64,000 bases of DNA. Origin: Desulforamulus ruminis DSM 2154. GTDB lineage: Bacteria > Bacillota > Desulfotomaculia > Desulfotomaculales > Desulfotomaculaceae. This document shows positions 1 to 64,000 of the stretch, one piece after another (within the stretch, counting starts at the first letter, position 1; each line of letters begins with the position of its first letter). Made by a program: the position numbers and the translations under genes. The stretch covers positions 2,306,120-2,370,119 of the forward strand of contig NC_015589.1 in assembly GCF_000215085.1 (NCBI RefSeq), read 5' to 3'. The notes below the pieces were generated by a model that was given only the letters and a program-made list of their open reading frames with translations, did not search any database and was not told where the DNA came from.

Positions 1-18
1 AATCTCGGTATATTTCAT
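1..18 (-). CDS. 5' end of an unidentified gene running off the left edge
   Basis: Only the first six codons (M K Y T E I) are inside the window. The ATG overlaps the stop of the 2Fe-2S gene in an ATGA arrangement, and an AAGGGTGAG-like ribosome binding site lies just upstream. This indicates translational coupling in one operon. From context it could be the FAD-containing subunit of an HcnABC/opine-type dehydrogenase, but no sequence here proves that. Confidence 0.4.
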
Positions 19-320
19 TTCAACTCACCCTTCCCCTTCTGGGCTTCAACAACCATTCCTTCCTGCAGGCGCTCCACGCAAACTCTTACATTGGGTTCGC
101 CATTCACCACCATCAGACAGGAAGAACAGTTGCCAATATTACAAAAAAGTCCCCGGGGACGGTGTAAATGCCCGCTTTCGCGCAGGGTCCGGACACCGGC
201 GGCATGAAGGGCGGCGGCGATGGTTTCTCCTTCGTATCCTTCAAGTTTCTTACCGTCGAAGATAAAAGTTACCTTGCGTCCGGTTTTAAATTCCAAGATT
301 GGATGTTGTTCAATACGCAT
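15..320 (-). CDS. (2Fe-2S)-binding subunit, HcnA/sarcosine-oxidase-alpha N-terminal type
   Basis: The 101-residue protein has a plant-ferredoxin-like fold with a CX4CX2CXnC cluster motif (FCNIGNCSSC, then VRVC). Small stand-alone proteins of this type are electron-transfer subunits of flavin amino-acid dehydrogenases such as HcnABC, opine and D-proline dehydrogenases. The open frame reaches a TTG at 365, but I choose the ATG at 320. It has an AGAGGGGG ribosome binding site 9 nt upstream, and a sigma-54 promoter at 350-364 would place the transcript start near 338, downstream of that TTG. The gene overlaps the next one by 4 nt. It lies downstream of a sigma-54 activator and two amino-acid transporters, which suggests amino-acid oxidation. 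The substrate is unknown. Confidence 0.75.
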   Translation of the reverse strand: MRIEQHPILEFKTGRKVTFIFDGKKLEGYEGETIAAALHAAGVRTLRESGHLHRPRGLFCNIGNCSSCLMVVNGEPNVRVCVERLQEGMVVEAQKGKGELK

Positions 321-349
321 GACTCGATACCCCCTCTGGTTTCTATAAC

Positions 350-364
350 GCAATTCTTGTGCCA
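350..364 (-). promoter_or_regulatory. Sigma-54 (-24/-12) promoter of the 2Fe-2S gene
   Basis: On the minus strand the sequence reads TGGCACAAGAATTGC. The -24 block (TGGCAC) and -12 block (TTGC) match the RpoN consensus with exactly the expected 5-nt gap. The predicted start leaves a leader of about 18 nt carrying the ribosome binding site. The sigma-54 activator gene immediately upstream is the natural regulator. Confidence 0.8.
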
Positions 365-510
365 AACATTTGGTCTCTGGCCCGGAGAACGGATAAAATT
401 ATTGATGGCTTCTGCGAACCCGCCAGCCCTTGATTTTAATAGGCCCATAAATATTTAAAAAGGGGTTTCCCACGACAAAAACCGACAGTAGCAAGGGATT
501 TAAAAGAAAA

Positions 511-555
511 AACACGACACATTGTACAAACCTCTGTACAACGTGTCGTGTTTTT
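511..555 (-). terminator. Strong hairpin after the sigma-54 regulator: terminator, possibly also an enhancer site
   Basis: There is an 18-bp stem (511-528 with 535-552, one wobble pair) and a 6-nt loop. It is flanked by an A-run on one side and a T-run on the other, so it works as an intrinsic terminator for the upstream regulator and could work in both directions. Its core is TTGTACA-N6-TGTACAA, about 150 bp upstream of the sigma-54 promoter. That is the usual distance for an activator's upstream binding site, so a dual role is possible. Confidence 0.75.
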
Positions 556-572
556 AAACACTTCTCTATTTT

Positions 573-2300
573 TTACATAATGCCTAACTGATGCATTTTG
601 TAATAAAGAGTGCTCCTGGGAATTCCCAGCATGCGCGCAGCCTCCGAACGGTTACCGTTCACCTGCTTCAGGGTTCTGATGATTAATTCCCTTTCGGTTT
701 GTTCCGTAACCGATGCCAGCCCCACCGCAGCGGTTGCCTGATCTTGCTGGGAACTGATACGCAGCCCCTCCGGTATGGAACTCTCCAGAACTACATCCTT
801 TTCCGTCAGGATGACCATCCGTTCAATGACGTTTTTAAGCTGGCGAATATTCCCCGGCCAGGAATAGGCTAAAAAGGTTGCCATCACGCCCGGTTCCAGC
901 CGGGTAATGTTTTTATTGTACAATTGACCAAATTCCTGCAGAAACAGGTAAACCAGTTCGGGAATGTCTTCCCGCCGTTCCCGCAAGGGAGGTACTTCTA
1001 AGGCAACCACATTCAGTCTGTAATATAAATCTTCCCGGAAGGTCCCCTCTTCCATCATTTTTTCCAGATCCCGGTTGGTTGCGGCAATAATCCGCACATC
1101 CACCTTCACCGGGATTGACCCGCCCACTCTGAAAAAGATGCCGTCTTGCAGAACCCGCAGCATCTTTACCTGCATATCCAGGGGCAGCTCTCCCACCTCA
1201 TCCAGAAAAAGGGTGCCTCCGTCGGCCATTTCAAAAACTCCGGCCTTTCCCTTCTTGTCCGCTCCGGTGAAAGCCCCACTTTCGTAACCAAACATTTCAC
1301 TTTCAAAAAGACTGGGAGGAATGGCCGCACAATTAATGACGATAAAACTTTCCTTGGCCCGGCCACTGGCTTCATGAATGGCTTTGGCCACCAGTTCCTT
1401 CCCGGTGCCGCTTTCACCCCGCAGAAGCACCACAGCCTGGGTGTCGGCCACTTTGCGAGCCACATGGATCAGCTCCACCAGGCGTTTATGATGCCCTTTG
1501 ATCATGGAAAAAGGGTTGCGGCCGGTAGCGATTTGTACAATTTCTTTTTCCAACCGCTGCACCTGGCAACTGGCTTGATTTAATTTTTGATTCAACTGCA
1601 CAACTTCCGTTATGTCCCTTTCAGCAGAGACGGAGCCAATAATTTGCGGTCCCAGCCGCACAGGGGTGGCATTAATTAAAACATGGGTCCCTTCCACCGC
1701 TTCGTGGTGCTGGGAACGAATTTCTTCCCATTTCTTATTAACCCTGGTCACAATCAGGTTGGAGAAAAAATCTTTAATGGGTTTGCCCAGGATCTCTTTG
1801 GCCTTAATGCCGTATAAGGCTTCAGCCCGGCTGTTCCAGGTGAGGACTTTGTCGGATGCATCCACAATACAGATGGCTTCTTCCACGGTTTCCACCACCG
1901 CATTAATACGGGCCTCGGTTTCACAGACCCGGAGGGCTAGATCATGAAATACCTGATCGTAAGATAAGACCCCTAAAACTTCACCCTCTCCATTTCGGCA
2001 GACCAGGGCGTGATAACGCAATTCAGGCAAAAAAGCCAGTATCTCCCGGTCCAGATCCTCTTCATCCAGGACGGAAAAATCTCTTTTCATCACTTTATTG
2101 ACCAGCTCATCGGACGCAAGATTACGATTTATAACATCCTTCCAAAGTAAAACCCCCACCAAGCGATCTTTCTCATAAACCAATACCACAGGGCGGTTGG
2201 GGATTCCCTTTTCCCGAACTTCCCCAATGGTCCACTCCGGGGTCACCGGCATAAGATCCTGGTACAACATTTCCTTTACGTTTAAAAATCCCTTGTGCAT
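573..2300 (-). CDS. Sigma-54-dependent transcriptional activator with CBS-like, PAS, AAA+ and Fis-type HTH domains
   Basis: From the ATG at 2300 the protein has about 575 residues. The N-terminal ~120 residues look like a CBS-domain pair, followed by a PAS domain (about 130-240). A short coiled linker leads to the AAA+ domain, with Walker A GESGTGKE near 295 and the sigma-54-contacting GAFTGA near 342. A Fis-type helix-turn-helix ends the protein ([17 protein letters not shown]). The frame stays open to an ATG at 2426, but that start abuts a dispersed repeat, has no ribosome binding site and would add a hydrophobic stretch absent from the paralogue at 7217-8965. The ATG at 2300 follows GGGGTGAGG. 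The gene follows livF and precedes a sigma-54 promoter. The likely role is activation of the adjacent amino-acid catabolic operon, with an unknown effector sensed by PAS/CBS. Confidence 0.85.
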   Translation of the reverse strand: MHKGFLNVKEMLYQDLMPVTPEWTIGEVREKGIPNRPVVLVYEKDRLVGVLLWKDVINRNLASDELVNKVMKRDFSVLDEEDLDREILAFLPELRYHALVCRNGEGEVLGVLSYDQVFHDLALRVCETEARINAVVETVEEAICIVDASDKVLTWNSRAEALYGIKAKEILGKPIKDFFSNLIVTRVNKKWEEIRSQHHEAVEGTHVLINATPVRLGPQIIGSVSAERDITEVVQLNQKLNQASCQVQRLEKEIVQIATGRNPFSMIKGHHKRLVELIHVARKVADTQAVVLLRGESGTGKELVAKAIHEASGRAKESFIVINCAAIPPSLFESEMFGYESGAFTGADKKGKAGVFEMADGGTLFLDEVGELPLDMQVKMLRVLQDGIFFRVGGSIPVKVDVRIIAATNRDLEKMMEEGTFREDLYYRLNVVALEVPPLRERREDIPELVYLFLQEFGQLYNKNITRLEPGVMATFLAYSWPGNIRQLKNVIERMVILTEKDVVLESSIPEGLRISSQQDQATAAVGLASVTEQTERELIIRTLKQVNGNRSEAARMLGIPRSTLYYKMHQLGIM

Positions 2301-2426
2301 ACCCTCACCCCAGTCTACCAACACGGTGTTAACTTCATGAACAACAGTATTAGTGCCTTGTAAAAAACAACGTGCCAAAAGAGCAACCAATATCACAACG
2401 AACAACCGCGGATAAAAATAAAGCAT

Positions 2427-2515
2427 GGATTTAACGGATTATACGGATTTACACGGATGGGAAAATAAAGAGCAAAAAATCCGTGGAAATCCGTAAAATC
2501 CGTGTTCTATTGGTT
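2427..2515. repeat. Dispersed ATCCG palindromic repeat, copy A
   Basis: Left arm units of the form ACGGATTTACACGGAT are followed about 20 nt later by inverted units (AAATCCGTGG, AAATCCGT, AAATCCGTGTTCTATT). The arms can form a long imperfect hairpin. Related copies are at 16494-16575 and 37051-37181. Each lies just downstream of a minus-strand gene end; here that gene is livF. Confidence 0.8.
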
Positions 2516-2555
2516 TTTATTGAATGACAATCGCTTTTCTCTAAGGCGGATTGGT

Positions 2556-3263
2556 TTATTCTCCAAGATAGGCCTTTTGAACCTGCGGGTCGTTGGCCAA
2601 TTCCTGAGCCGGCCCCGCCAAAACCACTTCGCCGGTTTCCAGCACATACGCCCGGTTGGCAATGGAAAGGGCCATATGGGCATTTTGCTCCACCAGCAAA
2701 ATGGTTGTCCCGGTCTGATTGATTTCCTTAATAATCGTAAATATTTCTTGAACCAGCATGGGAGCCAGACCCATGGAGGGCTCATCCATCAGCAACAGGT
2801 TGGGTTGCGACATCAGCGCTCTGCCCATGGCCAGCATCTGCTGTTCTCCGCCGGATAATGTTCCGGATAATTGATGCTTGCGTTCTTCCAACCGGGGAAA
2901 CCGCTGAAATATGTTGCGGATATCGGCTTTCACGTTGTCCTTGTCTTTGCGGATATACGCCCCCATCTCCAGGTTTTCCAGAACAGTCATCCTGGTAAAG
3001 ACCTTGCGTCCCTCGGGAATCTGGGAAATGCCCATACTGACAATTTGGTGCGGGGGCATTTTAATCAGAGATTTCCCTTTATAGGTAATATCCCCAGATT
3101 GGGGGCGAATCAGTCCTGAAGCGGTCCGCAGCGTAGTGGTTTTCCCGGCGCCATTGGCACCAATCAAGGCCACAATTTCACCTTCGCCAACCTGGACGGA
3201 AACCCCTTTTAAGGCTCGAATGGCTCCGTAGGAAACATGCAGGTCTTTAATTTCAAGCAACAC
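2556..3263 (-). CDS. livF: Branched-chain amino-acid-type ABC transporter ATP-binding protein LivF (unit 1)
   Basis: This 235-residue cytoplasmic ATPase is one of two that power high-affinity uptake with LivG, LivH, LivM and a binding lipoprotein. Walker A GANGAGKT is at 35-42, the ABC signature LSGGEQQM near 136 and Walker B LLLMDEP near 157. Length and the absence of the longer LivG insert fit LivF. It starts at GTG 3263, three bases after the livG stop. It closes the five-gene transporter unit and is followed by a repeat and the regulator gene. The real substrate may be any branched or hydrophobic amino acid, or a short amide or urea-like compound. Confidence 0.92.
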   Translation of the reverse strand: MLLEIKDLHVSYGAIRALKGVSVQVGEGEIVALIGANGAGKTTTLRTASGLIRPQSGDITYKGKSLIKMPPHQIVSMGISQIPEGRKVFTRMTVLENLEMGAYIRKDKDNVKADIRNIFQRFPRLEERKHQLSGTLSGGEQQMLAMGRALMSQPNLLLMDEPSMGLAPMLVQEIFTIIKEINQTGTTILLVEQNAHMALSIANRAYVLETGEVVLAGPAQELANDPQVQKAYLGE

Positions 3264-3266
3264 GGG

Positions 3267-4037
3267 TCAGCACACTTCCTTTCCCAGATAAGCTGCAATT
3301 ACGGCCGGGTCTTTTTGGATCTCCGCTGGAGAACCGGCGGCAATTTTTTTACCATAATCCAGCACCGCAATGCGATCGGACAAATTCATCACAAATTTCA
3401 TGTCGTGCTCAACCAGGAAAATCGTTAAGCCCATCTCCTGAATTTTACGGATCATGCTCATTAAAGTCTGTTTTTCCTGGGGATTCATACCGGCGGCGGG
3501 TTCATCCAATAAGATCAGCTTTGGATCGGTGGCCAGGGCTCTGGCAATTTCCAGACGCCGCTGTTCGCCGTAAGGCAGATTCATAGCCAATTCGTCTTTT
3601 TTATGTTCCAATTCCATTAATTGAAGGGCCTTTAAAGAGGCCTCCAAAATGGCCTTTTCTTCGGCTTTCGCTTTACCCCCCCGTATCAGCGCCCCCATAA
3701 ATCCGGTACAGGTTCTACAGTGCTGTCCAATTTTTACATTATCCAGCACGGTCATTTCTCCAAATAGGCGGATGTTTTGAAAGGTTCTGGCAATACCCAT
3801 CTTGGTAATGCTATGAGGTTTTAAAGCACTGATTTTATTGCCCATAAAGAGGATGTTCCCGGAGGTCGGCGGATAAATACCTGTAATTAAATTAAAAATG
3901 GTGCTTTTCCCTGCTCCGTTGGGACCAATCAGGGCCCGGATGGTTCCCGGCTCAATTCGCATATTGACGCTGTCCACCGCAGTGAGGCCGCCGAAACGGA
4001 TGGTAACATTGTCTAATTCCAAGATTGCTTCAGGCAT
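3267..4037 (-). CDS. livG: ABC transporter ATP-binding protein LivG (unit 1)
   Basis: The 256-residue ATPase partners LivF. Walker A GPNGAGKST lies near 38-46. The signature region is the LivG-typical PYGEQRRLEIARALA, followed by Walker B LILLDEPAAGMNP. Such proteins dock on LivM/LivH at the inner face of the membrane. It starts 4 nt after livM ends, and its own stop lies 3 nt before livF, showing tight co-expression. Confidence 0.92.
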   Translation of the reverse strand: MPEAILELDNVTIRFGGLTAVDSVNMRIEPGTIRALIGPNGAGKSTIFNLITGIYPPTSGNILFMGNKISALKPHSITKMGIARTFQNIRLFGEMTVLDNVKIGQHCRTCTGFMGALIRGGKAKAEEKAILEASLKALQLMELEHKKDELAMNLPYGEQRRLEIARALATDPKLILLDEPAAGMNPQEKQTLMSMIRKIQEMGLTIFLVEHDMKFVMNLSDRIAVLDYGKKIAAGSPAEIQKDPAVIAAYLGKEVC

Positions 4038-4041
4038 TTGC

Positions 4042-4950
4042 TCACCTCCACTCGTTCGCCTTGCTAGGTACGTCGGGATCCTTATCCTGTCCCTTTTTTC
4101 TGGACAACAGGCGGCTTATCTTTACGCCCCCCAGCAAACCCCTGGGCCGTACAATCATCATGACCACCATCAGTAAACCGTAAACCATCATCCGATAATC
4201 GGCGATAGTCCGTAAGAACTCCGGCGCCAGGGTCAGTACCGTGGTGCCTAACAGCACCCCGGGAATGCTTCCCAGCCCGCCTAAAACGATAAAGGTTAAA
4301 AATTCAAAGGAGCGGCTAAAACTAAAGTCCGAAGGATTCAAATATTGCAACAGGTGTGCGTAAAGCCCGCCACTCACTCCGGCTAAAAAGGTGCCAATGG
4401 CAAAGGCCGCGATTTTACTTGCAGTAATATTAACGCCCATGGCCTCCGCTGCAATCTCATCCTCCCGGATCGCAATCAGCGAGCGGCCAAAGCGGGAATT
4501 TTCTAATCGAACCATGGCCCAGATGGAAATTGCCACCACCACAATCACCACGGTAAGGGTGGTGGAACGGGGAATACCGGCCAGCCCCAGGGCCCCTCCG
4601 GTAATACTCATATTAAGAAAAACAACCCGTACAATCTCGCCAAATCCCAGTGTGGCAATCCCTAAATAATCACCCGTTAGTCTTAATGTCGGATAACCCA
4701 GCAGAACGCCCCAGAGGGAGGCCATCAGACCACCGGCCAGCAGGGCCAGTACAAAGGGTGCGTTCAGCCTTAGACTGAAAATAGCGGCGGTATAAGCTCC
4801 AATACTTAAAAAAGCGGCGTGGCCAAAGGACAATTGTCCGGTAACACCGGTAATAATGTGCAATCCCAGGGCAGCCACCAGGTAAATACCCAACATGGTT
4901 AATACCTGGATATAGTAATCGTTTAAAAACATGCTGAAAATACTATCCAT
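4042..4950 (-). CDS. livM: ABC transporter permease LivM (unit 1)
   Basis: This polytopic membrane protein of about 302 residues is one half of the transport channel. It contains the family hallmark GQLSFGHAAFLSIGAY near the N-terminus and the EAA-like loop AEAMGVN with VLGGLGSIPGVLLG. The frame is open further upstream (to 5019), but that would overlap livH and add a soluble stretch with no family match. I prefer the ATG at 4950; the TTG at 4959, just after AGAGGAAAG and TAGG, is an alternative. Confidence 0.9.
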   Translation of the reverse strand: MDSIFSMFLNDYYIQVLTMLGIYLVAALGLHIITGVTGQLSFGHAAFLSIGAYTAAIFSLRLNAPFVLALLAGGLMASLWGVLLGYPTLRLTGDYLGIATLGFGEIVRVVFLNMSITGGALGLAGIPRSTTLTVVIVVVAISIWAMVRLENSRFGRSLIAIREDEIAAEAMGVNITASKIAAFAIGTFLAGVSGGLYAHLLQYLNPSDFSFSRSFEFLTFIVLGGLGSIPGVLLGTTVLTLAPEFLRTIADYRMMVYGLLMVVMMIVRPRGLLGGVKISRLLSRKKGQDKDPDVPSKANEWR

Positions 4951-4960
4951 GGTGATCAAC

Positions 4961-5833
4961 CTACACTTTCCTCTGGATTGGACGCCCCAGCAATCCGGTG
5001 GGTCTGAAAAGCAATACAATAATTAAGAGGGTAAAGGCAATGGCATCCTTATACAGGTCAAACCCTCCGGCAATTCCCAGGGTTTCAGCCACACCCAGGA
5101 AGAGTCCGCCCAGCATGGCGCCCGGAATACTCCCAATGCCTCCTAAAACAGCAGCACAAAAAGCCTTTAAACCGGCGGAGACGCCCATAAAGGGAGAGAC
5201 CGAGTTAAAATAAATACCCACCAGCACGCCGCCGGCACCCGCCAGGGCTGAGCCAATGGCAAAGGTAAAGGAGATGACCCGGTTTACGTTAATTCCCATT
5301 AAGGAAGCGGTATCGTAATCTTCCGAGGCTGCTCTCATGGCCTTGCCAATTTTAACATATTTAACAATGAAATGAAGTCCCAGCATTAACAAGCTGGCTA
5401 CCACCAGAATAAGTACCTGTACCTTGGTCACTTCAATGGGCCCAAGCTTATAAAGAGCGTCTTCAATGACATGGGGAAATCCCACCGGTTGTGGTCCCTT
5501 TATCTTGGTCATTAAGGTCTGGATAAAAATTGAAACCCCAATGGCTGAAATCAGGGGCGCCAGGCGCGTAGACCGGCGTAAGGGCCGGTAGGCAATTCGT
5601 TCAATGGTCACACCTAAAACCATACAGGTAATCATAGCGGCACACAAGGATACAAGTAAACCCTGTTTTAATATGGCAACCATGAAAACCCCGACGAAGG
5701 CCCCAATCATGTAAATTTCTCCGTGGGCAAAGTTAATCAGTTGAATAATACCATAGACCATGGTATAACCCAGAGCTATCAGCGCATACGTAGCACCAAG
5801 CGTGATTCCGTTTAGCAACTGCTGCGATAGCAT
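4961..5833 (-). CDS. livH: ABC transporter permease LivH (unit 1)
   Basis: The roughly 290-residue permease pairs with LivM. Family motifs include LNGITLGATYALIALGYTMVYG at its N-terminus (shown here in part: GITLGATYALIALG) and VLGGIGSIPGAMLGG near the C-terminus. The ATG at 5833 is chosen because AGGAAGG lies about 9 nt upstream; the longer frame to 5866 lacks a site. A strong hairpin separates it from the binding-protein gene. Confidence 0.9.
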   Translation of the reverse strand: MLSQQLLNGITLGATYALIALGYTMVYGIIQLINFAHGEIYMIGAFVGVFMVAILKQGLLVSLCAAMITCMVLGVTIERIAYRPLRRSTRLAPLISAIGVSIFIQTLMTKIKGPQPVGFPHVIEDALYKLGPIEVTKVQVLILVVASLLMLGLHFIVKYVKIGKAMRAASEDYDTASLMGINVNRVISFTFAIGSALAGAGGVLVGIYFNSVSPFMGVSAGLKAFCAAVLGGIGSIPGAMLGGLFLGVAETLGIAGGFDLYKDAIAFTLLIIVLLFRPTGLLGRPIQRKV

Positions 5834-5863
5834 GAGTATCATCCTTCCTACGGGGATTATAGA

Positions 5864-5909
5864 CATGGATTGCAGCCATTACGTTTATCGCAATGGCTGC
5901 GACCCATGG
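5864..5909 (-). other. Intercistronic hairpin between livJ and livH (unit 1)
   Basis: The arms CATGGATTGCAGCCATT and AATGGCTGCGACCCATG pair around a short loop. There is no T-tract, so it is not a classical terminator. Such structures after binding-protein genes commonly stabilise the upstream mRNA or reduce downstream expression. A hairpin of unrelated sequence is at the same place in unit 2. Confidence 0.7.
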
Positions 5910-5929
5910 ATACTAGTTTATAACATTCA

Positions 5930-7126
5930 TTACTTAACTTCAACTGTATCCTTTACAGCAAATTTACCGTCCTTCACTTCCAGCAGGTAGACCGGACTCT
6001 TAATGGGCTCACGGTTTTCACGGAAAGTAATGGTCCCGGAAACACCGGACCAATCTTTGGTCTTGGCCAACTCGGCACGGAATTGTTCGGGAACGTCACT
6101 GCCGGCAGCCTTAATGGCATCGGCAATCAACATCACGGCGTCATAACCCTGGGCCGAGAACATGTCGGGAAGTTTGTTTTCATTGGCAGCCTTGTAAGCC
6201 TCAATGAAGGCCTTGGTTTTATCCACAGCTTTGTTTTCATCCGCAGCAAAACCACAATAAACCATGGCTCCTTCAACCGCTTCGCCGCCCATTTCCATCA
6301 ATACATCCGACAGCAGGCCGTCGCCACCTACCATCAGGGCTGTCATACCCTGCTTGCGGGCTTCTTTCATAAACAGTCCGCCCTCGGTATAGTATCCGGT
6401 AAAGACAATCCCGTCGGGATTCTTATCCTTGATGGCGGTTACTTGAGCGCTGAAATTCTGGTCACCGTCTTGAATGCTTTGTTTGGCCACTACTTCAATA
6501 CCGTTGGCAGCAATGGCTTCTTCAAAGAGTTTGGTCAAACCAACACTATAATCGTTATTCATGGAGGTGATAACCGCTACTTTTTTCCAGCCAAGGGTTT
6601 CTTTCAGATATTTGGTTACCGAAGGTGCGGCAACCGCATCCAGCAGGGTATCCCGGAAGATGTAGTCACCGATTTCAACCACACCGGTACCCACCGCCCC
6701 GGCGGAAAGCAATACCACTTTATTTTGCTGGGCAATGGGAGCGGCCAGCTTAGTGATGCCGGTAGTGGGGTCGCCCACGATAGCAACCACGTGTTCACGG
6801 GTAATCAGCTTTTGAGTAACAGTGGCTCCTTCGGAGGACTTGCTTCCGTGATCTTCTTCAACAATTTCAATCTTTTTACCGTTAATGCCGCCGGCTTTGT
6901 TAATATCTTCGGCAGCCATTTTCATCCCTTTTAAGGTTTCAACACCATAGGCAGCGTGGCCGCCGGTCTTAGCCCCAAGGAAACCAATTTTAATGGTGTC
7001 TCCACCAGCAGCAGCCTTGTCGCCATCTGCCGCCTTGTTTTCTTCTCCGCCACCGCCACAGCCGGTTACCAGCATGGCAGCCAGAGCCAATAGGGTTACT
7101 AATAACCAAAGCTTCCCTTTTTTCAT
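5930..7126 (-). CDS. livJ: Amino-acid-binding lipoprotein LivJ/LivK type (unit 1)
   Basis: The 398-residue extracytoplasmic receptor has a lipoprotein signal: a basic N-terminus (MKKGK), a hydrophobic stretch and the lipobox LVTGC with Cys23. A low-complexity GGGGEENKAADGDK tether follows. The mature part is a type-I periplasmic binding protein (IKIGFLGAKTGGHAAYG, then VVAIVGDPTTGITKLAAP). It starts at ATG 7126 behind a GGAGGAAGAG site and heads the livJHMGF unit. An A/T-rich TATAAT-like stretch lies upstream, but I see no convincing -24/-12 promoter. Confidence 0.92.
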   Translation of the reverse strand: MKKGKLWLLVTLLALAAMLVTGCGGGGEENKAADGDKAAAGGDTIKIGFLGAKTGGHAAYGVETLKGMKMAAEDINKAGGINGKKIEIVEEDHGSKSSEGATVTQKLITREHVVAIVGDPTTGITKLAAPIAQQNKVVLLSAGAVGTGVVEIGDYIFRDTLLDAVAAPSVTKYLKETLGWKKVAVITSMNNDYSVGLTKLFEEAIAANGIEVVAKQSIQDGDQNFSAQVTAIKDKNPDGIVFTGYYTEGGLFMKEARKQGMTALMVGGDGLLSDVLMEMGGEAVEGAMVYCGFAADENKAVDKTKAFIEAYKAANENKLPDMFSAQGYDAVMLIADAIKAAGSDVPEQFRAELAKTKDWSGVSGTITFRENREPIKSPVYLLEVKDGKFAVKDTVEVK

Positions 7127-7216
7127 ATGTTTCTCTCTTCCTCCTATACAATTATATATTTAATTAGTATTCGACTAAAAAGTCCCTCTCACCTCCCTAA
7201 ATTAAATAAATATTCA

Positions 7217-8965
7217 TTATCCTTTGGCCGGAATTCCCAGTTGACGAAGTTTGTAGTATAAAGTGCTGCGAGGAATTCCCAGTACCCTGGCAGCTTCGGA
7301 CCGATTTCCTTTCACCTGCTGCAGGGTTTTTAAAATTAATTGTTTCTCCGCCTCCACCGCCACATTCATGAGGTTTCCCTGGGCAGCGGGCGTAGTTACC
7401 AGAGAAATATAGGTATTTCTGCGGAGATTTTCAGGCAGGGACTGCTCCGTGATGGTCTCTCCTTCGGTTAAGACCACCAGTCTTTCCACGGCATTTTTTA
7501 GTTCCCTCACATTGCCCGGCCAGGAGTAGTCCAGAAAAGAGGTCATTACAGCAGGCTCAATCTTGGTAATGGATTTGCCGTATTTCTGGCAGAACTCCTG
7601 TACGAACAGGTGAACCAGTTCCGGAATGTCTTCCCGCCGCTCCCGCAAAGGGGCAATTTCCAGAGACACCACATTCAGCCGGTAATACAGGTCCTCCCGA
7701 AACTGGCGACGGCTGATCATGGCCTCCAGATCCCGGTGCGTGGCGGCCAGCACTCTTACATTGACCTGCACCGGCTCCGAACCGCCTACCCGGTAGAAAC
7801 TTCCCTCCTGAAGAACCCGGAGCAGCTTGACCTGCATTTCCACCGGCATTTCTCCCACTTCATCCAGAAAAAGCGTTCCCTCGTTAGCCAGTTCAAACAT
7901 TCCCGGTTTTCCTTTCCTGTCGGCACCGGTAAATGCCCCGCCTTCATAACCAAATAATTCGCTCTCAAATAAGTTGTTGGGAATGGCTCCGCAGTTGACT
8001 ACAATGAAAGGATGCATGTAGCGGTTGCTGTTCTGATGGATGGCTCGGGCAAATAATTCTTTGCCGGTGCCGCTTTCTCCCCGCAGCAGAACGGTGGCAT
8101 CGGTTGTACTAACCTTTTTGCCGAAACGGATCAGCTCTTGCATCACTGCACTGCGTCCGGTTAAATGGCGAAAGGCGCACTCTTGTCCGGACATCTTTTT
8201 AATTTCCTGTTCCAATAGTTTTACCTGGGAACTGGCCCGGGTCAATTCCTGGTTCAGTTGAACCACTTCGGTTATGTCTTTTTCCACAGAGATTCCGCCG
8301 ATCACCGCAGACCCATGGGTGACCGGAGCGGCACTAATTAAAACGTGGGTTCCCTCGGTGGGTTGATGGTAGTGGCCTTTTAATTCCTTGTTTTCATGCA
8401 TGCAGTTGGTAATGCGCAGATTGGAAAAAAAGTTTTCAATTCGTTTAGACAGGACCTCTTCGGCCTTATATCCATAAAGCTCTTCCGCCTTGGAATTCCA
8501 GATAACCACCTTGTGGCGGTCATCAATGCCACAGATACATTCATTGACCTGGGCCAGAATGCTATCCAGGTAAGAGCGAATGCGGGTAAATTCATGATGC
8601 AGCACACCGGCGGAGGTCAAGGGATCAATGACACCCTGGGGCACCCCGTGCTCGTCGGCTACCACAGGTACGGCATCGGGCGTCTTCATCCACTGCTCTA
8701 AAAGTTCAGCTACCGGCATCCTGGCATGAATAAACAAAGCCGGTCTCCAGGCCTTGGTTTTAAGAGGCTGATTTCCCTCTTCACCGGCTAAATCAGAAGA
8801 CAAAATAACCTGGTATACATCGTCTACGCGTAATAAGATTCCGCCCAGCAGCCCCGATTGCAGCAGTCTTTGTCCTTCCTGAACAGAAACCGACTCGTCA
8901 ACTTCTTGAACAGGCAGGCTGCGCAAATCACAGGCATTCGGGTAGAACCGGTGAAACCCGCCCAT
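7217..8965 (-). CDS. Sigma-54-dependent activator (paralogue 2) with CBS-like, PAS, AAA+ and Fis HTH domains
   Basis: This 582-residue protein has the same architecture as the protein at 573-2300. An N-terminal CBS-like region covers about 20-120, and a PAS domain about 130-240 ([20 protein letters not shown]). The AAA+ domain has Walker A GESGTGKE at 296-303 and GAFTGA at 343-348. The Fis-type HTH is at the C-terminus ([18 protein letters not shown]). The PAS-to-linker segment is nearly identical to the paralogue ([10 protein letters not shown]). It lies between livF of unit 2, from which a terminator separates it, and livJ of unit 1. That placement suggests control of one or both transporters. 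ATG 8965 has GGGAAGTGA upstream. Confidence 0.88.
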
Positions 8966-9111
8966 ACCTGATCACTTCCCAGTTAATATTTATTCATTCT
9001 TCGGTTTATTTCAACATTTAACCCCAAAATTCCTTTATTTTTGAATGTTTTAAAAAGTAAAAGCCTTAAAATGTTTAATTTTTTGACAGACCACGTCTGA
9101 TGGGGTAGTTA

Positions 9112-9152
9112 AAAAAATGCCTCCCAAAAACCTATATGTTTGTATCGGGAGG
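9112..9152 (-). terminator. Intrinsic terminator after livF (unit 2)
   Basis: On the minus strand, CCTCCC (9147-9152) pairs with GGGAGG (9120-9125), with an inner AAAC/GTTT pairing, and is followed by CATTTTTTT. It closes the second transporter unit, so the regulator downstream needs its own promoter in 8966-9110. Confidence 0.75.
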
Positions 9153-9193
9153 ACAATGAACCATTTAATTTTACCATAGGCCGGTCTTTTTGA

Positions 9194-9898
9194 TTAGCCC
9201 CCGAGATATGCTTTTTTCACTTCCGGTGATTCCAAAAGTTCCTTCGCATCCCCGGCCAAAACAATACGCCCGGTTTCAACCACATAGCCCTTGTGGGCAA
9301 TGGACAAGGCCATTTTGGCATTTTGCTCAACCAGCAAAATGGTGGTTCCTTGTTCGTTCAGTTCTTTAATAATAGAGAAAATTTCCTTTACCAAAATCGG
9401 GGACAGGCCCATGGAGGGCTCATCCAGCAAAAGCAGCCTGGGCTTAGACATCAGGGCGCGTCCCATGGCCAGCATTTGCTGCTCGCCGCCGGAAAGACTG
9501 CCTGCCAATTGATTTTTTCTCTCCAGCAGTCTGGGGAACCGGGCATAAACCTTTTCCATGGATTCCGCCACTTCTTTTTTGTTTTTATTCAAAAAAGCCC
9601 CCAGCTCCAAATTCTCATAGATGGGCATATTGGCAAAAATCCTACGTCCTTCCGGTACCTGGGTCAGGCCTCTTTTTACGATCTCTTGGGTAGCCACTGC
9701 GGTAATGTCTTTGCCCTCGAAAATGACTTTGCCGCTTTTCGGCTTAATTAACCCGCAAATGGTATTCAGCGTACTGGTTTTTCCCGCTCCGTTGGCGCCA
9801 ATCAGGGTGACGATTTGGCCTTGAGGCACCTCCAGGGAAATGCCTTTCAGGGCATGAATTGCACCATAATAAACCTGTATGTCTTCTACTTTTAGCAT
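9194..9898 (-). CDS. livF: ABC transporter ATP-binding protein LivF (unit 2)
   Basis: The 234-residue LivF-type ATPase has Walker A GANGAGKT, signature LSGGEQQMLAMGRALM and Walker B LLLLDEPSMGL. It is clearly paralogous to the unit 1 protein, but divergence throughout argues against a recent duplication. Its ATG overlaps the livG stop (TAATG), indicating coupling. It is followed by a strong terminator. Confidence 0.92.
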   Translation of the reverse strand: MLKVEDIQVYYGAIHALKGISLEVPQGQIVTLIGANGAGKTSTLNTICGLIKPKSGKVIFEGKDITAVATQEIVKRGLTQVPEGRRIFANMPIYENLELGAFLNKNKKEVAESMEKVYARFPRLLERKNQLAGSLSGGEQQMLAMGRALMSKPRLLLLDEPSMGLSPILVKEIFSIIKELNEQGTTILLVEQNAKMALSIAHKGYVVETGRIVLAGDAKELLESPEVKKAYLGG

Positions 9899-10665
9899 TA
9901 GGAGGCCTCCTCTCCCAGATAGGCTTCAATCACCCGCCGGTTATTTTTAATCTCATCGGGAGTTCCCACCGCAATGATTTGACCATAATCCAGCACATGA
10001 ATTTTTTCGCAGACTCCCATTACCAGGGACATATCATGTTCGATCAGCAAAATGGTTAAGTCAAACTCATTACGAATCCAGCGAATCAACTCCATCAGTT
10101 CATGGGTTTCCTGGGGGTTCATGCCGGCAGCCGGTTCATCCAGCAGCAGCAGACGGGGCTGCGTGGCCATGGCCCGGGCAATCTCCAAACGGCGCTGCTC
10201 ACCATAAGGAAGGTTTTTAGCCAGTTCATCGTGTTTGCTATCCAGATTAAAAATTTTCAGCAGGTCCATGGATTTTTCATACATTTCCCTTTCGCCGGCA
10301 AAAAAAACCGGCAGACGGCAGATGGCGCTCAGCAAACCGTATTTGGCATGGCTGTGATAGGCAATTTTCAGGTTATCAATCACTGTTAAATCTCCAAACA
10401 AACGAATGTTTTGGAAGGTTCTGGCCACACCCTGGTGGTTGATTTGATAGGGCTTTAATCCAACCAAACTTTTGCCCTCCAGGGTAATATCCCCGGAAGT
10501 AGGCAGATAGACCCCGGTGAGCATATTAAAAGCCGTTGTTTTACCGGCTCCGTTAGGACCAATTAAGCCGCCCAGATCGTTTTTGTTGAGTTCCAGGTTC
10601 ATATCTGAAACCGCCTTCAGACCACCGAAAGATATGGATAAATTATTGACCGACAGCAGTGCCAT
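9898..10665 (-). CDS. livG: ABC transporter ATP-binding protein LivG (unit 2)
   Basis: The 255-residue LivG-type ATPase has Walker A GPNGAGKTT, the family signature LPYGEQRRLEIARAMA and Walker B LLLLDEPAAGMNP. The additional LivG segment between Walker A and the signature is present. It overlaps livM by about 23 nt and livF by one nucleotide. Confidence 0.92.
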   Translation of the reverse strand: MALLSVNNLSISFGGLKAVSDMNLELNKNDLGGLIGPNGAGKTTAFNMLTGVYLPTSGDITLEGKSLVGLKPYQINHQGVARTFQNIRLFGDLTVIDNLKIAYHSHAKYGLLSAICRLPVFFAGEREMYEKSMDLLKIFNLDSKHDELAKNLPYGEQRRLEIARAMATQPRLLLLDEPAAGMNPQETHELMELIRWIRNEFDLTILLIEHDMSLVMGVCEKIHVLDYGQIIAVGTPDEIKNNRRVIEAYLGEEAS

Positions 10666-11617
10666 GTGGTTTACCCTCCTTATCTTTCGATTTCTTGCTG
10701 AAAATCTTTAAGCTAAACTCCTTAGTTCCCATCAGTCCTTGAGGTCTAAAAATCATGACAATGATTAAGATTAACGCATAAATAACCAGGCGCAGGGCTG
10801 CCAATTTCTGCAGCAAGGCTGAGATAATGGTCAGGCCAATGGCCGCAATAATGGATCCGGTAATACTTCCCTGTCCGCCCAGCACCACCATGACCAGGAT
10901 ATCAAAGGACTTTAAAAAGTTAAAGGTATTGGGCTGGATGGTGTAAAAATAATGGGCATGCAGGCCACCTGCCAGACCGGCAAAAAGAGAACCGATGGTA
11001 AAGGCCATTACTTTATACTTGGTGGTATTAATGCCCATGGCCTCGGCGGCAATTTCATTTTCTCTGATGGATACGGTTGCCCTGCCGTGGGTTGAATTAA
11101 CAAAATTTGTAATAATGATTACTGTCAAGACAGTTAACCAAAAAATCCATGTCCAGTTGGCCAATTTGGGAATGCCGGAAAGGCCATAGGCACCTCCGAT
11201 ATAGTCGATGTTCACAATTAAGCCACGAATGATCTCACCAAAACCAAGGGTTGCAATGGCCAGATAATCCCCCCTCAGGCGCAGGGTGGGAAGGCCCACC
11301 AGAATTCCGCAAATACCCGCCAGCAGGGCGCCAAACAGCAGAGCCACAGGAAAAGGCAGTCCGGATTTAATCGTTATCATGGCCGCGCCATAAGCACCCA
11401 CCGCCATAAACCCGGCGTGGCCGATGGAAAACTGCCCGTTAAATCCGTTAATCAGGTTTAAGCTGACGGCCAGTATAATATTGATGCCAATCAATATTAA
11501 GTTCAGTTCATAAAAGGGATTTAGAAAACCGGCTGTAAGTAAGAACTGAACCAGACCCCAGACAGCGACCAAAACCAGCAAAATAGCAAAGTCTTTTTTA
11601 AAATTGCGCGCAAACAT
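10643..11617 (-). CDS. livM: ABC transporter permease LivM (unit 2)
   Basis: The roughly 324-residue membrane permease has the hallmark GQFSIGHAGFMAVGAY and the loop AEAMGIN, then VLGGQGSITGSI. Upstream GTG (11626) and ATG (11623) codons are possible starts, but ATG 11617 has AGGTG at ideal spacing. The longer C-terminal tail is rich in lysine (KIFSKKSKDKEGKPHG) and cytoplasmic. Confidence 0.9.
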   Translation of the reverse strand: MFARNFKKDFAILLVLVAVWGLVQFLLTAGFLNPFYELNLILIGINIILAVSLNLINGFNGQFSIGHAGFMAVGAYGAAMITIKSGLPFPVALLFGALLAGICGILVGLPTLRLRGDYLAIATLGFGEIIRGLIVNIDYIGGAYGLSGIPKLANWTWIFWLTVLTVIIITNFVNSTHGRATVSIRENEIAAEAMGINTTKYKVMAFTIGSLFAGLAGGLHAHYFYTIQPNTFNFLKSFDILVMVVLGGQGSITGSIIAAIGLTIISALLQKLAALRLVIYALILIIVMIFRPQGLMGTKEFSLKIFSKKSKDKEGKPHGTAVGQ

Positions 11618-11626
11618 TGACATCAC

Positions 11627-12508
11627 CTACACTTTCTCCCGGACGTTTTTACCAAACAGCCCGGCCGGCTTGACGATGAGGATAATAATCAGGATTATAA
11701 AAGCTACCGGATCGCGGTACAATGATTTACCATATCCACTGACCATTGCTTCCACGATGCCCAGCAAAAATCCACCAGTCATAGCGCCGGGGATGATGCC
11801 AATACCGCCCAGAACCGCAGCAACAAAAGCTTTAAGACCGGGCATGAGACCCATCAACGGGTTAATGGCGTTGTAATAAATGCCGACCAGCACGCCGGCA
11901 GCGGCAGCCAGTGCCGAACCAATGGCAAAGGTTGCTGAAATGGTTGTATCCACATTAATTCCCATCAACCGGGCTGCCTGTTGGTCGTGGGACACCGCCC
12001 GCATGGCCTTTCCGGTCATGGTTTTATGGACAATATACTGCAGCAGCAGCATTAAAATAATGGTTACAGCCAAAATGATGACCTGGCGGTTGGTAATGGT
12101 AAGATTGCCGAATAATTTCCAGTGCACCTCGGTTAAAACCTGGGGAAAAGTACGGACCTGAGGTGAAACGATAATCATGGTTCCATATTCTAAAAATAAA
12201 GACACGCCAATGGCCGTAATCAGCGCCGCAATTCTAGGCGCGCCACGCAGGGGTTTGTAAGCCAGTTTTTCAATGACTACGCCCAGGATGGCGCAAACCA
12301 GCATGGACATAATCAGCGCCGGCAGAAATCCCCAGCCCAGGATGGACGTGGCAAAGAAGCCCAGATAAGCGCCCACCATGTATACGTCGCCATGGGCAAA
12401 GTTGATTAATTTAACAATCCCGTAAACCATGGTATAACCCAGGGCGATCAAAGCATAAATGCTGCCCAGGGAAATGCCGTTAATTAATTGTTGTAGAAAA
12501 ACTTCCAA
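11627..12508 (-). CDS. livH: ABC transporter permease LivH (unit 2)
   Basis: The roughly 293-residue permease has GISLGSIYALIALGYTMVYG (in part) at the N-terminus and VLGGIGIIPGAMTGG near the C-terminus. The frame opens at TTG 12523, but TTG 12508, giving MEVFLQQLINGI, lies 6 nt after GGGGTGG and aligns better with unit 1. Its TAG stop lies 7 nt before the chosen livM start. Confidence 0.88.
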   Translation of the reverse strand: MEVFLQQLINGISLGSIYALIALGYTMVYGIVKLINFAHGDVYMVGAYLGFFATSILGWGFLPALIMSMLVCAILGVVIEKLAYKPLRGAPRIAALITAIGVSLFLEYGTMIIVSPQVRTFPQVLTEVHWKLFGNLTITNRQVIILAVTIILMLLLQYIVHKTMTGKAMRAVSHDQQAARLMGINVDTTISATFAIGSALAAAAGVLVGIYYNAINPLMGLMPGLKAFVAAVLGGIGIIPGAMTGGFLLGIVEAMVSGYGKSLYRDPVAFIILIIILIVKPAGLFGKNVREKV

Positions 12509-12538
12509 AGAATGCCACCCCAATCAGTTGTTGTGAAA

Positions 12539-12574
12539 TACTGCATGAGGGAGATCCTTCACCCTCATGCAGTA
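12539..12574 (-). other. Intercistronic hairpin between livJ and livH (unit 2)
   Basis: A perfect 13-bp stem (TACTGCATGAGGG with CCCTCATGCAGTA) encloses a 10-nt loop. No T-tract follows. The position is the same as the unit 1 hairpin but the sequence is unrelated, which points to a selected role in setting the ratio of binding protein to membrane components. Confidence 0.8.
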
Positions 12575-12597
12575 CCCGTTGGTTATAAAACGATCTA

Positions 12598-13788
12598 TTA
12601 GGGATTCACATAGGTTTTGTAGACTTGCTTGCCATCTTTCATTTCCAGGATGGCAGCACCCTTCACCGGGTTGTGGGATGCATCCAGGGTCAGTTTGCCG
12701 GTTACGGTCTGAACATCCTTGGAGGCAGCCAGAGCTTCCTTGATTTTCTCAGGAGTACCGTCTTCGGAACGCTTAATGGCGTCTACCAGCAGAACAGCGG
12801 CGTCGTAGCCAAGAGCGGCCATGGAATCGGGAACTTGATTATATTTGCTCTTATATTTTTCTACAAAAGCTTTCACATTGGGATCGTCCTGTTCGGAAGA
12901 GTAGTGGTTGCTGAAATAGGTGCCGTTCAGGGCTTCGCCGCCGGCAATTTCAGCCAGTTTGGGGGAATCCCAGCCGTCGCCGCCCAGGAAGGGTACGGTG
13001 ATACCTAACTCACGGCCCTGCTTAACGATTTTACCAACCTGCTCGTAGTAACCGGGCAGATAAATCACATCGGGATTCATCCCTTTAATCTTGGTCAAAG
13101 TGGCTTTAAAATCTTGATCTTCAGGAACATAAGCTTCTTCCCCAACGATTTGCCCGCCTTGTTTGGTGAAGGACTCTTTAAAGAAGGCAGCCAGACCCTT
13201 GGAATAAGGGGAATTATTATCTACATAAATAACTGCTTTTTTAGCTTGCAGGTCTTTAATGGAAAAGTTTGCCATAACCGTACCCTGGAAAGGGTCGATA
13301 AAGCAGGCGCGGAATATATAATCGCGAACCTTTTGGGTATTAGGGTCTACCGTAACATCCGGGTTGGTGGCGGAACTGCTTATTACAGGGATTTTATTGT
13401 CGGTAGCCACTTGGATGTAGCCCAAAGTATTGCCGGAAGTGGTGGCGCCAAGGATGGCCACGACTTTGTCCTGGGTGATCATACGGGTAGCCACGTTGGC
13501 AGCCTCGGTGGCATCGGATTTATTATCATAGTCAACAAATTTGATCTGCTTGTTCAATACGCCGCCGGCGGCGTTTACTTCATCAAAATACAGTTTGGCG
13601 CCGTTAACAGCAGCCGTACCAAAGGTGGCCACGTTACCGCTTAATTCAAAATTACCGCCAACAACAATCTCATTGGCGTTCGCGGCTTTGTTTTCTTCCC
13701 CGCCTCCGCTACCGCCACAACCGGAGACCAGGCCAACCAACAGAACCAGCGCTGCCAGCAAGGCAACAAGACGGACGTTCTTTTTCAT
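12598..13788 (-). CDS. livJ: Amino-acid-binding lipoprotein LivJ/LivK type (unit 2)
   Basis: The roughly 396-residue lipoprotein has signal MKKNVRLVALLAALVL and lipobox LVSGC (Cys24), then a Gly/Ser-rich tether. The mature receptor is type-I periplasmic-binding-protein-like (VVGGNFELSGNVATFG; AILGATTSGNTLG). The frame extends to 13860, but ATG 13788 has GAGGAGG 6 nt upstream and gives a proper signal peptide. Its upstream region is bounded by an IS element at 14071. Confidence 0.92.
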   Translation of the reverse strand: MKKNVRLVALLAALVLLVGLVSGCGGSGGGEENKAANANEIVVGGNFELSGNVATFGTAAVNGAKLYFDEVNAAGGVLNKQIKFVDYDNKSDATEAANVATRMITQDKVVAILGATTSGNTLGYIQVATDNKIPVISSSATNPDVTVDPNTQKVRDYIFRACFIDPFQGTVMANFSIKDLQAKKAVIYVDNNSPYSKGLAAFFKESFTKQGGQIVGEEAYVPEDQDFKATLTKIKGMNPDVIYLPGYYEQVGKIVKQGRELGITVPFLGGDGWDSPKLAEIAGGEALNGTYFSNHYSSEQDDPNVKAFVEKYKSKYNQVPDSMAALGYDAAVLLVDAIKRSEDGTPEKIKEALAASKDVQTVTGKLTLDASHNPVKGAAILEMKDGKQVYKTYVNP

Positions 13789-14100
13789 TGTCATCCTCCT
13801 CATTTTCTCATGAAAAAAATAATAGTTCCCTTCCTTCCCACCTGTCAGTCCTTTGACCACCTCCCAACGATTGTTTAATGTAAAGTTGATTAAAAATTTC
13901 TACGAAACAACATATTCCACAATCCGCCGAAAAATCCTTCCCTGCCAAAATAAAATGTTAGTTTTTTATAATAATTTATTTTTCATTTCATTGTTCAATT
14001 TATTGACAATGTTCTCTGCATGCGAACTTTTGTCCGCAAATAAAAAACCCCAAGACCCATTTCTAAAGGTTGAACTGAACCCGAAATGTTGGACAGATAA

Positions 14101-14910
14101 TTAAGCAACTCTGGAGGACTGGATCCTGTATTGAACAGGACTCAGTCCTTTCAGTTTGCACTTAATCCTTTGATTATTATAGTAATCTATGTAATCTTCG
14201 AGCTCCTTTCGGAAATGTTCTACTGAATCGAAGTCTTGAAGATAGAGTAATTCTGATTTTAAAAGACCAAAAAAGTTCTCCATTACTGAATTATCTAAGC
14301 AGTTACCCTTGCGTGACATGCTCTGGATAATTCCTTTTTTGTTAAGCCTATTTTGATAGTTTCTCATCTGGTACTGCCAGCCCTGATCTGAATGGAAGAT
14401 AAGGTTTGTGTTGTCAGGAATCTTTGAGAATGCCTTATCCAGCATATCTATTATCTGATGGAAGGTCGGCCTGTCTGATATGTTGTAGCTGATGATTTCT
14501 CCGTTAAATAAATCAAGGATCGGAGAGAGGTACAGCTTTGTTCCAAATAGGGAGAACTCAGTAATGTCAGTAACCCATTTCTGATTCGGTTTATCTGCCT
14601 TGAAATCACGTTGCAGAATATTGGGGGCTACTTTACCCAACTTTTTTTTATAGGCGCGATACTTGCGTATTCGCACCTGGCACTTGATGTTGCATTGCCC
14701 CATCAGCTTTAAGACCGTCTTATGGTTAATACGGTACCCTCTATTATGCAGTTCAAGGGTGATTCTCCGGTAGCCGTATCTGCCTTTATGAGCGTGGTAT
14801 ATTTCTTGGATTACAGCTTTGATTTCTTCGTATTTATCAGGCCTGTCCATAGCTTTTAGATAGTAGTAGAAGGTACTCCGGGGCAGGCTGGCAAACTTGA
14901 GTAATGCCAT
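14101..14910 (-). CDS. IS3-family transposase OrfB (catalytic DDE integrase part)
   Basis: The 269-residue segment has an HTH_21-like region (HKGRYGYRRITLEL) followed by the integrase core. The catalytic triad is visible: D in WVTDITEF, D in FHSDQGWQYQ and E in SVMENFFGLLKSEL. It is probably made as an OrfAB fusion: the -1 frame is open from the orfA slippery site through AINELRQEFNL into the first ATG. The protein would act as the transposase on the inverted repeats. Confidence 0.9.
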   Translation of the reverse strand: MALLKFASLPRSTFYYYLKAMDRPDKYEEIKAVIQEIYHAHKGRYGYRRITLELHNRGYRINHKTVLKLMGQCNIKCQVRIRKYRAYKKKLGKVAPNILQRDFKADKPNQKWVTDITEFSLFGTKLYLSPILDLFNGEIISYNISDRPTFHQIIDMLDKAFSKIPDNTNLIFHSDQGWQYQMRNYQNRLNKKGIIQSMSRKGNCLDNSVMENFFGLLKSELLYLQDFDSVEHFRKELEDYIDYYNNQRIKCKLKGLSPVQYRIQSSRVA

Positions 14911-14927
14911 CAGGTTAAATTCCTGCC

Positions 14928-15449
14928 TTAGTTCGTTGATGGCAGCCGCTTTTTCCCACTTTCGCGGGCGATTCTTTCCTGAACTAAGGCATTTAATTTT
15001 TTTAGGTAAGCATTCTCCATGCGTAACTGAGCATTTTCAGCTTCCAGCTCTTGCTCTCTAGTCAGATTCCGCTTAAGTTTCTCAGATTTCTTTGGCATTT
15101 TAGGGGGCCTGCCTTTCTTGGTGGCTTGCAGACCTGCCGAACCCATTTCTAAATATCGCTTTTCCCATTGATACAGAGTACCTTCGTTAGGAATTTCTAA
15201 TTCGGCAGCTGCTTGTCTATAGGATAAGTGATGCTGCCAGCGATATTCAATAGCGGAGATCTTAAATTCTTGTGAGTAATGCTGTTTTTTTAATAACAGT
15301 TGTTCAATACCACCATGTTCATAAATTGAAACCCATCGCTGTAAGTTCTTTTTGGGAATACCATGTGCTCTTGCTACAACAGTTATGGATTGTCCTGATT
15401 CGACTTCCATTACAAGCCTAAGCTGAAACTCATCGCTGTATTTTGTCAT
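14928..15449 (-). CDS. IS3-family transposase OrfA (DNA-binding helix-turn-helix part)
   Basis: The 173-residue protein has two helix-turn-helix units (FQLRLVMEVESGQSITVVARAHGIP and SYRQAAAELEIPNEGTLYQWEKRY, given in part) and a C-terminal leucine-zipper-like coiled coil (REQELEAENAQLRMENAYLKKL). I choose ATG 15449 over the longer frame, because GGAGGTG precedes it and the extra N-terminus would run into the inverted repeat. The sequence GGGAAAAAGC near the 3' end is a plausible -1 frameshift site leading into OrfB. Confidence 0.88.
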   Translation of the reverse strand: MTKYSDEFQLRLVMEVESGQSITVVARAHGIPKKNLQRWVSIYEHGGIEQLLLKKQHYSQEFKISAIEYRWQHHLSYRQAAAELEIPNEGTLYQWEKRYLEMGSAGLQATKKGRPPKMPKKSEKLKRNLTREQELEAENAQLRMENAYLKKLNALVQERIARESGKKRLPSTN

Positions 15450-15613
15450 TAGAAAAGTGCACCTCCAAGTGTTAGTTTTTTTCTCCAACATTTGGGGTGC
15501 ACTTCAGGTCTTGGGGTTTTTTTATTGATTCGCTTCTTGCTTTAACCCAACAAATTAAGCCATCCTTGTCTCGTTTCAGGATTACAAAGGCGGTCCTGTC
15601 AATATTTTACACA

Positions 15614-16447
15614 CTAATCCTCTTTCTGTTTTAGCAGGGTTGGTTTCCGGAGCTGGGCACAGGGACACTCCTCCCGGATGCCGATCCTGGCCAGAGCGCT
15701 CAAAAGGATATTGCCGATTCTCTGGGATTCACCATAAAAAATCTCGGCCAGTTCCCGGTGTTCCCAATCTTTTACCACTCCCTCGGCATAATTGACCACC
15801 ATATCGATGCGGGCATAGCAGGCCCCAATCTCCCTGGACAGATACACCTCTGGACACATGCTCTGTCCTACAATATCCGCCCCTGCCCTGGACAGCATGG
15901 CGACTTCCGCCGGGCTTTCAAAGTGACGCCCGTCTGTAACCGCATAAATCCCCCGGTCAAAAACCCGGCCCAAGGCCGTTTCTTCCGCTGCGGTGACCAA
16001 TTCCGAGACCATGTCCGGGCATACCGGGCGACGCATGGTCAAGAGATAAGGACTGCCCAGGGAAACATCCTTACGTAAGGAAAAATCCAAATAGTCGCTG
16101 GGCACCAGCAGGTCTCTGGGTTTTAGCAGATGATTGATGGAGCCAACCCCGCCCTCGGCCATGATTTTTTTTACCCCGGCTTCCCGAAAAACCCAAAAAA
16201 TCTGTCTGGAAGCATCCGCACGGCTGAATCCTTCACGCCATCCGTGCATCTTCAGAGTCAATACTCTTTTTTCACCCAGCAAAAACAGTTTAAATGCGGG
16301 ACTGGGTCCGTAAGGGGTGGCAAAGACCAACTCCTGTCCCAGAACCTCCACATCCGGGTGGCTTAAATCCTCGGGAAAGGAAATGGAAAAGGTGGACGAT
16401 CCGCCAATAATGGCATAATCCGCATAGGGTATGGTTTTATCAGTCAT
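15614..16447 (-). CDS. mtnP: MTAP/PNP-family phosphorylase (5'-methylthioadenosine or methylthioinosine phosphorylase)
   Basis: This 277-residue cytoplasmic enzyme of the trimeric nucleoside phosphorylase family cleaves methylthioadenosine, or a related purine nucleoside, with phosphate. Visible features are the phosphate/purine loop AIIGGSS near 13-19, GVGSINHLLKPRDLLVPSDYLD in the middle, and the family segment GRHFESPAEVAMLSRAGADIVGQSMCPEVYLSREIG (shown in part). The usual TEGPRFET is replaced by TDGRHFES, so base specificity (adenine or hypoxanthine) is uncertain. It stands alone between an IS-split terminator and a repeat. Confidence 0.75.
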   Translation of the reverse strand: MTDKTIPYADYAIIGGSSTFSISFPEDLSHPDVEVLGQELVFATPYGPSPAFKLFLLGEKRVLTLKMHGWREGFSRADASRQIFWVFREAGVKKIMAEGGVGSINHLLKPRDLLVPSDYLDFSLRKDVSLGSPYLLTMRRPVCPDMVSELVTAAEETALGRVFDRGIYAVTDGRHFESPAEVAMLSRAGADIVGQSMCPEVYLSREIGACYARIDMVVNYAEGVVKDWEHRELAEIFYGESQRIGNILLSALARIGIREECPCAQLRKPTLLKQKED

Positions 16448-16493
16448 ATTTTCCTCTCTGCTTTCATGTTTAAAATTAATCCTGTAAAAGAAT

Positions 16494-16575
16494 AAAACAC
16501 GGATTTTTAAATCTTTAAATAAAATCCGCGTAAATCCGTGTCATCCGTTCAATCGGTGTTCTATTATTTTTTAGA
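16494..16575. repeat. Dispersed ATCCG palindromic repeat, copy B
   Basis: It carries ACACGGATTTTTAAATC on the left and AAATCCGCGTAAATCCGTG then CCGTTCAATCGGTGTTCTATT on the right. This is the same arm order and the same GTGTTCTATT end as copies A and C. It lies downstream of adk and upstream of the nucleoside phosphorylase gene. Confidence 0.75.
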
Positions 16576-16579
16576 AAGT

Positions 16580-16630
16580 AAAGGGCTGCGCATCCCGAAC
16601 CTTTTGGGGTTCTTTTTGCATCAGCCCTTT
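16580..16630 (-). terminator. Probable terminator after adk
   Basis: AAAGGGCTG and CAGCCCTTT form an outer stem, with GAACC/GGTTC as an inner stem. The trailing T-run is weak (TTTACTTTCT), so efficiency is uncertain. Confidence 0.55.
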
Positions 16631-16635
16631 AGGAT

Positions 16636-17295
<660 letters not shown>

Positions 17296-17475
17296 TTATA
17301 GTGGGCTCGTCCCTTAATAATTGTATATTATATCACAAACTTTTCAGACGGTGTATAAGCAAATCTAAAAAATGTTTCTCCTGGAATAACTTTCAGCCAG
17401 GGGTTATAATAAAGAAAACTTTATCAAGATTTATCCTTTAACAGTTAGAAAGCAAGACGAAAGGACGTGTTACAG

Positions 17476-17715
17476 ATGACCGTTGACGTGGACAAATTTA
17501 TTCAGGAGCATCAGGATGAAATCATGACGCTGGTAAACCACAGCTTAAACCGGGCCGGCGATATTGTAGCCCAAAAAGTACGATCCGGTGAAGTGGGCGC
17601 CACCCTTCAGGACGTGCTGCCCATCATGCTTTATGAAATATTGATCACAAACACTGTAGCCACCCTGCGCCTAACCGCCGATATGCTGAATAAAGCTGCG
17701 GAAGAAAGTCATTAG
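17476..17715 (+). CDS. Small uncharacterised protein
   Basis: The 79-residue protein is acidic and predicted helical (VDVDKFIQEHQDEIMTLVNH ... LRLTADMLNKAAEESH), with no membrane segment and no motif I recognise. ATG 17476 is chosen over the GTG at 17467 because AAAGGAC lies at a proper distance. A TATAAT at 17405-17410 could be its -10 box, though no good -35 is visible. It is one of few plus-strand genes, divergent from adk and convergent with the rubredoxin-like mini-gene. The function is unknown. Confidence 0.7.
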   Translation: MTVDVDKFIQEHQDEIMTLVNHSLNRAGDIVAQKVRSGEVGATLQDVLPIMLYEILITNTVATLRLTADMLNKAAEESH

Positions 17716-17725
17716 GTTTGCTATT

Positions 17726-17810
17726 GGCTGTCGGTTCATCGGCTATCGGATTTTTTAATACAAAAATACTGTCAATCCCTTAAAACCCAAAGCCGATGAC
17801 TGACAGCCGG
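17726..17810. repeat. GGCTGTCGG-type inverted repeat between convergent genes
   Basis: Left arm GGCTGTCGGTTCATCGGCT and right arm AGCCGATGACTGACAGCC pair over 15 or more bp, across a loop of roughly 40 nt with a T6 and an A5 run. Lying between two converging genes, it may act as a two-way terminator. Confidence 0.65.
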
Positions 17811-17826
17811 ACTTCACCAAATAACC

Positions 17827-17943
17827 TTAAGCCTTTGCTTCGTCCTTCACAAAATCTTCTTTGGTCGCCCCACAGGCACATTTCTGCGGACGACAGCGTC
17901 CCTCTTTGGTTGAACCGCATTTTTGGCATTTCCAAAGGGCCAT
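17827..17943 (-). CDS. RCKP-type rubredoxin-like zinc/iron mini-protein
   Basis: The 38-residue protein has two metal-knuckle pairs: CQKCG at residues 6-10 and CACG at 22-25, joined by the segment GRCRPQKC. It matches the short rubredoxin-like domain known from clostridia. ATG 17943 has a consensus AGGAGGTGA site, so the gene is well translated. It lies after rpe, separated by a long hairpin element, and is probably the last gene of the large operon. It could bind Zn or Fe; the function is unknown. Confidence 0.8.
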   Translation of the reverse strand: MALWKCQKCGSTKEGRCRPQKCACGATKEDFVKDEAKA

Positions 17944-17965
17944 CTCGGTCACCTCCTTTTAACCT

Positions 17966-18210
17966 ATGACGATATTCTTTGGGGCTCTTTCGCCTATCGG
18001 GTATTCCTTTGAGGTCCTGTTGTTCGCCTTAAAGGCATTCCCCGGGGTCCCGTTATTTGTTTTCACGCAGTACTCCGCAATCTTTGTGGGTTGTGCTTTG
18101 GAGCAGTGCCCCGATACGAACGACGGGACCCTTAAGAAACACCCTTGAGGCGAACAACGGGACCCTCGAGGAATACCCCAAAGGCTAGACCCCCAAGGAA
18201 TCCCCCAAGC
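17966..18210. repeat. Long imperfect hairpin element, copy 1 (rpe to mini-gene gap)
   Basis: Nested arms are visible: GAGGTCCTGTTGTTCGCCT (18011-18029) against AGGCGAACAACGGGACCCTC (18148-18167), and GGGTATTCC against GGAATACCC outside it. The element starts right at the rpe TAG stop and ends before the next ribosome binding site. Related copies are at 31199-31420 and 55489-55673. Confidence 0.8.
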
Positions 18211-18870
18211 CTAGCCCCGCTCCGCCGCCCTGCGAATATCCTCCATCGCTTGAGCCGGATCATCCGCTCTGAAGATGGCGGACCCCGCTACCAGAACGCC
18301 GGCTCCGGCCCGGGCTACCTGTCCGGCGGTTTCCTTATTGATGCCGCCGTCCACCTCGATTTCCACAGACAAGCCCCGTTCTTGAATCATCCGGGACAGG
18401 CTTTCAATCTTGGGAACCACTTCCGGAATAAACTTTTGTCCGCCAAATCCGGGATTCACCGTCATGATTAGAACCAGGTCCAGCATAGGTAAAACATATT
18501 CTAAAGCTTCTAAGGGGGTATGGGGATTTAAAGAAACCCCCGCCTTGATTCCCATTTCCTTTATCTGACTTACGCAGCGGTGCAGGTGGGTACAGGCCTC
18601 GGCATGTACGCAAATCAGATCCGCACCGGCCTGAACAAAATCCGCAAGGTAACGATCCGGATTTTCAATCATTAGATGCACGTCAAAAAACATTTTGCTA
18701 TGGGGGCGCAGGGCCCGGACAACCAATGGCCCGATGGTAATATTGGGTACAAAATGTCCGTCCATCACATCAATATGCAGATAGTCCGCACCGGCCCGTT
18801 CCACCATTGCCACCGACCGTGCCAAATTGGCAAAATCTGCTGAAAGAATTGATGGGGCAATTTTAACCAT
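18211..18870 (-). CDS. rpe: Ribulose-phosphate 3-epimerase
   Basis: This 219-residue TIM-barrel enzyme epimerises ribulose-5-phosphate and xylulose-5-phosphate in the pentose phosphate pathway. Diagnostic motifs are [12 protein letters not shown] at the start, [13 protein letters not shown] (metal-binding His/Asp), [21 protein letters not shown] and VDGGI at the phosphate site, all in order. It lies 5 nt after rsgA. Its TAG stop is the first base of a long hairpin repeat. Confidence 0.96.
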
Positions 18871-18875
18871 AAAAT

Positions 18876-19754
18876 TTAGTATCTCCTCTCTTGCTGCATA
18901 ACCTCTTGTAAGAAGGATAGGTAATTTTGGTACCGTTCTTTATGGATTGCTCCCTGTTCCACCGCCTTTTTTACCCCGCACTGGGGCTCCTGGTTATGCA
19001 AACATCCTTTAAATTTACAATCCTCCGTAAAATTCTCCATCTCGGGAAAATAGCGGCTGAGCTCCTCCCGTTCCATTTCAGGCAGATCAAGACTGGAAAA
19101 ACCCGGGCTGTCTACCACGTAACCCCCTGAGGGCAGAACCAGCAGCTCCACATGCCGGGTTGTATGCTTGCCTCTTTTTAACTTATGGCTAATCTCCCCG
19201 GTTTTTAACTGCCATCCCGGCTGCACCGCATTCAGCAGGCTGGATTTGCCCACTCCCGAAGGACCGGCAAAAACCGAAGTGCTGCCCGTGAGCAGTTGAC
19301 GCAGGGCTTCAACGCCTTCCCCGGTTTTGCTGCTGGCGGTTACGGTGGGATAGCCAATCCTGCGGTACAGCTTTAACCAGTGGTGTTCCCTCCGCCCGCT
19401 GAGCAAGTCGATCTTGTTTAAACAAATCAGCGGTTGGATGCCGGCGCTTTCGGCCAGCACCAGGAAACGGTCCAACAGAGTAAGGTTGGGCTCGGGATTC
19501 TGCACCGCAAAAACCAGGACCGCCTGCTCCACATTGGCCACCGCCGGACGAAACAGCTCGGTGGCTCTGGGCAGAACTTCATCAATACGTCCGGTTTTTT
19601 CCCGTACAGGAGTTACTTTGACCCGGTCTCCCACCAGGGCTGCCGCGTTTTTTCCCAGGCGAAACTTGCCCCTCAGGGAACATTCCCAGATTTCCTCGCC
19701 TTTTTTCACATAGTAAAATCCTCCGTAGGCCTTGATCAAGACCCCTTCAAACAC
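18876..19754 (-). CDS. rsgA: Ribosome small subunit-dependent GTPase A
   Basis: The 292-residue circularly permuted GTPase assists late 30S subunit maturation. An N-terminal OB-fold (about 1-65) precedes G motifs in permuted order: NKID, then the P-loop GPSGVGKSS, then DSPG. The C-terminal zinc finger C-x5-C-x-H-x5-C is visible as [17 protein letters not shown] 19754 follows GAGGAGAGG. Neighbours prkC and stp fit the Firmicute order; RsgA is a known PrkC substrate in Bacillus. Confidence 0.95.
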
Positions 19755-19782
19755 ATTATCCTCTCCTCGGACGGACGGAACT

Positions 19783-21654
19783 TTATTGAATGGCTTGGTT
19801 TTTCACAAGGGTGCCGTCAATATATACTCTTACATAGCCCTTGCCATAATAGCGAAATTTCTCGGACACATAGTCCCCGGGCGAATGGGTTTTAACATAC
19901 ACATCGTTGACGCCCTGAGCGTCTTCAATTTGAATTTTAACCTGATGGCTGCGGCCGTCATCAGGCACCTTCACCTCTATGTCAACATCCCTGGCGGCCG
20001 GCCCCGGACCGGCACTTAAAGTCACTTTGACCTTGCTGCCCTGCTCCACCTCGGCTTCCGGGACGGGATCCTGGGAAACAACATGACCGGTCAGGTAATC
20101 ATTGCTTGGGACCTGACCAATCTCTTCATGCAGCTCCAATCCCTGTTCGGCCAGCTTCGCCCTGGCCGCTTCCTGGGTCAGGCCGGTCAAATCAGGTACT
20201 TTTTTCACTTCGGGCTTAGGCCCTTTACTGAGACGCAGCTCCACGGTGCTGCCGCGTCCTGCCTTGCTTTTGCCCTTGGGTTCCTGAACAGCGACATTCC
20301 CCGCTTCCACCGTCTCACTGTAAACTGCTTCCAGCTCAACCACTTCAAACTGTTCATTTTCCAAGGTGATCTTGGCCTGATCTAAGGGAAAGCCGAGAAC
20401 ATCCGGAACCACCGTCAATTCCGGACCGGTGCTGACCAACAGCGACACCTGGCGGCTCTTCTTGACAATCTGGTTGGCGCCGGGGTCCTGGGAGATAACC
20501 ATATCTTTTTCAACGGTATTGTGGGCCTGCTTGGTCACCACAATGTTGGTCAAACCGGCCTGCTTCAAGGTTTCCTGGGCATCGTCAACGTCCATGCCCG
20601 CTACCGGAGGAACCTTAACCTCTCCTACATTTAAATAGGAATTAAAAGCAAAGGCCAAACCCAGGATCAGGACCAGCACCAGCAGGGCCAGCAGCCCTTT
20701 GGCTGCGGGCGTCATCTTTCGTCGGCTCCCTGCGGCGGCTTCCGCAGGCCGTGCAGGTTTCTCCTCTTTTATGGCAGTGGGAAGGGGTAATATCCTGGTC
20801 ATTTCGTCTTCTGCTTGAAAAAAAGGTTTCAGAGATCTGGTTTCCTCGCTGATGGAGATTAAGTCGTCTCCCAGGGCCCTGGCACTTTTATGCCGTCTTT
20901 CGGGAATTTTATCCATGGCCCGCAGAACAACCTTCTCTAAATCTTCCGGAATTTCGGGATTAATCTCCCGCAGAGAAGGAGGCTGCTCCTGGATATGCTT
21001 CATGGCCACGCCAATGGCGCCGTCTCCCTGATAGGGCACTTGGCCGGTAAGCATCTCGAAAAGGGCCACTCCCAGGGAGTAAATATCCGATTTAGGGCCG
21101 GCCGGCTCTCCCTTGGCCTGTTCCGGTGAGATGTAATGGACAGAACCGACAATGGCATCCGTATGGGTGACCGTGGCCGCGCTGGCCTGGGCAATGCCGA
21201 AATCGGTCAGTTTGGCCCGGCCGCTCCGGGTGATCAATATATTATGAGGCTTTACATCCCGGTGAATAATGCTGTTCTCATGGGCATGTTCCAGGGCTTC
21301 GGCAATCTGACGCCCCAGTTGCGCCGCCCTGGCGGGCGACAAGGGGGCTTCCCGCCGGATCAGGTCCTTTAAGCTCTCCCCATCCACATACTCCATTACC
21401 AGGTAATGGGCGCCGTTTTCTTGTCCGACATCGTATATGCTGACGATATTGGGGTGGGACAAGCTGGCCACCGCCTGGGCTTCTCGGCGAAACCGGCGAA
21501 CAAAGTCCTCGTCACTGGCATATTCGGGCCTCAATACCTTAATGGTGACCAGCCTGTTCAGAAAGGTATCCTTCCCCTTCCAAACCAGGGCCATCCCTCC
21601 GCCACCCAATTGTTCCAGTATTTCATAACGGTTGCCCAGTAGTTTGCCAATCAT
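19783..21654 (-). CDS. prkC: PASTA-domain eukaryotic-like Ser/Thr protein kinase
   Basis: The 623-residue membrane kinase has a cytoplasmic kinase domain at 10-270 (glycine loop GGGGMALVWKG, Lys39, HRDVKPHNIL at 131-140, DFG at 151-153). A juxtamembrane linker precedes a single membrane helix at about 320-337. Three extracellular PASTA repeats follow (about 346-411, 414-478, 485-549). A C-terminal 70-residue beta-rich tail, absent in some homologues, ends the protein. It senses muropeptide or lipid II and phosphorylates cell-division, wall and translation factors. Its cognate phosphatase Stp and two FHA proteins are in the same operon. Confidence 0.96.
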   Translation of the reverse strand: MIGKLLGNRYEILEQLGGGGMALVWKGKDTFLNRLVTIKVLRPEYASDEDFVRRFRREAQAVASLSHPNIVSIYDVGQENGAHYLVMEYVDGESLKDLIRREAPLSPARAAQLGRQIAEALEHAHENSIIHRDVKPHNILITRSGRAKLTDFGIAQASAATVTHTDAIVGSVHYISPEQAKGEPAGPKSDIYSLGVALFEMLTGQVPYQGDGAIGVAMKHIQEQPPSLREINPEIPEDLEKVVLRAMDKIPERRHKSARALGDDLISISEETRSLKPFFQAEDEMTRILPLPTAIKEEKPARPAEAAAGSRRKMTPAAKGLLALLVLVLILGLAFAFNSYLNVGEVKVPPVAGMDVDDAQETLKQAGLTNIVVTKQAHNTVEKDMVISQDPGANQIVKKSRQVSLLVSTGPELTVVPDVLGFPLDQAKITLENEQFEVVELEAVYSETVEAGNVAVQEPKGKSKAGRGSTVELRLSKGPKPEVKKVPDLTGLTQEAARAKLAEQGLELHEEIGQVPSNDYLTGHVVSQDPVPEAEVEQGSKVKVTLSAGPGPAARDVDIEVKVPDDGRSHQVKIQIEDAQGVNDVYVKTHSPGDYVSEKFRYYGKGYVRVYIDGTLVKNQAIQ

Positions 21655-21718
21655 CTCTGTCTCACTCCTCTTACTACTGCCTTAAAAGCCTCTCAGGTTT
21701 CAACGATTATGGGATATA

Positions 21719-23143
21719 CTATCTTGACTTCAGGGCCGCGGCCATGACTTCCCTGGCAATAGGAGCCGCCACCACAGCACCGGAACCTGCTTTTTCAACC
21801 ACCACGGCCAGGGCAATGCTTGGCTGGTCTGCGGGAGCAAAACCAACAAACCAGGCATGGGGCAGGCTGTTGGGATCCTTCTCGGATTTGGTCTCCGCCG
21901 TACCGGTCTTCCCTGCCACTTTAACTCCCGGGATAGCGGCAGCCGTAGCGGTACCCCACTCCACAGAGGAAATCATACCCTGGGTAATCTGTGCGGCCAC
22001 TTCCGGCGTGGTGGCCCTTAACCACTGGGCCGGTTCCATAGACCGGACCGGCGTTCCATCGGGTTTTCGAACCGCTTGGACCAGATAGGGCTTCATGATC
22101 ATCCCCTGATGGGCAATGGCTGAACCCACCATGGCCATGTGCAGGGGGCTGATCAGGGTATCGCCCTGCCCGAAGGAGGTCTCCGCCAACTGACTTTGCG
22201 TCTGCCGCTTTGCAGCCGCCAGCGTTCCCGCCCGCACCGGAAGGCCAATCTCCGGCGCAGCAGTAAGCCCAAAGCGGTCCGCCTGTTCCAGAAAACCCTT
22301 CCACCCCAGTTTCATTCCTCCCTGAGCAAAATAGGTGTTGCAGGAAAGGGCCAGGGCTTTATTAAAATCCACCGTACCGTGGGCCCGGTTATCCACCATT
22401 TTATAACCATCCACAATGGTATAGCCGGGGCACTGGATGGTATCCTGGGGCTGTATCTTCTGCTGCTCCAGCAAACCCGCTCCGGTCACCAGCTTAATCA
22501 CCGACCCCGGCGCATAAGCCCCCTGGGCGGCCCGGTTTAACAAAGGAGCGTTAAGTTCGTCCCCGTTTAGCTGATCCCAGACCTTGGCGTCGCCAATGGC
22601 GTTGGTATTATAAGCAGGGGAACTGACCATGGCCAGAATGGACCCGTCTCTGGGGTCCAGAGCCACCACCGCCCCTTTTCTTCCCTTTAAGGCTTCCAGG
22701 GCCACCTTTTGCAGGGTGGCGTCCAGGGTTAACACCAGATCATTCCCCCGGGGGGTGCGGTTCAGAATTTTATCCAATAAATTTTCAATGGCATCGGCAT
22801 CGGTAAGACCCAGCAATTCCTTGCCATAGCTGGCCTCCAGGCCGGCAGACCCGTAGCGGTCTGAAACATAGCCAATCACCTGGGCAAAGGGGGAAACCGT
22901 TCCTTCCATGCGATATACCCGCTTGCCCTGATGACCGTCCCACTGGGTTTCCGCCAGAACGGTTCCCTGCCGGTCAAAAATGGTTCCCCGGATGATGGCT
23001 GCCTCCCGCGCGGCCAAACGGCGGTTTTGGGGATGCGTGGCCAAGGCTTCTCCCTGCTGTACCACCACATAGGATAAATATAAAATTAAGATCACAAAGA
23101 TGGATACTAAAAAATATCCCAATTGTTTAATATTGTTTTTCAT
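21719..23143 (-). CDS. pbpA: Class B penicillin-binding protein (transpeptidase)
   Basis: The 474-residue protein is anchored by an N-terminal helix (YFLVSIFVILILYLSYVVV) with the rest extracellular. The transpeptidase motifs are SVIK at 214-217, SCN at 267-269 and KTG at 412-414. It is shorter than FtsI/PBP2 because the N-terminal pedestal is small, as in actinobacterial PbpA. It overlaps ftsW/rodA by 17 nt, so the polymerase and transpeptidase are probably made as a pair under PrkC control. Confidence 0.93.
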   Translation of the reverse strand: MKNNIKQLGYFLVSIFVILILYLSYVVVQQGEALATHPQNRRLAAREAAIIRGTIFDRQGTVLAETQWDGHQGKRVYRMEGTVSPFAQVIGYVSDRYGSAGLEASYGKELLGLTDADAIENLLDKILNRTPRGNDLVLTLDATLQKVALEALKGRKGAVVALDPRDGSILAMVSSPAYNTNAIGDAKVWDQLNGDELNAPLLNRAAQGAYAPGSVIKLVTGAGLLEQQKIQPQDTIQCPGYTIVDGYKMVDNRAHGTVDFNKALALSCNTYFAQGGMKLGWKGFLEQADRFGLTAAPEIGLPVRAGTLAAAKRQTQSQLAETSFGQGDTLISPLHMAMVGSAIAHQGMIMKPYLVQAVRKPDGTPVRSMEPAQWLRATTPEVAAQITQGMISSVEWGTATAAAIPGVKVAGKTGTAETKSEKDPNSLPHAWFVGFAPADQPSIALAVVVEKAGSGAVVAAPIAREVMAAALKSR

Positions 23144-24464
23144 TTCCTTGGTTTACCTCGTGGGAAATGTTCAGCAGCAACCCCAGCACCACCAGATTGG
23201 CCACCAGAGAACTTCCACCGTAGCTGATAAAGGGCAGGGTTACTCCGGTCATGGGCAGTAATTTAATTACCCCGGCAATAATAATAAAGGTTTGCAGTCC
23301 CATTAAAGCGGTAAATCCGGCAGCCAGCAGCGCGGAAAAATCATTGCCGGCCCAGAGGGCAATCATTAAACCCCGGAACACCAGGCACATGTAAAGGATC
23401 ACAATCCCGCAGGCTCCCAGCAGCCCCAATTCCTCCCCAATGGCGGAAAAAATAAAATCCGTGTGTACGGCGGGAATCAACTGGGGCAGCCCCTGCCCCA
23501 GACCGCTGCCAAAAATCCCCCCGGAACCTAAGGCAAATAAGGATTGTACAATTTGGTAGCCCTTGCCGCCCATCAGGGGCCAGGGATTCAGCCAGATATC
23601 CACCCGGGCCTGCACGTGATCAAAAATATGATAGGCCGCCGTTCCTCCCAGAAAGAACAGCAGTAAACCCACCAGTACATAAAATATTCTTGCGGTGGCC
23701 GCATAAATCATGGCCAGAAAGGTGCAAAAATAAATCAGCGCGGTGCCCAAATCCTTCTGAAAGACCAGAATCAGCAGGGAAACCCCCCACATGGCCACCA
23801 AAGGTCCCAATTCGCGAATACCCGGAAGATTAATCCCCAGCAGTTGATGGCTGCCGGTGGTGAGCATTCTTCGGTTTTCTGCCAGGAAACTGGCCAAAAA
23901 AAGTACCAGCAGTACTTTAACAAATTCCGAGGGCTGCATTTGAAAGGCCCCCAGGTCTAACCAGCTTCTGGCCCCGTACTGTTCGTTGCCGAAAAAAATG
24001 GGTAGGATCAGTAAAACCACGCCGGCGGCCACATAAATATATTTGTAGTCAGCCAACTCGTCTAATTTCCTGAATACGGTGGTGACCAGCAGCAGCGCCA
24101 ACAATCCGATTAACAGCCAGGCAAATTGCCGCTCGGCATATTGCGGCCGCAACCGGAACAAAAAGACCAGTCCGGAAGCGGTCAAAGCCGCAGTGATGGG
24201 CATCAGGAAAGGATCGCATTGAAAGCCTGCCAGACGCCAGAAAAGGCTGATCAACCAAAAAGCCACCATGGTGCCCAGGCTCAGTAAAATCACAAACCAC
24301 CAGAAGGGCAAGGAGGCTCCGCTGTTCAAAGCCAGTTCATAGGTGCCGCTGTTCAGTTCCGGATCGCCCAGGTAAAGGGCCAGCACCCCAACAGCCAGAT
24401 AGGCCGCAACATAGTACAGCAGCTTTCGCTCTTCCTTGCGCAAGTTTGCGTTCAACCGCAGCAC
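23127..24464 (-). CDS. FtsW/RodA/SpoVE-family peptidoglycan polymerase
   Basis: The 445-residue SEDS glycosyltransferase has about ten to twelve membrane segments. Signature stretches are GARSWLDLGAFQMQPSEFVKV, FQKDLGTALIYF and the C-terminal LPMTGVTLPFISYGGSSL (given in part). It polymerises lipid II with its partner class B PBP. Motifs do not decide between elongation (RodA) and division (FtsW); pairing with PbpA in a kinase operon resembles the actinobacterial rodA-pbpA pair. Confidence 0.92.
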   Translation of the reverse strand: MLRLNANLRKEERKLLYYVAAYLAVGVLALYLGDPELNSGTYELALNSGASLPFWWFVILLSLGTMVAFWLISLFWRLAGFQCDPFLMPITAALTASGLVFLFRLRPQYAERQFAWLLIGLLALLLVTTVFRKLDELADYKYIYVAAGVVLLILPIFFGNEQYGARSWLDLGAFQMQPSEFVKVLLVLFLASFLAENRRMLTTGSHQLLGINLPGIRELGPLVAMWGVSLLILVFQKDLGTALIYFCTFLAMIYAATARIFYVLVGLLLFFLGGTAAYHIFDHVQARVDIWLNPWPLMGGKGYQIVQSLFALGSGGIFGSGLGQGLPQLIPAVHTDFIFSAIGEELGLLGACGIVILYMCLVFRGLMIALWAGNDFSALLAAGFTALMGLQTFIIIAGVIKLLPMTGVTLPFISYGGSSLVANLVVLGLLLNISHEVNQGNEKQY

Positions 24465-24469
24465 CTCCG

Positions 24470-25189
24470 TTAATCGTCCACCCGGACCAGCACCATGGAT
24501 ATATTGTCCAAGCCTCCGCGCCCCAGGGCTTCCTGCATCAGACGGTTCAGAGCCTGATCCAGGTCCCGCTGCCCCAGAATGAGGTCTTTTATTTCATCGG
24601 GCGTCAAGTGGTTGCTCAGGCCGTCTGTACAAAAAAGAATCAGATCTCCCGGCAGCAGCTTTACCCGGTACAGGTCAAATTCCGCCAGGGGCGCCGTGCC
24701 CAGGGCCCGGGTCAAAATATTGCGCTGGGGGTGATTTTGGGCCTGGTCCCGGGTAATTCCCCCCCGCCGGAGCATTTCACCCACCAGGGAGTGATCGTCG
24801 GTAATTTGTTCCATAACCTGATTGCGAATCAGGTAAGCTCGGGAATCGCCAATATGGGCAACGATCATTTCGTGATCGAAAAACAAACCTGCGGTCAGAG
24901 TTGTCCCCATTCCCTTATACGCTTCGTTTTCCAAAGCTAAACGGTATACTCTTAAATTTACTTCTGCCAGACTTCTTAACAAGCCCTCGGCCACATCGTT
25001 CCATTGATGAAGGTTTTCTTTTAAAATTTCCTGAAAGTAATTCAGCGCGGTGATGCTGGCAACCTCCCCGGCCTGGTGGCCTCCCATGCCATCGGCAACG
25101 GCAAAAAGACCAATTTCCGGGCAGGCGCACAGACTATCCTCATTGGTAGCCCTTACTCGTCCCACATCCGTCATCTGACTCCATTTCAT
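24470..25189 (-). CDS. stp: PP2C-type Ser/Thr phosphatase (cognate to PrkC)
   Basis: The 239-residue metal-dependent phosphatase shows the PP2C motifs: NEDS near 16, FAVADGMGGHQAGEVAS near 30-46, AHIGDSRAYL, FCTDGLSNHL and DNIS near the C-terminus. The aspartates of these motifs bind two to three Mn/Mg ions. It reverses PrkC phosphorylation. It starts inside the 3' end of fhaB (50-nt overlap), an unusually large overlap implying coupled translation; GTGAGGTGGG precedes ATG 25189. Confidence 0.95.
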   Translation of the reverse strand: MKWSQMTDVGRVRATNEDSLCACPEIGLFAVADGMGGHQAGEVASITALNYFQEILKENLHQWNDVAEGLLRSLAEVNLRVYRLALENEAYKGMGTTLTAGLFFDHEMIVAHIGDSRAYLIRNQVMEQITDDHSLVGEMLRRGGITRDQAQNHPQRNILTRALGTAPLAEFDLYRVKLLPGDLILFCTDGLSNHLTPDEIKDLILGQRDLDQALNRLMQEALGRGGLDNISMVLVRVDD

Positions 25190-25661
25190 AGGCCCACCTC
25201 ACAAACCGAAAGATTACATCGCCAATACGAATTCTGTCTCCATTGGCCAGCACTGTTGGACGCTTTACCTGAACTTCATTCAGCCAGGTATCGTTTAAAC
25301 TTCCCAAATCTTCCAGCCAATATTGTCCCTGCCGGAAAAGAATATGGGCATGGTCCTGGGAGGCATAGCTTCCCGTAAAAACAATATGATTTCCCGGCCC
25401 CCGTCCCAGCCGGGTCACATTACCCAGGGGAAAGGCTTCACCGGTCCGGATCATTTCCTCTCCGGAAGCCACCACCTTTAACTGAGCCCCGTCACCCCCG
25501 CTTAAAACAGGCGGCGAAGGCGGCAGGACGGACGGCCTCTGGGGTTCCCGCAAGGCCCCCTGCCTCAGTTCTTGAATCATACTGGCGGTCAGCCGGAATA
25601 TAAACAGGTAAAGTAATATTAAAAAAAGATATCTTAAAATGGTAATGCCCAGGGCTAACAC
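25140..25661 (-). CDS. Membrane-anchored FHA-domain protein
   Basis: The 173-residue protein has an N-terminal hydrophobic helix (ILRYLFLILLYLFIFRLTA) and a C-terminal FHA domain (LGRGPGNHIVFTGSYASQDHAHI ... GSLNDTWLN, given in part). That domain binds phosphothreonine peptides. It resembles FhaB/FipA-like proteins encoded beside PASTA kinases. GTG 25661 overlaps the end of fhaA, and its 3' end overlaps stp. Confidence 0.9.
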   Translation of the reverse strand: MLALGITILRYLFLILLYLFIFRLTASMIQELRQGALREPQRPSVLPPSPPVLSGGDGAQLKVVASGEEMIRTGEAFPLGNVTRLGRGPGNHIVFTGSYASQDHAHILFRQGQYWLEDLGSLNDTWLNEVQVKRPTVLANGDRIRIGDVIFRFVRWAYEMESDDGCGTSKGYQ

Positions 25662-25662
25662 A

Positions 25663-26457
25663 TCAAAACTCCTTAAAGATCAATACGGTATTGCCCATGG
25701 TTATCGCATCCCCGGAGGTAAGTTCATGCTTCTCAATGGGCAATCCGTTAACAAAAGTGCCGTTGGTGCTGTTCAAATCGCTGATCCAATAACGTCCCGC
25801 GTTTTTTTCAATCTGGGCGTGGCGCCGGGAAATACTGTTGTCGGATAATACGATGTCACAGGTATCCCTGCGCCCCAGAATATTGCGGAAGTCGCCCAGG
25901 GGAAATTCCACACCTGTGTCATTCCCTTCCTCCACATAAAGAGAAGCGGAAGTACCGGCGGTTAGCTTGGGAATGGGCGCGGTGTCCCGCAGAGGTTGAT
26001 AATTTTTGGTATCCTGAAAATCATCCTCTGCCTCTGTCCCCTGTGGTATTCCCATTTCTTCCATTTCCGATACGCTGAAGTCACTTTCAATGGAGATATC
26101 CCCCGGTTCCAGGCCTTCCCCCTCGGCAAAATGAATTTGCGGCCGTCCAACCGGGGTGAACTTCTTTTCCTCCGCTTTTTGCACCAGATAGTCGGACATT
26201 TCACTGGCTAACAAGGGAGCCATGGGAACAATGATTTTATAGTCCGAGGGATGCAGGGAAACGGTGTACCGGTTTGGCACATAGATGTTGGAAACACTTA
26301 CCCTGCGTTTGTCCCGCATAGCCCGTGCCAGTTTTTTCGCAATGTCCGTAGGCTGCACTTTGGCATCGGAACTAACCTTGTCCTTGAAAAAACCCTCAAT
26401 GTACTTTTCTAAGCTGTCTTCCAAGCCGGAAAATAATCGCACGGAAATCACCTCCAC
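25663..26457 (-). CDS. DUF3662-FHA protein (FhaA-like)
   Basis: The 264-residue cytoplasmic protein has an N-terminal DUF3662 domain (about 1-120), starting near GLEDSLEKYIEGFF. A low-complexity acidic linker leads to an FHA domain at about 180-262 (LGRRDTCDIVLSDNSISRRHAQI, NSTNGTFVNG). In actinobacteria FhaA binds phosphorylated MviN and regulates wall synthesis; a similar role as a PrkC reader is likely. It begins the kinase-signalling part of the operon. Confidence 0.92.
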   Translation of the reverse strand: MEVISVRLFSGLEDSLEKYIEGFFKDKVSSDAKVQPTDIAKKLARAMRDKRRVSVSNIYVPNRYTVSLHPSDYKIIVPMAPLLASEMSDYLVQKAEEKKFTPVGRPQIHFAEGEGLEPGDISIESDFSVSEMEEMGIPQGTEAEDDFQDTKNYQPLRDTAPIPKLTAGTSASLYVEEGNDTGVEFPLGDFRNILGRRDTCDIVLSDNSISRRHAQIEKNAGRYWISDLNSTNGTFVNGLPIEKHELTSGDAITMGNTVLIFKEF

Positions 26458-26464
26458 ATGGACT

Positions 26465-26548
26465 GGGAGAGGTGAGAAGTTAGAGGTAGGATGAAGGGGT
26501 AAAATTAACTTTTTTCTTCCAACCTCTCACGTCTCACTTCTCGACTCT
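26465..26548. repeat. GA-rich inverted repeat overlapping the 3' end of rlmN
   Basis: Left arm GTGAGAAGTTAGAGGTAGG and right arm (reverse complement) GTGAGACGTGAGAGGTTGG match at 16 of 19 positions. The right arm is inside rlmN and encodes its last dozen residues (REVRRERLEEKS). Heptads of the GTGAGAA type suggest a low-complexity repeat that expanded into the gene end. Confidence 0.6.
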
Positions 26549-27587
26549 CAAATCTGCGTCTCAGTTGTCCGCAGGCGGCATCAATATCGGCTCCTAATTC
26601 CCGGCGAACCGTCACATTCAGTCCACCCCGTTCCAAAATAGAGCGAAAGGCCTCCACCTTTTCCGCCGGTGTTCTTGTAAATCCCCGGCCTTCTACGGGA
26701 TTGGCAGGAATCACATTCACATGGCACAACATTCCCTGCAGCAGCTTCAACAGTTGCCGCGCCTGTTCCGGCCCGTCGTTTACGCCGGCCAGCAAGGCGT
26801 ATTCAAAGGTAATCCGTCTGCCGGTCATGCCGATATACTCCCGGCAGGCCGTCAGCAATTCTTGGATGGGATAGCGGCGGTTCATGGGCACCAGACGGTT
26901 GCGAAGTTCATCCGTAGGGGCATGGAGGGATATCGCCAGGGTGATGGGCAATTTTTTCCGGGCCAGTTCCCTTAACTGCGGCACCAGTCCGCAGGTGGAC
27001 AGGGTAATATGGCGATAACCGATATTTAAACCGTAAGGAGCATGGACGTTCTCCAAAAATTTCAGCACCGCGGCAAAGTTATCCAAAGGCTCCCCGGCCC
27101 CCATGATCACAATATGGCTGACCCGTTCCCCGGAGTCCTGTTGAATGCCCAAAACCTGATCGTAGATCTCACCCGGGGAAAGGTTCCGTACCAATCCCTC
27201 CAGGGTGGAAGCACAAAACTGACAGCCCATCCGGCAACCCACCTGGGTGGAAACACAGGCTGAATGCCCATAGGAGTGTTTCATTAACACGCTTTCCACC
27301 GCATGACCGTCTTCCAGGCCGAATAGATATTTAACGGTATCTCCCCGGCGAGAGACCTGACGGGCTAGGCCGGTTGTCCCGCTGATGACCGCCACTTCGG
27401 CCAGTTTGGCCCGCAGTTCCTTGGAAAGGTTGGTCATTTCAGCAAAGGAACGGGCTCCACCGGCCAAAACCCACCGGCACACCTGCTCCGCCCGAAAAGG
27501 CTTTTCCCCCAATCCCTGCAGCAATTCCTTCATCTCTGCCAGCGTTAGGTCTCTCAGGTTTATTTTAAGGTTGCTACTTCTACACAT
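26505..27587 (-). CDS. rlmN: Dual-specificity 23S rRNA A2503 / tRNA A37 C2-methyltransferase
   Basis: This 360-residue radical-SAM enzyme has the CX3CX2C cluster motif CRMGCQFC near 118. The methyl-carrying C-terminal Cys is in the segment GADIDAACGQL. The glycine-rich SAM region is IVIMGAGEPLDN. Cfr can be excluded as less likely, because the neighbours are housekeeping genes and the N-terminus is the RlmN type. The C-terminal tail FESREVRRERLEEKS is encoded by a GA-rich repeat. It follows rsmB by 2 nt. Confidence 0.95.
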   Translation of the reverse strand: MCRSSNLKINLRDLTLAEMKELLQGLGEKPFRAEQVCRWVLAGGARSFAEMTNLSKELRAKLAEVAVISGTTGLARQVSRRGDTVKYLFGLEDGHAVESVLMKHSYGHSACVSTQVGCRMGCQFCASTLEGLVRNLSPGEIYDQVLGIQQDSGERVSHIVIMGAGEPLDNFAAVLKFLENVHAPYGLNIGYRHITLSTCGLVPQLRELARKKLPITLAISLHAPTDELRNRLVPMNRRYPIQELLTACREYIGMTGRRITFEYALLAGVNDGPEQARQLLKLLQGMLCHVNVIPANPVEGRGFTRTPAEKVEAFRSILERGGLNVTVRRELGADIDAACGQLRRRFESREVRRERLEEKS

Positions 27588-27589
27588 TT

Positions 27590-28951
27590 TTACTCAAATC
27601 CTTTTTTTCGCAGGCGAGCGATAAAAAACCCGTCCGTCCCATGAATATGCGGCAGCAGTTGCAGGTAACCCTTCTCCGCCGTTGGTTCTTGGTCCAGCCC
27701 GGGGGGCAGCACCTGTCGCAGGTCACCCATAATAAATTCAGGGTTGCCGGCCAGGAAGTCCTCCACCACCCCCAGGTTCTCTTCCCGGGTGATGGTGCAA
27801 GTGCTGTAAATCAACACCCCGCCGGGCCGCAGGCACCTGCCCGCTGCCTGCAGAATATCCTTCTGCAGCCGGACCACCCCGGGCAATTGGCAGGGGTCCC
27901 TTCGCCAGCGGGAATCCGGCCTGCGGCGCAGCACTCCCAGGCCGGAGCAGGGGGCATCCACCAGTACGTAATCGGCCCAACCGGAATATTTTTGCGGCAA
28001 ATCTCTGGCATCCGCCACCAGGCCATGAATGGAGGTAATCCCCAGCCGGACGCAGTTTTCTTTAATCAGTTCCAGCTTGTGGGAATGAATGTCCACCGCG
28101 ATAATTTCTCCGGAGTCGCCCATGAGTTGAGCCACATGGGTGGTTTTCCCCCCGGGAGCGGAGGCCACATCCAGCACCTTGGCCCCGGAAGCGGGATTTA
28201 AGGCGTGGGCCACCAGCATGGAACTCTCGTCCTGAACCTGAAACAGCCCTTCCTTAAAGGAATCTAAAGAACGATAGGATAAAAATCCGTTGATATGCAA
28301 ACCCTCGGGCACATATTGCGATTCCCGGGCCTCCACCCCTTCCTCTGCCAGGCGGCGGATCAGATCCGGCCGGGTTATTTTCAACGTGTTGGTCCGTATG
28401 GTATTCAAGGCCGGCCGGTTATTGGCCTGACAAAGGGCTACGGTTTGTTCAAAGCCGAATTCCTTTAGCCATCTTTCCACCAGCCAAGTAGGGTGAGAAT
28501 GCTTCAGGGCGATATAATTCACCGGGTCGGTCTCGGGGTCCGGGTAGTCTAAATCGTTCTGCTGCCGGGCGATATTGCGCAATACCCCGTTAACAAATTT
28601 GGCCGCACCGGCATGACCGTATTTCTTGGCCAGTTCTACGGATTCATTGCAGGCAGCGGAGTCCGGGACCCTGGGCATAAACAGGATCTGGTAGGTGCCC
28701 ATCCTTAAAATGTTACGTATCCAGGCGGTCTGGGCCGCCAGGGGCTGCTTTAAAAAATGAGCCAAGACCCAGTCAATGGTGTTTAAATTACGCAGCACGC
28801 CATAGGTTATTTCCGTAGCAAAAGCACGATCCAATTTGCCGGGCTGATACCGCTCCATCCATTTGTTCAGAGCCAGATTGGCATAAGCCCCTTCTTCTTC
28901 AACGGCTTTTAATATTTGTAAGGCCAATTCCCTGGCGGTAATATTTTTCAA
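27590..28951 (-). CDS. rsmB: 16S rRNA (cytosine-967-C5)-methyltransferase
   Basis: The 453-residue protein joins an N-terminal NusB-like RNA-binding domain (about 1-140) to a Rossmann methyltransferase. The SAM site is DVASAPGGKTTH, and the catalytic cysteines are in VDAPCSGLGVLRRRPD and YSTCTI. It starts at TTG 28951, overlapping the DUF116 stop (TTGA), with GGGGAG upstream. Confidence 0.95.
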   Translation of the reverse strand: MKNITARELALQILKAVEEEGAYANLALNKWMERYQPGKLDRAFATEITYGVLRNLNTIDWVLAHFLKQPLAAQTAWIRNILRMGTYQILFMPRVPDSAACNESVELAKKYGHAGAAKFVNGVLRNIARQQNDLDYPDPETDPVNYIALKHSHPTWLVERWLKEFGFEQTVALCQANNRPALNTIRTNTLKITRPDLIRRLAEEGVEARESQYVPEGLHINGFLSYRSLDSFKEGLFQVQDESSMLVAHALNPASGAKVLDVASAPGGKTTHVAQLMGDSGEIIAVDIHSHKLELIKENCVRLGITSIHGLVADARDLPQKYSGWADYVLVDAPCSGLGVLRRRPDSRWRRDPCQLPGVVRLQKDILQAAGRCLRPGGVLIYSTCTITREENLGVVEDFLAGNPEFIMGDLRQVLPPGLDQEPTAEKGYLQLLPHIHGTDGFFIARLRKKGFE

Positions 28952-29757
28952 CTTGACTCCCCTTCTCCTTTCCCGTCACTTTTACCCTGGAGAAAAAACT
29001 CAATGGCTTTGCCCACCCCATCCGCCGATACCCGGGTATTAAAACAAGGGCCGAAAGGACGTTCATTTAACACTCCCAGGACCGGAATGGGGCTGCAATC
29101 CTGGATGCCGCTGGCCAAATCTCGCTCACAGGCAATGGCCACAATGGCTTTGGGGCGGTACTCTTTGACATGCTTCCGGGCCAGGGTCCCGCCGGTGGCT
29201 ACTCCCACCCGGACGCCATAGCGGTCCCGGAGTTCCAGCAGGCTGCTAATGGCACATTTTCCGCAGCGCCGGCAGTTATTAATATCATGGGTCACTTTAT
29301 GAGAACAACTGGTTTCCTGAAGGCAGTGGGGAGCCAATAATAAAATCTGCTCCGGTCGAAGATGAATGGGACTGGTGCGAACCAGTTCGTTATTGACTTC
29401 AATAAAGGAGTATTTAATTTTATCCACATCAATCTTAAAAATCCTGCCCAGACCGATGGCAAAGGGAAACAGGGTGGCGATGGCCACCCTCATCAGAGGC
29501 TGCAGGGGTTTGATGGTTTGGGCCAACCAGATGGTTAGCACAATGCCGCCCAGGCCAAAGCCCACCAGCAGGATGGCCAGGATAATCAAGGAAACCACAC
29601 CGATGAGCACCACCTGATGAAACAGGGTGATGGGGTGGTAGATCAGATACCATACCGTAAAGACCAGCAGCCCTACAATAACCAGACTGGCTGCCAGTAA
29701 ACCCAGAAACAATCTTTTACGAACCTGGGGAGTTTGTGCTTGTGTCGGAGAAATCAA
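28948..29757 (-). CDS. DUF116 family membrane protein with cysteine-rich domain
   Basis: The 269-residue protein has two N-terminal membrane helices (about 18-40 and 48-80). The cytoplasmic domain carries the DUF116 cysteines: HCLQETSCSHKV, CRRCGKC, AIACERD and CFNTRV. The cysteine pattern suggests an iron-sulphur cluster or zinc. DUF116 is found beside fmt and rsmB in many anaerobes, but its function is not known. It lies between fmt (17 nt away) and rsmB (overlap). Confidence 0.88.
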   Translation of the reverse strand: MISPTQAQTPQVRKRLFLGLLAASLVIVGLLVFTVWYLIYHPITLFHQVVLIGVVSLIILAILLVGFGLGGIVLTIWLAQTIKPLQPLMRVAIATLFPFAIGLGRIFKIDVDKIKYSFIEVNNELVRTSPIHLRPEQILLLAPHCLQETSCSHKVTHDINNCRRCGKCAISSLLELRDRYGVRVGVATGGTLARKHVKEYRPKAIVAIACERDLASGIQDCSPIPVLGVLNERPFGPCFNTRVSADGVGKAIEFFLQGKSDGKGEGESS

Positions 29758-29774
29758 CGACCTTCAATCCCTTC

Positions 29775-30710
29775 TTAACTTCCAAAAACAGTACCCGGTA
29801 AAATGGGTTTCCCTCTTAAAAAGGCCTGGGCCTCCATTTTCTTGCTTCCCTGAAGCTGCAGCTCTTTGATCAGTACCACTCCGTCCCCGGTTTGTACCAG
29901 TATTCCCTCGGACCCGGAAGCTAACACCGTGCCGGGACTTTCCTTCTTTCCCGCCGCTTCCGCCACCACTGTGCGCCAAATTTTTAATACCCGGCCTTCC
30001 CAGGTGGTATAGGCCCCCGGCCAGGGGTTCATGCCCCGGACGTGATTATGAACTTCCCGGGCGGTCCGGTTCCAATGGATGAACTCATGCTCCTTGTGCA
30101 GCATGGGAGCGTAGGTAGCCAAAGCAGGGTCCTGGGATACTCTCGGCGCCTGGTTTCGTTCCAGTTGCTCCAGGGTCTCCACCAGCAATGCGGCGCCCGT
30201 TTGAGCCAGTTGATCATGGATCAGACCCACGGTGTCTTCGGGGGCGATGGCGATCCTGCGCTTTAAAATCATGTCGCCGGTGTCCATTCCCTCATCCATA
30301 AACATGGTGGTCACACCGGTTTCCACTTCCCCGTTGATCACCGACCAGTGGATGGGGGCCGCCCCCCGATAACGGGGCAATAAGGAAGCATGAACATTGA
30401 TGCAGCCAAGAGGGGGTAATTTTAGCAAGGAAGGAGGCAAAATTTTACCGTAAGCCACCACCACAATACACTGGGGGGCCAATTCCTGCATCTTTTGCAA
30501 AAAGTCTTCTGTTTTTATGCTGGGAGGCTGCCAAAGAGGCAAATTCATCCTTTGGGCGGCAGCCTTTACAGGGGTTGGCTGAACCTGTTTGCCCCTGCCC
30601 CTGGGTTTGTCCGGCTGGGTAATAACCCCCACCACCTGATGACCGGCTTGGACAATGGCCTTCAGGCAGGGCACCGCAAAATCCGGGGTTCCCATATATA
30701 CAATGCGCAT
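29775..30710 (-). CDS. fmt: Methionyl-tRNA formyltransferase
   Basis: The 311-residue enzyme formylates initiator Met-tRNA using 10-formyl-THF. The N-terminal formyltransferase domain shows the folate site HASLLPRYRGAAPIHW, with catalytic Asn/His/Asp nearby (NVHASLLPRYRG; MDEGMDTGD). The C-terminal OB-like tRNA-binding domain begins near 205. It works in sequence with Def, encoded just upstream. Confidence 0.96.
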   Translation of the reverse strand: MRIVYMGTPDFAVPCLKAIVQAGHQVVGVITQPDKPRGRGKQVQPTPVKAAAQRMNLPLWQPPSIKTEDFLQKMQELAPQCIVVVAYGKILPPSLLKLPPLGCINVHASLLPRYRGAAPIHWSVINGEVETGVTTMFMDEGMDTGDMILKRRIAIAPEDTVGLIHDQLAQTGAALLVETLEQLERNQAPRVSQDPALATYAPMLHKEHEFIHWNRTAREVHNHVRGMNPWPGAYTTWEGRVLKIWRTVVAEAAGKKESPGTVLASGSEGILVQTGDGVVLIKELQLQGSKKMEAQAFLRGKPILPGTVFGS

Positions 30711-30727
30711 GATTGGATCACCTTACC

Positions 30728-31186
30728 CTATTGTTCCACTTTACGTAAATTTTGAGCCTTATCAACAAAAACGATCCCTTCCAGGTGATCCAGCTCATGC
30801 TGGAATACCCTGGCCAGTAAACCCCGGACGCGGTAAGTAACCTCTTTCCCTTTACGGTTTAACCCCTTCAGGACAATCCGCTCGGCCCTGGCCACTTCAC
30901 CCACCATACCGGGTACCGAGAGGCAGCCCTCGGTATCCACCGCTTTTCCGGCAGCCTCTAGGATTTGAGGATTGATCAATTCAATCAAGCCCTCGCCGAT
31001 GTCCACCACAATCACCCTTTTGGAAACCCCGATTTGGGGCGCGGCCAGGCCAACCCCTTTGGCGGCATACAGGGTGTCCGCCATATTATCCAGCAGTTTC
31101 AGAATATTGGGCGTTATCTCCTTAACGGGTTTCGCTTTCTCTCTTAGCACCTCATCGCCAATCGCCACAACTTGATAAACAGCCAA
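30728..31186 (-). CDS. def: Peptide deformylase
   Basis: The 152-residue metalloenzyme removes the N-formyl group from nascent proteins. Three motifs are intact: GVGLAAPQIG, EGCLSVPG (Cys ligand) and QHELDHLEG (two His ligands and Glu). It starts at TTG 31186, 9 nt after AGGAGGA. The upstream gap holds a long hairpin element that reaches this ribosome binding site. Confidence 0.96.
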   Translation of the reverse strand: MAVYQVVAIGDEVLREKAKPVKEITPNILKLLDNMADTLYAAKGVGLAAPQIGVSKRVIVVDIGEGLIELINPQILEAAGKAVDTEGCLSVPGMVGEVARAERIVLKGLNRKGKEVTYRVRGLLARVFQHELDHLEGIVFVDKAQNLRKVEQ

Positions 31187-31198
31187 TGGAAAAATCCT

Positions 31199-31420
31199 CC
31201 TAGCTTTGGGGTAGTTTTTTTAGGTCTCGTTGCTAGACTTACAAGCATTGTTTGGGGTCCAGCCTTAAACGCATTCCTTCTGGGTCTTGTTGTTAGACTT
31301 ATGGGTATTACTTGTGGGTCCTGTAGAAGATATACAGGACCTGAGAGAAAGACCGGATAAGTCTAGCAACAGGACCCTAAAGAAATGCAGGATAAGGCTA
31401 AAAAAGGAATGCAATCTATA
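31199..31420. repeat. Long imperfect hairpin element, copy 2 (priA to def gap)
   Basis: A central 9-bp hairpin (GGTCCTGTA/TACAGGACC, 31317-31341) is nested in a 21-nt pairing of 31282-31302 with 31357-31377 (core GTTGTTAGACTTAT/ATAAGTCTAGCAAC). Outer pairs such as GCATTCCTTC/GAAATGC and GCCTTA/TAAGGC extend it. It fills the whole space from the priA TAG stop to the def ribosome binding site. Confidence 0.85.
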
Positions 31421-33610
31421 CTAGACCGGGTCTACGTCGATGCTTACGGACACCTGTTTAAATCGTATGCCCGCCTGTTCCAAAACGCTCCGGGTAATCT
31501 GACGGATTTCTTTGCTGACAGATCCTTTAATCATCAATTGCCACCGGTAGCGATCCTTTATTTTAGGAATGCCTGCCGGAGCAGGACCCAGTATTTCAAT
31601 GCCCTGATAATTGGCCGCACCATTTTCATTCACCAGCCGGTCCCGCCACCACTGGCCGGCGCCGATGACATCGGCCTCATTCAGGCCGGTAAACAAAATG
31701 CGAATTAAATGACTGTAAGGAGGATAACGCAGGGCTTGACGAACCGTCATCTCCTTGGCATAAAAGGTCAAAAAATCGTGGTTTTGCGCCGTGGTAATAC
31801 TGTAATGCTCCGGGTCGTAGGTTTGGATCATCACTTCCCCGGCGATCTCTCCCCTTCCGGCACGTCCGGCCACCTGCGTTAACAGTTGAAAGGTCCGTTC
31901 AGCAGAACGAAAATCCGGCATATGCAGGGATAAATCGGCACTGACCACCCCCACCAGGGTTACCTGGGGAATATCCAATCCTTTGGCAATCATCTGGGTA
32001 CCGATCAGTACCTTAGCCCCACCCTGTCTGAATTGATCCAGCAGTTTCTTGTGCGACCCCTTGCGGGAGGTGGTATCGGCATCCATACGAATGCTCTCAC
32101 AGCCGGGAAAGAGTTTCTGCAGTTCCTCTTCCACCCGCTGGGTTCCTACGCCGAAACTCCGGATGGTCTTGCTGCCGCATGCCGGGCAGACACCCGGGGA
32201 ACGAACCCCAAAACCGCAGTAGTGGCAGCGCAGCCGGCCGTTACTGTGCAGGGTCAGGGAAATTTCACAGTGGGGACAGCGCATCACCTGGCCGCAATGA
32301 CGGCAAACCACAAAAGTGGCAAATCCCCGCCGGTTTAGAAAAAGAATACTTTTCTCATTCCGTTCCAAACGCCGGGCCAAGGCCCTTACCAGCGGCCTGC
32401 TGAAAATGCTGAAGTTTCCCTCGGCCATTTCCTTTTTTAAATCGATAATTTGTACCTGGGGAAGAGTTTTCCGGTCGACCCTGCGGCTGAGGGTCAGCAA
32501 CCGGTAGGGGCCTCCGGGCCGGGCCCGGCAGTAGCTTTCCAGGGCCGGGGTGGCGCTTCCCAGAAGCACAACCCCTTTGGCTAGGGCCACTCTCTGCAGA
32601 GCCACTTCCCGGGTATGATACTTGGGCGTTTCCTCCTGTTTATAAGAAGATTCATGCTCTTCATCAATGATAATTAATCCCAAATTGGCCACCGGGGCAA
32701 AAACAGCCGAACGGGCCCCTAAAACCACCGTGGCCTGACCATTTCTTATCCGTGCCTTTTCAGCATATTTTTCCCCTTGGGACAGGGCGCTATGTAGCAC
32801 AGCCACCGCACTGCCGAAGCGGGACTGGAAGCGTTCCACCATCTGGGGGGTCAGAGAAATTTCCGGGACCAGAACAATGGCCTGTCGCCCCATGGAAAGG
32901 GTTTCAGCAATGGCTCTTAGATAAACCTCGGTTTTGCCGCTGCCGGTAACTCCATGTAACAACCAGGCCGAAGGTACGGGATTTTGTAAAGCTTCCGTCA
33001 GTTCATGCACTGCCAAAGACTGTTCAGCGGTAAGTTCCGGCCATGACTCCCGGTCCAACCGCTCCCAAGCAACGGGCTCCGGTCTTTGTCCCTCCCGGAG
33101 TAAGCCCTTGGCCAGCAAAGCCTCAATCACCGCGACGGATACTCCGGCCGTTTTGGCCAGTTGGGATTTCCGGAGTCCGGGCCTCGCCAGAGCCACCTCC
33201 AGAGCTTGTTTCTGTTTGGGAGCTCTGGCCAAACCCACCCAGGATCCCTCCTCCGCAGCCACCAGTCCCCGGCTCCTTTCGGCCTTCTGCTGTCCCACCG
33301 GTGATCCTGCAATACACTGCAGGGCATCTCCCAGACTGCAAAGGTATCTTTGCACCATCCACTGGGCCAGTTCATACAAATGATGATTTAAAAAAGGTTC
33401 TTTTTCCAGTACTCTTTTTATTTCTTTCAAATGCTTTAATTGGGGAGGAGTACTAAATCCCAGAATAAATCCCTGAACCGTTCTTCCGGAAAAAGGCACC
33501 TCCACCCGGCTGTACTGGACAGCCTCCCCGGTTAGGGATTCCGGTACCCGGTAATGAAAGGTTTGCTCCAGTCCCACCGGAAGAGACACCGCCACTTCTG
33601 CATAGGCCAT
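31421..33610 (-). CDS. priA: Primosomal replication protein N' (PriA helicase)
   Basis: This 729-residue superfamily-2 helicase restarts stalled forks. A 3'-DNA-binding domain occupies the N-terminus. Walker A is HGVTGSGKTEVY near 220 and the DEAH-like box is IIDEEHE near 317. Two zinc-binding clusters follow (CRHCG, CPHC, CHYC, CPAC) near 435-475, and helicase motifs V/VI (GTQMIAKGLDIPQV; QVAGRAGRG). It lies 4 nt after coaBC. Its TAG stop adjoins a long hairpin element. Confidence 0.96.
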   Translation of the reverse strand: MAYAEVAVSLPVGLEQTFHYRVPESLTGEAVQYSRVEVPFSGRTVQGFILGFSTPPQLKHLKEIKRVLEKEPFLNHHLYELAQWMVQRYLCSLGDALQCIAGSPVGQQKAERSRGLVAAEEGSWVGLARAPKQKQALEVALARPGLRKSQLAKTAGVSVAVIEALLAKGLLREGQRPEPVAWERLDRESWPELTAEQSLAVHELTEALQNPVPSAWLLHGVTGSGKTEVYLRAIAETLSMGRQAIVLVPEISLTPQMVERFQSRFGSAVAVLHSALSQGEKYAEKARIRNGQATVVLGARSAVFAPVANLGLIIIDEEHESSYKQEETPKYHTREVALQRVALAKGVVLLGSATPALESYCRARPGGPYRLLTLSRRVDRKTLPQVQIIDLKKEMAEGNFSIFSRPLVRALARRLERNEKSILFLNRRGFATFVVCRHCGQVMRCPHCEISLTLHSNGRLRCHYCGFGVRSPGVCPACGSKTIRSFGVGTQRVEEELQKLFPGCESIRMDADTTSRKGSHKKLLDQFRQGGAKVLIGTQMIAKGLDIPQVTLVGVVSADLSLHMPDFRSAERTFQLLTQVAGRAGRGEIAGEVMIQTYDPEHYSITTAQNHDFLTFYAKEMTVRQALRYPPYSHLIRILFTGLNEADVIGAGQWWRDRLVNENGAANYQGIEILGPAPAGIPKIKDRYRWQLMIKGSVSKEIRQITRSVLEQAGIRFKQVSVSIDVDPV

Positions 33611-33613
33611 AAA

Positions 33614-34822
33614 TTAGCCTCCTACCCGGCTGTGATAAAGCCTGCTTACTCGGTCCAGGATACCATGGGCTACCTTATGCTTATTCATCAAGGGCAAGGA
33701 TTCTTCTTGGCCTTGGCTTCCAAAAATGCGCACCTGGTTGGTATCGCCATCGAAACCGGCCCCGGGAAGGGTTACGTCATTGGCTACCAGCAGATCCAGG
33801 TTTTTCCGGTGAAGTTTGTCCAGGGCATTTTTCTGCAGGTTACAGGTCTCCGCGGCAAACCCCACCAGGATTTGCCCCTGGGCTTTACGGCGTCCCAGTT
33901 CTGCCAGAATATCGGGATTTTGGGTCAACTGTACTGTTAGCTGCGTATCTTTTTTCTTTATTTTTTGATCACTGAGCTGAAGCGGACGGTAATCAGCCAC
34001 GGCCGCCGCTTTAATCACCACCGCCGCACCGGAACCATATTGAAGCACCTGTTCATACATCTCTTGGGCGGTTTCCACCGGCACAAGTTGTACTTCCGGG
34101 GGCGGCGTGAGGCCTGTAGGCCCGCTGACCAAAACCACCCTGGCGCCCCTCTGGGCCGCGGCCCTGGCTAGGGCGTAACCCATTTTACCGGAACTGCGGT
34201 TGGTTAAATAGCGAACCGGATCCAGAGGCTCCCGGGTAGGTCCCGCTGTCACAAGAACCATTAACCCCGCCAGATCCTGGGGGGTTAACTGTTTGGTAAT
34301 GCTATGCAATATCACATCAAGCTCGGCTAACCTGCCCTTGCCAACCGCTCCACAGGCCAAACGGCCTTCGGCAGGCTCAACAAAATGATAGCCATTTTCC
34401 ATTAAAGTGGCAATGTTTCTTTGCACCAGCGGGTTTTCATACATCACCACATTCATGGCTGGGCAGAAAAGCACCGGGCAGGAGGCGGCTACAGCCAAAG
34501 TGGACACCAGATCATCGGCGATCCCGTTGGCTGTCTTACCGATAATATTGGCGGTTGCCGGGGCAATCACCAAAAGATCGGCCCGCTGAGCCAGATCAAT
34601 GTGTAAAACCCCTCCCTCGGGTCCGGCCTGGAAAAGCCCCTTGTGTACAGGATTTCCGGTCAAGGTCTCAAAAGTCAACGGGGTTATAAATTCACAGGCC
34701 GAGGAAGTCATAGCCACATGCACATCGGCTCCGGATTTAACCAGGGAACTGGCAAGCTCAGCCGCCTTATAGGCCGCGATTCCCCCGGTAATCCCCAGGG
34801 TAATGGTTTTTCCCGCAAGCAC
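33614..34822 (-). CDS. coaBC: Bifunctional phosphopantothenoylcysteine decarboxylase/synthase
   Basis: The roughly 402-residue fusion performs two steps of coenzyme A synthesis. The CoaC half (about 1-180) is a flavoprotein with GITGGIAAYKAAELAS, catalytic His in LHIDLAQRAD, and the loop PAMNVVMYENP with Cys in RLACGAVGKGRLAE. The CoaB half shows VTAGPTREPLDPVRYLTNRSSGKMG (in part). GTG 34822 is chosen; the GTG at 34831 abuts the GGAGG with no spacing. Confidence 0.94.
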   Translation of the reverse strand: MLAGKTITLGITGGIAAYKAAELASSLVKSGADVHVAMTSSACEFITPLTFETLTGNPVHKGLFQAGPEGGVLHIDLAQRADLLVIAPATANIIGKTANGIADDLVSTLAVAASCPVLFCPAMNVVMYENPLVQRNIATLMENGYHFVEPAEGRLACGAVGKGRLAELDVILHSITKQLTPQDLAGLMVLVTAGPTREPLDPVRYLTNRSSGKMGYALARAAAQRGARVVLVSGPTGLTPPPEVQLVPVETAQEMYEQVLQYGSGAAVVIKAAAVADYRPLQLSDQKIKKKDTQLTVQLTQNPDILAELGRRKAQGQILVGFAAETCNLQKNALDKLHRKNLDLLVANDVTLPGAGFDGDTNQVRIFGSQGQEESLPLMNKHKVAHGILDRVSRLYHSRVGG

Positions 34823-34836
34823 CCCCAGCACCTCCG

Positions 34837-35043
34837 TTACCTCCCTGTTTTAATTCGACGGTAGCTAACATATCCGTCTGAAATTTCTTCCAAGGCCAGG
34901 GTTACGGGTTTTATGCGTAAAGGCTGGTTGGTTTTCATTTCATCCTCTGTAAGTAAACGGGCCCGCTTGGCGGCAGCCACCACCAGGGTGTACCGGCTAT
35001 CCACCTTGTTCATTAATTCATCTAAAGAAGGTTTATTCATCAT
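34837..35043 (-). CDS. rpoZ: RNA polymerase omega subunit
   Basis: The 68-residue small subunit helps beta-prime folding and assembly. It matches the family in the N-terminal PSLDELMNKVDSRYTLVVAAAKRARLL (in part) and the SL-type C-terminus. Its position between gmk and coaBC is the standard Firmicute order. A possible ppGpp-related role cannot be judged from sequence. Confidence 0.92.
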   Translation of the reverse strand: MMNKPSLDELMNKVDSRYTLVVAAAKRARLLTEDEMKTNQPLRIKPVTLALEEISDGYVSYRRIKTGR

Positions 35044-35079
35044 GGCAAAGGAACCCCCACCGAATTTTTTAGTCTGTCA

Positions 35080-35682
35080 TTAGCAATCCAGAAATTTTTG
35101 CATGTCAAAACACAGGGGACGGCATTTTTCCGCTTTAATAATGGCATCCACCTGTTCCACCACATGCTCTACCGTATCATTGACAACCAGGTAATCATAA
35201 TTTCCGGTTTTCGACAGTTCATCGCAAACACACCTTAAACGCTTTTCAATGGTTTCCGCAGAATCGGTTCCTCGCTTAAACAGCCTGTCTTTTAAAACGG
35301 ACAGGCAGGGAGGTACCACAAAGATTAAAATTCCACGAGGATGTTTTTGTTTGATTTGCATGGCACCTTGAATGTCAATCTCCAGGATTACATCCTGCCC
35401 TTGTTCCAGCTTATCCATGACATAATTTCTGGGCGTGCCGTAAAAATGGTCATAAACCTGGGCGTATTCCAGCAGTTGATCATCCTCTATCATCTGCCGG
35501 AATGCCTCCTTATCTACAAAAAAATAATTTACCTTATGCTGCTCACCGGGTCTGGGTGCACGGGTGGTGCAGGAAACCGATAAACAAAGATTTTCATTCC
35601 TTTTCAGCAGTTCCTGGCATAGAGTACCCTTACCGGCGCCGGAGGGACCGGATACGACAATGAGAAGTCCTTGTTTCGACAT
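35080..35682 (-). CDS. gmk: Guanylate kinase
   Basis: The roughly 200-residue enzyme phosphorylates GMP to GDP. The P-loop is VSGPSGAGKGTLC. GMP-binding residues lie in SVSCTTRAPRPGEQHKVNYFFV (in part), and EIDIQGAMQIK precedes the lid. I choose ATG 35682, preceded by AGGTGA at 8-nt spacing, instead of the GTG at 35694 that abuts the remA stop. Confidence 0.94.
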   Translation of the reverse strand: MSKQGLLIVVSGPSGAGKGTLCQELLKRNENLCLSVSCTTRAPRPGEQHKVNYFFVDKEAFRQMIEDDQLLEYAQVYDHFYGTPRNYVMDKLEQGQDVILEIDIQGAMQIKQKHPRGILIFVVPPCLSVLKDRLFKRGTDSAETIEKRLRCVCDELSKTGNYDYLVVNDTVEHVVEQVDAIIKAEKCRPLCFDMQKFLDC

Positions 35683-35694
35683 TATGCGGGTCAC

Positions 35695-35967
35695 CTAGTC
35701 TGTGGGGTCGTCAACCTGGGCCGCTTCTTTGCTGACCAGACGGTTAGCCACGGTCTCTGGCTGCACGGCTGAAAGGATCACATGGTCGCTGTCGGTGATG
35801 ATCACTGCACGGGTCCGACGGCCATAGGTGGCGTCAATCAGCATTCCCCGGTCACGGGCTTCAGTTATAATTCTTTTGATGGGAGCGGATTCCGGGCTAA
35901 CAATGGCAATAATCCGGTTCGCTGAGACAATGTTTCCAAAACCAATGTTGATAAGCTTAATATCCAT
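35695..35967 (-). CDS. remA: Extracellular matrix/biofilm regulator RemA (DUF370)
   Basis: The 90-residue DNA-binding protein forms oligomeric rings in Bacillus and activates matrix and osmoprotection operons. The family core is [26 protein letters not shown] and [23 protein letters not shown] (in part). It lies in the conserved yicC-remA-gmk-rpoZ order. The C-terminal tail ([11 protein letters not shown]) is acidic and slightly longer than usual. Confidence 0.93.
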
Positions 35968-35991
35968 ATACTTCAGTTCCCTCCATTGTCA

Positions 35992-36873
35992 TTATTCAAT
36001 ATTTTGAACCTGTTCCCTTATTTTTTCAAGTTCACTTTTAGCATTTACCACTGCGTTGGTAATCATTAAATCATTTGCCTTGGAACCGATGGTATTAATT
36101 TCACGATTCATTTCCTGGACTAAAAAATCTAACTTTCTTCCCACCGCTCCACCCTCGGAGAGGATTTGCTCCAGTTGCTTCACATGACTGTTTAACCGGA
36201 CAATCTCCTCGGAAATATCCGCCCGGTCGGTAAAAATGGCTACCTCCGCCGCCAGCCTGTTTTCATCCAGGGCCCCCTCTTCCAACCATTCGGCCAGCTT
36301 CTGAGTCAGCTTGGCCCGGTGCTCCTGAACTACCAGGGGAGCTCTTTCCGCCACTTGTTCTAATATAAGCTCCTTAATCTGGGCGGCATGCTGTAAAATA
36401 TCCGCCTTTAAGCGGGCTCCTTCATTCTGGCGCATGTTTATCAGCCCTGTCAGGGCCTCAGTGCAGGCTTGTTCAATGGCTGGAAACCATTGCTCCACAT
36501 TTTCTTCCGGTTGCTCCAGGGAAATGACGTTAGGTAAAGAAATAAGGTCCTTTAGGGAGATATCGCCAGGAATTGAAAGAGATTCCTTAAGCTCTTCCAT
36601 TGACTTATGATACGCCACAGCCAATGCTTTGTCAACTTTTACCGCCGGCGTTACCTCGCCGGTCTCCTCAATGGAAATATAGCCGTCCACCCGCCCTCTG
36701 GCCACACGGTCCTGAATTTGTCTTTTTATTTTATCTTCCACTTGGGATAAAGACCTGGGCTGCCGTAAAATCACCTCGCAGTAGCGATTGTTCACGGATT
36801 TCAGTTCCACGGTAAACCTGCGTCCCTCGGCGCAGGCTTCGCCTCGGCCAAAGCCGGTCATGCTTTTAATCAA
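35992..36873 (-). CDS. yicC: YicC family endoribonuclease
   Basis: The 293-residue protein opens with IKSMTGFGRGEA, the family hallmark, and ends with the conserved C-terminal segment EMNREINTIGSKANDLMITNAVVNAKSELEKIREQVQNIE (given for recognition only; the core is REINTIGSKAND). E. coli YicC cleaves small RNAs, and a role in RNA turnover is likely here. It is the first gene of the long minus-strand run. Confidence 0.9.
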   Translation of the reverse strand: MIKSMTGFGRGEACAEGRRFTVELKSVNNRYCEVILRQPRSLSQVEDKIKRQIQDRVARGRVDGYISIEETGEVTPAVKVDKALAVAYHKSMEELKESLSIPGDISLKDLISLPNVISLEQPEENVEQWFPAIEQACTEALTGLINMRQNEGARLKADILQHAAQIKELILEQVAERAPLVVQEHRAKLTQKLAEWLEEGALDENRLAAEVAIFTDRADISEEIVRLNSHVKQLEQILSEGGAVGRKLDFLVQEMNREINTIGSKANDLMITNAVVNAKSELEKIREQVQNIE

Positions 36874-36965
36874 ATGCTCACCACCTGAATGTTTTTCTTA
36901 TGACTTCTACCTAAATTTAGATATTCCTTTTATAATTGTCCTAAAAATAACGAAATTTAAAAGTT

Positions 36966-37021
36966 AAAGGCCAGCACCGCTGCATAACTCTTTATTTCAT
37001 AGTTATGCCCGTCCTGGCCTC
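36966..37021 (-). terminator. Probable intrinsic terminator hairpin upstream of yicC
   Basis: On the minus strand, GGCCAG pairs with CTGGCC and GCATAACT with AGTTATGC, followed by TTTAACTTTT. It would end transcription from the TraR/DksA-type gene before yicC. The run-out of T is interrupted, so an attenuator role is possible. Confidence 0.6.
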
Positions 37022-37050
37022 AAAATAGAATTTAAATCAAAACCGTTTAA

Positions 37051-37181
37051 CGGATTATCCGGATTTACACGGATTTTTTAAATATAAAATGGAATGGACG
37101 AACGAGGTCATTATATAAAAGAAGCAAAAAAATCCGTGTAAATCTGTTAAATCCGCGCAAATCCGCGTTCTGCTGTTTTTC
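37051..37181. repeat. Dispersed ATCCG palindromic repeat, copy C
   Basis: Left arm ACGGATTATCCGGATTTACACGGATT (partly shown) and right arm AAATCCGTGTAAATCTGTTAAATCCGC flank about 60 nt. The right end CCGCGTTCTGCTGTTTTT corresponds to CCGTGTTCTATTGGTTTTT in copy A. It lies just downstream of the TraR-type gene. Confidence 0.8.
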
Positions 37182-37232
37182 TTTTTCCTTTGTTTGGCCC
37201 ACGATCATTTTGTATTGCCGTTTTCCACTTTG

Positions 37233-37958
37233 CTATTGCTTCTCGCCGGGTTCTTGATGCCGGTAACCCAGGTCAATTTTTTCATAGGGCGCTCGTTCGT
37301 CATCGGTTCCCCGGAAGTCTTGATAAAAATCACCGTCATCGCCCACTTCGTAGGGAATGTTATCGACATTGCGGTAAGGGTCCCGGCCTTTCTCTTCCAT
37401 CATTTCCTCATCACCATAATAGGAACCGGCCCGGGAGCTGGCCGCATGCTCGTTCCAGACAGCCAGCGTCTCCCAGGTGTCCTCACCGTCAAAACCGACG
37501 TAATTTTCGTGATCTTTCCAGGAGCGGGCAAAGGGAGTCTCCAGCATATCTTCCTCCGCTGTTCTCTGGTCCGGTTGGAGCAAATGTTCATCCTTGGCTT
37601 TACAATCCACACACTGCGTTGTATAGGGCACCGCTTCCAGCCGGTCCACGGCAATTTCCCTGCCGCACACTTCGCATTGACCATACCGCCCCTTTTCCAT
37701 CTTATCCAGGGCGTCATCAATGGCCCCCAGGGTGGTCATGGCTTCTTCTCGAAGAGCAAAATCCTTGCCTCGTTCAAACATCTCGGTTCCCACATCTCCG
37801 GGGTGGTTATCGTAGGTGGAAAGCTCGCCAAAGGAATCGGTCATGGATTCCCCCAGTCCCCCCTCATTCATTCCTTCGATGCGATCCAGCATATGGCCTC
37901 TCATGGCTAAAAGCTGCCGCTTAAAATCCTCTTGCTGCTCTTTGCTTAACAAAATCAT
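37233..37958 (-). CDS. TraR/DksA-type zinc-finger protein (YteA-like)
   Basis: The roughly 241-residue cytoplasmic protein has a helical hairpin N-terminus (LSKEQQEDFKRQLLAMRGHML). Next comes the DksA/TraR C4 zinc motif CEVCGREI ... CVDCKAK near 95-120. A long acidic C-terminal half (GDEEMMEEKGRD; FYQDFRGTDDERAPYE) ends the protein. Such Bacillus YteA-like proteins are associated with spores or with RNA polymerase. The frame runs to 37994. AAGGAGGT sits one base before ATG 37958, so TTG 37952 may be the real start. Confidence 0.82.
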   Translation of the reverse strand: MILLSKEQQEDFKRQLLAMRGHMLDRIEGMNEGGLGESMTDSFGELSTYDNHPGDVGTEMFERGKDFALREEAMTTLGAIDDALDKMEKGRYGQCEVCGREIAVDRLEAVPYTTQCVDCKAKDEHLLQPDQRTAEEDMLETPFARSWKDHENYVGFDGEDTWETLAVWNEHAASSRAGSYYGDEEMMEEKGRDPYRNVDNIPYEVGDDGDFYQDFRGTDDERAPYEKIDLGYRHQEPGEKQ

Positions 37959-38027
37959 ACCTCCTTCACCAAGATGCCAGCACCGGTTTCGCAATCTTGG
38001 GGTGCGGGCGAATGCCGCTGCCCTTTA

Positions 38028-38080
38028 AATAAAAACACCCGGGCAGCATTACCTATAATGTGCCCAGGCGTCCTTTGATT
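38028..38080 (-). terminator. Terminator of the dapF-dapL-aminotransferase operon
   Basis: On the minus strand, CCTGGGCACATTA and TAATGCTGCCCGGG form a nearly complete 13-bp stem around a short loop, followed by TGTTTTTATTT. It lies about 60 nt beyond the aminotransferase stop. Confidence 0.85.
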
Positions 38081-38135
38081 ATGACTATTTATCTTAGGGA
38101 TTCTTTATGGCCATTTTGCCGCTGTCCGGCTCTAT

Positions 38136-39329
38136 TTAGCTTAACTCGGCCAGAAATTTCTCAATGCGGTCCAGGCCTTCCTTGATATTTTCCAGGGAAG
38201 TGGCGTAAGAAAGGCGGATAAAATCGTCTCCGCCAAAGGCAATGCCCGGCACCACAGCCACTTCGGCTATCTCCAGCAGCAGGTTGGCCATATCCGTGGC
38301 GTTGTTCACAGCCTGGCCCCGGTGGGTTTTGCCAAAATAACTGCTTACATTGGGATACAGGTAGAAAGCTCCGTTAGGTCTGGGGCAGACAACCCCGGGA
38401 ATGGCGTTGAGCCGCTCCAGCATATAATCCCGGCGCTTGAGGAATTCCAGCACCATGGCCTGCACCGGTTCCTGGGGACCGTTCAGGGCGGCCACGCTGG
38501 CAGCCTGGGAAATGGAGGTGGGGTTGGAGGTGGCATGAGACTGCAGGTCGGTCATGGCCTTGGCCACCGGCGCCGGTGCGGCGGCATAGCCAATGCGCCA
38601 GCCGGTCATGGCATAAGCTTTGGAAACCCCGTTGATGACTACGGTGTTTTCTTTGAGTTCCGGGCTGATGGAAGCAATGCTGACATGCTCCAGTCCGTCA
38701 TACATTAATTTTTCATAGATCTCATCGGAAATAACGGCAATATTGTTCTCCAGCAGCACCCGGCCCAGAGCTGCCAATTCATCCTTTTGATAAACCCCGC
38801 CGGTAGGGTTGCTGGGACTGTTTAACAGAAACACCCGGGTTTTGGGCGTGATGGCCGCCTGCAATTCCTCCGCCGTTAATTTAAAACCGTTTTCCTGGCG
38901 GGTTTGCACAATCACCGGTTCAGCCCCGGCCAGTTTAATCTGCTCCAGATGAGTGACCCAGTAAGGGGCCGGCAGAATCACCTGGTCACCGGGCTGGCAG
39001 AGAACCTGAAAGGCGTTGTACAGGGACTGCTTGGCGCCTGTGGAAACCACAATTTGATTGGGTTGATATTCCAGGCCGTTTTCCCGGCGCAGTTTGTCGA
39101 TAATGGCCTCTTTTAGCTTTAAGGTGCCTCCCACCGGTGTATAGCGGGTATCCCCGGCCTTAATGGCCGCAATGGCCGCTTCTTTAATATGCTCGGGAGT
39201 GTCAAAATCCGGCTCCCCCACTCCGAAACTAATGACTTTAACACCGGAAGCCTTTAATTGTTTGGCTTTGGCATCAATGGAAAGGGTCGGTGAAGGGCTG
39301 ATTCCCATAGCCCGTTCTGCTAATCTCAC
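38136..39329 (-). CDS. Pyridoxal-phosphate aminotransferase, aspartate aminotransferase class I
   Basis: The 397-residue fold-type I enzyme has the PLP lysine in NGVSKAYAMTGWRIGYAA and the conserved substrate Arg in FIRLSYATS near the C-terminus. The motif SPSNPTGGVY lies near 175. It probably transfers the amino group between aspartate and 2-oxoglutarate. GTG 39329 follows GAGGAGA. Being last in a dapF-dapL operon suggests supply of aspartate or glutamate for lysine/DAP synthesis. Confidence 0.92.
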   Translation of the reverse strand: MRLAERAMGISPSPTLSIDAKAKQLKASGVKVISFGVGEPDFDTPEHIKEAAIAAIKAGDTRYTPVGGTLKLKEAIIDKLRRENGLEYQPNQIVVSTGAKQSLYNAFQVLCQPGDQVILPAPYWVTHLEQIKLAGAEPVIVQTRQENGFKLTAEELQAAITPKTRVFLLNSPSNPTGGVYQKDELAALGRVLLENNIAVISDEIYEKLMYDGLEHVSIASISPELKENTVVINGVSKAYAMTGWRIGYAAAPAPVAKAMTDLQSHATSNPTSISQAASVAALNGPQEPVQAMVLEFLKRRDYMLERLNAIPGVVCPRPNGAFYLYPNVSSYFGKTHRGQAVNNATDMANLLLEIAEVAVVPGIAFGGDDFIRLSYATSLENIKEGLDRIEKFLAELS

Positions 39330-39382
39330 GGTTATATCTCCTCACATCGGTAAATTCCAGGGATCATTTCTCTGGTGTGCAA

Positions 39383-40561
39383 CTAAAATTCAACTTGGCC
39401 GATATTCTTCTTCATTCTCTCCAGGGCTTCAACAATCCGTTCCTTGGGCATGGTAATGGAGATGCGGAAATACCCCTCTCCCTGTTCGCCATAACCGTTG
39501 CCCGGAGTAATGACCACGCCGGCCTTGTCGATGACAAATTCGGCAAAGGAAGCCGAGGTAAAACCTTTGGGCACCGGCGCCCAAATATAAAAGGTGGCCT
39601 TGGGTTTTTCCAGGTTCCAGCCCATGGCGTTCAACCCGTCAACCACAATATCCCGGCGCTCCCGGTAAATTTCATTATTGGCGGTTACCGCATCCTGGGG
39701 CCCGGACAGTCCGGCCATAGCGGCATATTGAACGGCCTGGAACTGACCCGAGTCAATATTGCTCTTAAAACGTCCCAGGGCTTCAATGACCTCGGCATTT
39801 CCCACCGCCCATCCAATGCGCCAGCCGGTCATATTGTAGGCTTTGGAAACCGAGCTAAATTCAATGCCCACTTCTTTGGCTCCGGGTATTTGCATAAAGG
39901 AAAGGGGGCTGTAGCCGTCAAAAGAAACCTCGGAATAAGCATTATCGTGACAAATTAAAATTTCGTATTTTTGGGCAAAGGCAATGGCCTCCCGATAAAA
40001 TTTCTCGTCTGCCACCGCCCCGGTGGGATTGTTGGGGTAATTCAGGAACATCATTTTCGCCTTGCGGGCCGCGTCTTCAGGAATGGCCGAAAAATCCGGC
40101 AGAAAGCCCCGGGCAGCCGTTAAGGGCATATAGTAAGGTTCGGCTCCGGCTAAAATGGCGCCGCCGCTGTAAACGGGATAGCCCGGATCCGGCACCAGCA
40201 CAAGGTCGCCGGGATTTAGATAGCACCAGGAAATATGGGCAATGCCTTCTTTGGAGCCAATTAAAGCCACCACTTCGCTTTTGGGGTCCAGTTGAACCTG
40301 AAAACGCCGGTTGTAAAAATCGGCCACCGCCTGACGATAGGACAGCATGCCCACAGAAGAAGGATACTGGTGATTCTCCGGAACCAGCGCCTGTTTTTGC
40401 AGCTCCGTGATGATGTGCTGCGGTGTGGGTATATCGGGATCCCCGATACCGAGGCTAATGACGTCAATTCCTGCCTCCTTTTTCTCGGCAATGACCTTTT
40501 CAATACGGGCAAAAAGGTAAGGGGGCAGATTTTTAATCCGCTGGGCTTCTTCAAAGCGCAA
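39383..40561 (-). CDS. dapL: LL-diaminopimelate aminotransferase
   Basis: The 392-residue PLP enzyme converts tetrahydrodipicolinate directly to LL-DAP, bypassing the acyl routes. Diagnostic start [21 protein letters not shown], then [13 protein letters not shown], matches DapL. The PLP lysine is in [18 protein letters not shown]. It starts at TTG 40561 behind GGAGGAG. It precedes the aminotransferase and follows dapF, with 53 to 70 nt gaps, which strengthens the assignment. Confidence 0.93.
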
Positions 40562-40631
40562 ATTTTTCTCCTCCTTTATGCATTACAGTCGTGCAAAGTA
40601 TAACAATTTACTGAAAGAAAGATCAACAGGC

Positions 40632-41477
40632 TCAGGGTTTGTATACTGTATATTCCCCGTGGAACACTTCCGTTGCCGGACCTGTCATATACAGTTTGCC
40701 GTTTTCCGCCCACTCAATCTCCAGCGGGCCGCCGGGCAGGTGAACGGTAACCTTTCTTTCCGTCAGGCCGTTCAGCACTCCGGCCACAGCCACCGCGCAG
40801 GCTCCGGTGCCGCAGGCCAGGGTGGGACCGGCTCCGCGCTCCCAGACAATCATTTTCACTTCCCGGGGGCTGAGCATTTGGACAAATTCCACGTTGGTTT
40901 TCCGTGGAAAGGCCGGGTGTGTTTCAATCCGGGGTCCAATTTCCGTAAGGGCGACCGCAGCAACATCCGGAACAAAAATAATGCAATGGGGATTGCCCAT
41001 GGAAACGGTGGTAATCCGGTAATTCTCCCCGTCTACTTCCAAATTTTCTCCCACCACCTGTCCGGCGGGACCCAGCATGGGAATTTCCGTCCGCTCCAGC
41101 CTGGGATAACCCATATCCACTTTAACGGCCTGTACTTTACCGTCCTGGTGCAGAACCTGCGGGGCAATAATTCCCGCCAGGGTTTCTACCTTTATCTCCT
41201 CTTTCCGAACAATATTATGCTCGTAAAGATACTTGGCCACACAGCGAATGGCATTGCCGCACATTTCCGCTTCACTGCCGTCGGAATTAATAATTCTCAT
41301 GCGGACATCGGCCACACCGGAATCCAACAACAAAACCAAACCATCGGCTCCGATGCCAAACTTCCGGTCGCACATTTCTACTGCCAGTGAGGCGTAATCA
41401 TCGGGAAAGCCTTCCCCGGTGCCGGCATTGACCACAATAAAGTCATTACCCAAGCCATGTACTTTGGTAAAGAACAA
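40632..41477 (-). CDS. dapF: Diaminopimelate epimerase
   Basis: The 281-residue enzyme epimerises LL-DAP to meso-DAP for peptidoglycan and lysine. Both catalytic cysteines are present: EMCGNAIRC (near 73) and [10 protein letters not shown] (near 220). The N-terminal [14 protein letters not shown] is typical. It is the first gene of the dapF-dapL-aminotransferase operon; ATG 41477 has an AAGGGGGGC site upstream. Confidence 0.96.
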
Positions 41478-41734
41478 AATGAGCCCCCCTTGAAATCCTG
41501 TTGGTAATCATCCTATGCTTTGAAACATTTAACTGTAGTATGTCCCCTGCCCGGTAAATTTCTACGAATCCTCTTGTTTTCCTGCACTGCCGGGCATTGT
41601 ACATTGTATATCTTTAACCGTCCAAGGCAAATATCCCACAGCTTCCTGTTAGAATGGCAGCACCCGTCTGCCATAAATTCATGGTGTAGAAATGAGAGAA
41701 TTTACTTAACTTAAATGCAGCAGGGGGTATTCCT

Positions 41735-42819
41735 ATGGACAAAAAATATATGAAGATCGCTATTATCGGGGCCGGTCCGGCAGGTTTGGCCTGTGCTCTG
41801 CAGTGTGAAAAACTTGGCGTTATTACGGACCTTTTTGACAGTGATAGCGGTGTTGGTTGGAATTGGCCCTCGGTGATCCTCCTGTTAAATGTTTTTGAAG
41901 TACCCATGGGGGGAGACATCCGGGATTATTTAAGAGATAATTTTAAACTGGATCTGCAACCTCTCTCCAACATTGATAAATTAATTCTTAAGTCCCCCAT
42001 GAGAAAGCCGTCATAAAGGGGAACCTCGGTTATTTCTATCCCCGAGGAAAGCATGAAAATTCTTTGGAAAACCAATTGCGACGCTTATTAAAAACCACGG
42101 CAATCCATTTAAATCGGCCGGCAGACTATCGGGAACTGTCAAAAAAATATGATTATGTGGTGGTAGCCACCGGCAATGAAGCAGTGGCCAAAAACCTAGG
42201 GGTTTGGCAAGAGTATGGGACTGTCTATATTCACAGCGGCTTAGCTGCCGGGGAATTTGATATCCGTACCCAAAGTGTTTATTTTAATACAGCCTATGCC
42301 AAACAAGGGTATGGGAGATTAACACCCATTAGTAACTATCAAGCGGTGGTAGACCTTTACGGTATAGGAATGGATCCATGGGAAATGGACAAAAAATTTC
42401 AACAGTTTCTTGAAACTGAGGGCTTATCCGATTTACAAATGACCTTTAGAATGATTTTGCCGCCCTTCTCAACGGGTAAAATTAAAAAATTTCAAGTGGA
42501 CAATATCTTTTTGGTTGGCAGAGCGGCAGGATTAACCGAAAGACTCACCGGAACAGGGTGCGTCGCCGCATTATCCAGCGGGTTTCTGGCAGCGGAAGCG
42601 ATGATTAAAGAAAAATCCTATGCCGATTTGGTCAAACCTCTACAAGAACATATTGAAAACATTTCATCCTTCAGAAAAATATATGAAAAACTGAATAACG
42701 AGGGCTTAGACAAAATGGTTAAGCTAAGCAGCAACCCTTTGATTAAATTCCCTTTGTATAACTCACCGGTTAGTTTTATGGACATCCTGGGCAGTGCATT
42801 AAAACGGGTTGTCGATTAG
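41735..42819 (+). pseudogene. FAD-dependent oxidoreductase, frameshifted
   Basis: The N-terminal part (MKIAIIGAGPAGLACALQC) has the dinucleotide-binding GxGxxG loop. Translation stops at 42016, but the same protein continues in the +1-shifted frame to 42819 (HEKAVIKGNLGYFYPRGKHEN ... VVVATGNEAVAKNLG, in part). It ends with a typical FAD C-terminal loop FLVGRAAGLTERLTGTGCVAA. The break is at CCCCC (41992-41996 region); adding one C restores the frame and gives about 361 residues. It could be a true pseudogene, a phase-variable tract or a sequencing error. The family is geranylgeranyl-reductase-like flavoproteins, with unknown substrate. Confidence 0.75.
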
Positions 42820-42898
42820 GTCATTTCAATAACAACCATTCTTTTTTGTCACAAAGTCACCCTAAAGCGATATGCATAACATTTTTTCTCTTCGCTGT

Positions 42899-43180
42899 TT
42901 ATGCTAATTCCCCTACCAGGATGGTTAAATCGGTAGTGACCTCTCTTAAATCCATTTCCAGAGCCTTTAACAGGCGTTCTTCCGTTGTTCCCCAGGACAA
43001 AGGAGTCATCTGGATCAGGGATTCCATCCATGGTTCTTCCAAAGTGACTCTGTAGCGTAACCGTTCCAGGTTCGAGAGTTTAAACTTACTTTTAAAAATA
43101 TCGAAGGTATTGCGGTGGGAATCCATCTGTTTGTGAGTCTATTCACAAAAAAATATCCCTTAATAATTCCGGTGCTTTTC
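42899..43180 (-). pseudogene. 3' remnant of an rlmA-type rRNA methyltransferase gene
   Basis: About 75 residues in this frame match the C-terminal end of the gene at 45268-46152. Examples are RNTFDIFKSKFKL against RNTMDIFKNKFKL, and WMESLIQMTPLSWGTTEER, identical in both. Similarity continues to about 43180 in another frame, then ends. The two copies differ in many third positions, so the duplication is old. The remnant and the full gene flank the collagen-like gene. Confidence 0.8.
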
Positions 43181-43457
43181 TTTGTCTCTTTTCCCTCTCA
43201 ACTCCTTTTTAAAAACCCTTCTTAATTTTAAAAATGGTACAGTGATTCTCCCTTCTTGCCCTCCGAACTTTTTGTTGCAATGAAGAATTACTATGCCAAC
43301 GATATCAAAAAATTAAAAAGCCTAAATATATTCTTGTAGCCATTAAACAAAATTTTTCATAAATATAGGGTATAGAACTGGCTTTCTTTTCGTCTTAAGC
43401 TTGATCTATATAAAGAGAAAGTATTTTATAAAATTCATTTTATTGAAGGTGATTAGA

Positions 43458-44891
43458 TTGTCTATCAAAACCAGGCTGGTAGCGAATACTCGCCTTTGCT
43501 GTCCTAGACCTACCGGCCCCACCGGGCCTACTGGACCCACTGGAGCTACCGGAGCTGTTGGACCTACCGGGGCCACCGGCGCTATAGGCGTTACTGGTGC
43601 TACCGGACCTGTCGGAGCCGTTGGATCTACCGGTGCCACCGGACCCACCGGAACTGACGGTGCTACCGGGCCCACTGGGCCAGTTGGTCCACAAGGGCCA
43701 ACAGGGCTGCAGGGTGTTCAGGGCGAACCCGGTCCTCAGGGAGCTACTGGCCCACAGGGGGTTCAAGGTGAGTCAGGCCCGCAGGGCATTCAGGGTGAGC
43801 CCGGTCCGCAAGGGCTACAGGGCATTCAGGGTGAGATCGGGCCGCAAGGTATTCAGGGCGAACCTGGCCCGCAAGGACTGCAGGGCATACAGGGCGAACC
43901 CGGCCCACAGGGACCCCAGGGAATCCAAGGTGTGGCCGGTACGGTAGGAACAATCAAAGGCTCATTCAACACATTGGAAGAACTTGAGGCAGCCTATCCT
44001 GTCGGGTCCCCGGGAGACTTCTATTTCATTAATCCTTATCTCTACGTGTGGGACCAGGAAAGCGGCCAATGGATTAATGTAGGGGTAATCGCTGGACCAC
44101 AGGGCATACAAGGGGAACCCGGCCAGCAAGGACCTCAGGGCATGCAAGGAGAAGCTGGCCCACAGGGCCAGCAGGGGCCTCAAGGAATTCAGGGTGAGCC
44201 CGGTATTCAAGGACCGACAGGGCCGCAAGGGATACAAGGCGAACCTGGCGTGCAAGGCATTCAGGGCATACAGGGCGTACCTGGTCCGCAGGGACCGGCC
44301 GGACCACAAGGTGTTCAGGGTGAAGCCGGCATACAAGGGCCAACAGGGCCACAGGGCGTTCAGGGTGAACCCGGCCAGCAAGGACCACAGGGTATACAGG
44401 GCGAGCCTGGGCTGCAGGGTCCGGCTGGTGCGCAAGGGATTCAGGGAGAACCTGGCCCGCAGGGGCCAACCGGACCAGCAGGTACACCAGTAGAAGTATA
44501 TAACTTTAATCTTTCTGCTCCTGGCAGTACCTACAGCGTAGATGTTGGCAGCATCACTTTCGTATTCTCGTATTATAATCCTGTGACTTTACAGCTAACA
44601 ATTCACCCGGCTACTTCCGGTACGACAGTTTTGATGGATTTGAGACGCTTCACTTACTATGACGCCATTGCCGAGGGGCAAATAGCGAATAACTATTTGC
44701 TTACAGGAAATTATTTTGCTGATCAGTATATATACACCCAATCAAACGATTTCCAGAAGTCATGGCTCCGCCAAAGAAATCCGGATACGCTACTATGGTC
44801 ATTGTGTGAATATAGCGTTTTTGCCTCCAGTAACGCGTCGAGGGTCGCATTGTGGATCAATTGGATTTATAGAGATATTGCTTTGCCATAA
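43458..44891 (+). CDS. Collagen-like repeat protein (bacterial collagen, exosporium/phage-fibre-like)
   Basis: From TTG 43458 (AAGGTGA upstream) the protein has 477 residues. A short N-terminus leads into about 47 Gly-X-Y triplets, first GPT/GAT type, then GPQ/GIQ/GEP type. A 50-residue non-collagen module follows, starting [18 protein letters not shown] and containing [15 protein letters not shown]. About 43 more triplets come next, then a 135-residue C-terminal domain (from [12 protein letters not shown]). There is no signal peptide. Thr-rich triplets resemble the glycosylated BclA collagen of spores, while the embedded module resembles phage and tail-fibre proteins. It could be a spore surface filament or a phage-derived fibre. 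Confidence 0.88.
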
Positions 44892-45267
44892 CTGACTTTC
44901 TTTATAGCCACCAAGCAGCGGTAGCCCTGGCAGATGAACAAACGCATCGCTTAGTGCTAAGCTGCTTGCGCCTGCACCTTAAACGACTAGTCATTCCGCA
45001 TTGACTTAAAAAGACGGTTCTTTGCCAAAACACTTATTAAGCACGGAGCAATGGTTCCTCCACATCTTTACCCACAAAAACGGCAATAGGAAAATTTTCG
45101 GATTCCAGCATATTATCTTGACATACAGTGTATCGTGACATTAAGGATCGAATGAAAAATATGTACTGCTGCATAAAAAGTATTACTCCGTCAACAAGAG
45201 GCTTTGATGTAAAAAAATCAGCATGCATTATGCTATGCCGATTTTTCTTCTCCTCTGTGTTTTTATG
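44892..45267. other. 376-bp intergenic stretch, no recognised content
   Basis: This gap lies between the collagen-like gene and the converging rlmA-type gene. A 63-residue minus-strand frame at 45037-45228 has no ribosome binding site and no recognisable similarity, so I do not call it. No clear terminator is visible. Confidence 0.5.
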
Positions 45268-46152
45268 CTAATTTCCTCCTACCAGGATGGTTAAATCAAT
45301 GGTAACCTCTCTTAAATCCATTTCTAGAGCTTTGAACCGGCGTTCTTCCGTTGTTCCCCAGGACAAAGGAGTCATCTGGATTAGGGATTCCATCCATGGT
45401 TCGTCCGAAGTGACTCTGTAGCGTAACCGTTCCAGGTCCAAAAGCTTAAACTTATTTTTAAAAATATCCATGGTATTGCGGTTGGAATCCCTTTGTTTAT
45501 GTGCCTGTTCATAAAAAATATCCCTTAATTCCCATAAATGGTTCTTTTCGGGAAGCACCTTAACCACTCTGCCATGGGGAACAAGCATTCTGCCAAACTC
45601 CGCATAATTGGCCGGGGTTAAAACGTTGAGAATAAAATGGAATTGTTCACTGGCCAAGGGAGCCTTGGCCAGATCCCCAACGCACCAAAGGGAGCTGGTG
45701 TATTCCTTGGCCGCCATATAAATACCCTCTTTAGAAATATCCAGACCTACGCCCAAAGGGTCGAGGGCCGAGTTTTGAGTTATTTTCTTTTGTATCCCTG
45801 ATAACAGGGAACCTTCGCCGCAGCCGGCATCTAATATTTTTATCCTTCCTTCTTGGAATTTGCTTTGATCTAGGATTAATTCACTGATTTTTGCCATTAA
45901 AGGTTCAAAAAAACCCTTTCTGCTAATCATTCTTCGGGCTTCAAACATCCGCCGGTGATATTTTGTCTGCAGGCCATGGGGCAGCATGTTTACATAACCC
46001 TGTCTGGACAGATCGTAGCAATGATGATTTTTACAGATCAAACTCTTTACATGAACCAACTTCATTGGACTAAAACAAAGTGGACACCTGAAAACATCTT
46101 CATTTTTCCCAAGGAGGCTGGCATGGCCTCTTTCTCTCTTATTTTTGGACAT
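45268..46152 (-). CDS. rlmA: RlmA-type 23S rRNA (guanine-N1) methyltransferase
   Basis: The roughly 294-residue protein has an N-terminal zinc finger (FRCPLCFSPM ... CKNHHCYDL) and a SAM-binding domain (ILDAGCGEGSLLSG; LGVGLDISKEGI). RlmA enzymes methylate G745 or G748 in 23S hairpin 35, in the exit-tunnel region; the Gram-positive RlmA(II)/TlrB type gives tylosin-type macrolide resistance. I choose ATG 46152 (GGGGTG at 7 nt) rather than the frame start at 46167. Its leader has a terminator and the short ORF MSTHFMRLR, so expression is probably antibiotic-induced. A truncated copy lies at 42899-43180. Confidence 0.88.
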   Translation of the reverse strand: MSKNKRERGHASLLGKNEDVFRCPLCFSPMKLVHVKSLICKNHHCYDLSRQGYVNMLPHGLQTKYHRRMFEARRMISRKGFFEPLMAKISELILDQSKFQEGRIKILDAGCGEGSLLSGIQKKITQNSALDPLGVGLDISKEGIYMAAKEYTSSLWCVGDLAKAPLASEQFHFILNVLTPANYAEFGRMLVPHGRVVKVLPEKNHLWELRDIFYEQAHKQRDSNRNTMDIFKNKFKLLDLERLRYRVTSDEPWMESLIQMTPLSWGTTEERRFKALEMDLREVTIDLTILVGGN

Positions 46153-46186
46153 AAAAAAGCACCCCATTCATTCGTTTTACGTAATG

Positions 46187-46249
46187 AAAAAAGGTACAGC
46201 AAATAAACCCGGCCTCATCAACAAACGGCCGAGCCTATTGATCTGTACC
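46187..46249 (-). terminator. Leader terminator (attenuator) of the rlmA gene
   Basis: On the minus strand, GGTACAG (46243-46249) pairs with CTGTACC (46193-46199) around an inner GGCC-rich hairpin, followed directly by TTTTTT. It sits between the leader ORF and rlmA. The leader ORF region (46258-46281) is largely complementary to the stretch just upstream of rlmA (46157-46186), including the GGGGTG ribosome binding site. Confidence 0.75.
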
Positions 46250-46254
46250 TCACA

Positions 46255-46284
46255 TTACCGTAAACGCATAAAATGGGTGCTCAT
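46255..46284 (-). CDS. Leader peptide MSTHFMRLR
   Basis: This nine-codon ORF (ATG at 46284, TAA stop) has a GAGGAG site 11 nt upstream. The C-terminal MRLR matches the arrest motif of macrolide-sensing leader peptides such as ErmDL (which begins MTHSMRLR), in which ribosomes stall at the Arg-Leu-Arg segment when a macrolide is bound. Stalling here would free the downstream sequence from pairing and permit rlmA expression. It is a proposal from sequence; no experiment is implied. Confidence 0.7.
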   Translation of the reverse strand: MSTHFMRLR

Positions 46285-46330
46285 AATTACAGCTTCTCCT
46301 CATTAAAGAAATAGACCTTATCTTCCGAAT

Positions 46331-46339
46331 AGTATAACA
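46331..46339 (-). promoter_or_regulatory. Possible extended -10 promoter of the rlmA leader
   Basis: The minus strand reads TGTTATACT, an extended -10 (TG-N-TATACT). No good -35 hexamer is visible. The transcript would start near 46324 and include the leader ORF and terminator. Confidence 0.45.
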
Positions 46340-46588
46340 CAAATATCATCTGAAGCTACAGAACAAGGATCTCTTTTTAATTACCGGTATCCACATTTAC
46401 TTCGGAAGGTTGGAGAAGTTACGTCTTTATCCCATTCCACAGAAGGCATTAGCAAAGGATGTCTCAACGGAGGTGAACTCATCTAAACACCTGACACCTG
46501 TAGCAGATTTAAGCATAGACAACGAATCTTTTAAAAGATTAGCCTGATGTTTCCTGAGGCCTGAAATTACCTAAGTGACGTTTCAGGG
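46340..46588. other. Intergenic stretch between the rlmA leader and the lipoprotein cassette
   Basis: I see no convincing gene here. It contains a GGAGGTGAACTCATC stretch with no open frame and a GTTTCCTGAGGCCTGAAAT imperfect palindrome near 46552. It may be decayed accessory or mobile DNA. Confidence 0.4.
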
Positions 46589-46623
46589 AGTGGCTAAGTG
46601 TTTATCTTTTGTGGCCGCTAACA
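46589..46623 (+). repeat. Left inverted repeat flanking the lipoprotein gene
   Basis: This 35-bp sequence ends in TTTTGTGGCCGCTAACA and matches the reverse complement of 47244-47278 at 30 of 35 positions. The TG/CA termini resemble IS21-family ends, but they point away from the lipoprotein gene. Confidence 0.65.
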
Positions 46624-46709
46624 AGTTATTTAATGGACTAGTTAATCTTATCAATAGATCTTTTGTAATGAATTGTAAAAATTATTTTCAGGAGGCACGA
46701 GAAGAAGAA

Positions 46710-47231
46710 ATGAAAGCAAATAAAATCCTAGTAACCATTTTTGCATTAGTCTGTTTATCTGCAGTTGTTCTAACGGGTTGCTCTACGGAAAAAAAATATG
46801 TTCCCTATGAAAACAAAGATCTTCAATTTAAAATCAGTATTCCGGAAGATTGGCAAAAAGAAGAGAATCACGAAAATGGAACGAATGGCGTAGCCTTTGG
46901 CGATCCGTCATCATTCAGCCTAGCCATTACAGCCGCCGAAGCGCCGGATGGCCTGACTTTGGAGGATTCTACCGCAGCACTTGTAGAAGGCTATAAATCA
47001 ATGCCTGGGTTTACACAAGTAAAAGAAGATAAAATAGAACTTGGCAAAGCTCCGGCTAGTAAGTTCGTCTTTACTGGAAAAATGGAAGATGAGGATATGA
47101 AATGCATGATCATCAACACAATAAAGAATAAAAAAGCTTATGTTGTTTTGTACATGGCCATTCCAGACCAATACGATACAAATCTTCCAGACATTGAAGA
47201 AGCGATAAAGTCTTTTGAATTTACCGAATAA
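46710..47231 (+). CDS. Lipoprotein of about 173 residues, PsbP/DUF1795-like
   Basis: From ATG 46710 the N-terminus MKANKILVTIFALVCLSAVV and the lipobox LTGC give a lipoprotein anchored at Cys23 or so. The mature part begins with a soluble stretch (FKISIPEDWQKEE, a PsbP-like start) and contains a DUF1795-like core, RVVLYMAIPDQYD-like near the end. The frame extends upstream to 46575, but that part has no site and no family match. GGAGG lies 14 nt upstream. It is bounded by inverted repeats at 46589-46623 and 47244-47278. The function is unknown. Confidence 0.8.
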   Translation: MKANKILVTIFALVCLSAVVLTGCSTEKKYVPYENKDLQFKISIPEDWQKEENHENGTNGVAFGDPSSFSLAITAAEAPDGLTLEDSTAALVEGYKSMPGFTQVKEDKIELGKAPASKFVFTGKMEDEDMKCMIINTIKNKKAYVVLYMAIPDQYDTNLPDIEEAIKSFEFTE

Positions 47232-47243
47232 ACATTAAGATAC

Positions 47244-47278
47244 TGTTAGCGGCCACAAAAGTATAACATTTAGTCACT
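47244..47278 (-). repeat. Right inverted repeat flanking the lipoprotein gene
   Basis: The plus strand begins TGTTAGCGGCCACAAAAG here. It pairs with the left copy at 46589-46623. Either the two are ends of vanished insertion sequences, or they bound a small cassette. Confidence 0.65.
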
Positions 47279-47376
47279 GTTTAAAATGATGTAATTGTAA
47301 CTGCCGTAATGAATAATATGCTATGATTTGACAACGCACAATATTTTACATTGTTCGGAAAGACCATACAGATGCA

Positions 47377-47413
47377 AAGGACCCAACCGGCAGGCCGGTG
47401 GGTCCTTGTATTT
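47377..47413. terminator. Bidirectional terminator between the lipoprotein and Ca-ATPase genes
   Basis: A compact stem GGACCCAACCGGC/GCCGGTGGGTCC has a 2-nt loop, followed by TTGTATTTT on the plus strand. It serves the plus-strand lipoprotein and the minus-strand ATPase, whose ends converge here. Confidence 0.8.
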
Positions 47414-47437
47414 TAATTGAACATCCTTTTAGGCAAA

Positions 47438-50194
47438 CTACACCCGGATATACATAATTCTTTCCATGGCCCGGTCTTTAACGGCTTTCCACAGGGTTCC
47501 CATCATCTGAGGCACCACGGCAATAGCCAGCACCACGGCCCAGTGCTTAAGCTCCAGGGGCTGGGTGTGGAAAATGGGCTGCAAGAAGCCAATGTAATTC
47601 ACGGACAACTGCAGCAGGGCGGATACCGACACGGCCAAAATTAAATGGGGATTGCCGAAGAAACCGATTTCCGCAATGGAATGCCGTTCCGAACGGCAGG
47701 AGAAAACAAAGAACAATTGGAAAAAAACCAGGGTGTTGAAGGCCATGGTTCTGGCCAGTTCCACCGGACCCATCACCAAACCAATGGCAAAGGCCAGCAG
47801 GGTGCCAAAGGCAAAGAGGGTTCCGGTACCGGCAATCCGCCAGCCCAGTCCGCCGGAAAAGACGCTTTCCTGGGGATTGCGCGGACGCCGGTACATAATA
47901 TCCCTTTCGGTGGGATCAACCCCCAGGGCCATGGCCGGCAGTCCGTCGGTCACCAGATTCATCCACAAAATCTGAATGGGCAGCAGGGGCAGCGGCATCC
48001 CCATCAGCACCGCCAAAAACATGGTTAATACTTCCCCCACATTGCAGGAAAGCAGATAGCGGATAAATTTACGAATATTTTCATAGATCGCTCTTCCCTC
48101 TTCGATGGCTGCCGTAATGGTGGTGAAGTTATCGTCGGCCAGCACCATGGCGGAGGCTTCTTTGGTCACATCGGTTCCCGCCTTGCCCATGGCAATGCCG
48201 ATGTCCGCCTCTTTAACCGCCGGCGCGTCGTTGACACCGTCACCGGTCATGGCCACCACATGGCCGTTTCGTTTTAAAGCCCGGACAATGCGCAGTTTAT
48301 GTTTTGGCGTAACCCGGGCATAAACCGCCGCTCCTTCGGCTTCCTCCTGAAGCTCGTCGTCGGACATTTTATCAATTTGGGCTCCGGTAAGCACTTTGCT
48401 TTGTCCGGTCAGCAATCCCAGTTCCTTACCCACCGCCCGGGCCGTAAACTGGTGATCGCCGGTAATCATCACCGTTCGGATACCGGCCCTCCGGCAGCTT
48501 TGAATGGCCTGAATGGCCGACTGCCGCGGAGGATCAATCATGCCCGCCAGTCCCAGGAAGGTCAGACGCTGTTCCACAATCTCCTCATCCAGCCCTTCCC
48601 CGGATGGATGGTCGGGCAGTTCCCGGTAAGCCAGCGCCAATACCCGTAGGGCTTGGTCCGCCATTTCCGAATTTACTTTTAGAATTTCCTGTTTGGCTTG
48701 TTCTGTCAGGGGAATGACCCTGCCGTTCTTCATTATCTGGGTACACAATTCCAGAATTCCGTCCGGCGCGCCCTTAACATAGGCGGTAAGCCGGCCCTCC
48801 CGGCTGCGGCAAACCACGGACATTCTTTTCCGTTCGCTGTCAAAGGACAACTCCGTTACCCGTTCCTCTGTTTTCTCCAACTGATTGCGCCAGATATTTT
48901 TCTTGGCAGCCATCACCATCAGGGCGCCTTCGGTGGGGTCCCCGCTGATGCCCCAGGTCCGGGTCCCTTTTCTTCCCTTTAGGTTGCGGAAAATCTCTCC
49001 GACCGTCACTTCCCCTTTGGTCAACTGGGCGTTATTGCAAAGGGCGGCACATTTCAACAGCAGCCCGAATTCCCGGGTCTCATTTTCATTTCCCTCGAAG
49101 GAAAAGGATCCTTTGGGGTCATACCCCTCCCCGGTGACCCGCACCATCCTGCCGCCGGTGAACATCTGGCGGACGGTCATCTGGTTTTCCGTTAAAGTAC
49201 CGGTTTTATCACTGCAGATAACGGTTGCACAACCCAGGGTCTCTACGGCGGGCAGCCGCCGAATAATGGCATTGCGGCGGATCATCCGCTGAACTCCCAC
49301 AGCCAGGGCAATGGTTACGATGGCCGGCAGTCCTTCGGGGATGGCCGCCACGGCCAAGCTTACTCCTGCTAAAAACATATGGTAAAGAGCTTCGCCTCGG
49401 AGTACTCCCAACACAACCACCAAGCCGCAGACCACCAGGCAAAATAACACCAGGGTCTTCCCCAGTTGTTCCAGGCGTCTTTGTAAAGGCGTCTGGTCCT
49501 CTTCCGCCTCCTGGATCATTTTGGTGATATGGCCCATCTCGGTCTGCATGCCGGTGGCGGTTACCACCCCCCGGCCCCGGCCCCGGACCACCACGGTGCC
49601 CATGTAGGCCATGTTCCGGGTGTCTCCCAAAGAAACTTCTTCCACTCCGGCCATATTGGCAACCCGTTTTTTTACAGGGTTTGATTCTCCGGTAAGGGCC
49701 GATTCCTCCACTTCCAGATTAGCCACCGAAAGCAGACGGAGGTCCGAGGGTACCCGGTCCCCGGTATCCAACAGAACAATATCTCCCGGTACCAGTTCGG
49801 CAGCAGGAATTTTTCTTTCCAAGCCGTTCCGGATGACCTTGGCCTCCGGAGCGGTTAAAGCCTTTAAAGCCTCCAGAGACTTTTCCGCCCGGAATTCCTG
49901 CATAAAACCAAGAGCAGCATTGACCAGGACAATGACAATAATGGTGACGGCGTCCGCCCACTCACCCAGCAGCCCGGAAACAACCGTGGCGGCCAGCAGA
50001 ATTAAAACCATTAAATCCTTGAACTGGTCCAGCAGCATCTTCCAGGGCTGAATCCGCTTGCTGTCGCACAACTTATTCAAGCCAAATTGCTCCAGTCTTT
50101 CCTTGGCCTGATGTTCCTGCAGCCCCTTTTCGGCACTGGTGCCAAGTTTGTCCAAGACTTCCTGCCTGCTCATTTCAAACCAACGTGTGGTCAT
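47438..50194 (-). CDS. Calcium-type (IIA) P-type ATPase
   Basis: This 918-residue cation pump has the cation-transporter N-terminal domain (MSRQEVLDKLGTSAEKGLQEHQAKERLEQFGLN, in part). The TGES loop is near 168, and PEGLPAIVTIALAVGVQRM marks the M4 calcium site (PEGLP). The phosphorylated Asp is in CSDKTGTLT. The hinge motif is GDGVNDAPAVKEADIGIAMG, and about ten membrane helices are expected. It pumps Ca2+ (or a similar divalent ion) out of the cytoplasm. It stands alone, transcribed divergently from rqcH. Confidence 0.94.
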   Translation of the reverse strand: MTTRWFEMSRQEVLDKLGTSAEKGLQEHQAKERLEQFGLNKLCDSKRIQPWKMLLDQFKDLMVLILLAATVVSGLLGEWADAVTIIVIVLVNAALGFMQEFRAEKSLEALKALTAPEAKVIRNGLERKIPAAELVPGDIVLLDTGDRVPSDLRLLSVANLEVEESALTGESNPVKKRVANMAGVEEVSLGDTRNMAYMGTVVVRGRGRGVVTATGMQTEMGHITKMIQEAEEDQTPLQRRLEQLGKTLVLFCLVVCGLVVVLGVLRGEALYHMFLAGVSLAVAAIPEGLPAIVTIALAVGVQRMIRRNAIIRRLPAVETLGCATVICSDKTGTLTENQMTVRQMFTGGRMVRVTGEGYDPKGSFSFEGNENETREFGLLLKCAALCNNAQLTKGEVTVGEIFRNLKGRKGTRTWGISGDPTEGALMVMAAKKNIWRNQLEKTEERVTELSFDSERKRMSVVCRSREGRLTAYVKGAPDGILELCTQIMKNGRVIPLTEQAKQEILKVNSEMADQALRVLALAYRELPDHPSGEGLDEEIVEQRLTFLGLAGMIDPPRQSAIQAIQSCRRAGIRTVMITGDHQFTARAVGKELGLLTGQSKVLTGAQIDKMSDDELQEEAEGAAVYARVTPKHKLRIVRALKRNGHVVAMTGDGVNDAPAVKEADIGIAMGKAGTDVTKEASAMVLADDNFTTITAAIEEGRAIYENIRKFIRYLLSCNVGEVLTMFLAVLMGMPLPLLPIQILWMNLVTDGLPAMALGVDPTERDIMYRRPRNPQESVFSGGLGWRIAGTGTLFAFGTLLAFAIGLVMGPVELARTMAFNTLVFFQLFFVFSCRSERHSIAEIGFFGNPHLILAVSVSALLQLSVNYIGFLQPIFHTQPLELKHWAVVLAIAVVPQMMGTLWKAVKDRAMERIMYIRV

Positions 50195-50386
50195 GGTGTC
50201 ACCCCTCCAAAAGGATTGTCCAAAAGGATTTATTAAAGATTTTATTCAGCCTGTCCCAAAAAAAGACCCACTTTGTTGGGCTTGTCTTGATCCGTTTTGG
50301 CCTGGCCCTATTTTTATCCTGTAAAGCCATTGGCGGCGTTTGTTTTTTTCGATAAAATAAAGGGATGTAAGAGAGGAGAAGATGAT

Positions 50387-52165
50387 ATGGCTTTTGATGG
50401 ACTGGTTATGGCTGCCGTAGCCAGTGAACTGGCCGGTAAAATTGTTGGCGGCCGGTTGGAAAAGATCCACCAGCCTGGACCCAGTGAACTGGTACTGGTG
50501 ATCCATACCAGGGATTGGGGCAAGCAAAGGCTTTTGATATCTGCCGAGGCCCGGGACGCCCGGGTTCACCTTACCGATGGCGCCTATGTCAATCCCCTGG
50601 CCCCACCGGTTTTTTGCATGGTTTTACGCAAGCATTTGGAAGGCGGCCGCATTCGCTCGGTGGAGCAAGTGGGCTTGGAGCGGGTTTTAAAACTATCTTT
50701 TGATTCCAGGGACGAACTGGGCCGGCCGGGCAGCAAGCTTCTATTCTGCGAAGTGATGGGCAAACACAGCAACGTCCTGCTGGTAGATCCCGGCAGCAAC
50801 ACCATTGTGGACGGCATCCACCGCTATTCCCACTCGGTGTCCCGTTACCGGGAAGTGCTGCCCAACCGCCCCTACCTGCCTCCTCCGGAACAGGGAAAAA
50901 AGGACCCCAGGCAATTGTCCGAAGAACAGTTCCGCTCGGTCATTTTGAACAGCGATCTGGGCTCCACCTTAACGGAGGTTTTACTGCAAAACATTGCCGG
51001 CATCGGCCCTCAAACCTGCCGGGAATTGGTGGTCCGGGCCGGTCTGCCTCAGGATTATCAACTGGAATACTGTGGAGAGTACGAATTAAACCAGCTTTGG
51101 GCGCAATTGCAAAAACTGCGGCAAACCCTCGAGCAGGGAACCTTTGCGCCAACTCTGCTGCTGGACCGCAGAGGACAGCCCCTTGATTTTGCCGCCCTGG
51201 ATTTATCCCATCTGCCGGCCTTTCGGCGGGAGTCCGGAGAGATGAACCGGCTTTTGGACCGGTATTATGGGAACTTAAAACAGCGCCGGGTGATGGAGTC
51301 CCGGCGCCAATCCTTGCTGCAGATTACCCGGCGGGAGATCGCCCGGTTTAAGAAAAAACTGGCCCTGTATCAAAAAAGTTTGGCTGCAGCGGAAAAAGGA
51401 GACGATTATCGCCTTTTTGGAGAACTTCTAACCGCCAATCTATATCGCCTGGAGCAGGGCAGCGAAGCCAGGGTGGAAAATTTTTACCATCCGGAAAATC
51501 AGGAGCTTCTGGTGCCCCTGGACCCAACCTTGACCCCCGGGGAAAATGCCCAGGCTTACTTTAAAAAATATCTTAAAGCCAAAAATACCCGGGAGGCCGT
51601 GCTGGCCCATCTGGAACTGGCTCAGGCGGAAGTCTCTTACCTGGAGGCGGTGGAAATTGCCGTCAGCCAGGCCCTGGACCCGGAAGACCTCCAGGAGATA
51701 CGGACGGAGTTGGAGGAACAGGCCTACTTAAAAGCACGGACCCAGCAGGGACAAAAAAAATCGAAAAAAGAGCAGGGCCGCTCCACCCCCCTTTCCTTTG
51801 TCTCTTCTGAGGGGCTGACCATTCTGGTGGGCAAAAATAATAAACAAAACGATTACCTTACTTTAAAACTGGCCGGTGACGAAGATATCTGGCTGCATAC
51901 TAAAGACATTCCCGGTTCCCATGTCATTATCCGGCTGGACCGGCATCCGGAGGTTCCTGAACAAACCCTGTTGGAGGCGGCCTCCTTGGCGGCCTGGTTC
52001 AGCAAAGCCCGGCAGAGCGGTAAAGTGCCGGTGGATTATACCCGGCGGCGGCATGTTCGTAAACCCAAAGGGGCGAAGCCCGGCATGGTCATCTACGATA
52101 ACCAGCGAACTTTAATGGCGGCCCCCAATGAGGAATTGGTAGAAAGGCTCATGCCTGCGGATTGA
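50387..52165 (+). CDS. rqcH: RqcH/NFACT family ribosome quality-control protein
   Basis: The 592-residue protein has an N-terminal NFACT-N domain (MAFDGLVMAAVASELAGKIVGGRLEKIHQ, in part), helical coiled-coil segments (about 290-430) and a C-terminal NFACT-R domain (DIWLHTKDIPGSHVIIR). Bacillus RqcH binds stalled 50S subunits and directs alanine-tail addition. The older name is fibronectin-binding protein (YloA). The frame is open from 50297; ATG 50387 is preferred because GAGAGGAGA precedes it. Its 3' end overlaps the convergent phosphodiesterase gene by 17 nt. Confidence 0.93.
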   Translation: MAFDGLVMAAVASELAGKIVGGRLEKIHQPGPSELVLVIHTRDWGKQRLLISAEARDARVHLTDGAYVNPLAPPVFCMVLRKHLEGGRIRSVEQVGLERVLKLSFDSRDELGRPGSKLLFCEVMGKHSNVLLVDPGSNTIVDGIHRYSHSVSRYREVLPNRPYLPPPEQGKKDPRQLSEEQFRSVILNSDLGSTLTEVLLQNIAGIGPQTCRELVVRAGLPQDYQLEYCGEYELNQLWAQLQKLRQTLEQGTFAPTLLLDRRGQPLDFAALDLSHLPAFRRESGEMNRLLDRYYGNLKQRRVMESRRQSLLQITRREIARFKKKLALYQKSLAAAEKGDDYRLFGELLTANLYRLEQGSEARVENFYHPENQELLVPLDPTLTPGENAQAYFKKYLKAKNTREAVLAHLELAQAEVSYLEAVEIAVSQALDPEDLQEIRTELEEQAYLKARTQQGQKKSKKEQGRSTPLSFVSSEGLTILVGKNNKQNDYLTLKLAGDEDIWLHTKDIPGSHVIIRLDRHPEVPEQTLLEAASLAAWFSKARQSGKVPVDYTRRRHVRKPKGAKPGMVIYDNQRTLMAAPNEELVERLMPAD

Positions 52166-53636
52166 TGGCCAAAGACCGTAAAAAAGGCACTACGTCGGTC
52201 AAGCGGGGCTCCCGTATACGGGCGGGAGTCCCGCTGATAATCAGGGGTACCAGGCTTTCCTCCCGGTATAACGAGCCGTGGCTGCCCTTGATCCTGGTGG
52301 ACGGCGCTCCCTCCCCGCCCAGCAGGTAACCCGGCCGGGCTGTCACCACCAGTTCTCCGGCATTGGGATTGTCCAAGCAATCCGCAATGCGTTCCAGGGC
52401 ATTGGGATAAGCGCCGTAATGAATCCAGGACTCTTCCAGATGCAGGTCCAGTACGGCCGCATCCCCTTCCAGATTCCACTGATTTCCGTAGGGGTCCCGG
52501 TATGGGCCTCCTCGCCGGAAGAACAAAGTCCCTCCTTGATTTCCTTTCACCCGGTACCCGGCGCCGTCTTTCCACATTACCTGATCCACGCCCCGGTCCT
52601 TCAATATCCGGCCGGCCATGGCCTGCCGCATGCCCGGCCGGTAGCGCAAAATATAAATATAGGCCGAACGTTCATTGGAACAGATGGCGATGTCTCTGTC
52701 CTCCACCGGTTCTTCCCCGCCGGTTTTGGCCCGGGAATATTCCCTCAGCAAATGCGGCAGTTTAACCAGGGTCTTCCCCCCCTTTTCTACGGTGGACTGG
52801 GCGTGGTCTCCCACCAGGACAAAGCAGTATTCCTCCAGGGCTTTCTCCCAGGTTAAAAAGCAATCCAGAATACTTTTGATTTTTTGGTCCACCCCGGTTA
52901 AGCAGGGCACACAACAGTCCGGATCCTTGGCATGGGCCTTGCTGTCGGTATCCGGGAAATAAACCGCTAAAAAATCCGGACGCCGTTTCTTTTCCAGAAA
53001 CCACCGGACGCCGGCAACAGAAAGGCGGTCATTGACGCCAAACTTGGACCAGAATCCGATTTTTTTAATGGTTTCTCTTAATTCTCCCGGTGGTTGGTAA
53101 ATTTGCCCCAGACAAAAACCCCTGGGTCCGTAGATCCGGCCGCCGGTCAATTGAAAAAGCGTGAGCAGTTTAACGGTAAAAGGAATGTGGGCCTGGTATT
53201 CTTCATTGCCCCGGTAAATATAGGGGTTTACCGCAGCAGTATACAGTCCCTTGCTTTCCAGTTCCTCATAGAGGGTCCGAACTTCCCAGTTCAACTGTTT
53301 TTGGTTCAAATGAAACAAAAGATCCCGGGCCGTAGGCAGCACCCGGTTTTTTAAGATATTGAGCCAACTGGTTCCGTAATCAATGATTCTTCTTTCTCCC
53401 CGGTGATACCAGACAAAACCCGGAATACCGTGCTGCGCCGGGGAGGCTCCGGTGGCCAGGGTGGCCATGCAGACCGGTGTTACGGTGGGAAAAGCCGATA
53501 CGCACTCCTCCAGACAGCCCCGCTCCACTAAAAAGGACAGGGCCGGAAGCTTGCCTTGGGCCAGGCAGCTTTTTAAAGCCCGGGGATGAAAGGAGTCGAT
53601 CATAATATAGATGACTTTTTTAGGTAGCTGCGCCAT
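52149..53636 (-). CDS. Alkaline-phosphatase-superfamily (type I phosphodiesterase/nucleotide pyrophosphatase-like) protein
   Basis: The roughly 495-residue protein begins VIYIMIDSFHPRAL, where the Asp is the first metal ligand. TVTPVCMATLATG follows, with a nucleophile Thr/Ser in this stretch. The second metal site is PDTDSKAHAKD, then VLVGDHAQST and a terminal GSHGSLY. This ligand order is that of nucleotide pyrophosphatases and phosphoglycerate mutase-like enzymes. It has no signal peptide, so a cytoplasmic role is likely. ATG 53636 has GGAGG at 5-6 nt. The substrate is unknown. Confidence 0.85.
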   Translation of the reverse strand: MAQLPKKVIYIMIDSFHPRALKSCLAQGKLPALSFLVERGCLEECVSAFPTVTPVCMATLATGASPAQHGIPGFVWYHRGERRIIDYGTSWLNILKNRVLPTARDLLFHLNQKQLNWEVRTLYEELESKGLYTAAVNPYIYRGNEEYQAHIPFTVKLLTLFQLTGGRIYGPRGFCLGQIYQPPGELRETIKKIGFWSKFGVNDRLSVAGVRWFLEKKRRPDFLAVYFPDTDSKAHAKDPDCCVPCLTGVDQKIKSILDCFLTWEKALEEYCFVLVGDHAQSTVEKGGKTLVKLPHLLREYSRAKTGGEEPVEDRDIAICSNERSAYIYILRYRPGMRQAMAGRILKDRGVDQVMWKDGAGYRVKGNQGGTLFFRRGGPYRDPYGNQWNLEGDAAVLDLHLEESWIHYGAYPNALERIADCLDNPNAGELVVTARPGYLLGGEGAPSTRIKGSHGSLYREESLVPLIISGTPARIREPRLTDVVPFLRSLAINPQA

Positions 53637-53656
53637 TGTATCCTCCATCAATAAAA

Positions 53657-53692
53657 AATCCCCTGTTAGCTTGCGCCAACAAGGGAAGAATT
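53657..53692 (-). terminator. Terminator of the pyrimidine operon
   Basis: On the minus strand, CCCTTGTTGGC pairs with GCTAACAGGG around GCAA, and is followed by GATTTTTTATT. It lies just after pyrE and before the phosphodiesterase gene, so that gene should have its own promoter. Confidence 0.85.
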
Positions 53693-53697
53693 ATTTT

Positions 53698-54270
53698 CTA
53701 GGTCTGACGGCTGCCCGGTTTAACGGCCGGCGTGCCGGCCGCGCAGAGGGGACAGTTTTCCGCCTCAAAGGTTTCCACCGTTACGGTCAAAAGCGCTTCG
53801 GCGGGCACACCCAGGTCGGCCTGGCCGTTGCTCCGGTCAACCAGGACGCCTACTCCCACCACTTCGCCGCCGAGGCTGCGTACTACTTCAATGACTTCGG
53901 CCACCGATCCCCCGGTGGTAATTACATCCTCCACCACCAGCACCTTTTCGCCCGGGGTGATGTTAAAATTTCTCCGCAGGGCCATTTTACCCTGTTCCCG
54001 CTCGGCAAACAGGCTGCGCACTCCCAAAGCCCGGGCCACTTCGTAGGAAACTAAAATCCCTCCCATGGCCGGGCCAACGACGGTCTCCACGCCCTTTCCC
54101 GCAAATCTTCGGGCCAGTTCGGCGCAGAGCATCCCGGTGTAGTGGGGATGCTGCAGCACCTGGGCGCATTGAAAATAACGGTTGCTGTGCTTGCCGGAGG
54201 TCAGCCGGAAATGTCCGGTCAGCATGGCTCCGGTTTTAATAAAGATATCGGTAATTTCTTCTCTGGTCAC
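53698..54270 (-). CDS. pyrE: Orotate phosphoribosyltransferase
   Basis: The roughly 190-residue enzyme makes OMP from orotate and PRPP. It starts TREEITDIFIKTGAMLTGHF, with the PRPP loop VLVVEDVITTGGSVAE and orotate-binding TSGKHSNRYFQCA (in part). The C-terminus has an extra Cys pair (CPLC) as in archaeal-type enzymes. GTG 54270 is preferred over GTG 54279, because AGGAG sits at the proper distance and homologues begin MTREEI. It is the last gene of the operon. Confidence 0.94.
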   Translation of the reverse strand: MTREEITDIFIKTGAMLTGHFRLTSGKHSNRYFQCAQVLQHPHYTGMLCAELARRFAGKGVETVVGPAMGGILVSYEVARALGVRSLFAEREQGKMALRRNFNITPGEKVLVVEDVITTGGSVAEVIEVVRSLGGEVVGVGVLVDRSNGQADLGVPAEALLTVTVETFEAENCPLCAAGTPAVKPGSRQT

Positions 54271-54281
54271 CTCGTCCACTC

Positions 54282-54728
54282 CTATCTGACTCTTCTCAAA
54301 TCCTTAAAGGCATCCAGCAGGATCAAGCCCACCCCGATACAGATGGCGGTATCCGCCAGGTTAAACACCGGCCAAATCCGGAAATCCAGGAAATCAATCA
54401 CCCGGGTATAAAGCAGCCGGTCAATGAGATTACCCAGGGCCCCCCCGGCTACCAACCCCAGGGCCCAGTGGTATAAAGGCCCCGCCTTTTGGATCCAGCG
54501 CCAGCCCAGCACCATGGCCAGCAAAACCAAGGTGGTAATCATAATAAAAAACCAGGTTTTCCCTGCCAGTAAGCCAAAGGCCGCCCCGGGATTTTGAATG
54601 TAGGTAAGATGAAATACCTTGTTCCAGACAGGAATGGACTGGCCCTCAGTCATTTTATTCATAATAATGAATTTGGAGTACCTGTCCAGGGCCAGGGTAA
54701 ACAGCATTACCAGTATAAATCGAATCAT
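54282..54728 (-). CDS. lspA: Lipoprotein signal peptidase (SPase II)
   Basis: The 148-residue aspartyl protease has four membrane helices. Conserved boxes are NPGAAFG (near 48), GGALGNLIDRLLYTRVIDFLDF (with one catalytic Asp), and FNLADTAICIG (the second Asp). It removes the signal peptide from prolipoproteins such as the LivJ and lipoprotein genes in this window. Its place between pyrF and pyrE is unusual; the usual neighbour is rluD or a DksA-like gene. Confidence 0.93.
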   Translation of the reverse strand: MIRFILVMLFTLALDRYSKFIIMNKMTEGQSIPVWNKVFHLTYIQNPGAAFGLLAGKTWFFIMITTLVLLAMVLGWRWIQKAGPLYHWALGLVAGGALGNLIDRLLYTRVIDFLDFRIWPVFNLADTAICIGVGLILLDAFKDLRRVR

Positions 54729-55466
54729 TTAACATCCCCCGGTCATTTCAGCTAGTACTTTCCGGGCGGCCTCCTCCGGATTCGCCGCCGCGGTAATGGG
54801 GCGCCCCACCACCAGATAGCTGGAGCCCAAAGCAAGGGCTTCCGCCGGACTTAAGACCCTCCGCTGGTCTCCGGAGAGCGACCAGGCCGGTCGGATGCCC
54901 GGTGTCACCACCGCAAAGTCGGGGCCGCAGGCTTCCCGGATCAGCCCGGTTTCCCGGGGAGAGGCCACCACTCCGGCTAAACCCGCTTCTTGGGTCAGCC
55001 GGGCCCAGGCCATTACTCTTTCCTGGACCTCTCCGGGCTGACCCATTTCCCGGTTAAAAACCGTCTGATCAATGCTGGTCAACACCGTTACGGCAATGAC
55101 CATGGGCGCCGGTATCCGCAATTGGGCCGCCCGCTCCGCCACCGCCTGGCCGGCCGCCCTCATCATGGACAGCCCTCCGGCGGCATGGACATTCAGAATA
55201 TCCGCCCCCAGGCCGGTCAGAGCCCGGGCCGCCTGGGCCACTGTATTGGGAATATCATGCAGTTTAAGGTCTAAAAAGACTTTCAGGCCCTGGTCCTTGA
55301 GGCGCTTTACCACATCCGGCCCCGCACTGTAAAATAACTGCATGCCCACTTTAAACATGCCCGCCCAGGGAGACAACTGCCGCGCCAGGCTCTCCGCCTG
55401 TTCCGCCGTATCCACATCCAGGGCGACAATCAGTCTTTTCCTCGCTTCTTCTGCTTTAGCGGTCAT
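54729..55466 (-). CDS. pyrF: Orotidine-5'-phosphate decarboxylase
   Basis: The 245-residue TIM-barrel enzyme makes UMP from OMP. The catalytic segment FLDLKLHDIPNTVAQ (Asp-Lys-Asp) is near 62-76, with VALDVDTAEQA at the N-terminus and VVGRPITAAANPEEAA at the phosphate site. ATG 55466 has AGGAGGAATT upstream. A long hairpin repeat separates it from pyrD. Confidence 0.96.
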   Translation of the reverse strand: MTAKAEEARKRLIVALDVDTAEQAESLARQLSPWAGMFKVGMQLFYSAGPDVVKRLKDQGLKVFLDLKLHDIPNTVAQAARALTGLGADILNVHAAGGLSMMRAAGQAVAERAAQLRIPAPMVIAVTVLTSIDQTVFNREMGQPGEVQERVMAWARLTQEAGLAGVVASPRETGLIREACGPDFAVVTPGIRPAWSLSGDQRRVLSPAEALALGSSYLVVGRPITAAANPEEAARKVLAEMTGGC

Positions 55467-55488
55467 AATTCCTCCTGTTTTAGACTCA

Positions 55489-55673
55489 TCCTGTTTTTCT
55501 CTGAGGTCCTGTTGCTAGCCTTATTAGCACTACTTTGGGGTCTTGTTGTGTCTCTTATGGCACCTGTTTTCGTCTCTACTGGACCCACAAGCATTAACCC
55601 TTAAAGTCTAACAACTAGACCCTAAAAGACTACCCCAAAGGCTAATAACCGACCCCCAAGAAATACCCACGAG
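55489..55673. repeat. Long imperfect hairpin element, copy 3 (pyrD to pyrF gap)
   Basis: TTATTAGC (55521-55528) pairs with GCTAATAA (55641-55648), and CTTTGGGG (55533-55540) with CCCCAAAG (55633-55640). GTTGT/ACAAC (55545-55549, 55611-55615) extends the stem. It starts at the pyrD TAG stop and ends at the pyrF ribosome binding site. Confidence 0.85.
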
Positions 55674-56591
55674 CTAGGCCGAATGAGCCGCTCCGATCAG
55701 TTCGTTAATATCTTCGATCTGCTGCTCCAGCAAATATCGCTCGATCCCTTCCAGCACATCCAGGGTGGCCCGGGGATTGATGAAGTTGGCGGTGCCTACC
55801 GCCACGGCGCTGGCCCCGGCCAGGATAAACTCCAGGGCGTCTTCCCAAGAACAGATCCCGCCCATGCCGATGATGGGGAGCTGAACCGCCCGGTAAACCT
55901 GCCACACCGCCCTGACGGCCACCGGCTTTACCGCCGGCCCCGAAAGTCCGCCCATAACATTGGCTAAAACCGGCTTTCTTTTGCGCACGTCAATGGCCAT
56001 CCCCAGCAGGGTGTTGATTAAGGACAGGGCGTCCGCCCCGGCTTCTTCCACCGCCCTGGCGATAGCCCCAATATCGGTCACATTGGGGGACAGCTTGACC
56101 ATCACCGGCAGTTGGGTGGCCGCTTTGACCGCCCGGGTTACTTCCGCCGCCGTAAAGGGGTCGCCCCCAAAGGCCATGCCCCCTTTTTTTACATTGGGGC
56201 AGGAGATGTTTACCTCCAGGCCGGCAATGCCCGCCACCCCGTCCAATTTGCCCGCCAGTTGGGCGTATTCTTCCACGGTATTACCGGCAATATTTACAAT
56301 GACCGGGATTTCCAGGCCGGCAAAGTAAGGGGCGGTCTTTTGAATTAATTGATCCGCCCCGGGATTCTGCAGGCCGATGGAATTTAAAATTCCCGCCGGG
56401 GTTTCGGCCATTCTGGGCGTAGGGTTGCCCTGCCGCGGCTCTAAGGTGGTGCCTTTTACCACTATGGCCCCCAGCCGGTTGATGTCCACATAAGGGGAGT
56501 ATTCCGGTCCGAAGCCAAAGGTCCCCGAGGCGGTGGTCACCGGATTTTTCATTTGAATGCCGCCAATATTCACCGCTAAACAGGGCTTCAT
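55674..56591 (-). CDS. pyrD: Dihydroorotate dehydrogenase B, catalytic subunit
   Basis: The roughly 305-residue FMN enzyme is the class 1B type that works with PyrK. Catalytic Cys is in [19 protein letters not shown]-binding parts are [15 protein letters not shown] and [14 protein letters not shown]. The ATG at 56591 overlaps the pyrK stop (ATGA), favouring it over the frame start at 56636. NAD+ reduction through PyrK completes the reaction. Confidence 0.95.
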
Positions 56592-57376
56592 TCCCACACC
56601 ACCTGCCAGGAGGGAAAGACCGGACCGTCGGCACAAACCCTTTTATGGGTTGTTTCCCCATGGTGGGAAATTTTCACGGCACAGGAAAGACAGGCGCCCA
56701 CACCACAGCCCATATGTTCCTCCAGGGAAGCTTCTCCGGGCACGTCGGCCTCCTGCAGCAGGGCGGCAATTTCTTTCATCATGCCTTTGGGTCCGCACAT
56801 GTAGGTCATGGCGGTGCGCCGCCAGTCCGGATGTTTTTGCATCAGCTCCGGCACAGTGCCCTTAAAGCCAAAGGAGCCGTCGTCGGTGGCCACCACCACT
56901 TCCGCTTCCATCTGTTCAAACTGCCCGTCGCAAAGCAGGCTTTTTTTATCCCGGGCTCCCAGGTAAAGGGTTACCTGGCACTTCATATGCGCCAGTTCCT
57001 GCACTAAAAATACCAGGGGAGCCGCTCCGATGCCCCCGGCGGCCACCGCTACCCGGGAACCCGGCAATGGCATGGAAAAACCGCGCCCCAGGGGGCCCAT
57101 CAGATTGACCCTTTCTCCGGGCTGTTTTTGGGCCAACAGTGCGGTACCTGCGCCCGCCACCCGGAACAGCAGCGCCAGCACTCCTTTGGGCCGGCTCACC
57201 ATGTGAATGGAAAGGGGCCTCCGTAAAAGAGGATCTTTGCTGTCACTGCAGCGGATATGCACAAATTGGCCCGGCACTGCCAGCCGGGCAATATCCGGAG
57301 CTTCCAGCTCCATATAAAAGGTCTCCGGCGCCACCGGGTAAACCGCCAGCACCCTGGCGTCCATTACTTTTGACAT
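56588..57376 (-). CDS. pyrK: Dihydroorotate dehydrogenase B, electron-transfer subunit
   Basis: The 262-residue flavoprotein carries FAD and a 2Fe-2S cluster and passes electrons from PyrD to NAD+. The FAD-binding RRPLSIH and the NAD-binding [13 protein letters not shown] are visible. The C-terminal cluster Cys set is [11 protein letters not shown], then [10 protein letters not shown]. It starts at ATG 57376, 66 nt after carB. Confidence 0.94.
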
Positions 57377-57442
57377 GATCTCTCCTCCGTTCAGAGGTTT
57401 TTTCGGCTTGGGGTAAATTTCCGTTTTCTTAGTTTACCTTTT

Positions 57443-60400
57443 TTATTCTCTCCTTGGCAAGTTCTTCCGGCGGTTGTCCAGGTAGTTTTGCAGCGGAATT
57501 AAATCCGGCACTTCCCCTTCCTGGATTCCGTATAGTACCTCCAGCATGACCCAGGCAGTATCCATGGAAGTCAGGCAGGGAATACCGTGCTCGACGGCGG
57601 AACGGCGGATTTTAAAACCGTCCCGCCAGGGATCTTTACCCCGGCTGATGGTATTGATGACCAAGTTTATCCGGTTGGCTTTAATCAGGTCCACAATGGT
57701 TTCTCCACCCTCGTTAACCTTGTTGACTGTTTCCACTGCAATGCCCCGGCTCTGCAAAAATCCGGCGGTGCCTCGGGTGGCGCAAACCTTGTAGCCCAGT
57801 TCCACCAAGCCCTGAATCACCGGCAAAGCCTCTTCTTTATCCCGGTCGGCGATGGTGGCCAATACCGTTCCCTGTTTGGGAAACTCCGTGCCGCTGGCCA
57901 GCAGGGCCTTAAACAGGGCCACCGGCAGATCCTTATCTACGCCCAGCACTTCTCCGGTGGATTTCATTTCCGGTCCCAGGGAAACATCCACGTCCAGCAG
58001 TTTGCCGAAGGAGAACACCGGCGCCTTGACCGCCACCAAACCGGTTTCCGGATAAAGACCGCCCCGGTAGCCCATCTGCTCCAGGGTTTTACCCAGAATG
58101 CATTTGGTGGCCAGGTTGACCATGGGAATGCCGGTCACTTTGCTCAAATAAGGCACGGTCCGGCTGGACCGGGGGTTTACTTCGATGACATAGACCTGAC
58201 CTTCGTGCAGGACATATTGAATATTGACCAGTCCCTTAATTCCCAGGGCCAGGGACAGCCGGCAGGTATAGTCCACCATTTGCTGCGTCTGCTCCCGGGT
58301 CAGGGTCTGGGCCGGGTATACCGCAATGCTGTCGCCGGAATGGACGCCGGCCCGCTCAATGTGTTCCATAATGCCCGGGATGAGCACGGCAGCGCCGTCG
58401 CAAATGGCATCCACCTCAAACTCCCGTCCCACCAGATAGCGGTCCACCAGCACCGGGTGCTCGGGCGTGATCTTCACCGCCCTCTCCATGTAGGAAAAAA
58501 GTTCCTCCTGGGAATAAACAATCTCCATGGCCCGGCCTCCTAAAACATAAGAGGGGCGAACCAGTACCGGGAAACCGATTTCCCCGGCGATGGCAGCCGC
58601 TTCTTCCACAGAGAAGGCCGTGCGGCCCGGCGGTTTGGGAATATCCAGTTCAATGAGCAGCCGGTCAAAACGTTCCCGGTCTTCAGCCGCGTCAATGGCA
58701 TCTACTGAAGTGCCCAGGATTGGTATCCCCGCCTCTTCCAGGGGCTTGGCCAATTGGATGGCCGTTTGACCTCCAAATTGGACAATAACGCCTTGGGGCT
58801 TTTCCTGCTCCAGGATGTTTAACACGTCTTCCGCTACCAGGGGCTCAAAATAAAGCCGGTCCGCCGTATCGAAATCGGTGCTGACCGTCTCCGGGTTATT
58901 ATTAATGGTAATGGCCTCCAGGCCCTCTTCCCGCAGGGCCCAGACCGAATGGACCGAACAGTAGTCAAACTCAATGCCCTGGCCGATGCGGATGGGACCG
59001 GAACCCAGCACCACCACCTTGGTGCGGTCGGTTGCCCCGGCCTCGTCCTCGGTTTCATAACAGGAGTAATAATATGGCGTAAGGGCCTCAAATTCCGCGG
59101 CACAGGTATCCACCATCTTGTACACCGGAGCAATGCCCGCAGACTTTCTGGTTTGCCTGATGGCCTTTTCCGTTAGACCCGTTAGCCATGCCAGGTAGCG
59201 GTCGGCTAAACCGTATTTTTTGGCCCGGCCCAGGGTTTGTTCCGTCAAGGCTCCTGCCGCTGCTTCCCGGCACAGGTTTTCCTCAAAGGAAACTAATTCT
59301 TTAAGCTTATGCAGAAAGAAGAGGTCCATGGCGCTTAATTCCGCGGCCCGCTCCACCGTTCCTCCCCGGCGGAAAAACTCGGCCACGGCAAAAAGCCTCT
59401 GATCTTCCACTTTAATCAGCTTATCCTCTAGTTCCTCCAAGGAAAGCTCCGTCATCTCCGGCATCCGCAGGCCGTAAAGTCCCACTTCCAAAGAGCGGAT
59501 GGCTTTCATCAGGGCGGCTTCAAAGGTCCGGTCAATGGCCATCACTTCGCCGGTGGCTTTCATCTGGGTTCCCAGGGTCCGGTCGGCCCCGGTAAATTTA
59601 TCAAAGGGCCAGCGGGGAAATTTAACCACCACATAATCCAGGGTTGGTTCAAAGCAGGCGTAGGTTTTCCCGGTCACCGAGTTGCGGATTTCATCCAGGG
59701 TCAGTCCAATGGCAATCTTGGCCGCCACCTTGGCAATGGGGTAGCCGGTGGCTTTGGAAGCCAGGGCTGAAGAACGGGAAACCCGGGGATTCACTTCAAT
59801 CACATAATATCGAAAGCTATAGGGGTCCAGAGCGTACTGCACATTGCAGCCGCCTTCGATGCCCAGAGCCCGGATGATTTTCAGGGAGGCGCTGCGCAGC
59901 ATCTGGTACTCCCGGTCGCTGAGGGTCTGGGACGGGGCCACCACAATGCTGTCCCCGGTATGAACACCAACGGCGTCCAGGTTTTCCATATTGCACACGG
60001 TAATGCAGTTGTCGGCGCTGTCCCGCATGACCTCATATTCAATTTCTTTCCAGCCCGCCACACTGCGCTCCACCAGAATCTGTCCGATTAAACTGTGCTT
60101 CAGACCCCGGGTGGCCACCGCCTCCAGTTCCCAACGGTTTTGGGCAATGCCCCCGCCGGTGCCGCCCAGGGTATAGGCCGGGCGGACAATCACCGGGTAA
60201 TCAATGGCCTCGGCAAACTCCAGGGCTTCCCGCACGGAACAAACAATGGCGCTTTCCGGTACCGGCTCGTCAATTTGTTCCATCATTAACTTAAACATTT
60301 CCCGGTCTTCGGCCTTACGGATGGCATCCAGGGGGGTTCCCAGCAGGGTAACCCCTTCCTCATCCAAGACTCCTTTCTCCGCCAGTTGGAGGGCTATATT

Positions 60401-60688
60401 CAGCCCCACCTGGCCGCCAAGGGTCGGCAGCAGGCCGTCGGGCTTTTCCTGCCGGATGACCCGGGTTACAAATTTCGGTGTTAAGGGCTCTATATAGACT
60501 TTATCGGCCATATGGGCATCGGTCATAATAGTGGCGGGGTTGGAGTTCACCAGCACCACCTCCAGGCCCTCTTCCTTCAGGGCCCGGCAGGCCTGGGTGC
60601 CGGCGTAATCAAACTCCGCCGCCTGTCCGATGACAATGGGACCGGAACCAATGACCAGAACTTTTTTAATTTCCCGCTTTTTGGGCAT
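57443..60688 (-). CDS. carB: Carbamoyl-phosphate synthase, large subunit
   Basis: The 1081-residue enzyme has the expected duplicated ATP-grasp halves (about 1-550 and 550-935) and a C-terminal allosteric MGS domain. N-terminal motifs are [20 protein letters not shown] and the matching second-half [18 protein letters not shown] (in part), with ATP-grasp loops [13 protein letters not shown] and [14 protein letters not shown] 60688 follows GGGGAGGG, and its start overlaps carA by 23 nt. Together with CarA it makes carbamoyl phosphate for pyrimidines and arginine. Confidence 0.95.
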
Positions 60689-61781
60689 GGGTACCCTCCC
60701 CTCGTTTCGCTGAAAAATCATGAATATGATTCAGGAAATGATCAAAGAGATACTCGGAATCCATGGGACCCGGGGCCGCTTCCGGATGATACTGCACCGA
60801 AAAGATGGGCAGGGTTTTATGCTGCAGCCCTTCCACCGTATGATCATTTAAATTGATATGGGACACTTCCATTTCCGGGGGCAGGGAATCCTGATCCACC
60901 GTGAAACCGTGGTTCTGGGAGGTAATATAAACCCTGCCGGTGCGCAGATCCTTCACCGGATGATTGGCCCCCCGGTGACCGAACTTCAGTTTATACGTCC
61001 TGCCTCCCATGGCCAACCCGATAATTTGGTGGCCCAGGCAAATACCGAAAATGGGTAATTGGCCGATCAGCCGGCGCACGGTTTCCACCGCTTTGGGCAC
61101 ATCGGTGGGATCTCCGGGGCCGTTGGAAAGCATAATGCCCTTGGGCTGCAGGGCCAAAATTTCTTCGGCAGCGGTATCCGGCGGCACCACCACCACTTCG
61201 CAGTCCCGGTTATTCAGGCAGCGGACGATGTTGGCTTTGGCCCCAAAATCCATCAGCACCACCCGGTGTCCGTTTCCGGGAACGGTATAAATTTCCCGGG
61301 TGGCCACGGTGGGCACCAGCTCCTGGCCGGAAATTTGGGGGCAGTTCTTGGCTTTGGCCACCAGTTCCGCGGGGTCCGACACCTCGGTGCTGATAATTCC
61401 CCGCAGAGTACCATGGCTGCGAATCTTCCGGGTCAAGGCCCGGGTGTCGATGCCGGCAATGCCGATGACGCCCTCCCGGGCCAAAAATTCATCAATTTTA
61501 TTGCTAACCCGCCAGTTGCTGGGACGATCACACTCTTCTTTGACCACAAAACCCCGCACAAAGGAACTCTTGGCTTCAAAATCTTCTTTATTGATGCCGT
61601 AGTTGCCAATCAGCGGGTAGGTCATGACCACGATCTGGCCGCAGTAGGACGGGTCCGTCAGAACCTCTTGATAACCGGTCATGCCGGTATTAAAAACCAC
61701 TTCTCCCCATTGTTCGCCGGTGGCCCCAAAGGCCCTGCCGCTAAAAATGGTTCCATCTTCCAGTACCAATCGTGCTTGCAT
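60666..61781 (-). CDS. carA: Carbamoyl-phosphate synthase, glutaminase subunit
   Basis: The 371-residue class I glutamine amidotransferase has its catalytic Cys in FGICLGHQI, with His and Glu in [11 protein letters not shown]. The N-terminal small domain ([16 protein letters not shown]) is characteristic. ATG 61781 has GGAGGTGT upstream. The 77-nt gap to pyrC contains the palindrome TGTATAATTATACA, which includes a TATAAT box and might allow an internal promoter. Confidence 0.95.
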
Positions 61782-61858
61782 TATGTTAAGACACCTCCGT
61801 CAATTGTTTGCCACACTGTATAATTATACAACAGTTCGCATAATTATTTAACCTCTTT

Positions 61859-63145
61859 TTATTCCCGGAGCCGTCTGTTTTGCATCACAATTCTTCCTTC
61901 CACCAGGGTCATCACCGGCAGTCCGGTTAGTTTCCGGCCCCCGAAGGGAGTATTCCTGCTCTTGCCGGCCCAGTTTGCCGGGTCCACAACCTCGCTCAGT
62001 TGAGGATCAATCAGGGTAATATCCGCCGGGGCTCCTTTTTCCAGTCTGCCTCCGGCCAGTCCCAGCACCTGTCTGGGGTGGCGGCTTAGTTTGGCCACCG
62101 CCTGGGGTACGGTTAATATTCCCGGGTGCACCAATTCGGTGAACACCAGGCCCAAGGCGGTTTCCAGGCCCACCAGGCCGTTGGGGGCCAGTTGGAACTC
62201 CACATCCTTCTCATGAAAGGCATGGGGCGCGTGGTCGGTGGCAATGACATCAATGGTGCCGTCCTTTAAACCTTCCTTTATGGCCTCCACGTCTTCCCGG
62301 CTGCGCAGGGGCGGGTTTACTTTGGCGTTGGTATTAAAACCCAGCACTGCCTCTTCGGTCAAGGTAAAATGATGGGGGGTGGCCTCCGCCGTCACCTTAA
62401 CGCCGCGTTCTTTGGCCTGCCGGAGCAGCCGCACCGAACCCCGGGTGCTGATATGGGCCAGATGCAGCTTACATCCGGTAGACTCCGCCAGCAGGATATC
62501 CCGGGCCACCATGACCTCTTCGGCCGCGGCAGGAATTCCTTGCAGACCAAGCATGGAGGAAACCGCTCCCTCATGCATTTGCCCGCCGGCAGCCAGAGTT
62601 AAATCCTCGCAGTGGGAGATTACCGTTAATCCCAGCATGGCTGCGTACTGCATAACCCGGCGCATCATCCCCGCATCCATGACCGGCATGCCGTCATCGG
62701 AAAGGGCCACGGCGCCGGCCTTCTTTAAGTCCGCCATTTCGGTCAACTCCCGGCCTTTGGAGCCCTTGGTCAGGGCGCCGATGGGATAGACCTTGGCCGC
62801 CCCCTCCCGGGCCTTTTCCAGGATATAACGGATGACCGTCGCATTATCCGCCACCGGGTCGCTGTTGGGCATGGAGGCCACCGCCGTAAACCCGCCCATG
62901 GCGGCGGCCCGGGTGCCGCTGATAATATCCTCTTTGTATTCAAAGCCCGGCTCCCGCAGGTGAACATGCATGTCCACCAGTCCCGGGCATACATAGCAGC
63001 CGGAGGCCTCAACAATTTCCGCTCCCGGGGCCTGCAAACCTTTCCCCAGGTCAACAATCCTGCCTCCCTGCACCAATATATCGACCTGATCAAGGGTTTC
63101 CGCCACGGGATCCACCAGTTCGCCGCCCTTAATGAGCAATTGCAT
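61859..63145 (-). CDS. pyrC: Dihydroorotase, class I
   Basis: The roughly 428-residue zinc amidohydrolase closes carbamoyl aspartate to dihydroorotate. Metal ligands are in [11 protein letters not shown] and the C-terminal [14 protein letters not shown]. The carboxylated residue is probably in the K/D-rich central segment. ATG 63145 with GGAGGTGA is chosen; the GTG at 63154 is inside that site. It overlaps pyrB by 17 nt. Confidence 0.94.
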
Positions 63146-64000
63146 TGACTTCACCTCCGGTTAACAGGTATAAAAGCGCCATTCTTACGGCCACCCCGTT
63201 GGTTACCTGGTCTAAAATCACCGACCGACTGCCGTAGGCCACCTCGGCGCTGATCTCCACCCCCCGGTTAATGGGTCCCGGGTGCAGCACCAGGGCATCC
63301 GGGGCGGTAAGTTCCAGCCGTCTTTGATTCATCCCAAAGAGCCGGCTGTATTCCCGGATAGAAGGGAATAATCCCTGCTGCTGTCTTTCCAACTGTATGC
63401 GCAGCATGTTTACCACATCCGCCCCTTCCAGGGCGGCATCCAATTCTGAATAAACTTTAACGCCCATTTGTTCAATGTCCGGGGGCATCAGGGTGGACGG
63501 GCCGCTTACCCGTACCTCCGCCCCCATTTTGGTCAAGCCCCAGATGTTGGACCTGGCCACCCGGCTATGGAGAATATCGCCCACAATGGCTACCTTCAGT
63601 CCGGTCAGGGTTCCCTTTTTCTCCCGGATGGTAAACAGGTCCAGCAGGGCCTGGGTGGGGTGCTCATGGGTCCCGTCCCCGGCATTGATGACCGCAGCCG
63701 GAATGCACCGGGCCAGGTATTCGGCCGCCCCGCTGGCCGGATGGCGGATCACCACAACATCCACACCCATGGCATTTAAGGTTAAGCCGGTGTCCCGGAG
63801 GCTTTCGCCCTTGGCCACGGAACTGCTGGAAGCGCTGAGCCCCACGGTGTCCGCGCTTAAAAACTTGGCTGCCAGGTCAAAGGAGGATCGGGTCCGGGTA
63901 CTGTTCTCATAAAAGAGTGTAACCACACTCCGGCCTCTTAGAGTCGGTGTTTTCTTGATTTTTCTGCCGATAATTCCTTTCATGGGCACCGCAGTATCCA
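63129..64000 (-). CDS. pyrB: Aspartate carbamoyltransferase, catalytic subunit (5' end outside the window)
   Basis: About 290 residues are present; the frame continues into the right edge ([14 protein letters not shown]), so roughly 15-20 residues of the N-terminus are missing. The carbamoyl-phosphate site [14 protein letters not shown], the aspartate site [10 protein letters not shown] and the signature [11 protein letters not shown] are intact. It is the first pyr gene in view; pyrR or a uracil permease may lie further upstream. Confidence 0.95.

Follow-up and report, generated by a model that had tools for sequence, protein, structure and literature searches.

Does the short open reading frame upstream of the rlmA gene of Desulforamulus ruminis DSM 2154 belong to a macrolide-sensing switch, and to which family of switches is it related? 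The window that we analyzed is a stretch of 64,000 nt from this genome, which is a single contig of 3,969,014 bases. A sequence-only reading of the locus had proposed a drug-sensing leader of the ErmDL type in a bacterium from soil or sediment. The habitat is unsupported, given that PMC3569383 lists the rumen as the source of Desulfotomaculum ruminis DL-T.

The rlmA gene lies on the minus strand at 45268-46152. The full reading frame encodes 299 aa; the likely start is the ATG at 46152, yielding a protein of 294 aa, and another in-frame ATG lies at 46167. Profile and sequence matches identify the product as a 23S rRNA guanine-N1 methyltransferase of the RlmA/TlrB type: the protein scores 44.5 bits against Zn_ribbon_RlmA (PF21302; cut-off 27) and its sequence matches the solved structure of RlmA, PDB 1p91, with an E-value of 8e-27. 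The best NCBIfam score, 157 bits, is to the RlmA model (G745), under the equivalog cut-off of 303, and the Erm(32) model (G748) gives 79 bits against a cut-off of 550; since neither cut-off is reached, NCBIfam cannot separate RlmA-I from RlmA-II here. The surroundings hold a remnant of a second rlmA copy 2 kb away (42899-43126, minus strand). It covers roughly the C-terminal 82 residues, shares 80% identity with the full-length copy, and has one stop codon within the match. Between the two copies is a frame for a collagen-like repeat protein (Gly-Pro-Thr, Gly-Pro-Gln; 43401-44891, plus strand), and two adjoining frames at 41735-42819 (plus strand) resemble, on inspection by eye, the halves of a single gene for a flavin-dependent oxidoreductase.

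Reading the minus strand from 46345 to 46150, we find an AGGAG motif, a nine-codon ORF, a hairpin followed by six Ts, and a region complementary to the ORF that includes the Shine-Dalgarno (SD) sequence of rlmA. The ORF (46255-46284; ATGAGCACCCATTTTATGCGTTTACGGTAA) encodes MSTHFMRLR, a short peptide with an R/K-X-R/K ending, here the arrest motif RLR; its own ribosome binding site, which the sequence-only reading had noted, is AGGAG at 46300-46296, 11 nt ahead of the ATG. By analogy, the Leu codon at 46263-46261 is predicted to occupy the P site of a stalled ribosome, and a toeprint is predicted at 46247 ± 1 from the stalling described in PMC6851288. The pattern ATG-CGN-YTN-MGN-TAA occurs once in the whole genome, at this leader; a control with the pattern reversed is found at two places, and the motif by itself is therefore not unusual. 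Upstream of the ORF, the sequence contains a candidate extended -10 promoter element (TG-T-TATACT, 46331-46339, minus strand). Transcription would start near 46324, which would make the leader about 172 nt long, compared with 177 nt for tlrB in B. subtilis (PMC6851288). A simple site scan of 46100-46450 reported no consensus sigma-70-type promoter.

Downstream of the ORF, GGTACAG (46249-46243) pairs with CTGTACC (46199-46193) to form a terminator hairpin (46193-46249, minus strand), followed by the T6 tract at 46187-46192. The site scan missed a minus-strand terminator in 46100-46450, probably because its loop limit is 8 nt and the loop here is 12 nt. The GG at 46249-46248 closes the hairpin, and the predicted ribosome edge at 46247 is the T just after it. 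Within the hairpin, TTATTT (46201-46206, minus strand) matches the NusG pause motif TTNTTT as defined in PMC12288461, where only a small fraction of such motifs is reported to pause strongly; it sits where the B. subtilis tlrB leader has its T-rich pause region. The ORF arm at 46282-46258 pairs with 46186-46158 on the minus strand, and this 3' arm of an SD-sequestering helix contains the rlmA SD, GGGGTG (46165-46160).

These pairings exceed chance in computed folds. A segment of 181 nt folds at -65 kcal/mol (z = -5.8; none of 200 shuffles is as low), and the terminator part alone has a z-score of -6.3. Both the hairpin with its T6 tail and the pairing of the ORF region over the rlmA ribosome binding site, which the sequence-only reading had seen, are present, and the fold together with the pair counts given below supports an SD-masking hairpin ahead of the methyltransferase gene. 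The same reading had treated the two as alternative hairpins; the minimum-energy fold instead is one long hairpin in which the terminator is nested within the SD-sequestering helix. Rfam gave no match at gathering score within the window.

It had also been claimed that such leaders are known for erm genes and that RlmA-II enzymes are usually constitutive. There is a published precedent: yxjB of B. subtilis encodes an RlmA-II, is induced by tylosin, and was renamed tlrB, with both ribosome stalling and attenuation described (Yakhnin et al, 2019, PMC6851288). That work includes an alignment of 180 leader peptides, predicted ahead of tlrB homologues and ending in R/K-X-R/K; its main text contains no mention of Desulfo-, Paenibacillus, Clostrid- or RLR. 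The window leader resembles that of B. subtilis (PMC6851288) in the order of its parts, in a 9-aa peptide ending in R-X-R (MIIQFIRYR there), and in the RlmA-II-type gene, as well as in the terminator base that the stalled ribosome would cover, the SD-masking hairpin around the terminator, and a TTNTTT motif in the place of the T-rich pause region. It differs in that the window peptide has RLR and STHFM rather than RYR and IIQFI, so the inducing drug may differ; in addition, the host is a sulphate reducer, and the SD pairing is longer.

We conclude that this is very likely (a probability of about 0.87) a TlrB-type ribosome-stalling leader RNA ahead of an RlmA-II-type methyltransferase gene. When no drug is present, ribosomes would complete and release the leader peptide, and most transcripts would stop at the T6 terminator; in those that read through, one long hairpin would mask the rlmA ribosome binding site. 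A macrolide-bound ribosome would stall when Leu8 of MSTHFMRLR occupies the P site and Arg9 the A site, so that its edge, at about 46247, covers both the GG at the terminator base and the 5' arm of the masking helix. Transcription would then continue and rlmA would be translated; this single ribosome position would explain read-through and translation together. A NusG-type pause at TTATTT probably lets the ribosome arrive in time. RlmA would methylate 23S rRNA (at G748, by homology), weaken the binding of tylosin-like macrolides, and thereby turn the switch off. Our evidence comprises the anatomy of the leader, its conservation and covariation, its homology to B. subtilis-type leaders, and its association with resistance genes; from these we infer stalling, induction, pausing, the methylated base, and the inducing drug in D. 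ruminis. The core of the earlier claim, a macrolide-arrest-type leader that controls an RlmA-type methyltransferase, is very probably right, given the anatomy and the recurrence of the leader in the genus.

We followed this recurrence with two covariance models. R1 was built from nine leaders, including those of the window and three genus relatives. R2 was built from 16 rlmA leaders of the Bacillus and Paenibacillaceae type only, with family labels assigned by identity with named loci or with closely similar leaders, and the genus of the window was left out to avoid circularity. R2 matches 46283-46160 of the minus strand, the entire TlrB-type element, with an E-value of 6.6e-19 in the window and 4.1e-17 in the 3.97-Mb genome. 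This is the sole strong place in the genome. Apart from it, R2 matches the opposite strand of this near-palindrome (1.9e-3) and two further places with E-values above 5. Among the eight other genomes of the genus, three (G002, G005, G008) have an rlmA match at an E-value of 1e-70 or better, and all three carry the leader with an RLR-ending ORF, a recurrence that the sequence-only reading had suggested as a check. The genus peptides are MSTHFMRLR in the window, VIIQFIRLR twice and VNTQFMRLR once; the rlmA of G008 reads just 204 aa. Of the remaining five genomes, one of the five being 72% complete, four have no match and one has a weak match (E = 7e-4) that is likely another methyltransferase. 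Two weak matches with E-values of about 5e-4 (L008, L009) are likewise probably other methyltransferases. Taken together with the six Bacillus erm loci described below, this sequence-structure homology places the window element with the TlrB leaders and not with the ErmDL leaders.

What genes stand behind this element elsewhere? We took all sense-strand R1 matches from five genome sets, one per place, yielding 195 elements (139 + 56); antisense matches of these near-palindromic elements were left out of all counts. The next gene is rlmA in 141 cases, erm in 24, an alpha/beta macrolide esterase in 18, mph in seven, mef in two, and a relict or other gene in three. The genes were labeled by their BLAST matches to a set of five references. 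These are the window RlmA, L100 (which exceeds the NCBIfam Erm cut-off), L102 (which exceeds the NCBIfam macrolide-esterase cut-off), and L105 and L311, which are best matched to Mef(B) and Mph(C), respectively, and are both under the exception cut-offs. The rlmA count comprises 111 + 28 genes found by BLAST plus L130, whose locus is cut by a contig end, and L293, whose rlmA starts further down; the erm count comprises 15 genes, the frameshifted L198 and eight more, and the esterase count 8 + 10. The seven mph genes are 63-100% identical to L311. The three remaining loci are L231, L303 and L315; at L231 an O-methyltransferase gene is next and the leader has no start codon. Thus a macrolide-resistance kind of gene follows 192 of the 195 elements, counting broken genes, some of which are truncated. 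This proportion argues against chance, though a few chance hits may be among the weak matches, whose E-values reach 1e-3 per genome. Judged from the sequences, the sharing of one leader RNA by rlmA, erm, esterase, mph and mef genes is the unexpected result of this analysis; we found no earlier report of a leader shared among these gene kinds in the openly licensed PMC full texts.

The peptide ending is conserved across these elements. Codons for RXR or RXK, with a stop immediately behind them or one residue later, occur in 190 of 195 (a start codon was not required); the exceptions are L105, L130, L236, L285 and L303, of which L130 lacks the necessary sequence. Across the 133 distinct ends, every one of the six Arg codons and a single Lys codon appear at the last position. 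The persistence of the motif together with the use of all six Arg codons points to selection on the peptide. The most frequent ends are IRLR (60), IRYR (27), IRIR (11), MRLR (10) and IRFR (8), with others making up the remainder.

The RNA structure is conserved as well. From the first 139 elements we hand-picked a spread of 67 and aligned them with MAFFT. RNAalifold on this alignment recovered just the 8-pair terminator base; the SD helix was named by hand from a smaller alignment (A3) and then counted on the 67, so the result leans on that choice. With the named structure of 23 pairs, 91.8% of cells are paired, compared with 89.5 ± 0.3% in shuffles that leave the relatedness among elements in place (0 of 500 as high) and 30-52% when the structure is slid along the alignment. 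Two-sided changes occur at 10 pairs, compared with 5.8 in shuffles (1 of 500 as high), and in 43 cells compared with 12.1; they include the terminator. The SD helix and the terminator are paired in 92% and 98% of cells, respectively, in rlmA elements, 90% and 94% in erm elements, 75% and 80% in esterase elements, and 79% and 67% in the mef element. Fold z-scores below -3 were obtained for all 46 rlmA and all 14 erm elements, for two of six esterase elements, and for the one mef element; the esterase structures are weaker, and three of the six lack a run of four Ts. TTNTTT is found at the same position in 62 of 67 elements, and a T run of at least four follows the terminator in 59; the exceptions are four rlmA elements (one of them from G008), three esterase elements and one mef element.

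We also computed the cost of opening the SD by equilibrium folding. In the window it falls from 16.7 to 5.3 kcal/mol when the part covered by the ribosome is removed; the SD then is still partly paired, with the 3' arm of the terminator and the T tract as partner. A drop of at least 4 kcal/mol is seen in three of 46 rlmA elements (L093, L095, L097), five of 14 erm elements, and none of the six esterase elements or the one mef element; the other 43 rlmA elements, those of Bacillus included, show a smaller drop or none at equilibrium. Since no Bacillus rlmA element drops by 4 kcal/mol or more, though the switch is proven in one Bacillus species, this calculation has no power either way. Judging from the window folds, the small drops seem to be explained by pairing of the freed terminator arm and T tract, CCTTTTTTCATT, with the ribosome binding site, AATGAATGGGG. 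Within 46257-46158 (minus strand), and also in the aligned elements, the stop-codon region TAATGTGAGG looks like the ribosome binding site region, and the terminator 3' arm with the T tract is able to pair with either look-alike.

Could the RNA instead descend from the MTHSMRLR leaders of the ErmDL, ErmK and MefL type and have been captured later by rlmA? The MRLR end and the preceding T-H of the window peptide do resemble MTHSMRLR of ErmD/K and MTASMRLR of Mef (PMC4335068), and the R1 matches include intermediates: LITHFMRLR and LITHYMRLR before erm and LTHSMRLR before mef. The ErmD/ErmK leaders also arrest with the Leu codon in the P site and Arg next, as predicted for the window, and have attenuation by a terminator (PMC4335068, PMC8298421). 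For mef(E)/mel, a short leader of the RLR kind goes together with attenuation of a macrolide-resistance gene at the level of transcription (PMC4335068). The bodies of the ErmD/ErmK and window peptides differ, however, and the ErmD/ErmK leader as described in these sources is longer, has more hairpins, and precedes erm rather than rlmA; mef(E)/mel has its own 327-base region with an anti-attenuator (PMC4335068). R1 matched none of six Bacillus erm loci at E-values up to 1 (of seven places over the cut-off, one was without a locus), and four of the six have MTHSMRLRFPTLNQ or ...NR, beginning about 390 nt upstream. For the mef(A) leader of phage phi1605, a single example, R1 scored 19.2 bits (E = 0.0022 in 3 kb), and this weak match falls outside the leader ORF. 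In addition, two of the three genus relatives have VIIQFIRLR, and the R2 match already points to tlrB leaders. An ErmDL origin is thus highly improbable, and we rejected it on the absence of R1 matches at the six Bacillus erm loci and the weak, misplaced match in the one phage leader. The ErmDL-type motif proposed by the sequence-only reading holds for the peptide end and fails for kinship of the RNA.

Two other explanations accept the TlrB-type anatomy and dispute its role. The terminator and the ribosome binding site hairpin could act without drug sensing, as a constitutive or growth-phase attenuator, with an ORF that is incidental or that senses translation generally, for example how much arginine is available or whether a ribosome inhibitor of any kind is present. 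In B. subtilis, transcription doubles once the terminator is disrupted, even when no drug is added (PMC6851288, table 1). The selection on the RXR/RXK codons (190 of 195 elements, with all six Arg codons) and the five different kinds of macrolide-resistance genes behind the element make this quite unlikely. It is also conceivable that the element is a relict, its gene accessory and decaying and its switch no longer of consequence in this lineage. Several features fit: rlmA is patchy in the genus, with the three of eight genomes described above, one of them with the 204-aa protein; a broken, C-terminal second copy lies 2 kb off; and rlmA is truncated after the leaders of G053 and G504 and nearly gone in G941. 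The window gene, in contrast, is full length, its zinc ribbon and C-terminal part are intact, and its leader is complete and keeps all elements, so a relict is the most remote of these readings. By its sequence, the TlrB-type leader of the window is well built and conserved; with the tlrB precedent of B. subtilis, the novelty that the sequence-only reading had claimed for it falls away.

R1 found the element in five of 113 genomes of the class, eight of 398 of the phylum and 25 of 80 of the G389 family at an E-value of 0.01, and in 94 of 295 genomes of the G132 family and 55 of 398 of the G389 class at 0.001; these five sets overlap, and the strict search filters lose weak matches. Of the 17 class genomes that have an RlmA match, four carry it; G053, whose rlmA is truncated, carries it as well. 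In the phylum sample, it accompanies rlmA in six of 43 genomes with an RlmA match, and in one of the six (G334) this rlmA is a fragment, so many rlmA genes are without a detectable element. The leader is absent from the nearest RlmA relative, in Pelotomaculum (65% identical), and from order relatives with a close RlmA, such as Pelotomaculum L010, the similar L049, and L051 of G060. We placed the window protein on a quick tree of 88 RlmA proteins (about every third G132-family gene, ten from Bacillus, and relatives that lack the leader). There it groups with members of its own order in a 9-row clade (SH-aLRT 99), nested in a 23-row set (SH-aLRT 98) that includes leader-bearing Paenibacillaceae-type genes; many other forks are open, and leader presence needs at least nine changes on this tree. 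Searches reaching down to about 65-70% identity found no match for the window leader in plasmids and phages, and none for one erm leader and one mph leader in plasmids.

Considering these results together, we think it fairly likely that the element is a portable macrolide-sensing RNA cassette of Bacillota, consisting of an RXR peptide, a terminator and a hairpin that masks the ribosome binding site, placed before at least five unrelated kinds of genes (rlmA, erm, EstT-type esterase, mph, mef). Both the body of the peptide and the middle residue of RXR would probably be tuned to the drugs that each gene defeats, with MSTHFMRLR as one tuned version, perhaps for erythromycin-type plus tylosin-type drugs. 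The RLR and the body STHFM differ from the peptide tested in B. subtilis, whose RYR leader responds to tylosin and not to the erythromycin levels tried (PMC6851288). In ErmDL, RLR is required for arrest with telithromycin and less so with erythromycin, for which the N-terminal part of the peptide matters (PMC8298421). Because MSTHFMRLR joins RLR to an ErmDL-like T-H-x-M body, one may guess by analogy that its drug range is wider or different. The window extends a switch proven in Bacillus to an anaerobic sulphate reducer from the rumen, and the sharing across gene kinds matters more than the window element itself: because unrelated resistance genes of several kinds share one homologous RNA, a search for this RNA might uncover inducible macrolide resistance. 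The natural panel of peptides, with ends such as IRLR, IRYR, IRIR and MRLR, also lends itself directly to studying how individual residues determine the macrolide that causes stalling.

Some individual loci show departures from the usual arrangement. Leaders stand ahead of truncated or almost deleted rlmA genes at L095 (G053), L120 (G504), L094 (G008) and L303 (G941), and L303 has, in addition, a change at the motif's first Arg. In the order of the window, L052-L054 (G094, G092, G091) are decayed-looking leaders ahead of rlmA: L053 has an R1 E-value of 0.009 and FIRLR codons with no usable start codon seen, and L052 and L054 have no R1 match. C-terminal fragments of rlmA occur in G103 and G104. 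In Paenibacillus sp. HB172176 (L013, 1438-1492), the leader has an internal deletion that brings its Ile-Arg codons directly up to the T tract; the remainder of RXR is lost, as are the stop codon and the terminator. L236 (G691) has the same letters on a contig of equal length. This is possibly a natural constitutive form.
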